A stretch of DNA of 41,468 nucleotides from positions 1 through 41,468 of the forward strand of contig JAPOTS010000139.1 of the NCBI GenBank assembly GCA_026709065.1. The letters are read 5' to 3'. Made by a program: the position numbers and the translations under genes. Below are positions 1 through 41,468 of this stretch, in pieces (position 1 is the stretch's first letter; each line of letters begins with the position of its first letter). This DNA is from Bacteroidota bacterium (GTDB lineage Bacteria; Bacteroidota; Rhodothermia; Rhodothermales; Bin80). A model generated the notes under the pieces. The model had not been told where the DNA came from, did no database searches, and saw only the letters and a program-made list of their open reading frames with translations.

Positions 1-90
1 CAATAATACGCAATAAATGTTTAATTGTCAAATTAAAAAATTGATAACAGGGCAGAGCAAGCCCAAAAAGTCAACCAACTACCTGAATCC

Positions 91-327
91 ATGATCATGG
101 GCAAAATCCAACACGTAACATCCGTCGCCATTACAGCCTACTCTCACAAACACCACCCTGACCTATACAACGCCATCGTTGACCAATACATCGCCGACGA
201 TTTAGGACTCCAACCCAAGACCATAGAACCCTGCGATGACCCCGACATGGAATGCATACAAAAAGTATCCATGCGGATCAGAAAAGCGATCAACCACTTC
301 ACGGAGATCACGGGCAGTGCCCCCTGA
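91..327 (+). CDS. hypothetical 78-residue protein
   Basis: A short ATG-started frame that I do not recognise. The product is soluble-looking, rich in His, Asp and Ile, with no signal peptide or membrane segment and a Cys pair near the middle (C48 and C55). It lies just upstream of the LRR lipoprotein pair and shares the C-rich top-strand composition of that region. No ribosome binding site is visible. It could be a small accessory protein, a remnant of a larger gene, or a chance frame; comparison with related genomes would be needed to decide. Confidence 0.3.
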   Translation: MIMGKIQHVTSVAITAYSHKHHPDLYNAIVDQYIADDLGLQPKTIEPCDDPDMECIQKVSMRIRKAINHFTEITGSAP

Positions 328-474
328 CCACGCCTACTGAAATCAAACATACTCGCGTAGAACCTTGCGAACCCAAACCTAAACTAATCCTGTAGGCGCG
401 GATGTTGGATCAATGCGCGAAACCTGCCAACCCCCTCACGCTTACAATGAATCACCAATGGTAAAATAGATTTG

Positions 475-1063
475 ATGACCTTATTTCACGCCAGAGCTTA
501 CCGAGCAGTAGGAGTCTTCCTAATCGCCGTTCTGATCGGTAGCTGCGACTCGCAGATCAGCGACCCCGAAACCAGCATCCACAACAAAGCCATCAAGTTA
601 TTAAGTGAAGAAGGAGCTCCTGCATTTGAGGATCGACTGGAAGGGGAGGGCTGCCTGAAGCAAGATAGCGGAGACTTTAAGGAATTCAAAAATACGGCAG
701 AAGAGCCAGCATTTCCCACTTGCGAAGAAGTGCGAGAACAACAAATTGAATCCACTTTCAACGCCCTCAAGCATTCTACCGAGCGACAAACGGAGAAGGA
801 TGGTTAAACACCCGAGGATGGGACACCTTACCTCTTTCCGTAGCATTTGGCTCAGCGGCAACGAACCACGGGAACATCCATTCCGAAAGAGATTGCAAAC
901 TTCACAAACCTAATCAGGCTTCGTGTAGAGAATAGTAAGAGCAACGGAGATGGAAAGGCTACACTTCCACACCGACGCAGGACTTTGCTCCCATGCAAAC
1001 GAAGAGTTCCAAATAAGTCTCAGAGGCATAGAAGAAGTAAGCGACCCCACCTGCTCTGACTAA
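475..1063 (+). pseudogene. decayed LRR lipoprotein gene (paralogue of the next gene)
   Basis: The first 95 or so codons match the following LRR lipoprotein gene closely: a hydrophobic signal with lipobox IGSC, then the DSQI.DPETSIHNKA stretch and the acidic, Cys-containing linker. At about base 770 one base is missing relative to the paralogue and the frame ends at a TAA. The matching sequence (FYRATNGEGWLNTRGWDT) continues in another frame, a repeat unit (IPKEIANFTNLIRL, about 870-930) appears in a third frame, and an LRR-type C-terminal cap (LCSHANEEFQ...DPTCSD, ending at TAA 1061-1063) in yet another. At least three frameshifts and an internal loss of repeats make this a pseudogene. The ATG at 475 is preferred over the TTG three bases upstream. 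Interestingly, the cap seen here is absent from the intact paralogue. Confidence 0.8.
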
Positions 1064-1108
1064 GCCAAGAAACCACACGGTGCTCTGCCCCTAAACCCAA
1101 GAACCAAA

Positions 1109-1130
1109 CCGAGCAGTTTAGGTTACATAG
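1109..1130 (+). repeat. 22-bp direct repeat, copy 1
   Basis: An exact 22-base match to positions 2233-2254 (ccgagcagtttaggttacat plus two further bases). Similarity continues loosely for about 15 bases, including a shared ttatgaaac. It lies just downstream of the decayed LRR gene, and copy 2 lies just downstream of the intact one, so the pair marks the ends of a tandemly duplicated unit. Confidence 0.8.
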
Positions 1131-1218
1131 GGCTATTTATGAAACCTAACCCGAACCCCTGAAGAGCAGTTCAAATTCGGACACCTCTACAAAGAATCAT
1201 CAACGATAAACAGATCAC

Positions 1219-2181
1219 ATGCCCCCATTTCACACAAAAACCTACGGAGCAGTAGGACTTCTTATCATCGCCATTCTGATCGGTAGCTGCGACTCGCAGA
1301 TCACCGACCCCGAAACCAGCATCCACAACAAAGCCAACGAGCGAATAACAGAGGGAGCTCCCGCATTTGAGGATCCACTGGGGGACGGCTGCCTGAGAGA
1401 AGACAGCAAAGATTTTGAGGAATTCAAAACCTCGGAAGATCAGCCTGACTGGCCCACCTGCGAGGAAGTCCAAGAGGAGCAACGAAAGATTGAAACCACC
1501 TTCAACGCCCTCAAAGCCCTCTACCGAGCAACCAACGGAGGCAGTTGGCATAACAGCACTGGATGGGACACAACCACGGCACCAACCAGCATAGAAGACT
1601 TCAACGATTGGTACGGAGTCACAGTAGAGGGAGGCAACCTAACCAATCTTGACATGATCCAAAACGACCTAACGGGCACAATCCCCCCAGAAATAGGAAA
1701 CCTCACCAACCTTCAAACCCTCAGCCTGGGCTTGAACCAACTGACAGGCACCATCCCCCCAGAGATCGGAAACCTCACCAACCTGAGAAACCTCGACCTG
1801 GGCGTGGTGGGCGTGAACCAACTGACGGGCCCCATCCCCCCAGAGATCGGAAACCTCACCAACCTAACCTTCCTCGGACTGTGGGACAACGAACTAACGG
1901 GCACCATCCCCGCCGAGATCGGAAACCTCACCAACCTTGTAGAGCTCCTACTGTCCGGCAACGAACTGACGGGCCCCATCCCCGCCTGGATCGGAAACCT
2001 CACCAACCTAACCATCCTCGGACTGTGGGACAACGAACTAACGGGCACCATCCCCGCCGAGATCGGAAACCTCACCAACCTTGTAGAGCTCCTACTGTCC
2101 GGCAACGAACTGACGGGCCCCATCCCCCCCAGCCCAACTAATCCAGGCACAAAAACGCATCCTCGCCCCCAGCCAAACTAA
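1219..2181 (+). CDS. leucine-rich-repeat lipoprotein
   Basis: A 320-residue surface or periplasmic lipoprotein candidate. Residues 1-23 form a signal peptide with lipobox IGSC (lipidated C24). Residues 25-100 are an acidic linker with two Cys, and about 100-140 are the usual LRR N-cap (FNALKALYRATNGGSW...DWYGVTVEGG). From about 140 onward there are seven 24-residue units of the plant-type consensus (LTGTIPPEIGNLTNL). Such domains bind proteins or glycans; the ligand is unknown. Two 48-residue blocks are almost identical at the DNA level. The protein ends abruptly in a Pro-rich tail (PPSPTNPG...PRPQPN) instead of the Cys-containing cap seen in the decayed neighbour, and its stop codon lies in a 40-bp imperfect repeat. 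It may therefore be C-terminally truncated or a recently rearranged allele. ATG start; no clear ribosome binding site. Confidence 0.85.
   Translation: MPPFHTKTYGAVGLLIIAILIGSCDSQITDPETSIHNKANERITEGAPAFEDPLGDGCLREDSKDFEEFKTSEDQPDWPTCEEVQEEQRKIETTFNALKALYRATNGGSWHNSTGWDTTTAPTSIEDFNDWYGVTVEGGNLTNLDMIQNDLTGTIPPEIGNLTNLQTLSLGLNQLTGTIPPEIGNLTNLRNLDLGVVGVNQLTGPIPPEIGNLTNLTFLGLWDNELTGTIPAEIGNLTNLVELLLSGNELTGPIPAWIGNLTNLTILGLWDNELTGTIPAEIGNLTNLVELLLSGNELTGPIPPSPTNPGTKTHPRPQPN
1849..2136 (+). repeat. two 144-bp tandem repeats inside the LRR gene
   Basis: Positions 1849-1992 and 1993-2136 are two head-to-tail copies of 144 bases, each encoding two LRR units (48 residues). They differ at only a few bases, for example TTC versus ATC early in the copy and the last codons. 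Near identity including third positions indicates a recent duplication or gene conversion, a known route for LRR length variation. Confidence 0.9.
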
Positions 2182-2210
2182 TCCAGCACACAAAATCGCC
2201 CTCGCCCCGC
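2131..2210 (+). repeat. 40-bp imperfect tandem repeat across the LRR stop codon
   Basis: Two imperfect copies with a 40-base period (2131-2170 and 2171-2210) share the cores actaatccag and ctcgcccc. The LRR reading frame runs through the first copy and stops in the second, so the Pro-rich C-terminal tail of the protein is translated repeat sequence. Confidence 0.6.
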
Positions 2211-2232
2211 CCCAAGACCACTCAACCCAGCG

Positions 2233-2254
2233 CCGAGCAGTTTAGGTTACATAG
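2233..2254 (+). repeat. 22-bp direct repeat, copy 2
   Basis: Exact match to 1109-1130. It closes the intact LRR unit. No inverted symmetry is visible, so it does not look like a terminator; it is more likely the conserved 3' flank of the duplicated unit or a recombination point. Confidence 0.8.
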
Positions 2255-2727
2255 CGGAAATTATGAAACGTAAAACCAACCTCCATGAAACCCTAAAAAG
2301 GAATCCTTACAGCATTCCCTCAACTATACACCTTCACATGGGAAATACCATCAAAATCGCCAACAAGGTGAATACCTCAGGGACTTAGAAGTAATCAACC
2401 GGCGGGAGAACTCCCACAGGAGTTGATAGCAGTAACGGTATGACGTATCTGTACTTCCATGGCAACAACAGACTCTGCACCTCTGCAAGGAAGCAGCTCC
2501 AAGCATGTCTCAACGGCATACGATTCAAAAGCGCCACACATGCTCCAACTAATTCAAATGCAACCTCCCCTAAAACCAACCCCACCGACCATATCGAAGA
2601 CACAGAAGTCCAGCAAGGACAAAGATGTAGCAACAATTAACCACCAACAAAGCGAACCGAAAGTAATCCAGCAGATCAGTTTGAATGCGCTCGCCCTTTA
2701 CAATGAAACCACAAGGCATCATAGGAT
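2255..2727. other. intergenic, no convincing gene
   Basis: About 470 bases between the LRR unit and the DUF58 gene. Overlapping short frames exist on both strands (for example 2459-2731 plus), but they have low-complexity, unrecognisable products and overlap each other in conflicting frames. The stretch keeps the C-rich top strand of the LRR region up to about 2.7 kb, where composition changes to that of the housekeeping genes. I see no RNA gene or hairpin. Confidence 0.5.
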
Positions 2728-3666
2728 CTAATGGAGAGTCTTACGCTTGTTGAGATAAGCCAAAAGAGCTTTATCGTAACTCACTTGTGTATCAAGTTCA
2801 ACATAGTCAATGGAATGTTTTCTGCATTGACGTTTGAGAGCATCACTAAGGTCATGCATCCTTTCTATATAGGCGTTGCGTAGTGTTGAGGGGTTCAGTG
2901 ACAGTTCAACCCCTGATTCCATATCACGAAGGATCATTGGACGATTTGGGAGATTGAACAGTGCTTCTGTTTCTTTTTCAAGGATCCGGAAGATCAAGAC
3001 TTCATGCCCTTTGTGACGTAAGTGACGTAAAGCCCGGATGATCTGATCCTGTGAGTCATCATCATCAATCAAATCTGAAATCAAGACAATCAGCGATCGA
3101 CGTTGGACTCTTTCAGCAACTTGATGAAGTGCATGTGCGGTTCCTGTGAAGTGCTCTGAGCTACGGCTACTTTCCAAGCGTTCCAATTGTAAAAGAATCT
3201 CTCTCAGATAGCGCATCGTGCTTCGGGGTCTGAGAAATGTACGGACTTCAGAATCAAATGATAAAAGCCCCGTTGCATCTCTCTGTTGGATCATCAGGTA
3301 ATGGAGAGCAGCTGCGAGATAGGTGCTATATTGCAGTTTTGATAATTGTCCAGCATGGCGGTATTGCATGGAAGCGGATGTATCTAAGAGGATGTAGTGA
3401 TGAAGGTTTGTCTCTTCCTCATATTGTTTGACATAATAACGATCCGTCTTTGCATAAACTTTCCAGTCCACATGGCGTAAAGCATCACCAGGGTTATATA
3501 GTCTATGTTCAGCAAACTCCACGGAAAATCCATGATAGGGGCTTTTATGCAATCCTGTAATGAACCCTTCCACAACTAATCTTGCTCTCAACTCCATGTT
3601 ATTCAAGCGGGAAATCATCACAGGATCAAGATATTTGAGTGGACTCGTAGAATTTTTATTATTCAT
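2728..3666 (-). CDS. DUF58 domain protein (vWA-like)
   Basis: A 312-residue soluble protein of the DUF58 family (COG1721). The family signature is seen as FAEHRLYNPGDALRHVDWKV (about residues 51-70) followed by a vWA-like metal-site motif DTSAS at about 95-99 and LISDLIDDD at about 195-203. Members are usually encoded with MoxR ATPases and BatA-type vWA proteins and are thought to act in metal-dependent protein assembly; no such partners are visible here. The frame can be extended two codons to a TTG at 3672, but the ATG at 3666 is preferred. The gene is divergent from pyrR with only 44 bases between the starts, so the two promoters must overlap or lie within the flanking genes. Confidence 0.85.
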   Translation of the reverse strand: MNNKNSTSPLKYLDPVMISRLNNMELRARLVVEGFITGLHKSPYHGFSVEFAEHRLYNPGDALRHVDWKVYAKTDRYYVKQYEEETNLHHYILLDTSASMQYRHAGQLSKLQYSTYLAAALHYLMIQQRDATGLLSFDSEVRTFLRPRSTMRYLREILLQLERLESSRSSEHFTGTAHALHQVAERVQRRSLIVLISDLIDDDDSQDQIIRALRHLRHKGHEVLIFRILEKETEALFNLPNRPMILRDMESGVELSLNPSTLRNAYIERMHDLSDALKRQCRKHSIDYVELDTQVSYDKALLAYLNKRKTLH

Positions 3667-3710
3667 AGGCAAAATGTGTTAAAGGGTTGAAAAGTCCTTA
3701 AATTATAAGT

Positions 3711-4265
3711 ATGAAATCCTCAGAAATCACTAAAGCGCAGCTGATGGATGCACTTGATGTGCAACGTACCATCAGACGGTTAGCTAGACAAATCATTGAA
3801 TCCATCAATTCCGATGATGAAGTAGCAATTGTAGGATTGCATCGTCGCGGGGTATACCTCGGCGCAAGGCTGCAATCTCTCATTTTAGAACTTGAGGGTA
3901 TTTCAGTTCCCTTGGGAACTCTTGATATCACCATGTATCGAGATGACTTTCGTAGCGGGCTTAAAGAAAGAAAAATCCGATCAACCAACATTCCGTTTGA
4001 CGTTAACCATCGGCATTTAGTTCTAGTTGATGATGTCTTATACACGGGGCGCACAGTGCGCGCCGCGATGGATGCAGTGACAGATCTGGGACGGCCAGCA
4101 CGAATGCAATTTTTGACACTCATTGACAGAGAGCATCGAGAGCTTCCTATTCGTGCAGATATGATTGGCCGTGTGGTTCCAACGATTTCTCGTGAAGAAG
4201 TCATGGTTCAGTTTAACGAAATTGATGACCGTGATGGGGTCTGGTTAGTTGAACGGGAGCAATAA
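3711..4265 (+). CDS. pyrR: PyrR, uracil phosphoribosyltransferase / pyr regulator
   Basis: 184 residues, the normal length for PyrR. The PRPP-binding loop LVLVDDVLYTGRTVRAAM spans about residues 103-120, and the N-terminal segment VGLHRRGVYLGARL is typical of the family. PyrR converts uracil and PRPP to UMP and in Firmicutes also binds pyr mRNA to attenuate transcription. Here the gap to the divergent DUF58 start is only 44 bases, too short for a classical upstream attenuator, and there is no space between pyrR and pyrB. RNA-binding regulation is therefore not supported by the sequence, though regulation elsewhere is possible. ATG start preceded by an A/T-rich stretch without a ribosome binding site. 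Confidence 0.95.
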   Translation: MKSSEITKAQLMDALDVQRTIRRLARQIIESINSDDEVAIVGLHRRGVYLGARLQSLILELEGISVPLGTLDITMYRDDFRSGLKERKIRSTNIPFDVNHRHLVLVDDVLYTGRTVRAAMDAVTDLGRPARMQFLTLIDREHRELPIRADMIGRVVPTISREEVMVQFNEIDDRDGVWLVEREQ

Positions 4266-5207
4266 ATGGAAGCAACAACGGTTAAGTCAGGTTCAAAAGT
4301 TTTACGACACAAGCACTTACTTGGTCTGTCAACCTACAGTGTTGAAGAAATCTCTTTGATTTTGGAAACGGCTAAGGAGTTCCGTCAGATATTGGAACGT
4401 CCCATCAAGCGCGTGCCAACCTTGCGAGGATTTACAATTGTGAACTTATTTTTTGAGCCTTCTACACGCACTCGAATCTCCTTTGAGCTTGCCGAAAAGC
4501 GACTCTCTGCTGATCTGATTAATTTTGGGGGAACTGGATCAAGTTTATCCAAGGGTGAAACTTTGCGAGATACGGCTCAGAATATTGAAGCAATGAAGGT
4601 GGATATGGCGGTGATTCGGCATCAATCGCCGGGAGCGGCTCATTTTTTGACAAGATGTATAAAAGGGAGTGTGATTAATGCTGGAGATGGCTCACATGAG
4701 CACCCAACACAAGCACTTATTGACCTATTGACGATTTCTGAGCACTATCAGAGTTTTTCTGGCTTAAACGTTTCAATTATCGGGGATATAGCGCACAGCC
4801 GCGTCGCTCGGTCCAATATCTTTGCACTAAATAAATTAGGTGCACATGTCACGGTATGCGGGCCAAAGACCCTGATGCCCGCGCAAATTGAAAAATTAGG
4901 CGTGAACGTCACCCATCGTTTAGAAGATGCGCTCGACGTGTGTGATGTAGCGATTACCTTGCGTATTCAGCGTGAAAGGTTTGGGGCTAGCCTCGTTCCT
5001 TCGTTGCGCGAATATCATGCCATGTATGGTCTTACTTCAGATCATTTGGAGAGGAATCAAAACTTGATCGTTTTGCATCCAGGTCCAGTGAATCGTGGGG
5101 TTGAACTTGATGATGATGTCGTAGAGCATGAACGAGCTGTGATTTTGGATCAAGTAACAAACGGGGTTGCCATCCGGATGGCCGTCATTTACTTACTTGC
5201 CTCATAG
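4266..5207 (+). CDS. pyrB: aspartate carbamoyltransferase catalytic subunit
   Basis: 313 residues, a normal catalytic-chain length. It condenses carbamoyl phosphate with L-aspartate in the second step of pyrimidine synthesis. Visible signatures are the carbamoyl-phosphate loop [13 protein letters not shown] (about 62-74), the SSLSKGET loop with catalytic Lys at about 96, HPTQAL at about 146, and [11 protein letters not shown] at about 271-281. The ATG follows the pyrR stop with no spacer, so translation is likely coupled. No pyrI or pyrC follows; about 700 bases without genes come next. Confidence 0.97.
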
Positions 5208-5909
5208 TTAGCATTCCCAAATCATTCAATTGACCCTCGAGAAATCATCTTCATATTCTAAAGTCACCATGAAATTAGTGATTTTGGGCATTATATCTTT
5301 GCGTAACAATCTCACACATCCTTTTGACATGTTCTCGGAGTTCCAAACAGAAACGCTCCTTGCCGTTCATTCAAGCCTGGACGAACACCTCAGTTAACCA
5401 ACAATCATTGAAAATCACAAATCGTGATTAATGTATATCATTCGCATGATGATCATATTCGCCTTTTGAGGCGATTTTGAGAACATTGAAGTGCCTGAAA
5501 GTTATGACTTGATATGATAAATCCATCAAAGCAATCCTTTCATAGCCGTATAGAATAACTTCACATCGCATATACCTCAACGTTACAGAATAATTTTATT
5601 CCCCAAATCAATCGCGTATATGAATAGTGAACTACATTAGATACTGAGTCAAATATTACTGACCTACTTTAATGTTCTCCATCTTGGTCTATATCCATGC
5701 TCTCAAGAGACATGGATTGATCTTTGAGTTGATGCGTATCTTTAGTAAAGGCCAAGATGATAACGAACTAATCTTTAAATCAATACATTATTTTCAGGAG
5801 TGACTGATATTCTGACATGCGTAACATTTCTGTAGGATCCACAGAACGATTCGTTACCTTGTATTCGCTGTAGAATCAGAAAATATGTCATTGCAAGCAT
5901 TTCAATTCC
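5208..5909. other. 700-bp A/T-rich intergenic region
   Basis: No gene or RNA family recognised. Three small structures are visible: an inverted repeat aatcac-N5-gtgatt at 5413-5429; a 5-bp hairpin (tcgcc/ggcga, 5459-5474) followed by TTTT that might be a weak terminator for pyrRB; and a larger nested dyad at 5680-5759, listed separately. The region may contain the promoter of the downstream restriction-modification-like gene. Confidence 0.5.
5680..5759. repeat. nested inverted repeats
   Basis: The outer arms catcttgg (5680-5687) and ccaagatg (5752-5759) are perfect complements. Inside them, atccatg (5693-5699) pairs with catggat (5711-5717) and tctc (5701-5704) with gaga (5707-5710), giving an 11-bp hairpin with one bulged C and a 2-base loop. 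It lies 150-230 bases upstream of the methylase gene and could be an operator, a structured leader or a small RNA. No function is assigned. Confidence 0.45.
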
Positions 5910-8801
5910 ATGCCTAATAATTCCGAAAAATCAGTCAATACAAAACTTGCGGAGTGTCTCAGGAGCAAACTCTGGGGTTGGAGTGTGGATGCGGAGCAGA
6001 CGGATGTTTTTGTTGACCGGCAAAAGCAACCCGATTTAGTGATCTCCCATGCAGGTGGGCTGACCGTGATTTTGGAGACAGAGTTTTCGCCTGCCCACGG
6101 CGTTGAAGCCGATACGCGTCGGCGATTGGGTCAAACGGTCAATGCGACGAGTGAACAAATTGAGCAGTGCATTGCTGTCAAGATGCCGGTATCACTTCGT
6201 AAGGTAGAGCAGAAGCATCTGGAGATGGCCATAAAAACGGCTCGTTACAATTATGTGGTCTTCACCTTTGATGGGAAAGACGAATTATATGATCACATAG
6301 AGCGGTGGCCGGGTAGTGGCTGGCTTGAAGGGGGTTTAGATGATTTAGCCAGCTGCATAGAGACGGTGGCACTGTCAGAGCGAAGAGTTGCCAAGGGTGT
6401 AAAGATCTTGGAGCGGGGAGTCAGTCAAGCGGCGGGGTATTTGCAGTTTCATGCGCCCGGATATGTTCTGGATGAGCTGGCTGAGGAGCTTCATCAACAA
6501 GGGGGCGAGCAAACCACCCGCATGGCGATGGCGATTTTAGCCAATGCTGTGATCTTCCATATGCGATTAGCCCGGCATCACGCGAAGATAAAGTCATTGA
6601 GTCATACCAAGAACGAACTTGGAACGATCATCCAGTCGGATGTGATAGAAGCGTGGCGTGCGATTCTAAAAATCAATTACTGGCCAATATTCAGATTGGC
6701 ATCTGATCTTTTTCTGATTCTTCCAGAAAGAGAGTCCCAAAAGGTGATCGCCATCTTAAACGATATGGCAGCGCAGTTAGAGCGTTTTGGGGCAGCAGAT
6801 ATTCAGGACTTATCGGGTCGGATGTTTCAGCAACTCATCACAGACCGTAAGTTTTTAGCCACATTTTATACGCTTCCCGCATCGGCGACGCTGCTTTCAG
6901 AGTTAGCGGTATCACGCATAGGGGTGAACTGGTCATCAAGTCAAGAGGTGACCTCTCTACAGGTTTGTGATTTAGCATGTGGGACGGGTGCATTGTTAGG
7001 GGCAACCTACCATGCGTTTGCATCGCGCCATCGGCGCGGGGGCAAGGATGATCGGCGGTTGCATGCCAAGATGATGGAGCGCGTATTGACTGCGGCAGAT
7101 ATCATGCCATCCGCCGTGCATTTGACGGCTGCGACGCTATCGGGGATGCATCCTGATAAACCCTACGGGCATACACGCATTATCACGATGCCGTATGGAG
7201 AGGACAGCAAAGAAAATGGGATATCAATAGGATCATTGGATTTAATGGAGGCCAACGAGACGAGGGCGATTTTTGGGACGGGGCGTAAGGCGCTTTCAGG
7301 GAAGGGGGCAGCGGTAGAAGATTCTAAGGGAATGGTGGTTGAGGTACCCCATCAATCAATGGATTTGGTGGTCATGAATCCGCCATTTACTCGTCCAACC
7401 AACCATGAGGCGACCGAGGTTCCGGTGCCGTCGTTTGCTGGGTTCCAAACACAAAAGCAAGAGCAGTCTAAGATGTCGGCCCGTCTTAGAGAGATTCGGA
7501 AAGGGTTGTCTTATCCGGCAGGGCATGGGAATGCGGGTCTTGCCTCAAATTTCATTGATTTAGCTCATGCCAAGCTTCGTCCTGGGGGAGTACTGGCGTT
7601 GGTTCTACCGGCATCATTTATGCAGGGAAAGTCTTGGGAGAATGCCCGGACACTACTACGCAGATGTTATGAGGATATATTGGTGGTAAGCATTGCAGCG
7701 GAGGGGAATACCGATCGTGCATTTTCTGCAGATACAGCGATGGCGGAAGTGCTGGTCGTAGCGACTCGTAAGGTAGAAAACAATAAACCAGACAATGACA
7801 TAAGTATTGCAAATCTACATCAGAGGCCTGCGACTCAGTTGGAAGCTTTAGTGCTTGCGGATTTGATTGAGCAAAGTCGTATAGATCCGTCACAACCGGG
7901 GGGAAGGCTTGCATTAACTGAGACGGAGATGGCTGGGAGTTTTTTCCGTACAAGCGATTGGGGCGGATTTGGGATCAGAGAATTAACGCTGTTGAAGTGT
8001 ATGAATGCACTTGAAGACGGGGAATTACTATGGCCGAGGATGGGAGGATCAGAGTCCATACCTGTGTGCCAACTTGGTGAGCTTGGACGGCGCGGGTTAT
8101 TGAGCAGAGATATCAATGGTCTCAATAGCGATGGAACGCCACGAGGCCCGTTTGAGATTGTGTCTATGACCGATGGAACGCCTGAATATCCTGTATTGTG
8201 GGGTCATGATGCAACTCGGGAGCAACGATTCGTGGTAGAGCCGGATCAACAGGGAATGGTCCGCAGTGGATATCGGCGGCAGGCGGCTGAGAAGTGGCGT
8301 AATGGAGCCTCGAGGTTACACTACAATGTGGATTTTCGACTGAACTCTCAGCCCTTAGCGACATGTATCACCGAAAAGCCTTGTTTGGGAGGCACGGCAT
8401 GGCCGAATTTTATCACCCAAGAAGAGTGGGAGATTCCTCTGGTGCTATGGGGGAATACGACTCTTGGTTTAATTGCCTTTTGGTGGATAGGTACAAGGCA
8501 GCAACAAGGGCGATCAAGGCTTTCAATATCTCGCATGCCTGAGCTAATATCAATGGATCCGAGGCAATTGACTCAGAAGCAGTTAGATCAATCGCAGGAG
8601 ATCTTTGATCAGTTTAAGGGCAGAGATTTTTTGCCAGCAAATGAAGCCTATCGGGATCAAGCCCGCATAGATTTAGATCATGCAGTCATGGTGTCACTGT
8701 TAGGAGTCCAAGAGCAAATACTTGAAAATCTATCAATCCTTCGTCAGCAATGGTGTGAAGAACCGAGCGTCCATGGCGGAAAAGCAACAAAACCAGTATA
8801 A
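5910..8801 (+). CDS. Type IIG-like restriction-modification protein (N6-adenine methylase with N-terminal nuclease-like domain)
   Basis: 963 residues. The N-terminus has a PD-(D/E)xK-like arrangement: P41-D42 in QPDLVI, then E56-T57-E58 in VILETEF. A helical linker follows, then an N6-methylase core: RKFLATFYTLPASATLLSEL (about 313-332), SAM motif DLACGTGALL (354-363) and catalytic NPPF (490-493). The C-terminal 350 residues probably hold the target-recognition part (seen motifs include LGGTAWPNFI). This order is that of Type IIG/IIL enzymes, which cut and methylate with one polypeptide. No separate specificity subunit, helicase or second methylase lies nearby, so it appears solitary. It is richer in G-rich codons than its neighbours and sits behind a 700-bp gap, both compatible with acquisition. 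An orphan methylase with an inactive nuclease domain is the alternative. ATG start; no ribosome binding site. Confidence 0.75.
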   Translation: MPNNSEKSVNTKLAECLRSKLWGWSVDAEQTDVFVDRQKQPDLVISHAGGLTVILETEFSPAHGVEADTRRRLGQTVNATSEQIEQCIAVKMPVSLRKVEQKHLEMAIKTARYNYVVFTFDGKDELYDHIERWPGSGWLEGGLDDLASCIETVALSERRVAKGVKILERGVSQAAGYLQFHAPGYVLDELAEELHQQGGEQTTRMAMAILANAVIFHMRLARHHAKIKSLSHTKNELGTIIQSDVIEAWRAILKINYWPIFRLASDLFLILPERESQKVIAILNDMAAQLERFGAADIQDLSGRMFQQLITDRKFLATFYTLPASATLLSELAVSRIGVNWSSSQEVTSLQVCDLACGTGALLGATYHAFASRHRRGGKDDRRLHAKMMERVLTAADIMPSAVHLTAATLSGMHPDKPYGHTRIITMPYGEDSKENGISIGSLDLMEANETRAIFGTGRKALSGKGAAVEDSKGMVVEVPHQSMDLVVMNPPFTRPTNHEATEVPVPSFAGFQTQKQEQSKMSARLREIRKGLSYPAGHGNAGLASNFIDLAHAKLRPGGVLALVLPASFMQGKSWENARTLLRRCYEDILVVSIAAEGNTDRAFSADTAMAEVLVVATRKVENNKPDNDISIANLHQRPATQLEALVLADLIEQSRIDPSQPGGRLALTETEMAGSFFRTSDWGGFGIRELTLLKCMNALEDGELLWPRMGGSESIPVCQLGELGRRGLLSRDINGLNSDGTPRGPFEIVSMTDGTPEYPVLWGHDATREQRFVVEPDQQGMVRSGYRRQAAEKWRNGASRLHYNVDFRLNSQPLATCITEKPCLGGTAWPNFITQEEWEIPLVLWGNTTLGLIAFWWIGTRQQQGRSRLSISRMPELISMDPRQLTQKQLDQSQEIFDQFKGRDFLPANEAYRDQARIDLDHAVMVSLLGVQEQILENLSILRQQWCEEPSVHGGKATKPV

Positions 8802-8885
8802 TGACAGTTTTCACATCCAAAGTATGGGATACGAGAACTTTTGTGCACAATTTGAAATTTCTACCACACAATCAATAATTGACTA

Positions 8886-9815
8886 ATGGATTTAGGGTTT
8901 GTGAGCGCTATTGTTGGTGAGCTATCACTTGAAGAGGTTTTTTCACTCGCGTCAGAGTACTCTTATGATTGCGTTGAGTTAATGTGCTGGCCAAAAGGAA
9001 AAGCCACTCGACGCTATGCAGGGATTACTCATGTGGATGTCCAAGATTTGGATCAGCAATCAGCAGATGAAATCATAGCATTAGCGAGCAGTTTTGATGT
9101 TAAAATCAGTGCATTGGGATACTATCCAAATCCTTTAGCCCCCAATTCCGAAGAGGCACGAATTGCGGTTGAGCAAATTCTAAAAATGATAGATGGGGCA
9201 GTGCTACTAAAACTCAATACAGTCAATACATTTGTTGGACGAGATTGGAGACAATCAGTGGAAGAAAATTGGCCCCAGGTCATAAAAACATGGAAACCGA
9301 TCGTGGACTATGCTGAGGCACGAAATATTCGCATAGGGATTGAAAATTGCCCTATGTATTTTACAAACGATGAGTGGCCCTCTGGGAAAAATATTGCCCA
9401 TACCCCCCAAATATGGCAGAGACTCTTCAATGATTTAGAGAGTAGATTTATCGGACTTAATTATGATCCATCACATATGATTTGGCAACATATGGATGAG
9501 TTGAGACCGATCCGAGCGTTTTCTGACAGACTGTTTCATATTCACGCAAAAGATGTAAGACTTGATCAAGAACGTCTTGATGAAGTTGGTATTCTCTCGC
9601 CCCCAAACTCTTTTCATACACCGAAGCTACCTGGAATGGGAGATGTGAACTGGGGGAAGTTTTTCTCAATACTCACAGATGTCGGATACACAGGACCTGT
9701 ATGCGTTGAAGTTGAAGATCGCGCTTACGAAGGATCCCTGCAAGACAGAAAACGTGCACTCAAACAAAGCGCATCTTATTTACGACAATTCATTCCCCGT
9801 CTAAGATTGCCGTAG
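8886..9815 (+). CDS. sugar phosphate isomerase/epimerase-like TIM-barrel protein
   Basis: 309 residues of the AP-endonuclease-2/xylose-isomerase-like TIM barrel family. The putative metal ligands of this fold are visible in order: Glu in IGIENCPM (about 152), Asp in NYDPSHM (about 196), His in LFHIHAKD (about 219) and Glu in [10 protein letters not shown] (about 276). Family members isomerise or epimerise free or phosphorylated sugars, inosose or hydroxypyruvate; the substrate here cannot be told. The gene ends 22 bases before a HAD hydrolase, suggesting one transcription unit for a carbohydrate substrate. ATG preceded by an A/T-rich stretch without a ribosome binding site. Confidence 0.85.
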
Positions 9816-9837
9816 ATTAGTCAATTTTCAAAGTATA

Positions 9838-10740
9838 ATGCAGGCTACATTTCCATTCCAAGAAAGGAAAGAATTTTTAATTGCAATTGATTCTGACGGT
9901 TGCGTGTTTGATACGATGGAGGTAAAGCATAAAGAATGCTTCTGCCCAGTTACGATTCGTCATTACAGCTTACAGGCAATCAGTAAGTATGCCAGAGAGG
10001 CTTGGGAGTTTGTAAATTTATATTCGGTGCATCGGGGTATGAACCGTTTTCCAGCCTTGATCAAGGTCATGGATCTGTTAAACCATCGGCCAGAAGTACG
10101 CCGTAGAAATGCAGTCATTCCAAAATTGTATGAGCTCAGGGAATGGATCAATGGAAATCCAAAACTAGGTAATCCCGAGCTATCTGAAGCCACCATTGAG
10201 CAACCAGCATTGACAGATGTTCTCCAGTGGAGTGAATCTGTCAATGAATCCGTCTCTAAAATGGTACAAGGGGTTCCACCGTTTCCATTTGTCCACGAGG
10301 CGCTAAGCAAAGCCAGCCCATTAGCAGACATGGTTGTTGCATCTAGTACTCCCGTAGATGCGCTTGAGCGAGAGTGGGGAGAGCATGGACTTTCAAACTA
10401 TGTTCAGGTCATTGCAGGGCAAGAAATGGGGAGCAAGTCCCACCAATTATCAGCCATATCTGCAAATCATTATGAGTCTGATCATGTCCTTATGATTGGG
10501 GACGCGTTTAGTGATTATCGAGCAGCAAAATCCATAGATGCATGCTTTTTTCCAATTCTTCCCGGCGATGAAGAATCTTCTTGGCAACGGTTTGTTAATG
10601 AAGCTCTCCGTCGATTTTTCAGGAAAGAGTACAAAGGTTCTTACCAAGAAGAGCTGATCGATGAGTTACGTCAACGGCTTCCTGAAAACCCACATTGGGT
10701 GATCTCCGAATCAGCAAATGAGGTGACGAAGAGTCCATGA
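9838..10740 (+). CDS. HAD-superfamily hydrolase
   Basis: 300 residues. HAD motif I is AIDSDGCVFDTM (nucleophile D18, acid D20); motif II is VVASSTPVDAL, with Ser/Thr at about 167; motif IV is MIGDAFSDYRAA at about 220. A long, probably helical cap (about 25-150) lies between motifs I and II and contains the segment SVHRGMNRFPALIKVMDLL, unlike the short-capped phosphoglycolate phosphatases. It probably dephosphorylates a sugar or sugar-acid phosphate, perhaps the product of the isomerase encoded 22 bases upstream; that link is inference. It is convergent with ilvD, with 54 bases between the ends. Confidence 0.8.
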   Translation: MQATFPFQERKEFLIAIDSDGCVFDTMEVKHKECFCPVTIRHYSLQAISKYAREAWEFVNLYSVHRGMNRFPALIKVMDLLNHRPEVRRRNAVIPKLYELREWINGNPKLGNPELSEATIEQPALTDVLQWSESVNESVSKMVQGVPPFPFVHEALSKASPLADMVVASSTPVDALEREWGEHGLSNYVQVIAGQEMGSKSHQLSAISANHYESDHVLMIGDAFSDYRAAKSIDACFFPILPGDEESSWQRFVNEALRRFFRKEYKGSYQEELIDELRQRLPENPHWVISESANEVTKSP

Positions 10741-10794
10741 TGGGTGCAGAACCCGGTTTATCGCTTTGAATTCAAGGGGATAGAATCAGATCAA

Positions 10795-12477
10795 TCAAGT
10801 GGTTGGGAAAAGATCTGTCACGCATCCTTGACTTGCGGAGGACACTGTATGGGCGTATCTCAACAAAACGCCTGACCGTGCTTTGAGTGGGGGACTTTTC
10901 CATTTACTCATTCGTATCGATAGCTCGGTATCTGAGATTCCAAGTGTAAGTACATGGTTTGTTGCATCAATTGTAATTGGATCCCCATCTTCAATTAGAG
11001 CGATTGGTCCACCAACTTGGGCTTCGGGAGTAATATGGCCTACCACGAACCCATGGGTGCCTCCCGAAAAGCGACCATCTGTGATCAGTGCAACTTCAGT
11101 GCCAAGTCCAGCCCCTATGATTGCACCAGTAGGGCGGAGCATTTCAGGCATTCCTGGCCCCCCTTTGGGCCCACAGTAGCGAATGACAATAACATTGCCC
11201 GCGGTAATTTGATCATTTAAGATTGCATCCATTGCATCTTCTTCGCTATCAAATACCCGAGCCATTCCATCAAAACGCTCGCCTTCTTTGCCCGTAATTT
11301 TGGCAACTGCACCATCTGGTGCAAGATTTCCATATAGGATCTGTAAATGTCCAGATTTCTTGATTGGATCATTCAGAGATTTGATGACTTCTTGCCCTGG
11401 TTTCAAATCAGCGACATCAGCTAAATTTTCTTTGAGGCTTTTTCCTGTAATCGTCATGCAGTCTCCATGTAGGAGGTCATTGTTAAGGAGCATTTTCATG
11501 ACAGCAGGTACACCCCCTACATGATAGAGGTCTTCCATTACAAATTGTCCACTGGGTTTTAGATCACCTAATAGGGGTGTTTGATCACTGAATAACTGAA
11601 AATCATTTAGGGTTAGGGGAACGTCTGCCGCATGGGCCATAGCTATGAGATGGAGTGCGGCATTTGTAGATCCACCTAAGACGATCACGATTCGAAGCGC
11701 ATTTTCGAATGCTTCTCTGGTTAAAATATCCAAAGGTTTGAGATCTTTTTCTAATAGTTGATAGATCACATCACCAGTCTGTGACATCTCCAGTTTTTTT
11801 TCTTGGCTGACCGCAGGATAGGAGGAATCAAAGGGGAGGCTCATTCCAAGTGCTTCAATGGCTGAGGCCATCGTATTAGCGGTGTACATCCCTCCGCAGG
11901 CACCGGCACCAGGGCAGGCATGGCGGGCAATCTCAAGAAAGTCTTCATCAGTGATTGTACCCTTGGCGCGTTGCCCAGCTGCCTCAAAAGCGGAAACGAT
12001 ATCAATCGGCTTATCCTTCCAACACCCTGGTTTGATTGTTCCGCCATAGACCATGAATCCTGGCCGGTTTAGTCGAGCCAGAGCCATGATTGAACCTGGC
12101 ATGTTTTTATCACACCCAGCAACGGCAATCACGGCATCATACCACTGGGCGGATGCGACCGTCTCAATAGATTCAGCAATCAAGTCTCTCGATGGAAGAG
12201 AATAGCGCATCCCCGAAGATCCCATGGAAATCCCATCGCTGACTCCAATGGTATGATAAATGAGACCTACTAAATCTTGGGACAAAACGCTGGATTTTAT
12301 ATTGGATGCCAGGTCATTGAGATGCATATTGCAGGGATTTCCCTCCCATCCCATACTGACAATTCCAACTTGTGCTTTGGTTAGATCCTCCACAGAGAGG
12401 CCAACTGCATGAAGCATTGCACGTGCCCCGCCTTGAAGAGGATTTTGAGTCACCTGTTTGCTATAACGATTCATCAT
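10795..12477 (-). CDS. ilvD: dihydroxy-acid dehydratase
   Basis: 560 residues, the usual length for the IlvD form common in Bacteroidota. It dehydrates 2,3-dihydroxy acids in valine, isoleucine and leucine synthesis. Three probable Fe-S ligands are visible: C49 (WEGNPCNMH), C122 ([10 protein letters not shown]) and C194 ([16 protein letters not shown]). Later signatures include [11 protein letters not shown] and [12 protein letters not shown]. The start is two in-frame ATGs, three bases after the stop of the permease gene, so the two are co-translated. IlvD-family enzymes also include sugar-acid dehydratases, and the partner is a gluconate-type permease, so a catabolic role is the alternative; the sequence motifs favour true IlvD. 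Confidence 0.92.
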
Positions 12478-12480
12478 TGA

Positions 12481-13830
12481 TTATGCCAGTGGTAGAAAGA
12501 TGGATAATAGGATGGAAATAACGCCTGCCGTTGAACCAAGTATGATAAGTAGTACAGACCAAGACTTAAGTGTTTCAACCTCTGTGAGTCCACTCATTTT
12601 AGAGTAAATCCAGAAGCCGCTATCATTCATCCATGACCCAACCAAAGAGCCCCCGCCGATTGCAGTCCCAAGATATACCAGATTGTAATTCAAGCTTTCA
12701 GGAGTGATCATGGCAGCCAGCATGGCTGATGCTGTGATCATGGCGACTGTCGATGAGCCCTGAGCGAACTTGAGAAGGCTTGCGATTCCGAATCCAAGAA
12801 TAAGCATCCCAATTCCAGAAGCACCAGAACTCCCTGCAAACAAATTACTAATTGCAGGGCCAATTTGCGCCTCCTTGAGCATCGCTCCAAATGTCCCGCC
12901 AGCTGCGGTGATTAAAATGATCAAGCCACCGCTCATCAGAGATTGTTCAATCACAGAACTGAGATCTTTACGGGAAGGTCTTCTCATATAGATATACAGT
13001 GTTGTAGATGCTATGGCAGCTAATAGTAAGGCCATATTTGCATCACCAAGGACATAAATCCAATGGGATAACAGGCTATTATCTCCTATCAGAGGAAGAA
13101 AAATTGTTTTACCAGCAATCAGAACAATTGGAAGGACAATTGGAAGAACAGACAGGCCTAAATTCGGAAGTTGAGTGAGTTTCTCAGTGGTAATTTCTAT
13201 GCCGGGTACGTCACGCATAGGGACTGTCATTTTTCGATTAAGCCAACCGGCATAGAGGATTCCAAGAGTAGTTGCAGGTAGCGCAACAAGTGCACCTACT
13301 AGAATCATAGTCCCTAAGTCAATCCCTAAGTTTTCCGCAATGACCAATGGGCCAGGCGTTGGGGGAACCAGTGCATGAGTTGCGGCTGCTCCTGCTGCTA
13401 TGGCGACAACATACTTGAGGTAGTCGCGCCCAGTTTGAGAGAACATGGAGCGAGCCAATGGGATCAGCAGATAGAAGACAGTATCAAAGAATACAGGGAT
13501 TGAAAGAACGAAACCACTTCCTGCTAATGCAGGGCTTCCTCTCTCTTGTCCTAAGAATCGAATGAACGCTTTAACAACGCGGTCGGCGGCACCACTGCTC
13601 ATCATGGTGACCCCAATCACTGCTGCCATAGCAATCACAATGCCGATGCTTCCAGCCGTTGAACCAAACGAAGTTGCAACCCTTGCAATTTTGACTGACC
13701 ACTCACCTGGGGATAGAATACTGATCACAATGGCAGCAGTAATCAATGCCACAAAAGCGTTGATACGTAGACCAACGATCAACCCGACAACGATGACAAT
13801 ACCCAATAGAAGAATAAGCAATGGAATCAT
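12481..13830 (-). CDS. GntP-family gluconate:H+ symporter-like permease
   Basis: 449 residues with about twelve hydrophobic segments. The family signature is seen as PTPGPLVIAENLGIDLG (about 154-170) preceded by VVAIAAGAAATHALV, with the C-terminal FAQGSSTVAMITASAML and GSLVGSWMNDSGFW. GntP proteins import gluconate and related hydroxy acids with protons; some take up glycerate, fructuronate or serine. It is the first gene of a two-gene operon with ilvD (3-base spacer). The 700-bp region upstream contains a candidate operator palindrome. The real substrate is unknown. Confidence 0.9.
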   Translation of the reverse strand: MIPLLILLLGIVIVVGLIVGLRINAFVALITAAIVISILSPGEWSVKIARVATSFGSTAGSIGIVIAMAAVIGVTMMSSGAADRVVKAFIRFLGQERGSPALAGSGFVLSIPVFFDTVFYLLIPLARSMFSQTGRDYLKYVVAIAAGAAATHALVPPTPGPLVIAENLGIDLGTMILVGALVALPATTLGILYAGWLNRKMTVPMRDVPGIEITTEKLTQLPNLGLSVLPIVLPIVLIAGKTIFLPLIGDNSLLSHWIYVLGDANMALLLAAIASTTLYIYMRRPSRKDLSSVIEQSLMSGGLIILITAAGGTFGAMLKEAQIGPAISNLFAGSSGASGIGMLILGFGIASLLKFAQGSSTVAMITASAMLAAMITPESLNYNLVYLGTAIGGGSLVGSWMNDSGFWIYSKMSGLTEVETLKSWSVLLIILGSTAGVISILLSIFLPLA

Positions 13831-14528
13831 TGAGATAGATAAGTTTGTACTGAGTCCATAGGAATAAAAATATGACTACCGAGATGAATTTAAGATTGGT
13901 TAATATGTAGGAAACGATCTTAGTTAATCACGTAATAATTCCCAATACTTTTTTGAAAATTGTTGTATGATAGTTCAAAGATAATCTATTTTAGTCAACC
14001 GCTTTACAAATCTTGGAAATCAATACACATAAATGGATTTAGAAAACCAACCAATGCATGTCTTTTTGATACGTTGCTTTAACTGAGATTTGTATCAATC
14101 GATACAATTCAGGCGCACTGGCATTTGATATAACCATTTATAGTATTACCATCGACAGATAGGAGCTATTTATTTTGCAAATCAGTCGCTGATATCCTTA
14201 CCCATTCGTGTGTTCAATTGGAAAAGAAAGTTTTCATGATCACTGAATCCATTTCAACAGATGTATAAACGATAACTTGCATGGAGCTTGATTGATGAGA
14301 GATATCAAGGTCTATAACAATATGTGCGATGGGGTAGGGGTGATTGGAGGCATTCAATAAAGTGTGGAAACGCAATGAGTTCGCATCTAAGCGATGATTG
14401 CTAAAGGACTTGTGGGGGATTATATCTGCGGGGATGCAACCTCGGATTCAAAGTGTTAACATCCCTACGACAATGAGGGAAAAATCAGTGGAAGACCCTG
14501 AGTAAAGAATTTGGATCATACGAGAAGG
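13831..14528. other. 700-bp intergenic region upstream of gntP
   Basis: No coding frame or RNA recognised between the permease start and tRNA-Asn. It is A/T-rich near gntP and more G-rich after 14.3 kb. The only structure I would single out is the palindrome at 14090-14107, listed separately. Confidence 0.5.
14090..14107. promoter_or_regulatory. 18-bp palindrome, candidate operator
   Basis: The sequence ttgtatcaatcgatacaa is a perfect 7-bp dyad with a 4-base centre. Its TTGTAT/ATACAA arms resemble sites of GntR-type repressors. It is 260 bases upstream of the gntP start on the minus strand, and no regulator gene is adjacent. The assignment as an operator is inference. Confidence 0.3.
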
Positions 14529-14600
14529 CTCCCCGGGTAGGATTCGAACCTACAACCCTGCGGTTAACAGCCGCATGCTCTACCGTTGAGCTACCGAGGA
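14529..14600 (-). tRNA. tRNA-Asn (GTT)
   Basis: A 72-nt cloverleaf on the minus strand. The acceptor TCCTCGG pairs with CCGGGGA (one G-T pair), the D arm is GCTC/GAGC, the anticodon arm TGCGG-CTGTTAA-CCGCA has anticodon GTT, and the T arm GTAGG-TTCGAAT-CCTAC is perfect. The discriminator is G. The 3' CCA is not encoded. It is divergent from tRNA-Leu, with 89 bases between the 5' ends. Confidence 0.97.
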
Positions 14601-14689
14601 ATGAGGCGCTTAAACCATATGCCTATAATCCTGTTCCGTTTTTGATGAAATGGAAACTTTTTCAATTTAAATGGTTTCAGTTTCTTTTA

Positions 14690-14773
14690 GCCCTGGTGGC
14701 GGAACTGGTAGACGCGCAGCATTCAGGATGCTGTGCCCGTACGGGCGTGGAGGTTCAAGTCCTCTCCAGGGCA
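14690..14773 (+). tRNA. tRNA-Leu (CAG)
   Basis: An 84-nt type II tRNA. The acceptor GCCCTGG pairs with CCAGGGC, the anticodon arm CAGCA-TTCAGGA-TGCTG has anticodon CAG, a long variable arm (CCCGTACGGG core) is present, and the T loop is TTCAAGT. The discriminator is A. CCA is not encoded. A TATAAT sits at 14624-14629 and could be its -10 box with a leader of about 55 bases. lepA starts 105 bases downstream. Confidence 0.97.
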
Positions 14774-14878
14774 CTTAAATTCCTACCAAATAATTCACAG
14801 ACAGTTAATCACATTTTGAGTACTGATCCTACGTACCATCTGAACTCTAAGTGGTGTCCTCAGGTTGCTGATTGATTG

Positions 14879-16684
14879 ATGACTGCACATAAGAGTCACA
14901 TCCGCAACTTCTGTATCATTGCCCATATTGATCACGGAAAAAGCACCCTTGCTGATCGTTTTCTTGAGATTACAGGTACTGTTGAAAAACGAGACATGCA
15001 AGATCAAGTCCTTGACTCAATGGATCTGGAACGCGAGCGTGGTATAACAATCAAGAGCCATGCGATCCAAATGACCTATGAATCAGAGGATGGAGAGACC
15101 TACAACCTCAATTTAATTGATACTCCGGGGCATGTTGATTTTACCTATGAAGTCTCGCGCGCACTTAAAGCCTGCGAAGGAGCAATTCTTGTCGTGGATG
15201 CTGCGCAGGGGATTGAAGCCCAAACCATTAGTAATCTATACTTAGCGCTGGATCATGACTTAGAAATTATTCCAGTTCTTAATAAAGTAGATTTACCAGG
15301 AGCACGACCAGATATCGTTGCAATGTCTATTGAGAGCCTGATTGGTGAACCAGCCGAGGATGTCCTATCAATTAGTGCAAAGACTGGGGAGGGGGTTATT
15401 GAACTATTAGAAACGATCATTCGCCGTGTGCCTGCTCCTAAGATTAACTCCGAGAGTCCTCTCAAGGCACTTATTTTTGATTCAGTCTTCAATCAGTATC
15501 GGGGGGCAGTCGCTTATGTACGAATTTTTCAAGGCACATTGAGAAAGCGTGAGCCAATTCTATTTATGGCCACTAAACGGGAATATCTCGCCGAAGAAGT
15601 TGGTATCCTCAGACTCGGAATGTCTCCCACTGACGAACTCAAAGCTGGAGAAGTCGGTTACGTGATTGGGTCTATCAAGGATGTCAGAGATACTCGAGTT
15701 GGAGATACGATTACTCATGCCAACCAACCTGCAGAAACTCCGATTGAAGGCTTTTTGGAAGTTAAGCCAATGGTGTTCTCTGGAGTCTATCCATCAAGTA
15801 CTGAGGATTTTGAAGACTTACGGGCATCCTTAGAACGTTTACAACTTAACGACTCAGCCATTGAATACGAACCCGAAACCTCTGCAGCACTTGGATTTGG
15901 ATTCCGAGTCGGTTTTCTCGGACTGCTTCATATGGAAATCGTACAAGAACGGCTAGATCGTGAGTTTAATCTGGATATCATCACGACTCTACCAAATGTG
16001 AAGTACGAAATTACGCATATCAATGGCAGTGTTGAAATAATTGAAAACCCAAATAAAGTACCTTCGGGGGGTAAACTTGATCACATCAAGGAACCGTTTG
16101 TAAAAGCAGAGATCATTTCTCCTGCAGAATATATCGGTAACATCATGAATCTATGCACCGAGCGTAGAGGCGAATTTGTGAATCAGACGTATTTAGGGAC
16201 TGAACGGGTTACGCTGGAATATCACTTACCCTTAGCAGAAATTGTCTTTGATTTCTATGATAAACTCAAGAGTCTCTCTCGGGGGTATGCGTCCTTTGAT
16301 TATGATTTTTCTGGTTATCACCGAAGCGATCTCGTTAAACTTGATGTCCTGATTAACGGTAGCCCCGTTGATGCACTTAGTGCTATAGTCCATCGTAGTA
16401 AAGCTTACGAAATGGGTCGAAAACTGACGGTTAAGCTAAAAGACTTGATCCCACGCCAAATGTTTGAGGTCGCTATCCAAGCCGCCATTGGAAGCCGTGT
16501 TATTGCCCGTACAACGGTCAAAGCCGTTCGTAAAGATGTGACTGCCAAGTGTTATGGGGGAGATATCACGCGGAAGAGGAAGCTTCTTGAAAAGCAGAAA
16601 GAAGGCAAAAAACGGATGAAGCATGTCGGGAATGTTGAAGTCCCTCAAGAGGCGTTTCTAGCGGTACTCTCTATGGAGACATAA
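14879..16684 (+). CDS. lepA: elongation factor 4 (LepA)
   Basis: 601 residues, standard length. This translational GTPase acts on ribosomes under stress and in initiation/assembly. GTPase motifs are AHIDHGKST (15-23), DTPGH (81-85) and NKVD (135-138). The EF4-specific C-terminal end is present: [20 protein letters not shown] followed by [13 protein letters not shown] and [10 protein letters not shown]. The ATG at 14879 is preferred to the TTG one codon upstream. Ten bases separate its stop from the next gene, an exported protein, and lepB follows, so lepA probably heads a three-gene unit. Confidence 0.97.
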
Positions 16685-16694
16685 TTCGACAAAG

Positions 16695-17495
16695 ATGTAT
16701 CGCATTAGTTTAATCGGGCTCATCATGTTTTTCTATGCATCTAAAATTGATGCTCAGAGTAGACGGATTTCTTGGGATCAGTTAGGCATGGTATATGCAG
16801 ATGCTGTGTTTAAACTTACATATCAGGCCTATATTGAGCGTTACGGAGAGAAAGTACCACATTTGACAGCATCACCTGTAGCTACTGAGAGTGACACCTT
16901 AATTGATCTTGGAAGGAAAGGGCTAGGACACACCAATTTAAATGCGTCTAATCAGCCATTTGACGGTAAGGTCAAGTCTTGGAAGCTCGTCTCTGTAGAA
17001 GATAGTTCCTGGTGGCATTCTAAATATGGAGATACACATTGGGCTTATTTGGGGGGTAATTTTTTGACTCTTCTTGACACGATGGCGACTCCAATCATCC
17101 GAGGTCATTTGCAAGCCTATTTAGGATCGCCGTCCTATACCGCCATAGAATCCCACAAAGGTTATTCTGCGATTGGAGATGGCATGGGGCAGTTTGAGTA
17201 TTGGATTGTCGTAAATGACTCAATCCCTGCGATTGTGATGGATGTACTCGGACCATTTGACCGAGGAATCATTGTAGCAACAGATCATCGCTACCGTTCA
17301 AGTATGTTTATGTTGCGACAGTCTCTTTTAGTCAAAGCCATACAACAGACGGTCCCAAAGTCATATGCCGATTACTACTATAACCAAGTGACGAAGCAGT
17401 GGTATATAACAGGATTTGACGGGGATGAGTATTATATTCGTCAAATTGATCCGCCCGATTTTGAATTCGGGAGGCCTGTTGAAAGTGTGCCATAA
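16695..17495 (+). CDS. exported protein of unknown function
   Basis: 266 residues. Residues 1-20 form a likely signal peptide (hydrophobic core ISLIGLIMFFYA, possible cleavage after KIDA). The mature part has no recognised domain, is rich in Tyr, Trp and Asp, and has no Cys, so it is probably a soluble periplasmic protein. It lies between lepA (10 bases) and lepB (21 bases) on the same strand, so a link to secretion or the envelope is possible but unproven. ATG start, no ribosome binding site. Confidence 0.8.
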   Translation: MYRISLIGLIMFFYASKIDAQSRRISWDQLGMVYADAVFKLTYQAYIERYGEKVPHLTASPVATESDTLIDLGRKGLGHTNLNASNQPFDGKVKSWKLVSVEDSSWWHSKYGDTHWAYLGGNFLTLLDTMATPIIRGHLQAYLGSPSYTAIESHKGYSAIGDGMGQFEYWIVVNDSIPAIVMDVLGPFDRGIIVATDHRYRSSMFMLRQSLLVKAIQQTVPKSYADYYYNQVTKQWYITGFDGDEYYIRQIDPPDFEFGRPVESVP

Positions 17496-17516
17496 GGATA
17501 ACTATTGATATTATAA

Positions 17517-18731
17517 ATGTCTAAATCATCTGATAAAAAGCAACGACGCAAACAGCGTGCGGAAAGAGAGTCAAAGCGTGCGGAGCGTAACAGAAGCACA
17601 ACTGATGTCGCCAAGGATGCCGTGTCCCAACACTCCGTAAAATCATCTAGCAAGAAAAAGGATACTTCCTCAAAAAAGAAGAAGGGGCCGATTCGAGAAT
17701 GGGTGGATGCAATCACATTTGCAGTCATCTTTATGGTCATTCTTAGAACCGTCTTTTTTGATTTGTTTAGAATACCGACCCCTTCAATGGAGAAGAGTCT
17801 ATTAGTCGGGGACTATATCATGGTGTCAAAGCTACACTATGGGATGAGATCTCCCATCACGCTTGGAATTCCTTTTACCCAGATTTATTTGCGGGGCATT
17901 GAACTTCCGTGGACTCGGTTACCAGGGTTTTCTAGCCCAAAACGGTTTGATATGGTCGTCTTCAATTGGCCCGCTGATAACGGTAAACCCATAGATCGAA
18001 AGACGCATTACATTAAGCGAATCATTGGAATGCCGGGAGACACGTTGTCCATCAAGGACAAAGTAGTCCATGTAAACAGTGATACGTTGTTTTTCAAAGA
18101 CACTGAGTCCCCTCTCAAAGATACGATGCAACATCTCTGGTTTGTCTACAAAGAGGATCCTAGGGTCAAGCTCCCCCTTACTCGATTAGAAGAATTGGGC
18201 GTTTCTGGATCATATCCAACAACGAATCCAGCGATTGAACAACTCATGGCGACAACCGCGGCCGCTGATTCTATTGCAAGTTGGGAGTATGTGACAACTG
18301 TGCGGCCAGTGATTCGTGGGCCTAGCATCAATCAAGGGTTTTCACTTTATCCGGGCAATACAGAAAATTCCACGGATAATTTCGCACCTCTGTTGATTCC
18401 GGCCAAGGGACACACCATAGATTTAACCCCTGATAACTGGCTAGCCTACAAGCCAGTGATTACAGAATTTGAGAATCAGACCGCATCACTAGATGGAGAA
18501 ATTATTCGGATTAATGGACAAATTGCTGATCGCTACACATTCAATCAGGATTATTATTTTGTGATGGGAGATAACCGGGATAATTCAGAGGATAGTCGTT
18601 TTTGGGGATTTGTCCCGATGGATCATGTTGTAGGTCGTGCAGTCGCAGTTTACTTCTCATGGAATAAGGACGGTAAACCATTTTTACTTGGCCAGATTCG
18701 TGCTAACAGAATGTTTCGCCCGATTGAGTAG
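17517..18731 (+). CDS. lepB: signal peptidase I
   Basis: 404 residues. A very basic, Lys/Arg/Ser-rich cytoplasmic N-terminus (1-60) precedes one membrane helix (about 62-84). Catalytic Ser90 is in IPTPSMEKSLLVGD and the general-base Lys167 in THYIKRIIGMPGDTL. Box E, MGDNRDNSEDSRFWGFVP, is at about 350-367. Between Lys167 and box E there are about 180 residues, more than in E. coli LepB, so the cap domain carries an insertion, as is common in Bacteroidota relatives. It cleaves signal peptides of exported proteins on the outer face of the inner membrane. Its end is 8 bases from the end of the convergent L,D-transpeptidase gene. Confidence 0.95.
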   Translation: MSKSSDKKQRRKQRAERESKRAERNRSTTDVAKDAVSQHSVKSSSKKKDTSSKKKKGPIREWVDAITFAVIFMVILRTVFFDLFRIPTPSMEKSLLVGDYIMVSKLHYGMRSPITLGIPFTQIYLRGIELPWTRLPGFSSPKRFDMVVFNWPADNGKPIDRKTHYIKRIIGMPGDTLSIKDKVVHVNSDTLFFKDTESPLKDTMQHLWFVYKEDPRVKLPLTRLEELGVSGSYPTTNPAIEQLMATTAAADSIASWEYVTTVRPVIRGPSINQGFSLYPGNTENSTDNFAPLLIPAKGHTIDLTPDNWLAYKPVITEFENQTASLDGEIIRINGQIADRYTFNQDYYFVMGDNRDNSEDSRFWGFVPMDHVVGRAVAVYFSWNKDGKPFLLGQIRANRMFRPIE

Positions 18732-18739
18732 ATCCTAAT

Positions 18740-19693
18740 TTAGGACGCTCTGAGCTTGTCAAATGCGATTTGTTGCGGTGTTCCGGGAGGGATGTCATAC
18801 GGGTGGTGAGGAAGAACGACAGGCTTGAGTACTGGATAGCGATGTCCTAAATAAAACGGTTGTGGTTTGCCATTTGGTTCGCCTCCGATGACTAGTACGG
18901 TAGATCCCTGCTCCAAAATTTTTGCTCCAACTGAAGCGATTCCAGTAGATGAGCTGGTTGTTTCCCAAGTATCACCCCACTCATATACCCATTGAGCGTC
19001 TGCATCAACGAGCCGTACACATCCGTGACTGAGGGGGCCGCCGGTTGGCATTTCATATTGATGAACATGCATGCCTTTTGCTGCATGGAAATTCATGACC
19101 CAGTACATTTCCCATGGTTCGTCTTCAGGGCTTTCGGATGAGATACGATATTCCTCACGCCAGTTAAAATTAAAGCGTCCATTTGGAGTCGGAGTCGTCT
19201 CAGGATCTCCAGTATTGATGATTCCCCAACGCATCAGTTGTCCATACTCGTAGGCTGCGAAGGCTTGAATAGATTTATCCATGATAAATAGCTTATCAAA
19301 CTCTCTGCCTCCGGGATAATAGCGGGGAAATGGAGAGTAGCCTCTAAAATCAAGATCAAATTGTACTGGATAAATGATCGTGTCACCCACGGTAAAGGTT
19401 TGCATCATTCGGCGGTTGACCATTTCCACTAAGATGGAGCGTTGGTTGCCTAAATCTGTGTTTCCATCACCAATAAGTCTATAGAATGCGTTCCTTGCGA
19501 GTGCATTATTTCCACTCTCGTTATTCAATACATGATATTTATAAAACACATCGGGAATATGATCAACGGTCTCAAAGCGTAGATTCAGAATATCTGCTAC
19601 TGCATCTTGATCAATATAGCCGCCAGATTGCGCTGATGCCAGGGGAGCAATCATCATGAGCCATAGGATACTTAAAAAGAATTTCCGAATCAT
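18740..19693 (-). CDS. L,D-transpeptidase (YkuD family), exported
   Basis: 317 residues with a signal peptide (1-21, ending ASAQ). The YkuD active site is MHVHQYEMPTGGPLSHGCVR: His at about 209/211, then SHGC with catalytic Cys225 and Arg227. These enzymes make 3-3 peptidoglycan cross-links or attach proteins to peptidoglycan in the periplasm. A C-terminal tail of about 60 residues follows the catalytic domain. It is last in a minus-strand run xseB, conserved protein, K+ channel, ykuD-like, with 21 bases to the channel gene. ATG start. Confidence 0.9.
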   Translation of the reverse strand: MIRKFFLSILWLMMIAPLASAQSGGYIDQDAVADILNLRFETVDHIPDVFYKYHVLNNESGNNALARNAFYRLIGDGNTDLGNQRSILVEMVNRRMMQTFTVGDTIIYPVQFDLDFRGYSPFPRYYPGGREFDKLFIMDKSIQAFAAYEYGQLMRWGIINTGDPETTPTPNGRFNFNWREEYRISSESPEDEPWEMYWVMNFHAAKGMHVHQYEMPTGGPLSHGCVRLVDADAQWVYEWGDTWETTSSSTGIASVGAKILEQGSTVLVIGGEPNGKPQPFYLGHRYPVLKPVVLPHHPYDIPPGTPQQIAFDKLRAS

Positions 19694-19714
19694 GTAACAG
19701 TAGGATGATTAGTG

Positions 19715-20773
19715 TTAAGACTTATTATACGGAGTTTTGCCGCTTGGTTTACATCCAGCTTTGGACAAATGATCAATCTTTTCAATACTTCCTAATACGA
19801 TTAAGGTATCTCCGCTTTCAATGAGATCATCTGGTTGGGGGTAGAACTGCATCTGATAATCTGGCCCCTTGAAAATGGCAATGACGATCGTTTCCCAGGC
19901 TTTACGAAAATCAACTTGTCGAAGAGTTTTTCCATCAAGTATGGAGTGGGGCTCAACAAATACCTGCTCCATCCCTAATCCAAGGTCTTCAGCTTTAAGG
20001 ACATGGGACATAAACTGTTCAACATGTGGGCGTAAGATGACTTGTGCCATGCGTTCAGCGCCAACCTGTACAGGGGAGATGACTTGAGATGCACCCGCTT
20101 GAAGGATTCGTCGTCTGCTAACGGTATCGGATGCTCGCGCGAGAATGAATAGGTCAGGGTTGATTTCGCGTGCAACTAAGGTTACATACACGGTTTGGGC
20201 ATCATCAGGGAGTAATATGATCAGTCCTTGTGCGTTTTTGATTCCGACCGCATGCAGTGCGCTGTCATGGGTTGCATCTCCCACAGCAGCATCAATACCT
20301 TCTACAGTTAATTGATCAACAATGGTTTGATCTCGGTCTAATATGACCAAAGGTTTTTGAGCTCTATGTAGAGTACTAGTTACATCTTTTCCTACCCGTC
20401 CATATCCACAGATGATATAGTGATTTTTCATTTCTTTAATTCGATTCATTCTGCGGCGCTTACGAATGATTGATCCAGCCACGAGTAATCTTGCCCATCG
20501 AACGGTTACAAACCCGACTGAACCAATTCCAATGAATGCATAAAGGATTGTAAAAATTCTGCCTGCGTCTGATAACTCATCTACTTCGGTATATCCGATG
20601 GTCGTAAGAGTGATAAATGACATGTAGAGTCCGTCCATGAAACTCCAATTTTCGAGTATTCGATAACCGAAAATTCCGACAAAGGTCCAGAATATCAAAA
20701 AGAGAATACTGTAAATAAACTCTAATCGTTGTGGCGATTGATCGGTCAATTGCCAGCGACGAATTGCATGCAT
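19715..20773 (-). CDS. two-TM potassium channel with RCK (TrkA) domains
   Basis: 352 residues. Two membrane helices (about 20-40 and 72-95) flank a pore loop with filter TTIGYTE (57-63). A cytoplasmic RCK/TrkA-N domain follows (YIICGYGRVGKDV, NAD-binding at 120-131) and then a TrkA-C domain (about 265-340, with DDLIESGDTLIVLG). This is the MthK/Kch layout: a tetrameric K+ channel gated by ligand binding to RCK domains. The filter GYTE replaces the canonical GYGD or GFGE. ATG start, 11 bases after the conserved gene upstream. Confidence 0.88.
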   Translation of the reverse strand: MHAIRRWQLTDQSPQRLEFIYSILFLIFWTFVGIFGYRILENWSFMDGLYMSFITLTTIGYTEVDELSDAGRIFTILYAFIGIGSVGFVTVRWARLLVAGSIIRKRRRMNRIKEMKNHYIICGYGRVGKDVTSTLHRAQKPLVILDRDQTIVDQLTVEGIDAAVGDATHDSALHAVGIKNAQGLIILLPDDAQTVYVTLVAREINPDLFILARASDTVSRRRILQAGASQVISPVQVGAERMAQVILRPHVEQFMSHVLKAEDLGLGMEQVFVEPHSILDGKTLRQVDFRKAWETIVIAIFKGPDYQMQFYPQPDDLIESGDTLIVLGSIEKIDHLSKAGCKPSGKTPYNKS

Positions 20774-20784
20774 ATCTCTGATGT

Positions 20785-21300
20785 TTATATAAGATCTTCT
20801 TGGGTCGGAAAAAGTTGAGTATAAACTGAGTCTTCAAATGGACGCTCAAAGTCACCATTATAGAGTTCTTTCAGAGTGGAAATTCCAAGATTGAAAACCG
20901 GCGTTTCATGAGTAATCAGCCCCAGTGTTCGTTTTTCTCTAAACTGACTTCTGGAGGTAAAATTGACAGCCCCGCCGGTATCTCGATAGAACATAAACAT
21001 GGGAGAAATGACCTTGCAGTGTCGTCTTTCTATGATGGATTCAATCTCATGAACAAGGGTATCAATTGCGCAGCCACTGACTTGGCTATTTGGAATTTCA
21101 CCAGCAATCATCAAGAACTGATTTGCATAGAGCATTGCTAAGCTGTGAATGGAGCGCCCGTGAGAGGTCCATTGACGGAGATACTGATTGGTATGCTCCA
21201 AAATTTTCTCAAACTCATGTGTGGATCCATCAAGAGCCATGATCCAAAGTTGAGCGTGATGTGAAAAATCTTCAAAGAGCTCGTGATTATTCTGGCACAT
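20785..21300 (-). CDS. conserved protein, Bacteroidota-type, unknown function
   Basis: 171 residues, soluble, no signal peptide. It resembles a family of about 160 residues widespread in Bacteroidota (segments LWIMALDGSTHEFE, YLRQWTSHGRSIHS, ANQFLMIAGEI and SGCAIDTLVHEIES), often mislabelled as ABC transporter ATPase although it has no Walker motifs. Recognition is from memory of these segments, so function remains unknown. Its ATG directly follows the xseB stop with no spacer, implying co-translation with the exonuclease VII small subunit. Confidence 0.75.
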   Translation of the reverse strand: MCQNNHELFEDFSHHAQLWIMALDGSTHEFEKILEHTNQYLRQWTSHGRSIHSLAMLYANQFLMIAGEIPNSQVSGCAIDTLVHEIESIIERRHCKVISPMFMFYRDTGGAVNFTSRSQFREKRTLGLITHETPVFNLGISTLKELYNGDFERPFEDSVYTQLFPTQEDLI

Positions 21301-21558
21301 TTAATCAATGCGAGAAATGTCCGAAGGTGATGGGTTTGGTTCGTCTGGATCAGACTCTAGTAGATCGCGTAATTCTGTAACACGCTGTTCGGCTTGATGA
21401 AGTCGTTTCTGGCATTCTTTAGCGAGTTTCACTCCCTCTTCATACTGTTGAAGGCTTGACTCAAGAGATGCATCACCTTTGGAAAGTGATTGTGCAATGG
21501 ATTCAATTCGCGACATAAGCGTATCAATTGAATCCTTAGGTTTTAGTGAATCATTCAT
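21301..21558 (-). CDS. xseB: exodeoxyribonuclease VII small subunit
   Basis: 85 residues from the ATG at 21558 (a TTG two codons upstream is possible). The XseB core is seen as LMSRIESIAQSLSKGDASLE, then SSLQQYEEGVKLAKECQKRL (about 14-53) and a coiled-coil-like stretch. It binds XseA to form the ssDNA exonuclease VII. xseA lies 2.2 kb away on the same strand, separated by an SDR gene on the opposite strand and by one unknown gene, so the two subunits are not in one operon. Confidence 0.92.
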   Translation of the reverse strand: MNDSLKPKDSIDTLMSRIESIAQSLSKGDASLESSLQQYEEGVKLAKECQKRLHQAEQRVTELRDLLESDPDEPNPSPSDISRID

Positions 21559-21620
21559 TTGCAAGATCTATTAGCTTAGGCAATAAACATATACAATTAT
21601 ACACACAAATATACATAAAG

Positions 21621-22400
21621 ATGAATTTAGGACTTCAAGACAAAGTTGCAGTCGTTACTGGCGCAAGTCGAGGTTTAGGTAAAGCGATCGCTACTCAATT
21701 GGCTTCTGAGGGGTGCAAATTAGTCATCTGTGCACGTGGTCAAGAGGGGTTGATGGCCGCTCAAAAAGAAATCATGAGTTTATATGCCACCCCAGTATTG
21801 GCATTGGATACTGATTTGACACACATGGGAGCGCCAGAAAAATTGATTGATAGAACGGTTGAGCATTATGGGGGTGTTGATCTGTTGGTCAATAATGCGG
21901 GGGGAAATCGTCGGGGTAAATTTGCAGATTTATCAGATCAGGATTGGGAGGATATCTTGACCTTGAATTTGAAGATGCATTTGCGAACGACGCGCGCAGC
22001 CATTCCACATATGCAAAAAAAAGGATCTGGGTCAATTTTGTTTATTGGTTCAATTTTCGGACGTGAAGCTGGTGGGGCTGGGTTATCTATCTATAATACC
22101 ACGAAGTCAGCACTGATGAGTGCAGCCAAAATCATGGCGCTTGAACTTGCGCCCGATGGAATTCGGGTTAACACCTTAGCACCAGGATCTATTCAATTTC
22201 CAGGTGGTTCGTGGGACAAACGCGTCAAAAGCGATCCAGAGGGCATGAAGGTGTTTATTGCAGAGAATCTCCCGATTGGACGATTTGGGACGGCTCAGGA
22301 GATTGGAGATGTCGCCGCATTTTTACTATCTGATCGCGCTAGTCTTATTACTGGGGTTTGCCTCAATGCCGATGGAGGTCAGTCCCATTCTCTCATTTAG
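21621..22400 (+). CDS. short-chain dehydrogenase/reductase
   Basis: 259 residues of the classical SDR family. The NAD(P)-binding motif is TGASRGLGKA (about 14-23), followed by NNAGGNRRG, the active-site Tyr and Lys in YNTTKSA, and the LAPGSIQFPGG segment. The C-terminus ends SLITGVCLNADGG, typical of FabG-like reductases. The substrate is unknown. The start at 21621 gives the canonical NLGLQDKVAVVTGAS N-terminus; an in-frame ATG at 21546 would add 25 residues overlapping xseB and is unlikely. It is the only plus-strand gene between 18.7 and 25.3 kb. Confidence 0.9.
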   Translation: MNLGLQDKVAVVTGASRGLGKAIATQLASEGCKLVICARGQEGLMAAQKEIMSLYATPVLALDTDLTHMGAPEKLIDRTVEHYGGVDLLVNNAGGNRRGKFADLSDQDWEDILTLNLKMHLRTTRAAIPHMQKKGSGSILFIGSIFGREAGGAGLSIYNTTKSALMSAAKIMALELAPDGIRVNTLAPGSIQFPGGSWDKRVKSDPEGMKVFIAENLPIGRFGTAQEIGDVAAFLLSDRASLITGVCLNADGGQSHSLI

Positions 22401-22560
22401 TGACAGGGGAGTCTTATGATCTAACGAGAGCGAAATCAACAAGAGCAGTTGAGCCTCAAACTATAGGGCTTGACATCACGATTCAAAACAGTTGATGCAC
22501 AACTACGCCTATTTTGATCACACGCTCTATGCCTGCTGAGCGCAACGTTGTCAGTGATGT

Positions 22561-23727
22561 TTAGACAAAGCGGAGTAGACGTACCTTTAGATTTCGAACA
22601 TCTGATTCGGGCCTTCTCCATTGGATGAGTATAGGGCTTTGATAGGTTCCAGTCATGATTCGGCCACTGGTCTCGTCATTGTCTGAGTTGATCAAGAAGC
22701 GAACAGAACTTCCAAGATTCATCCAACGGGTTTCAAGAGGGGTTGCAATTCGATCTACGGCATACTCAAGAAGAGGTAGGTCTACGCCTAATCGTTCTGC
22801 GATATGTTCAACGGCAGAAACCCCGCGGGTGGCTAGTTTCAGTCCATCGCGAATCGTTTGATGTAGTTCGTACATCAGCACTTGTTTTGCCTTTCCAGGG
22901 ATTGAAAAAGGATGGCGGGCAAACTCTGACACATTACTGAGCATGAATTTCAGAGGATTTTTGAGAACATCGGTAATATCACGCTCCATGAGAAGGGTCT
23001 CATATTCGTTGACGGTAATGCCAGCGAATTTTTCATGTGGGTTGAGCTCAAAGGTGATGATGCCTCGATGAATTTTCTGTTGATCAATGATTGACTGGTA
23101 ATTTTGAAGAGAGTCATTGAGATCAATGGCGACTCTGTCTTTTTGAGGCATAGGCACAGAAATGGAATCTTCATGCACACATTCAACATTGTTATAGCCG
23201 ATTGCCATCACTTTTCTAGACCGAAATATACCCTGAAATTCCCCATCAAGATCTATTAAAAAGATGGGTTCTTTAGGATCAAATGAATACAGAACACAAT
23301 TGCATAGTCCTAAACAAATAAATGCTAAGTGAGAGTCGGCATTGAGGGGTTCATATTTTCGCTGTTCAGCACTGAGTTCGTCTCTGAGTTCCATTTGGTC
23401 ATGCCAATAGGGTGCACCTTCTGGGAAGAGTCGACGGGCAGAGCGAATTAAATTATTAATTCCTTCCTGGGTATTGCCAAGTTTTGAAGCAAAGGACTGT
23501 TCTATGAGACCCGCGGTGGTATGCAATGAAGACAAAGCAATCTTCTCATAAGATGAGAAGGAGGATAGGTCTGAGTCCGTCAGTGTCTGAGAAATATTGG
23601 TGATGTCAAGGCGTGAGCTCGGAGAGAGGTTCAATATCCTTGCAGTCGTTGAATTGTTAGAAGCGATGGGATTATTTATATAGATATGGAATGACAGCAC
23701 TGAGTGAGAATAATAAATTGTTGTCAA
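22561..23727 (-). CDS. unknown protein coupled to xseA
   Basis: 388 residues from a TTG start that overlaps the xseA stop (TTGA). A GTG at codon 10 is an alternative, and no ATG occurs before about residue 110. I recognise no domain. The protein is soluble, with a Ser/Thr-rich N-terminus, a central part with DPKEPIFLIDLDGEFQGIF and ITFELNPHEKFAGITVNEYE, and a C-terminal part with an HTH-like stretch (SAVEHIAERLGVDLPLLEYA). The overlap with xseA implies co-translation and perhaps a DNA-related or regulatory role; this is inference from position only. Confidence 0.7.
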   Translation of the reverse strand: MTTIYYSHSVLSFHIYINNPIASNNSTTARILNLSPSSRLDITNISQTLTDSDLSSFSSYEKIALSSLHTTAGLIEQSFASKLGNTQEGINNLIRSARRLFPEGAPYWHDQMELRDELSAEQRKYEPLNADSHLAFICLGLCNCVLYSFDPKEPIFLIDLDGEFQGIFRSRKVMAIGYNNVECVHEDSISVPMPQKDRVAIDLNDSLQNYQSIIDQQKIHRGIITFELNPHEKFAGITVNEYETLLMERDITDVLKNPLKFMLSNVSEFARHPFSIPGKAKQVLMYELHQTIRDGLKLATRGVSAVEHIAERLGVDLPLLEYAVDRIATPLETRWMNLGSSVRFLINSDNDETSGRIMTGTYQSPILIQWRRPESDVRNLKVRLLRFV

Positions 23728-24926
23728 TCAGATACAATTGCTTTGCGGTGTCCGTCAGCAAAGTGAATTTTTATAGCATCGTTAGTGTTTAATTGTTCGG
23801 TTAAACGAACCGTTTCCCCTTCGTGTTCAATTCGTGCATATCCGCGAGAAAGAAAGCGTTTAGGGTCAAGGGAAACCATCTGTTGGTTGAGCAAGCTCAC
23901 TTTGTGGATTTGAGATGTGAGACGAACATTGCATGCTTCATGGAGCTGATCAATCAGGGCATTGAGGGTTTGCTGGGCATCACGGACGTGATTTATAGGT
24001 GTATTGAATGAATATGAATTAGTGATTTTGTTGATGCTCTGGCGCATGGACATGATGCGATCAACCATTGCCGTATACATGTGTTGCTCATGCCAATGAA
24101 TGGATTGACTGACTGATGACAATTCAGGGACTGCCATTTGCGCGGCATGTGAGGGAGTTGCAGCACGAATATCAGCAGTTAAATCTGCAATAGTAGTATC
24201 AGTTTCGTGCCCGACTGCACTGATAATGGGAATGCCAGAGTCTGAGATTGCGTAAGCGACAATTTCCTCATTGAAGGCCCATAAATCTTCCAGAGATCCC
24301 CCTCCACGACCGATAATCAATAAATCGGGTTGATATTTAGTTGAGAGACCATTGAATTGGCGGATTGCATGAGAAATCTCAGGCGCCGCATCCGGCCCTT
24401 GAACCCGAACGGATGCCAAAATGAGTTGGCATACAGGGAAGCGATCTCTGAGAATACGAAGAATATCTTGAACCGCAGCACCTTCAGCAGAGGTCACAAT
24501 TCCAATACATTCAGGGATAGCAGGTAGTTTCAGTTTGTTTGAAGGGTCAAAGAGTCCTTTTGATGCCAATTTTTCTTGGAGTTCAAAAAAACGTTTTTGA
24601 AGTTCACCAATGGTTTGTCGGCGTTCAATTTTTCTGACATCAAACTGCAGGCGGCAGTATTTAGGGTAAATAGTTGGGGCTCCGTACACGCGCAGGAGTT
24701 GACCGGGTTGTGGTTGAAAGGAGACGCTCTGCGTTCTACTTTGCCACATCACACATTTCAGAGAGCTGGACTCATCGGCAAGTGTAAAGTACCAGTGACC
24801 TCTTCGGGCTGTGAACTCCGAGAGTTCACCCTCTACCCATGCATGCCCGTACGATCCAATATGCTCGCGTAATTGAGATAGATACTTACCGACTTTTATT
24901 ACAACATCCGAGTGGATTTCTTTCAT
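23724..24926 (-). CDS. xseA: exodeoxyribonuclease VII large subunit
   Basis: 400 residues. An N-terminal OB-fold (AWVEGELSEFTARRGHWYFT, about 28-47) precedes the nuclease core: GIVTSAEGAAVQDILRIL (about 140-157), DLLIIGRGGGSLEDLWAFN (about 200-218) and SAVGHETDTTIADLTADIRA (about 233-252). A helical region and a short C-terminal domain (RFLSRGYARIEHEG) follow. It degrades ssDNA processively with XseB. A decayed copy of its first 420 or so bases lies 2.5 kb upstream (see 26997-27416). ATG start. Confidence 0.95.
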   Translation of the reverse strand: MKEIHSDVVIKVGKYLSQLREHIGSYGHAWVEGELSEFTARRGHWYFTLADESSSLKCVMWQSRTQSVSFQPQPGQLLRVYGAPTIYPKYCRLQFDVRKIERRQTIGELQKRFFELQEKLASKGLFDPSNKLKLPAIPECIGIVTSAEGAAVQDILRILRDRFPVCQLILASVRVQGPDAAPEISHAIRQFNGLSTKYQPDLLIIGRGGGSLEDLWAFNEEIVAYAISDSGIPIISAVGHETDTTIADLTADIRAATPSHAAQMAVPELSSVSQSIHWHEQHMYTAMVDRIMSMRQSINKITNSYSFNTPINHVRDAQQTLNALIDQLHEACNVRLTSQIHKVSLLNQQMVSLDPKRFLSRGYARIEHEGETVRLTEQLNTNDAIKIHFADGHRKAIVSD

Positions 24927-25112
24927 GATAAGATTGTGAATGATTGATGGCCCTAAAACTATATCGTCCTATTGAACTGAAACTACAAAAATAAATTTAC
25001 AGCGATATGATTCAGAAGTTTTTCTTGGTGTAGGGATTTTTCCAGATCATCATGGGTAAAGTTTGATCTGATTGATAGTGACGGGTTATTTTGATTCTTC
25101 ATTCATACATGG
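24503..25112. repeat. duplicated segment, left copy (xseA 5' part and its upstream region)
   Basis: This 610-base stretch covers the first 420 or so bases of xseA plus about 185 bases upstream. By eye it aligns along its whole length with 26997-27605 at roughly nine bases in ten, in the same orientation. Landmarks shared by both include tttgccacatcacacatttc and cttaccgacttttattacaa. The match stops near 25112, just before the region leading to the secreted-peptide gene. Confidence 0.9.
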
Positions 25113-25318
25113 GAGACTCTTGCAAGGGTTTAGGCGGTTATGACAGGAACGAAATTTCTCATTGATCAGTCCAACTATTGTCCTTTGAGACAATGATCTA
25201 ATTTCAACTGGGTGGTTACGTTCATTGTTATTTACTAGTTCAAACCAAATAATAAAATATTCCCTTGACATTTCAATTAATTTATTGCCCCTGAGAGCGA
25301 ACCAAAATAATAATTATC
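25113..25318. other. upstream region of the secreted-peptide gene
   Basis: Together with 24927-25112 this makes a 392-bp gap between the divergent xseA and peptide genes. A TTGACA lies at 25265-25270, but no good -10 box follows at the expected distance. The last 60 bases are A/T-rich. No RNA gene seen. Confidence 0.4.
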
Positions 25319-25588
25319 ATGAATCAATTAAAATTTCGTATTTTCACCCTCTTAGTATCTTCAGTAATGGCACTATCTATGATGATGGTTATGCCTTCTC
25401 TTACAAATGTGTTTGGTACATCTGATATTGTTATCGTTAATCAGGTTGCCTGTGCATCAAGCAATGGGTCTTGTTGCCCTTACAAGAAGGCTGTCTGTGG
25501 TTTGAACGGTCAGAACTATAATGATAAACATTACTCTGACGGAAGCTGTGGTGGTACAGAAGGTCAAGATTGCAATACCCCAGAATAG
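25319..25588 (+). CDS. small secreted Cys-rich peptide, NVEALA-like
   Basis: 89 residues. Residues 1-30 form a hydrophobic leader (MNQLKFRIFTLLVSSVMALS followed by MMM). A short spacer ends in NQVACA (41-46), which aligns with the NVEALA motif that names a family of small Bacteroidota exported peptides. The remaining 44 residues carry six Cys (45, 52, 53, 60, 77, 85) and many Gly, Ser and Asn. The gene stops one base before a TolB-like propeller lipoprotein gene; in Bacteroidota NVEALA peptides commonly sit beside such propeller genes. The biological role of the pair is not known. The assignment rests on the motif, size and neighbour rather than full similarity. Confidence 0.65.
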   Translation: MNQLKFRIFTLLVSSVMALSMMMVMPSLTNVFGTSDIVIVNQVACASSNGSCCPYKKAVCGLNGQNYNDKHYSDGSCGGTEGQDCNTPE

Positions 25589-25589
25589 G

Positions 25590-26660
25590 ATGCACTTTAA
25601 GTGTTATTATCTGGTTTTTGCTCTTCTGATTACCGGTTGCTATGTTAACGAAGACCAACAACTATCCGTAGATGCTATAAATTTTACGATAGACACATTA
25701 ATTACATATCAGTTAGACGGCAGTGTGTTCACTAGCTCTGATAGCTTAGGTTCACCTTTTTCACTAGATGTAGGACAAGAACGGTTGTTTGTTGAAGATA
25801 ACAGTAGTGTGACATCTGGAAATCTGCTAATTTTTGATCTGAGCACTGGCGATTTCCTTTCGTCAGCAGTTAATAAGGGTGAAGGTCCATTAGAAATGAA
25901 TCGATTGCGTTCACTGGATTTTAAACCCAATCAAAACAGTGGATGGTTGTATGATTCCTCCCAAAGGAAAATACAATTTTTTGAGGGAGATTCGTTAACT
26001 GATAAGATGATTCGGTTAGAGGACTCTGGTTTTATTTTTGAAGCAGTCATGACAGAGGGGGATCGTATTGTTACCGCTGGGATGCATGAAGCTGGAAGAT
26101 TAGCAATCCATTCACCAGATGGAAAACTCGTTAGATATTTAGGGGATGACCCTCCAGGTGATCCTGAAATTCCTAATGCAGTGCGTAACCATGTTTACCA
26201 ATCATGGTTAGCTACAAATTCATCTGGAAATCGGATCGTATCTGCAACTTGGCATTCGGATCAAGTAGATATTTTTGACTTGCAAGGTCAGTTGCATTTG
26301 ATCAGAGGACCAGGTTTTCATGAGCCGAAATACTCAGTATATGGAGATGATGATGGAAATTCATGGATGGGACTGGAAGATGAGACGATTATTGCGTATT
26401 TGAGTGTAGATGCAACAGACGAGTTTATTTACGCGCTCTACTGTGGTAAAACGCTGGGATGGTCAATGAGTACTGGGACTGGAACTGCCCGGGGAGATCA
26501 GGTCATCGTGTTTGATTGGAATGGGATTCCTAAAGCTCTACTGCAGATAGAAGATGGTGCTCTGAAAATTGGTATATCTGGGGATGGACGAGATTTGTAT
26601 GCCATATACTATAGCCCCACCCCTCTCATTTTACGTTATGAATTGCCAGATATAGGTTAG
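25590..26660 (+). CDS. TolB-like six-bladed beta-propeller lipoprotein
   Basis: 356 residues from the ATG at 25590, one base after the peptide stop. A longer in-frame start at 25521 would overlap the peptide gene and bury the signal. Residues 1-17 are a lipoprotein signal with lipobox LITGC (C17). The rest is beta-rich with propeller-type repeats: RLFVEDNSS...LLIFDLSTGDFLSS, GWLYDSSQRKIQFFEG, DQVDIFDLQGQL and DQVIVFDWNGIP. This layout fits the TolB-like/6-bladed propeller family (Pfam TolB_like) found next to NVEALA peptides. It is probably on the outer membrane or in the periplasm; a role in binding or processing the peptide is inference. Confidence 0.75.
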   Translation: MHFKCYYLVFALLITGCYVNEDQQLSVDAINFTIDTLITYQLDGSVFTSSDSLGSPFSLDVGQERLFVEDNSSVTSGNLLIFDLSTGDFLSSAVNKGEGPLEMNRLRSLDFKPNQNSGWLYDSSQRKIQFFEGDSLTDKMIRLEDSGFIFEAVMTEGDRIVTAGMHEAGRLAIHSPDGKLVRYLGDDPPGDPEIPNAVRNHVYQSWLATNSSGNRIVSATWHSDQVDIFDLQGQLHLIRGPGFHEPKYSVYGDDDGNSWMGLEDETIIAYLSVDATDEFIYALYCGKTLGWSMSTGTGTARGDQVIVFDWNGIPKALLQIEDGALKIGISGDGRDLYAIYYSPTPLILRYELPDIG

Positions 26661-26732
26661 GGTCCTGGTCTAAGATGAATGATTGGATTCGGGGTAAATG
26701 TATTGTTTCTGATTATGCTTTGTTATAGGTAG

Positions 26733-26965
26733 ACTAATGGTCATGGTTCGGAGCATTCTGAGAGATGTGCCCATCTAAACCGCAGTAATCAGTGATCGCC
26801 ATAATTAAATTCATTAGACTTTCTGATCCTGAATCAACCCACGAGGATGTCCAGTATCCTCATTAGAGAGGTATTTTGAGAGAAAGTTTACCACAATTAT
26901 TTGCTAACATGTCGGTCCTATTGATCTATATTACCTGCAAGGGAATTAATTACCTAACGTAAGTT
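26733..26965 (+). pseudogene. decayed 3' part of the low-molecular-weight phosphatase gene
   Basis: Aligns by eye with about 30826-31060, the second half of the intact phosphatase gene. Shared landmarks are gtcatgg..cggagca, agagatgtgc, gatcctgaatc, cgaggatgt versus agaggatgt, ttttgag, aacatgt and cctattga. Many substitutions and several indels destroy the frame (for example a TAG where the intact gene reads through PYYSG). The 5' half is absent; unrelated sequence precedes it. It runs almost directly into the decayed xseA copy. I infer it is the right-hand end of the left copy of a tandem duplication. Confidence 0.75.
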
Positions 26966-26996
26966 TGTACGGTTAGAAAAATTTTGAATCTTGATC

Positions 26997-27416
26997 CAAT
27001 GCATTCTAGGATCGCGGGTAAATTCAGTTTGTTTGTAGGGTCAAAGAGCCCTTCTGATGACAATTTTTCTTGAAGTCCAAAAAACGCCTCTGAAGGTCAC
27101 TAATGGTTTATCGGCGTTCAAATTTTCTAACATCAAACATTAGACGGCAGTATTTTGGGCAAATAGTTGGGGCTCCCTAACGCGCAGGAGTTGACCGGGC
27201 TGTGGTTGAAAGGAGACTTTCTGCGTTCTACTTTGCCACATCACACATTTCAGTGAGCTGGATTCATTGCAAGTGTAAAGTACCAGTGACCTCTTAGGGC
27301 TGTGAACTCTGAGAGTTTACCTTCTACCTATGCATGTCCGTACGATCCAATAGCTCGCGTAACTAAGATAGATACTTACCGACTTTTATTACAACATCTG
27401 AGTGGCTTTCTTTCAT
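26997..27416 (-). pseudogene. decayed 5' part of xseA
   Basis: Second copy of the beginning of xseA, start codon included (cat at 27414-27416). It matches 24503-24926 at about nine bases in ten by eye but has at least three single-base losses relative to the intact gene: in the ctccgtacacgcg, actcatcggcaag and atatgctcgcg stretches. The product would be frameshifted, and only about a third of the gene is present. The bases 27417-27605 continue the match into the xseA upstream region. The AbiEi-like gene begins 51 bases after the match ends. Confidence 0.9.
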
Positions 27417-27605
27417 GATAAGATTGTGTAATGATTGATGCTACTGAAACTATATCGTCCTATTGAACTGAAACTACAAAAATAAATTTACAGCGAATGA
27501 TTCAGAATTTTTTCTTGGTGTTAGGATTTTTCCAGATTATCATGGATGAAGTTTGATCAGAGTGATAAGGGATCGGTTATTTTGATTTTTCATATATTAC
27601 ATGGT
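26997..27605. repeat. duplicated segment, right copy
   Basis: Direct-repeat partner of 24503-25112. It holds the decayed xseA start and its former promoter region, whose plus-strand side now faces the first AbiEi-like gene. Confidence 0.9.
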
Positions 27606-27656
27606 TAATATAATTACAAAAAGGTGGTACTTGAAAATATTTTCATATCAGATTAG

Positions 27657-28493
27657 ATGAAATGCAATAGAACATCAAAATTAACATCTTTACTCAATGA
27701 CTTACCCTTAGGGTGTATTGTAGACACATCATGGTTCAAGCAAAGAGGAATTTCGTCCAATTTAGTGTGGAATTATTCGCAGCAAGGATGGATTGAACGC
27801 GTTATTCGGGGAGTCTACCGCCTCCCTCTGCCAAGTAATATTGAATTAGGAAAAATCACATGGGAGACTGTACTTATATCATTACAACGCCTCCTAAACT
27901 ATGATATACATTTAGGCGGTAGAAATGCATTAGACAAGGCAGGATATGCTCATTTTATAATGATGGGTGATGGGCAGCGAATTGACTTTTATGGTAGTGC
28001 TCCCTCATGGTTAAATCGCCTTCCTACAAGAGACAATATCGTAGTCACTAAATCTACACTTTTTGAGGATCATCGTATTGGGATCGTTGACCACAATTAT
28101 CTTAAAGATCAGTCAGATTGGGCTGCTGGGATTTGGAGATGGCCGATCAAAGTGTCAACGCCAGAACGAGCAATTCTTGAATTGATTGATCAGTTGAACG
28201 GGAAGTCTGATTTTGAATATGTTCAACTCTATTTTGAGAGTCTGGTATCGCTTAATCCAGAACTTCTTATGGAACTACTTCAGTCCTGTCGGAGCATTAA
28301 GGCCAGAAGGTTATTCTTTGTTTACGCTGATTATTATCAACATTCATGGCGAAAACATTTAGACACAAGTTCAATCAATTTTGGTCATGGACCACGCATG
28401 TTAGTTCCCAATGGGCGATTCCATCCGATCTATAAAATATCACTTCCAGAAAATTTTTTAGATACCTCATACGAAGATAATTGCATCTTTTAA
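27657..28493 (+). CDS. AbiEi-like antitoxin, copy 1
   Basis: 278 residues. The N-terminal winged-helix part (about 1-60) has the family pattern LPLGCIVDTSWFKQRGISS followed by GWIERVIRGVYRLP. A larger C-terminal domain has LGGRNALDKAGY (about 95), STPERAILELIDQL (about 172), SIKARRLFFVYADYY (about 220) and the ending HPIYKISLPENFLDTSYEDN. AbiEi proteins bind their own promoter through the wHTH and neutralise the AbiEii nucleotidyltransferase. The gene is a diverged paralogue of the next one and has no toxin gene of its own directly after it. ATG start. Confidence 0.8.
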   Translation: MKCNRTSKLTSLLNDLPLGCIVDTSWFKQRGISSNLVWNYSQQGWIERVIRGVYRLPLPSNIELGKITWETVLISLQRLLNYDIHLGGRNALDKAGYAHFIMMGDGQRIDFYGSAPSWLNRLPTRDNIVVTKSTLFEDHRIGIVDHNYLKDQSDWAAGIWRWPIKVSTPERAILELIDQLNGKSDFEYVQLYFESLVSLNPELLMELLQSCRSIKARRLFFVYADYYQHSWRKHLDTSSINFGHGPRMLVPNGRFHPIYKISLPENFLDTSYEDNCIF

Positions 28494-28612
28494 ATGGATG
28501 GCTGATAAATACCAACTTCTATCTGTTGGAGAAGTCTTTCGGTTGGCTTGACATTATTGATTGGTAGTTCATCTGCCATGATAATTTTGTGAAGCCTTAT
28601 AGAATTGTGTAA

Positions 28613-29437
28613 ATGAGAAATTCAAGATTAAAAGCTCTGATCCGTGATTTGCCTCAGGGATTTATTGTTGAGACACCATGGTTGATAGCAAGAGGCATTG
28701 GTTCTAGATCTATTCATGATTACGTAAAGCATGGATGGATTGAGCGGATTGTAAGAGGAGTCTATCGGAGACCACTTCATCATACTGAATCAGATCATCT
28801 GTCTTGGCAGGTCATTCTTCTTTCATGTCAGCACCTAATGCAACGTAAGATGCATTTAGGGGGAAGAAATGCATTGGAATATGCCTACAACAAGCATTCA
28901 GTAAGGTTAAGAACAAGACAAACAGTGCATTTCTATGGAGATTACCCAAGTTGGATCAACCGTCTTCCTACAAAAGATTCAATCAAATTGCACAAATCCT
29001 CGCTTTTCGCAGGAAACTCAGTGGGTCTCATTGAAGAACCCCTACTTGCATTCAACAAAAATTATGTAGCAGAGATTTGGCATTGGCCAGTGAGAGCATC
29101 ATGTCGCGAACGAGCAATTCTTGAAATGATTTCTCAGATAAGACGGGATTCAGATTTTGTGCATGTAGATATGCAATTTCAATCACTAAAATTCCTCTGC
29201 CCTAAGCGACTGATGCAGTTACTCATGGCTTGTGTTAGCATCAAGGTAAAACGATTATTTTTTGCATTTGCAGATTTATATCAATTTCCGTGGAGAGAGA
29301 ATTTGGACCCTACCCAAATTGATTTAGGTAGTGGGCCTCGGGCTTTATTTTCTGGTGGATCTTATCATCCCATTTACCAAATCTCTCTTCCAGATTTTTT
29401 CTTTGAAAACCCTTACGAAGATGACTGTATCTTCTAA
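28613..29437 (+). CDS. AbiEi-like antitoxin, copy 2
   Basis: 274 residues, collinear with copy 1 through its entire length: DLPQGFIVETPWLIARGIGS, GWIERIVRGVYRRP, LGGRNALEYAY, SCRERAILEMISQI, SIKVKRLFFAFADLY, and the shared ending PIYQISLPDFFFENPYEDDC. It has an N-terminal winged helix and a C-terminal antitoxin domain. Its last 17 bases overlap the start of the AbiEii toxin gene, the coupling expected of a bicistronic AbiE system, so this copy is likely the cognate antitoxin. The 119 bases between the two copies contain no gene. Confidence 0.85.
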   Translation: MRNSRLKALIRDLPQGFIVETPWLIARGIGSRSIHDYVKHGWIERIVRGVYRRPLHHTESDHLSWQVILLSCQHLMQRKMHLGGRNALEYAYNKHSVRLRTRQTVHFYGDYPSWINRLPTKDSIKLHKSSLFAGNSVGLIEEPLLAFNKNYVAEIWHWPVRASCRERAILEMISQIRRDSDFVHVDMQFQSLKFLCPKRLMQLLMACVSIKVKRLFFAFADLYQFPWRENLDPTQIDLGSGPRALFSGGSYHPIYQISLPDFFFENPYEDDCIF

Positions 29438-30341
29438 TTATCTTGACCAAGTGGTAATGCTGGTAGAGACCTTACCGCATATATCCGAGGAGTCAAGGTT
29501 TGCACTGAAAGGAGGCACTGCCATAAACCTATTTTATCGGGAAATGCCGAGGGTATCAATAGATATTGACCTTGTCTGGTTACCAGATGCAAATCGTTCA
29601 GACTCTCTTAGAGATATGGGTATCTGCTTTGATAGTATTGTTAGATCAATTAATCAAGATGACTGGAGAACGAATGCTAAACGTGTATTAGGACACAAGA
29701 AAAATAATCCTAAAATATATGTTACTCGAGACGATACAACGATTAAAATTGAGGCATCCGCTGTGATCAGGGGAACAGTGCGACCATCGCAAAATATGTT
29801 TTTTTCAAATGCTGCATCAAAACGATTTGGTCAACTATCAATGCAGGTGGTTTCTTTTGAAGATGTGTACGGAGGCAAGATCACTGCAGCGCTTGATCGT
29901 AAGCATCCGCGTGACTTATTTGATATAATGATTTTGTATGAGAACGAGAAAATCTCTGAAAAGCTTTTTTATGTCTTTATGGTTTATGTCGCAAGTTCAC
30001 CACGGCCTATGCATGAGTTACTAGCGCCCACTATTGCTGTGCAAGAAGATAGTGATGACTTGCGATTCAAGGGAATGGATGCATGGAAAACACCACTTAG
30101 TAAATTGATTGATACGGGGTATCGTCTCCATGAAGATATTGGTTCACGCCTGACAGGTTCCATCGCAGAATTTCTACTTTCGCTTCATGATGCTGAGCCC
30201 GATTTTGAGTTAATCGGATTCCCCGATGCAGTCAAACTTCCTGCTGTACGATGGAAGCAACTAAATTTGGAAAAATTAATGGGCATGAATCCTAGAAAGC
30301 ATGCCGAGCAGCGTCGTGCACTTGAGATTCTCTTAAAATGA
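29421..30341 (+). CDS. abiEii: AbiEii nucleotidyltransferase toxin
   Basis: 306 residues from the ATG at 29421; upstream in-frame starts would lie deep inside the antitoxin gene. Nucleotidyltransferase motifs of the AbiEii family are visible: GGTAIN (31-36) and SIDIDL (D48 and D50), KIEAS (109-113), the Lys of YGGKITAAL (153), and the HPRDLFD segment (162-168). In characterised AbiE systems the toxin transfers nucleotides to block growth during phage infection, reversibly neutralised by AbiEi. All expected catalytic residues appear intact. It is followed by 210 non-coding bases before the phosphatase gene. Confidence 0.88.
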   Translation: MTVSSNYLDQVVMLVETLPHISEESRFALKGGTAINLFYREMPRVSIDIDLVWLPDANRSDSLRDMGICFDSIVRSINQDDWRTNAKRVLGHKKNNPKIYVTRDDTTIKIEASAVIRGTVRPSQNMFFSNAASKRFGQLSMQVVSFEDVYGGKITAALDRKHPRDLFDIMILYENEKISEKLFYVFMVYVASSPRPMHELLAPTIAVQEDSDDLRFKGMDAWKTPLSKLIDTGYRLHEDIGSRLTGSIAEFLLSLHDAEPDFELIGFPDAVKLPAVRWKQLNLEKLMGMNPRKHAEQRRALEILLK

Positions 30342-30551
30342 GGTGGGAATAGTTCCTACTACATGATATGAAACGACCGCGAAAGTCTAGTGTGGGTAGG
30401 GTTAAACAATTTACATCTTCAATCCGACTATTTTTCCTACCAGGGATCATTGAACATGATCGCCCAACATTCGCTCATTTGGCTTGTTTAACTGGGGAAA
30501 ACTAAACATTATCGCCAGACGCATGATCCCCCAAGATATTCTGATTCATTG

Positions 30552-31046
30552 ATGAAATTACCTCAACACAAACCCCAGCACATCATGTTTGTGTGTTTGG
30601 GTAATCATTGCAGAAGTCCTCTTGCCCATGGTTACTTTGAGCATATACTCAAGAACCATGATCTCGACAACAAGATTGAAGTTCTTTCCTCGGGGACAAG
30701 TGGGTGGCATTTAGGTGAACCTCCTGATTCTCGTATCTGCCATGTTGCTGAGAAGTACGGCTTTTCTCTCAGCCATATTAAGGGGCAAAAAATTACAAGG
30801 CATGATCTTGAAACCTGTGATATGATATTAGTCATGGACCGGAGCAATCTAAGAGATGTGCTCAATATAGACCGTCATAATCAGTTCGCTGATAAGATCA
30901 AATTATTCAGATTATTTGATCCTGAATCTACCCAAGAGGATGTTCCAGATCCCTATTACAGTGGGATTTTTGAGGAAGTCTATGCAATTATCAGCCGAAC
31001 ATGTGATGCCCTATTGACTCACATCACAGAGCAAGACAACAAATAA
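30552..31046 (+). CDS. low-molecular-weight protein-tyrosine phosphatase
   Basis: 164 residues, normal family length. The P-loop is CLGNHCRSP (C15-X5-R21), and the general-acid Asp is in VPDPYYSG (D133). It dephosphorylates protein tyrosine; arsenate reductases share this fold but lack the DPYY motif. The ATG at 30552 is preferred over the TTG one codon upstream. It is convergent with a HAD phosphatase gene, with 36 bases between. A decayed copy of its 3' half lies at 26.7-27.0 kb, marking it as the right-hand boundary of the accessory insert. Confidence 0.93.
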   Translation: MKLPQHKPQHIMFVCLGNHCRSPLAHGYFEHILKNHDLDNKIEVLSSGTSGWHLGEPPDSRICHVAEKYGFSLSHIKGQKITRHDLETCDMILVMDRSNLRDVLNIDRHNQFADKIKLFRLFDPESTQEDVPDPYYSGIFEEVYAIISRTCDALLTHITEQDNK

Positions 31047-31082
31047 TATAGGTCGTAAAGAGAAAGGATAATTTTTTGGCAA

Positions 31083-31760
31083 TCAAATACCGATGGATGT
31101 GCAGAACTCCGAAATATTTGTCAGATCACGCAGGATGACACTTGGATTTTCAGAAATCAAATCATGGTAACTGGTAAAGCCTGTTGCTACCGCGACACTC
31201 AGAGCTCCAATGCCTCGTCCACAGGTGACATCGTGTACGGAGTCTCCGATAATGACAGTGTCCTCTCCACTGAATGATTTACCGCAATAAGTCATTGCTC
31301 GAATCTGGGCTATTTCGGGCAGTTGAGCACGATCACTATGATCACATCCGAATGCACCAAACGGGAAAAGGTGGTCAACTTGCGCTGCAGATAGTTTTCT
31401 GTACGCAGTGACACGGATATTGCCAGTCAATAATGCAAGTTGTACGTTTTTATTGGATTCCAAGGATTCAAGAAGTTCAGCAACCCCATTGGTCAATTCC
31501 ACTTCGTCAGGGAAATAAGTTGCAATATCGGAATATAGATTTAGTGCATCCGGAATGAGCTCCTTGATCTCAACAGCAGAATAGCTTGCTAATTGGAGAG
31601 TATCTTCAAAGATTTGCGGGTCGGTGCGGCCAGAAAATGCAACGCCTTCAGTTGAAATTACTTTTCCACATAACTGTTCAAGGACAGCTTCAATATGTTG
31701 ACGGCCAGAGTAAATAGGCTTTAATAGTGTTCCGTCAATGTCAAACAATAGGAGCTTCAT
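31083..31760 (-). CDS. HAD hydrolase, phosphoglycolate phosphatase-like
   Basis: 225 residues with HAD motif I FDIDGTLL (nucleophile D7, acid D9), a helical cap (about 15-85), motif II LALLTGNIR (Thr at about 115) and motif IV VIIGDSVHDVTCGRGIG (about 172). This resembles phosphoglycolate phosphatase and related small-metabolite phosphatases. Its ATG overlaps the rfbB stop (ATGA), so it is co-translated with the sugar-nucleotide dehydratase; a role in sugar phosphate metabolism is possible. Confidence 0.85.
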   Translation of the reverse strand: MKLLLFDIDGTLLKPIYSGRQHIEAVLEQLCGKVISTEGVAFSGRTDPQIFEDTLQLASYSAVEIKELIPDALNLYSDIATYFPDEVELTNGVAELLESLESNKNVQLALLTGNIRVTAYRKLSAAQVDHLFPFGAFGCDHSDRAQLPEIAQIRAMTYCGKSFSGEDTVIIGDSVHDVTCGRGIGALSVAVATGFTSYHDLISENPSVILRDLTNISEFCTSIGI

Positions 31761-32839
31761 GAGATCTCATATTGCGCTTTTAGATAACTGCGATAACTCT
31801 CGTCTATGACGGCTTCAAGCCATGAGTGATTTGATAGATACCACCGAACAGTGGCTCTTAATCCCTCTGACAATGTGTATTGTGGAGACCAGCCAAGTTC
31901 AGTGATTAGTTTGGATGCATCAATGGCGTAACGGAAGTCATGCCCAGGGCGATCCTGCACGAATGTGATGAGTTTTTGACTCGTGCCTACGGGGCGTTGT
32001 AACTCCTCGTCTACGATGGTCAATAAAATGTTAAGAAGATCAAGGTTTGAATATTCTGCAGATCCACCAACTAGATAGGTTTCTCCATTGATTCCTTGAT
32101 GAATAATTGTTTCAAGAGCCTTGCAGTGGTCATGAACATGGAGCCAATCTCGAATATTTTCACCTTTAGAATATACGGGTATAGAGTCATTGCATAACGA
32201 ACGAACAATCGCCAGTGGGATTAATTTTTCTGGGAATTGGAAGGGTCCGTAATTATTAGAGCAGTTTGAAATGATGACAGGAAGCTCATAAGTTTCAGCA
32301 TAAGCGCGAACAAAATGATCTGCCGAAGCTTTTGAAGCGGAGTAAGGAGATCGGGGGGCATAAGGAGTATCAATTGAGAATTTCCCAGTGCGCCCTAAGG
32401 CACCGAAAACCTCATCTGTAGAAACATGCAGAAAACGATACATAGCAGGATCTGAGGCATTTAGATTCCATGCAGTCTTCGCGGCCTCTAAGAGGCAGGC
32501 TGTTCCGACCACATTCGTCTGCACAAATTCAAGGGGGGTATGAATGGAGCGATCGACATGACTTTCGGCAGCAAAATGTACAACCGTTGTGATTTGGTGA
32601 TCATCAAATAAAACATGTAATAGATTCAAATCACAAATATCTCCATGAATAAATTGATAATTAGAAGCGGATTCAATTTCGCTTAAGCTCAGTAGATTTC
32701 CTGCATACGTTAACTTATCTAGGTTGATGATTTCAACTTCTGGAAACTTGGGTACAATATGGTGAAGAAAATTAGCACCAATAAATCCGGCTCCGCCAGT
32801 GACGAGGATGCAACGGGGCTGATGGAGATTTTGTATCAT
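31757..32839 (-). CDS. rfbB: dTDP-glucose 4,6-dehydratase
   Basis: 360 residues from the ATG at 32839 (a TTG lies one codon upstream). An extended SDR: GGAGFIGAN (15-23), catalytic T141-D142-E143, Y166-X3-K170 in SPYSASKASAD. Further RmlB signatures are NCSNNYGPFQFPEKLIPL and GENIRDWLHVHDHCKA. It converts dTDP-glucose to the 4-keto-6-deoxy sugar on the way to dTDP-rhamnose and other deoxysugars of surface polysaccharides. No rfbA, C or D is adjacent; the rest of the pathway must be elsewhere. Confidence 0.95.
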   Translation of the reverse strand: MIQNLHQPRCILVTGGAGFIGANFLHHIVPKFPEVEIINLDKLTYAGNLLSLSEIESASNYQFIHGDICDLNLLHVLFDDHQITTVVHFAAESHVDRSIHTPLEFVQTNVVGTACLLEAAKTAWNLNASDPAMYRFLHVSTDEVFGALGRTGKFSIDTPYAPRSPYSASKASADHFVRAYAETYELPVIISNCSNNYGPFQFPEKLIPLAIVRSLCNDSIPVYSKGENIRDWLHVHDHCKALETIIHQGINGETYLVGGSAEYSNLDLLNILLTIVDEELQRPVGTSQKLITFVQDRPGHDFRYAIDASKLITELGWSPQYTLSEGLRATVRWYLSNHSWLEAVIDESYRSYLKAQYEIS

Positions 32840-33073
32840 CAATCAGATACTAGGAGGATGGTTATACTCATCAAGAAAGATGTCGTAGCTTTTGGAATCC
32901 AAAAATTTCAGATTTCCTACCCATTGGTGATGAGATTAGTTCTTTGATGATAGATTCTATCTTTATCATGATGGGTGAATTAGTTTATAAGTCGGGGCAA
33001 CCAATTGACAACATCTGACCGGATTTTATACATCAGATTCGATAAATAGAATTTTAATCAATTGAAAATAGGC

Positions 33074-33108
33074 AAAAAAAAGATCGGCACTCACAAAGAA
33101 TGCCGATC
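33074..33108 (-). terminator. rho-independent terminator after the initiator tRNA
   Basis: Read on the minus strand, gatcggca (33108-33101) pairs perfectly with tgccgatc (33089-33082) around an 11-base loop and is followed by eight T (33081-33074). It lies six bases after the tRNA discriminator base and ends the split tRNA transcript. Confidence 0.9.
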
Positions 33109-33114
33109 CTGATG

Positions 33115-33447
33115 TAGCGGGGGCGGGATTTGAACCCGCGACCTTCGGGTTATGCATACCAACTACGATTTTCATCGCCGATTCATCGAATCGTTTGTGG
33201 TCTGGACTTTCTCTTCACCCTCGGCCGAACCGTTAGGGGCCTGCCATTAAGTCTCTACACCTTCCCTATTGGGCTTGGCTCGGGATTACCACGCAACAGG
33301 CTTCCCCGAATTTGACAAGAAGTCACGCACCAGTTTCCTTAGCACGTAGCCCAAACACATACACCAAAAAATCACTTGAAATTGCGAATTCCAAGTGTGG
33401 CGATAGTGAACCTTGAGCCCGATGAGCTACCACTGCTCCACCCCGCG
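33115..33447 (-). tRNA. initiator tRNA-fMet (CAT) interrupted by a group I intron
   Basis: Exons are 33447-33416 and 33154-33115 (minus strand), joined to a 72-nt tRNA. The acceptor CGCGGGG faces CCCCGCT, leaving the first pair C1 x T72 unpaired, a hallmark of bacterial initiators. The D arm is GAGC/GCTC. The anticodon arm TCGGG-CTCATAA-CCCGA has the three G-C pairs typical of initiators and anticodon CAT. The T arm GCGGG-TTCAAAT-CCCGC is perfect. Discriminator A; CCA not encoded. The intron splits the anticodon loop between U33 and C34. A -35/-10-like pair lies just upstream and a strong terminator just downstream, so the gene is transcribed alone. Confidence 0.93.
33155..33415 (-). other. 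group I intron (probable IC3), 261 nt, no ORF
   Basis: Placed so that the 5' exon ends in T and the intron ends in G, as group I splicing requires, and the joined exons give a normal CTCATAA anticodon loop. Core elements seen on the minus strand resemble the cyanobacterial tRNA-Leu and tRNA introns: a P-like aattcggggaagcct, a Q-like gtaatcccgagccaag, an R-like gtgtagagacttaatgg, then ccctaacg, and an S-like cgagggtgaagag continuing into aaagtcca. ggttc near the 5' end could pair with the exon end gggct (P1, with the T-G wobble). No homing endonuclease frame is present, so it relies on self-splicing or host factors. Subgroup IC3 is inferred from these matches. Confidence 0.9.
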
Positions 33448-33458
33448 ATAACAAGGCT

Positions 33459-33487
33459 TTTATGAGTAGATAATAAAATAGTTTCAA
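33459..33487 (-). promoter_or_regulatory. probable promoter of the split initiator tRNA
   Basis: On the minus strand, ttgaaa (33487-33482) is followed after 17 bases by cataaa (33464-33459), 12 bases before the mature tRNA 5' end. The -35 box matches the housekeeping consensus at five of six positions and the -10 box at four of six. Confidence 0.4.
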
Positions 33488-33571
33488 AATAGGCACAGCA
33501 CAGCTAAATAATTGTTAAACCATAGATGAGTAATCCTCACAAATAAACTTCACTAACCTCCTTTCCACTTA

Positions 33572-34789
33572 ATGGCTAAGATTAAAGCATTTTCGGCACT
33601 TCGGCCGACACATGATTCTGCAAAACAAGTCGCTTCTGTACCGTATGATGTAATTAGCATACCAGAAGCGCGAGAATTAGCCCGCGGGAACCCCCAAAGT
33701 TTTCTACATATCATTCGACCCGAGATTGATTTACCCAGCGCAGTCAGTGAGTACGATGATGCTGTATACGCCAAAGGAGCTGAAAACCTTAAACAATTTG
33801 CAGCAGCACCCTACAGCCACCAAGAAACTCAGCCGGCGATCTATGCTTATCAACTCAGGATGGGGGATCATCATCAGGTAGGTGTCTATGGACTGGTGTC
33901 TGTCGATGATTATAAAGTGGGTCATATTTTGAAGCATGAAAACGTTCGACCTCCAAAGGTGGCAGATCGTACTCGGCACATTCAAGAACAATCTGCACAC
34001 TCCGAACCCGTAATGTTGGTGTTTAGAGATTCTGATGCAGTCACTAAGCTCATCAATGAATGCACGCTTACCGATCCTCTATTTGATTTTACAGCGGAAG
34101 ATGGGATTCAGCACACGATCTGGAAGTTTGCAAACTCCGAGCAACTCGTTGATGCCTTTAGTCAAGTTGATCCCATGTATATTGCCGATGGTCATCACCG
34201 CTGTGAGGCTGCGTGGAAGGTATGGAATGATGGGAACATTCCAGGGAGTGATTATTTTCCGGCTGTTTGTTTTCCTGTCAGTAGCACACAGATTCTACCC
34301 TACAATCGAGTCGTTCGTGTAGGAGATATAGAAAAACTCATACAAGACATTGAGTCTCTGGGAATCTTGCATCGTGTGACTAATCAAGCGACTCCACAGG
34401 CGCAAGGGGAGGTATGTATGTTTGCACAAGGTCAATGGCATACAATTGCTCTTCCAGAGTCAGAGCGTCAAGGAATAGCGGATCAATTAGATGTAGCACG
34501 GTTGGGCGAATTCATCTTGGAACCTTTTCTCAGAATTACCGATCAGCGCACTGATCCAAACATCACATTTGTTGGAGGGATCCGTGGAACGCATGAGCTA
34601 GAAGAGCGCGTCAAATCAACGTCAAATGCTGTCGCATTTTCAATGTACCCTACCAGTATGAATCAGTTGATTGATGTGTCCGATGCTCATGAATTAATGC
34701 CACCAAAATCTACATGGTTTGAGCCTAAACTTCGAAGTGGGTTATTGATACATCTTTTTGGAAATCATGAGAGTTCTTGTTGCCGATAA
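33572..34789 (+). CDS. DUF1015 family protein
   Basis: 405 residues of the DUF1015 (COG4198) family: N-terminal IKAFSALRPTHDSAKQVASV then PYDVISIPEARELARGNPQS, and the conserved DPMYIADGHHRCEAAW at about 203-218. The biochemical function is not established; in many bacteria the gene sits beside serA and serC, as it does here, which suggests a link to serine metabolism. It is the first gene of an overlapping three-gene operon; its last 23 bases overlap serA. ATG preceded by an A/T-rich stretch, no ribosome binding site. It is divergent from the split tRNA gene. Confidence 0.9.
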   Translation: MAKIKAFSALRPTHDSAKQVASVPYDVISIPEARELARGNPQSFLHIIRPEIDLPSAVSEYDDAVYAKGAENLKQFAAAPYSHQETQPAIYAYQLRMGDHHQVGVYGLVSVDDYKVGHILKHENVRPPKVADRTRHIQEQSAHSEPVMLVFRDSDAVTKLINECTLTDPLFDFTAEDGIQHTIWKFANSEQLVDAFSQVDPMYIADGHHRCEAAWKVWNDGNIPGSDYFPAVCFPVSSTQILPYNRVVRVGDIEKLIQDIESLGILHRVTNQATPQAQGEVCMFAQGQWHTIALPESERQGIADQLDVARLGEFILEPFLRITDQRTDPNITFVGGIRGTHELEERVKSTSNAVAFSMYPTSMNQLIDVSDAHELMPPKSTWFEPKLRSGLLIHLFGNHESSCCR

Positions 34790-35993
34790 ATTACACCCTC
34801 ATACGATTGATTCCTTGAGGCACATTGGACTTGACGTAGTAGTGAATGATTGTGACGGGGATGCGCTTCATCATGCCATCGTCTCCAGTGATCCGCAATC
34901 ACTAGTGGTCAAATCCACTATGATCACTCAAACGATGATGGAGCACGCTCCATCATTGGAACTCATCGTGCGGGCCGGGGCTGGCTATGATACCATTGAT
35001 GTAGATGTTGCTTCTGAGTTGGGGATTTTCGTTGCGAACTGTCCTGGGAAAAATGCCAGTGCTGTGGCAGAATTAACCATAGGCTTAATGGTTGCTTTGG
35101 ACCGTAGGATTCCAAACAATGTATTTGATGCTCAGGCTGGACTTTGGCGCAAGGGTATGTATTCAAAGGCATCAGGTCTCAGAGGTCGAATTCTTGGGTT
35201 GATTGGATTAGGGCATATAGGGCAGTTGGTTGCAGAGGCCGCAAAATCTATGGGCATTGATGTAGTCGGATGGAGCCGGTCTCTGACTGAGAAAAAAGCT
35301 CATTCACTAGGAATCCGTTATTTGAGTAGTCCACTTGAAATTGCTTCCCAAGCCGATATTATCTCATTGCATATCCCTGCCATACCAGATACGTATAAAC
35401 TTGCAAACAGAGACTTTTTCAATGCCATGAAGCCAGGTGCCTTATTTATTAATACCTCTCGAGGTAGCATTGTAGATGAAGGTGCGCTTTTGGAAGCGGT
35501 TAATAACAAAGGAATTCTGGCTGGGCTTGATGTCTTTGAGTCTGAACCCGAAGGTAAAGAAGGGCATCTAAATACCGAGCTGTCTCAGCACCCATTGGTT
35601 TATTTGACCCATCATATTGGGGCATCTACTGATCAAGCTCAGATTGCCACTGGTAAAGAGGTCGTCCGCGTGATTGACATCTATTCCAGAACAGGGGTCG
35701 TTCCAAATTGTATCAATATTGCAGAGCAATCGTATGCGACACATGTACTTACGATCCGTCATTTGGACAAAGTTGGTGTCCTAGCGGGTATACTGGATCT
35801 CATTCGTAAGTATAACATGAATATTCAAGAAATGGAAAATCAGGTCTTTACTGGGGATGCCAATGCTGCGGTTGCACGAATCCGTGTGGTTGGTAGTCCT
35901 CCCAAAGAGCTGTGTCGTTTACTCAAAGAAATTCATAACGTATTAGCAGTTTCATGTATCCAAATTCAAAGTAATGAACATCAATCAATCTGA
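34767..35993 (+). CDS. serA: D-3-phosphoglycerate dehydrogenase
   Basis: 408 residues from the ATG at 34767 (an in-frame TTG lies three codons upstream). NAD-binding GLIGLGHIGQ is at about 144-153, catalytic Arg232 in NTSRGSIVDEGAL, and catalytic His283 in THHIGAST, here with His in place of the usual Pro-His. A C-terminal ACT domain (about 330-408, LTIRHLDKVGVLAGILDLI) probably allows serine feedback. It oxidises 3-phosphoglycerate in the first step of serine synthesis. It overlaps DUF1015 by 23 bases and serC by 20 bases. Confidence 0.95.
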   Translation: MRVLVADKLHPHTIDSLRHIGLDVVVNDCDGDALHHAIVSSDPQSLVVKSTMITQTMMEHAPSLELIVRAGAGYDTIDVDVASELGIFVANCPGKNASAVAELTIGLMVALDRRIPNNVFDAQAGLWRKGMYSKASGLRGRILGLIGLGHIGQLVAEAAKSMGIDVVGWSRSLTEKKAHSLGIRYLSSPLEIASQADIISLHIPAIPDTYKLANRDFFNAMKPGALFINTSRGSIVDEGALLEAVNNKGILAGLDVFESEPEGKEGHLNTELSQHPLVYLTHHIGASTDQAQIATGKEVVRVIDIYSRTGVVPNCINIAEQSYATHVLTIRHLDKVGVLAGILDLIRKYNMNIQEMENQVFTGDANAAVARIRVVGSPPKELCRLLKEIHNVLAVSCIQIQSNEHQSI

Positions 35994-37062
35994 GCGACTT
36001 CATAATTTTTCGGCAGGACCAGCAACGCTACCCCTTGCAGTCATTGAGTCCGTACGCGAAGAACTCCCATTATATCCCAAGGTGGGCGCATCTGTCATGG
36101 AAATTTCTCACAGGTCTCCAGAATATATTGAGATTGAGTCATCGGCGCGTGATCGGATTAGGCGCTTGTTAGGACTCACTGAAGATTGGCATATCCTATT
36201 TCTTGGAGGGGGCGCGTCAATGCAGTTTCATCAAGTGCCATTGAATTTTCTTCCGAGTGATGGGCAGGCAGGCTATTTATTGACTGGATCATGGGCAAAG
36301 AAAGCCCATGCAGAGGCAGAGCGTGTTGGTCAGAGCCGAGTGATTGCATCAAGTGCAGATAAGGGTTTCAACTATATTCCAGAGCCATCCTCATGGGATT
36401 TAGATTCCAATGATGCATACGTGCATTACACCTCTAACAATACGATCTATGGGACACAATTTCAATCAACCCCCAATGTTGATTCTCCGCTTGTCTGTGA
36501 TGCTTCCAGTGATTTTTTAAGCCGACCAATTGATTTGGAGAAGTATGGACTTATTTATGCGGGTGCTCAGAAAAATATTGGACCATCTGGAGTAACGGTC
36601 ATTTTAGTTAGAGATCGTTTCTTGCAAATTCGGAAGCAGGGTTTACCCACCATGTTGGATTATGGGACGCACGCAGAAAAATGCTTCAACACGCCTCCAG
36701 TCTTTGCGGTATACATGGTTGAAAAAGTCTTGCGCTGGTTAGAGGATCAGGGGGGGATATCAGGAATTCAGGCTACCAATCGTCAAAAGTCAAATCTGTT
36801 GTACACAACGATTGATGAAACTGATTTTTATAGAGGAACTGCACAAAGAGAGTCTCGGTCAGAGATGAATGTGACCTTTCGGCTTCAACGAGAAGATTTA
36901 GAGCAAACATTTATGGACGAGGCGACACAGAATGGGTTACTGGCCCTGAAAGGTCATCGCTCGGTTGGAGGAATGCGTGCTTCTATTTACAATGCATGCT
37001 CATTGGAATCCATACAAATCTTGGTTAGCTTTATGAAAGACTTTCAGCAGCGCAATGGTTAG
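35974..37062 (+). CDS. serC: phosphoserine aminotransferase
   Basis: 362 residues. The N-terminal HNFSAGPATLP and the SHRSPEY segment are typical. The PLP Lys200 is in YAGAQKNIGPSGVT, and the C-terminus contains LKGHRSVGGMRASIYNA. It transaminates 3-phosphohydroxypyruvate with glutamate, the step after SerA. The ATG lies inside the serA 3' end (20-base overlap), so translation is coupled. serB is not adjacent. A gap of 121 bases without visible structure follows before pntA. Confidence 0.96.
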   Translation: MNINQSERLHNFSAGPATLPLAVIESVREELPLYPKVGASVMEISHRSPEYIEIESSARDRIRRLLGLTEDWHILFLGGGASMQFHQVPLNFLPSDGQAGYLLTGSWAKKAHAEAERVGQSRVIASSADKGFNYIPEPSSWDLDSNDAYVHYTSNNTIYGTQFQSTPNVDSPLVCDASSDFLSRPIDLEKYGLIYAGAQKNIGPSGVTVILVRDRFLQIRKQGLPTMLDYGTHAEKCFNTPPVFAVYMVEKVLRWLEDQGGISGIQATNRQKSNLLYTTIDETDFYRGTAQRESRSEMNVTFRLQREDLEQTFMDEATQNGLLALKGHRSVGGMRASIYNACSLESIQILVSFMKDFQQRNG

Positions 37063-37183
37063 AGGTCGTTGGGTTTTGGAAAGAATTAATCTTTTTGTAA
37101 CTTAGAGGCCTTAGGTTGTCTTGAACTGATCAGGTGATTGATTGGCCTTGATTCATTTGAAATAATTAGAGAAACTTTTTGTC

Positions 37184-38320
37184 ATGACATTAGCAGCCGT
37201 TCGTGCTAAACAGTCAATGGAATCCCGCATTGCGGTCGTACCCAAGGTCGTCTCCTCATTGGTTAAGACGGGATTGGAAGTTATCATAGAGACCAATGCA
37301 GGGCAGCAGGCTGGGATAAGTGATGATGCATTTATTGAGGCGGGGGCCAAGGTTGTAACGCAGGAAGAAGCATGGAATTCAGATATTTTGGCATTGGTTA
37401 TGCCCCCATCCGATGAAGAGATTGATTCCATAAAATCGCATTCAGTGGTGGTCGGATTGCTCCATCCTTTGGATGCACCACAACGAATGTCTCACTTAGC
37501 TAACCGTGGGGTCACAGCGCTGGCGATGGAACTAGTCCCAAGAATTTCTAGGGCCCAGAAAATGGATGCGCTTAGTGCAATGGCTTCTTTGGCGGGGTAC
37601 AAAGCAGTATTGATTGCAGCAAGTCATCTTCCGAAATTTTTTCCACTGCTGACCACAGCCGCTGGGACGGTGAGACCAGCAAATGTTACTATCTTAGGTG
37701 CAGGCGTTGCAGGACTACAAGCTATTGCTACCGCTCGCCGACTTGGCGCAAGGGTATGGGGCTATGATATTCGCGAAGCCGCTAGAGAGGAAGTCAAAAG
37801 CTTGGGAGCGCAGTTCGTGGAATTGGATCTTGAAATTGAGGACATGCAGGATGAGGGAGGCTATGCCAAAGCGCTCATGGATGCGAAGGCAGAAAAGCAA
37901 GTAGAGCTATTGGTGCCTCATTTGGCAACTTCTGATGTGGTCATCACGACGGCATTGATTCCAGGGCGGAAAGCGCCAACTTTAGTGAGCCAAGAAGCAG
38001 TTGAGGCCATGAAGCCGGGCAGCATCATTGTTGACCTCGCTGCTACAACGGGCGGCAACTGCACCCTCACTGTGCCCGATCAAGTACAAACCCATCAGGG
38101 GGTTCGAATTTTCGGACCTACGAATTTACCTGCTACTGTCCCTGCTGATGCTAGCTTTCTTTATGCCAGGACTGTAGCAGCGATGATCAGTGAGTTTGTT
38201 AAAGACGGAGAGTTCAAGTCAAATTTTGAGGATGAAATTTTCAAATCTGCCTGCGTATGTCACGATGGACAAGTTGTCCATGAGCGCGTACTTAGTCTGA
38301 TCAAATCTACAAGCCCATGA
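37184..38320 (+). CDS. pntA: NAD(P) transhydrogenase subunit alpha, part 1 (NAD domain)
   Basis: 378 residues: the soluble NAD(H)-binding domain I of proton-translocating transhydrogenase, as a separate polypeptide. It has the alanine-dehydrogenase-like fold with ESRIAVVPKVVSSLVKTGLE at the start, the RAQKMDALSAMASLAGYKAV segment, the NAD loop ILGAGVAGLQAIATARRLGA, and the VDLAATTGGNC and GPTNLPATVP motifs. Together with the next two genes it makes a three-polypeptide enzyme using proton motive force to reduce NADP+ with NADH. Its TGA overlaps the next ATG (ATGA). Confidence 0.95.
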   Translation: MTLAAVRAKQSMESRIAVVPKVVSSLVKTGLEVIIETNAGQQAGISDDAFIEAGAKVVTQEEAWNSDILALVMPPSDEEIDSIKSHSVVVGLLHPLDAPQRMSHLANRGVTALAMELVPRISRAQKMDALSAMASLAGYKAVLIAASHLPKFFPLLTTAAGTVRPANVTILGAGVAGLQAIATARRLGARVWGYDIREAAREEVKSLGAQFVELDLEIEDMQDEGGYAKALMDAKAEKQVELLVPHLATSDVVITTALIPGRKAPTLVSQEAVEAMKPGSIIVDLAATTGGNCTLTVPDQVQTHQGVRIFGPTNLPATVPADASFLYARTVAAMISEFVKDGEFKSNFEDEIFKSACVCHDGQVVHERVLSLIKSTSP

Positions 38321-38604
38321 TGGAACTAGTGACATATTTTGTATTGGCCATGTTCGTTGGTCGTGAGATTCTTAGTAAGGTCCCTCAAACGCTTCATACG
38401 CCGCTGATGTCTGGCTCAAATGCGATTAGTGGAATCACCATCATTGGTGCACTGATTTACGCTGGAACGATTGGAGGTGGATCCATAGCGAAATGGATCG
38501 GATTAGTCGCATTGATTGCAGCGACCATTAATGTGGTTGGAGGATTTATGGTGACAGGCCGCATGTTGGAAATGTTCAAGAAGAGGCCCACCGATGATGT
38601 CTAA
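38317..38604 (+). CDS. NAD(P) transhydrogenase subunit alpha, part 2 (membrane)
   Basis: 95 residues with three to four hydrophobic segments, corresponding to the membrane part of E. coli PntA (PntAb/pntA2 in split operons). Typical sequences are GREILSKVPQTLHTPLMSGS, NAISGITIIGAL and IAATINVVGGFMVTGRML. It contributes to the proton channel in inner-membrane domain II. It overlaps pntA by 4 bases (two consecutive ATGs at 38317 and 38320) and pntB by 11 bases. Confidence 0.95.
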   Translation: MMELVTYFVLAMFVGREILSKVPQTLHTPLMSGSNAISGITIIGALIYAGTIGGGSIAKWIGLVALIAATINVVGGFMVTGRMLEMFKKRPTDDV

Positions 38605-39970
38605 GGAATTGATTATTGATGTGATCTACTTACTGGCTGCAATTCTTTTCATTGTGGGGCTAAAAAGATTGCAATCTCCTGTGACTGCCCGAGGTGGAAA
38701 TCGCATTGCAGCTATCGGCATGCTGTTGGCAATCGTGGCTACTTTATTTTTAAATAATATTCTCACGCCTGTTGAGATGATTGCAGGTTTGGTTGTTGGT
38801 GGTGCGATTGGGGCCATTATGGCTAAGCAAGTCAAGATGACAGCTATGCCAGAGTTGGTCGCAGCATTTAATGGGTTCGGTGGGTTAGCCTCTGCGCTTG
38901 TCGCATCTGCTGAGATCATCGACTCAGGTGCGAATCAGAATATTGCAGCCTATCTCAGTGTATTGATTGGGACGGTGACATTCTCTGGTAGCCTCATCGC
39001 ATTTTTGAAACTCAGTGCAAAGATGACGGGTAACCCGATCCAGTTTTTCGGGCAATATATCATTTTGTCGCTCGTCATAGTATCAATGATTGCATGTATT
39101 GGATGGGCATTCCTTGGGGGAGAGCTTATTTTGTCTTTGGGGCTTCTATCTGGGTTAGCACTCATTTTTGGAGTCCTTATTGTGATCCCCATCGGTGGTG
39201 CAGATATGCCAGTGATTGTAGCATTTCTCAATGCTCTGTCGGGGTTAGCTGCTGCAGCAACCGGGTTTGTTTTATCCAATACGGCTTTGATCATCAGTGG
39301 AGCATTGGTGGGCGCTTCTGGGATCATGTTGACCAATACGATGTGTGTTGCGATGAATCGTAAATTCTGGCAGGTCATGATTGGAGGCTTTGGGGGGGAT
39401 TCAGACGAGGAGGGTTCAGCGGCTTTGGTGGATGGGCGTAGCATTACATCAACCACTGCAGATGACACCGCAATCATGCTTAGTTATGCACGAAAAGTGA
39501 TTATCGTTCCAGGATACGGGTTAGCTGTTGCTCAAGCGCAACACCAAGTTCGCGAATTAGCAGAGGTCTTGGAGGCTAGGGGTGTGGAGGTCAAATATGC
39601 AGTGCATCCCGTAGCCGGGCGAATGCCTGGACACATGAATGTGCTTCTGGCAGAGGCGAATGTGCCTTACGATGCGCTCTATGAGATGGATGAGATTAAC
39701 CATGAATTTGAATCCACTGATGTAGCACTTGTGATTGGGGCGAATGACGTAGTCAATCCTGCCGCTCGCCATGATAAATCAAGTCCGATTTATGGAATGC
39801 CAATCCTTAATGTTGATCAGGCTGGCACAGTCGTTTTTCTCAAACGAAGCATGCGCCCGGGATATTCTGGAATTCAGAATCTATTATTTTTTGAGACAAA
39901 TACGCGGATGTTATTTGGGGATGCAAAGGATTCGGTGTCTGAATTGATTACAGAGGTCAAAGCAGTTTAG
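38594..39970 (+). CDS. pntB: NAD(P) transhydrogenase subunit beta
   Basis: 458 residues: about nine N-terminal membrane helices (1-260) and a C-terminal NADP(H) domain III. The NADP-binding loop is VPGYGLAVAQAQHQVREL, followed by HPVAGRMPGHMNVLLAEANV and the KRSMRPGYSGIQNLLFF end motif. It completes the transhydrogenase with the two alpha parts. Two consecutive ATGs at the start. The GTG of a thioesterase gene follows one base after its stop. Confidence 0.96.
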   Translation: MMSKELIIDVIYLLAAILFIVGLKRLQSPVTARGGNRIAAIGMLLAIVATLFLNNILTPVEMIAGLVVGGAIGAIMAKQVKMTAMPELVAAFNGFGGLASALVASAEIIDSGANQNIAAYLSVLIGTVTFSGSLIAFLKLSAKMTGNPIQFFGQYIILSLVIVSMIACIGWAFLGGELILSLGLLSGLALIFGVLIVIPIGGADMPVIVAFLNALSGLAAAATGFVLSNTALIISGALVGASGIMLTNTMCVAMNRKFWQVMIGGFGGDSDEEGSAALVDGRSITSTTADDTAIMLSYARKVIIVPGYGLAVAQAQHQVRELAEVLEARGVEVKYAVHPVAGRMPGHMNVLLAEANVPYDALYEMDEINHEFESTDVALVIGANDVVNPAARHDKSSPIYGMPILNVDQAGTVVFLKRSMRPGYSGIQNLLFFETNTRMLFGDAKDSVSELITEVKAV

Positions 39971-39971
39971 C

Positions 39972-40433
39972 GTGAACAAGCAACCCAATAGCGATCATTG
40001 CTTCGTATGTGGACGAAATAATCCACATGGACTTTACATGACATTTTATGACGATGGCGATGCCATGGTTGAGTCCCACTATACGGTTTCCAAGTATTAT
40101 GAGGGTTATCCTGGCATTGTTCACGGTGGAGTGCAGGCCGCCATTTTGGATGAGATCGTTGGCCGGGTATCTTTGATTGAAAATTTTCATGCGTTTATGA
40201 TGTCGGTACATCTTGATGTAAAGTATCGGTATCCTGTTCCCATTGAAGAACCCCTTAGAATTGTAGCGATTAGAGAGCAATTACGGGGGCGTTTTACTCA
40301 GGCGGTGGGAATGATCTATCTCAAAGATGGTACCTTAGCCACTGAGGCATCCTTGAATCTTGTGCAATTACCTGATGACTTTCATTTAGACGGAGATCCA
40401 GCTCAAGTACTGGGCTGGCGAGTAGATGATTAG
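39972..40433 (+). CDS. PaaI-like hotdog-fold thioesterase
   Basis: 153 residues from a GTG one base after the pntB stop; no usable ATG exists near the N-terminus. The N-terminal CFVCGRNNPHGLYMTFY is the pattern of one thioesterase subfamily, and the hotdog active-site segment is PGIVHGGVQAAILDEIVG (about 50-67) with Asp/Glu in the central helix. The family hydrolyses acyl-CoA thioesters; the substrate is unknown. Its position suggests co-transcription with the pnt genes. Confidence 0.85.
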   Translation: MNKQPNSDHCFVCGRNNPHGLYMTFYDDGDAMVESHYTVSKYYEGYPGIVHGGVQAAILDEIVGRVSLIENFHAFMMSVHLDVKYRYPVPIEEPLRIVAIREQLRGRFTQAVGMIYLKDGTLATEASLNLVQLPDDFHLDGDPAQVLGWRVDD

Positions 40434-40660
40434 CCTATCACCGTAGCTTCCGCACTGAATCCCTCCATACCCACATCTAATGGACAGTGTGAAGTTAGAA
40501 GAATACTCGGTCTAATGTCTTGAAAACTCAAGGCGAGGGTTTCGTAGAGGGGTAGTTTAACAACCCCGAAACCGAAACCCAGAAAGCGATTGATGCGATA
40601 CGACGAGCATGTGCCCAATCTACTACAAGTATACCTGCTCCAGTTTAACGCCAAGCTCGC
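40434..40660 (-). pseudogene. possible remnant of a 5-formyltetrahydrofolate cyclo-ligase gene
   Basis: On the minus strand a short frame encodes RFLGFGFG...ETLALSFQ...HCPLDVGMEGFSAEA. This order resembles the C-terminal third of 5-formyl-THF cyclo-ligases (RLGFGGGYYDR, then ALAF..Q, then D.P.D...TE), with the YYDR core lost. There is no start, and the N-terminal two thirds are missing. The match is weak and judged by eye only; it may equally be a chance frame in a 280-bp region between the thioesterase and the helicase remnant. Confidence 0.25.
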
Positions 40661-40712
40661 GTAGTTCGAGAGAAAGCCAGAACAATCACCAGAAATCCTT
40701 AGTACGCCTTAC

Positions 40713-41270
40713 ATGGAATTTAATCCATTAGAAAAAGGATACCAGAGTCGGGGAGAGTATTTTCATATTGAGGAGGAGACGCTTGAAGAAGTTGGTTGGC
40801 TCATCGCAGACGTTGAGGGGCCCGTTCACATTGACATCGTTATTCGCAAAACTAGGGAAGCCTGGAGTTATGAACAGGCAGGACGAAGGATCAAGCAAAA
40901 AATTCTTGATGCAGCAATGTATGCCTTAAAATAGGGGCTGATTGTCCAATCTGATTTTGATTCTGATTTCTTACAAACATCTTCAACGCAGGCAGAGGTT
41001 CGGAATCGCACTCAACTGACAGATCCTCTGATGAAGAAACCAGAAATGATCTCTCCATCGGAGTATCGTTTAGCAATTCAGACTGCTGTGGAACGGTGCT
41101 TAACAATTAGTCAAGAAGATTATGCTGTTGAGGTGGCAAGAACTTTTGGTTATAACAAAACCAGTGCATCCTACAAAAAAACAAGTGAGTATCCAAATTC
41201 CATCTATGATCAGAGACGGGATGATCAGGGCACAGGCCGATGGAACCCTACGGCTAAATGGCTAAGATAG
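40713..41270 (+). pseudogene. C-terminal DUF3320 remnant of a large helicase, with one in-frame TAG
   Basis: Two open stretches in the same frame (40713-40934 and 41031-41270) are separated by a single TAG at 40932-40934. Read through, they give one domain of about 185 residues. It begins IADVEGPVHIDIVIRKTREA followed by WSYEQAGRRI, continues VRNRTQLTDP, then ISPSEYRLAIQTAVERCLTI and ARTFGYNKTSASYKK. This is the order seen in the DUF3320 domain at the end of DUF4011-type superfamily I helicases of more than 1000 residues. The helicase and nuclease domains are missing, so this is a truncated relic, perhaps of a lost defence or repair gene. Confidence 0.65.
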
Positions 41271-41318
41271 CAGACATATTTATTCAATATCGTCAAGTTC
41301 ACCATTTATTTGTTGTCT

Positions 41319-41340
41319 AACGTCAATTTAAATTGATGTT
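41319..41340. repeat. 22-bp near-perfect palindrome
   Basis: aacgtcaatttaaattgatg plus tt has dyad symmetry with one mismatched pair. It lies 49 bases after the helicase remnant. It may be a weak terminator or an operator of a gene beyond the window; no neighbouring gene clarifies this. The rest of 41271-41468 shows nothing. Confidence 0.35.
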
Positions 41341-41468
41341 GCTGAGGCTGATTTTCGGGTCATTTTATTTGGATATTCTTAGACTGGAGAGTATTCCAGT
41401 TCAATGGGAGCCATCCTATCCTAAATTTCCGCGTAGCTAAAGTTCACTTCAATCTTCTACTAATATGG

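Follow-up and report, generated by a model that had tools for sequence, protein, structure and literature searches.

A putative exported Cys-bearing peptide encoded beside a TolB-like propeller lipoprotein in Rhodothermales, a candidate ligand and its reader

The closest described counterparts of the locus reported here are two Pfam families, NVEALA (PF14055) and TolB_like (PF15869). NVEALA precursors are small and exported, with a hydrophobic stretch, a spacer, a small-x-small motif end and a Cys-bearing core, and a propeller gene often lies downstream, an adjacency that is not part of the Pfam definition; the locus described below shares this layout. The TolB_like family overlaps with DUF5128 (PF17170, 6-bladed beta-propeller). 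In the part of the open-access literature covered by our search, we found neither a description of the role of the TolB_like family nor a paper describing a peptide/propeller system, in agreement with the preliminary description of this DNA, which put it forward as a candidate for an undescribed peptide system.

We analyzed a stretch of 41,468 nucleotides (hereafter, the window) from a Bacteroidota bacterium of the order Rhodothermales. The preliminary description had identified an exported 89-aa precursor with a propeller lipoprotein one base downstream; this pair is real and its coordinates hold. The peptide gene (25319-25588) starts with the ATG at 25319 and ends with the stop codon at 25586-25588, and a single base (25589) separates it from the ATG of the lipoprotein gene (25590-26660). 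Another in-frame ATG upstream, at 25521, would give a longer lipoprotein, and the start at 25590 was preferred because of the lipobox (LLITGC). The features of the pair are as follows.

25319-25456, forward strand: putative export leader of the peptide, 46 aa, ending in ACA at the place of NVEALA (from the sequence)
25457-25588, forward strand: predicted mature peptide, 43 aa with 5 Cys and a net charge of -2, plus the stop codon (putative cleavage site)
25590-26660, forward strand: TolB-like beta-propeller lipoprotein, 356 aa (PF15869, E-value 4.3e-18, 66.1 bits)

The leader runs from a basic N-end through a hydrophobic stretch and a spacer to ACA, the end of the motif NQVACA (residues 41-46). 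The precursor has six Cys residues (45, 52, 53, 60, 77 and 85), as had been counted before, with the correction that Cys45 lies within ACA and only the other five follow the motif. Neither the peptide nor the lipoprotein had a match in NCBIfam or PADLOC, no RNA was detected by the Rfam scan of 24900-27660, promoter-like matches did not exceed those in shuffled sequence, and a terminator was looked for and not found. Elsewhere in the window, a large protein at 5910-8801 had methyltransferase-type PADLOC matches (best 43.2 bits).

The lipoprotein is a member of the TolB_like family, as had been expected, with residues 53-315 matching PF15869 at 66.1 bits against a gathering cut-off of 29.2; the match to DUF5128 is weaker and barely above the cut-off (23.2 vs 22.9 bits). 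Its predicted structure is mostly beta (mean pLDDT 66.6, pTM 0.67), with low confidence at the N-end, where the first 110 residues are mostly below 50 pLDDT (most of residues 12-106). Propeller folds top the Foldseek match list for this model, which supports a beta-propeller fold for the lipoprotein and is silent on its ligand. The exported protein BF0058 of Bacteroides fragilis (PDB 4RAA) was both a fold match and a profile match (E-value 4.9e-05), the latter confined to profile positions 67-149; we know of no peptide partner for this protein. Among 198 sampled Bacteroidota genomes, PF15869 was detected in 32 at E ≤ 0.001 and in 18 over the cut-off.

The peptide had also been likened to NVEALA, and membership was not borne out: PF14055 did not match it at E ≤ 10 in Pfam, nor at 0.1, and a profile-profile comparison placed NQVACA opposite NVEALA with a probability of only 3.7%. 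The only Pfam match of the window peptide was Draxin at an E-value of 3.6, which is at chance level. NVEALA scored over its cut-off in 2 of 394 sampled genomes and in 10 of the 30 genomes of one family, and a profile search of the window's own genome at 0.01 detected none. The window peptide and its relatives carry a C-G-x-N-G-x-x-Y stretch, which we take to resemble part of Kazal domains. A protease-inhibitor-like peptide is nonetheless the most improbable reading that we consider, as Pfam gave the window peptide no Kazal match at E ≤ 10 and the core profile matched no solved structure.

With the window peptide as the sole query, a search of 148 related genomes yielded eight places at E ≤ 0.01 (window, G050, G009, G000 C130, G062, G079, G010 and G031), and in every one of them a propeller frame directly follows the peptide (that of G009 runs off the contig end). 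E-values in other genomes included 2.1e-11 in G009 and 9.1e-7 in G079. The pair is therefore more than a chance neighborhood, since homologues exist in other genomes and all eight places are propeller-adjacent. Eight named loci with related propellers belong to metagenome-assembled genomes of Rhodothermaceae, Rhodothermales, Bacteroidetes and Bacteroidota, in support of the Rhodothermota-like placement suggested earlier. A-C-A is conserved in six of seven aligned Rhodothermales peptides, with SYA in the remaining one; in Bacteroidales and other genomes, the conservation of the leaders ends at the corresponding position. The window peptide and its relatives share the core pattern CC-x6-C-x3-G-x2-Y..GxC. 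In this respect they differ from the NVEALA peptides of Bacteroidales, whose cores are variable, and the window peptide is therefore a member of a stable branch. The NVEALA loci and the propeller-based count given next bear out the earlier claim that the pairing recurs in Bacteroidota.

Linkage was counted across Bacteroidota at loci that had been fetched via the propellers, with no peptide used, and the controls were a few other genes from the same loci. An exported ORF with 4 or more Cys was found upstream of 23 of the 83 propellers and of 1 of the 63 other genes (26 and 3, respectively, with at least 2 Cys). The alternative count of 36/106 propellers vs 13/291 other genes includes loci fetched via peptides, and 23/83 vs 1/63 is the one that we trust. 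Along with the eight of eight places above, it counts for the ligand reading set out below. Of the 35 motif-bearing peptides at the NVEALA loci, 20 directly precede a propeller, 13 precede something else or nothing recognized, and 2 have no room for a neighbor; 5 of the 13 precede a thioredoxin-like lipoprotein (by reading of the list), and the operon layout agrees with this. The two genes might alternatively be linked and functionally separate, with the peptide serving as a small protein of structure or surface and the propeller having another role. That the majority of propellers lack a detected peptide and that 13/35 NVEALA peptides precede something not recognized by the propeller model, or nothing, both suit this explanation, which the 8/8 linkage in related genomes and the array layout in Bacteroidales make unlikely.

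Our preferred reading, to which we assign a probability of roughly 0.4, is that the pair encodes a leader-cleaved, disulfide-bonded peptide that acts as the cognate ligand of its propeller lipoprotein, probably in signaling or recognition. As judged from sequence, the precursor would be exported via Sec and cut after ACA, the place of NVEALA in Bacteroidales. The released acidic core would then form disulfides, as Cys parity and the redox genes near its relatives suggest, and the TolB-like propeller, lipid-anchored in the envelope, may bind it, as the linkage suggests. In the last and least certain step, the peptide would be a signal or a self-recognition ligand; whether the role is one of signaling or of immunity is a matter of speculation. 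The window may represent a minimal two-gene form of such a system, within an accessory island.

In Bacteroidales, NVEALA peptides have the same peptide/propeller layout and are arranged in arrays. The arrays also hold S26 signal peptidases (>100 bits), CTSC-motif lipoproteins (including fusions to DUF1573), thioredoxin-like lipoproteins, a divergently encoded two-TM regulator-like gene and large proteins, two of which have a sub-threshold transglutaminase match. The S26 genes outside tandem pairs in G329 (one) and G422 (two) all lie within NVEALA clusters, which counts for processing of the leader; G203 has one S26 gene, on a different contig. Close paralogue pairs in G203, G329, G422 and G141 have leaders that are 83-93% identical and cores that are 11-32% identical, and the break in identity falls at the NVEALA-type site; the contrast is not clear in the more diverged pairs of G329 and G422 and in all those of G128. 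For four of these pairs, the partner genes were compared and proved only 23-28% identical. In two of the four comparisons, one partner either needed the filters switched off to score as a propeller or did not score as one; the comparisons of G486 (both loci share the same propeller) and G422 8772/6517 (the second is not a direct neighbor) were dropped. A leader that is constant while core and partner differ fits a constant processing signal with a variable ligand and reader, and the joint divergence of cores and partners thus counts for the pairing of ligand and propeller.

One class of NVEALA peptides has a ring-type core, C-x-G-x-G-x2-3-C. Of the seven loci where at least 600 bases were available for a neighbor, six have, divergent to the ring peptide, a gene whose product is predicted to contain two TM segments; the exception is L196, which has a different core. 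None of the 24 other peptides has this gene beside it.

L127, L129, L131, L179, L184 and L199: ring peptides divergent to a membrane-spanning regulator-like gene

Among the three two-TM proteins scanned, Trans_reg_C matched one above and one below the cut-off, with no match in the third. The divergent gene and the two matches count for regulation. The signal peptidase, thioredoxin-like lipoproteins and membrane-spanning regulator-like protein that the Bacteroidales operon adds are what autoregulated peptide sensing would need.

The preliminary description took the Cys residues to be compatible with disulfides, which finds indirect support in the parity of the related cores, 58 of the 66 having an even number of Cys. 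These comprise 33/35 NVEALA peptides and 25/31 others (22 of the 31 when all Cys after the hydrophobic stretch are counted instead), under a cleavage rule that was set after the sequences had been inspected, and we claim no probability from the parity of peptides that are related to one another. If the ACA Cys, where present, leaves with the leader, five Rhodothermales relatives retain 4, 4, 4, 2 and 4 Cys. The window core is the exception, with five after cleavage due to the tail Cys at residue 85, and its odd number counts against a disulfide-bonded ligand. The G203 peptide/propeller array contains a MauE gene (PF07291, 84.1 bits; L138:3762-4247), which counts for disulfides together with the parity and the thioredoxin-like neighbors. 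MauE also prompted a different reading. Methylamine dehydrogenase and quinohemoprotein amine dehydrogenase combine a small disulfide-rich subunit with a propeller subunit, and by analogy the peptide could be the small subunit of such an enzyme, with which the thioredoxin-like genes and the combination of a propeller with a small exported Cys-rich chain would agree. We consider this very unlikely, as the window peptide contains no Trp, the cores of sister peptides are mutually unlike, which is not as in a catalytic subunit, and such an enzyme was not recognized in the neighborhoods inspected.

The genomic setting brings in the main rival of the ligand reading. In six of nine congeners, xseA adjoins a low-molecular-weight phosphatase gene. 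These two genes are 5.6 kb apart in the window, and between them lie the pair, three AbiE genes and two direct repeats that flank the pair.

24501-25102: direct repeat R1, the 5' part of xseA and its upstream region
26995-27593: direct repeat R2, a broken copy of the 5' part of xseA and its upstream region (xseA matches with stops)
27657-30341: two tandem AbiEi genes followed by one AbiEii gene, in the same island

Of the 10 genomes of the genus that were searched, this one alone had the broken xseA copy. The spacing and the repeats therefore indicate that the pair is accessory, and it was probably added at this site in the window genome. Neither a regulator nor a redox gene is beside the pair, and the only nearby S26 gene is lepB-like and about 7 kb away.

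Decay was observed at several of the related loci. The window's own genome (G000) has three such propellers: that of the window, that of C130, where the peptide is frameshifted and has stops, and that of C132, where the peptide is only an 8.9-bit trace. A peptide model was scanned against 27 upstream regions (20 propeller loci and 7 named loci, with duplicates of the same DNA counted once) and scored at least 30 bits in 10 of the 20 Rhodothermales propeller loci; the peptides used for the model match by construction, and the matches outside it are G050, G062, G000 C130 and G009 C35. Full peptide frames are present in 5/20 loci (window, G079, G031, G010 and G001 C70), and another 5/20 have a broken or truncated peptide and a propeller frame that continues (G000 C130, G050, G062, G005 C61 and G009 C35). 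Propellers are split in G010 and G012 and have stops in G001 C57 and G010 C28, so the decay hits both partners, not the peptide alone. In two loci, the peptide breaks at the border between leader and core, and the remaining frame is alike in both.

L047 and L048, 1060-1400, reverse strand: broken peptides of G062 and G050 (frameshift and TAG)

Lantibiotic producers have lipoprotein immunity, and by analogy the peptide could be bacteriocin-like and the propeller lipoprotein its immunity protein. An accessory island adjoining AbiE genes, variable cores with diverged partners, and broken or truncated peptides beside continuing propeller frames would all be in keeping with this, the last suiting orphan immunity as well as a ligand. 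The cores are acidic (mean net charge -2.5, with a single core of the 66 reaching +2 or above), which argues against a cationic pore-former, no dedicated transporter was noticed in the neighborhoods inspected, several loci have broken propellers too, and the regulator-like gene and S26 peptidases of Bacteroidales suit signaling. On balance we regard bacteriocin and immunity as rather improbable.

Several observations also count against a cognate ligand, namely the 60 of 83 propellers without a detected peptide, the window's want of a neighboring regulator, redox gene or close S26 gene, and the failure of its peptide to match NVEALA. What we carry over from Bacteroidales to the window is based on the layout and on the homology of the propellers, and not on homology between the peptides.

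A wider and more doubtful extension would be a Bacteroidota-wide system of peptide recognition or communication. Here a shared leader would be cut at NVEALA/ACA (in Bacteroidales by the cluster-borne S26) to release variable acidic disulfide peptides, every peptide would have a propeller lipoprotein of its own as reader, and the conserved ring peptide would feed a membrane-spanning winged-helix regulator; the window would be a reduced Rhodothermales form. The Rhodothermales pair suggests that the peptide/propeller unit extends beyond NVEALA. If the extension is true, it would provide two Pfam families that have no known role with a shared context and a mechanism that can be tested, with questions as to where the leader is cut and by which enzyme, what partner the peptide has and to what the regulator responds. 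The operons of Bacteroidales, which have true NVEALA peptides, would be the place for testing it.
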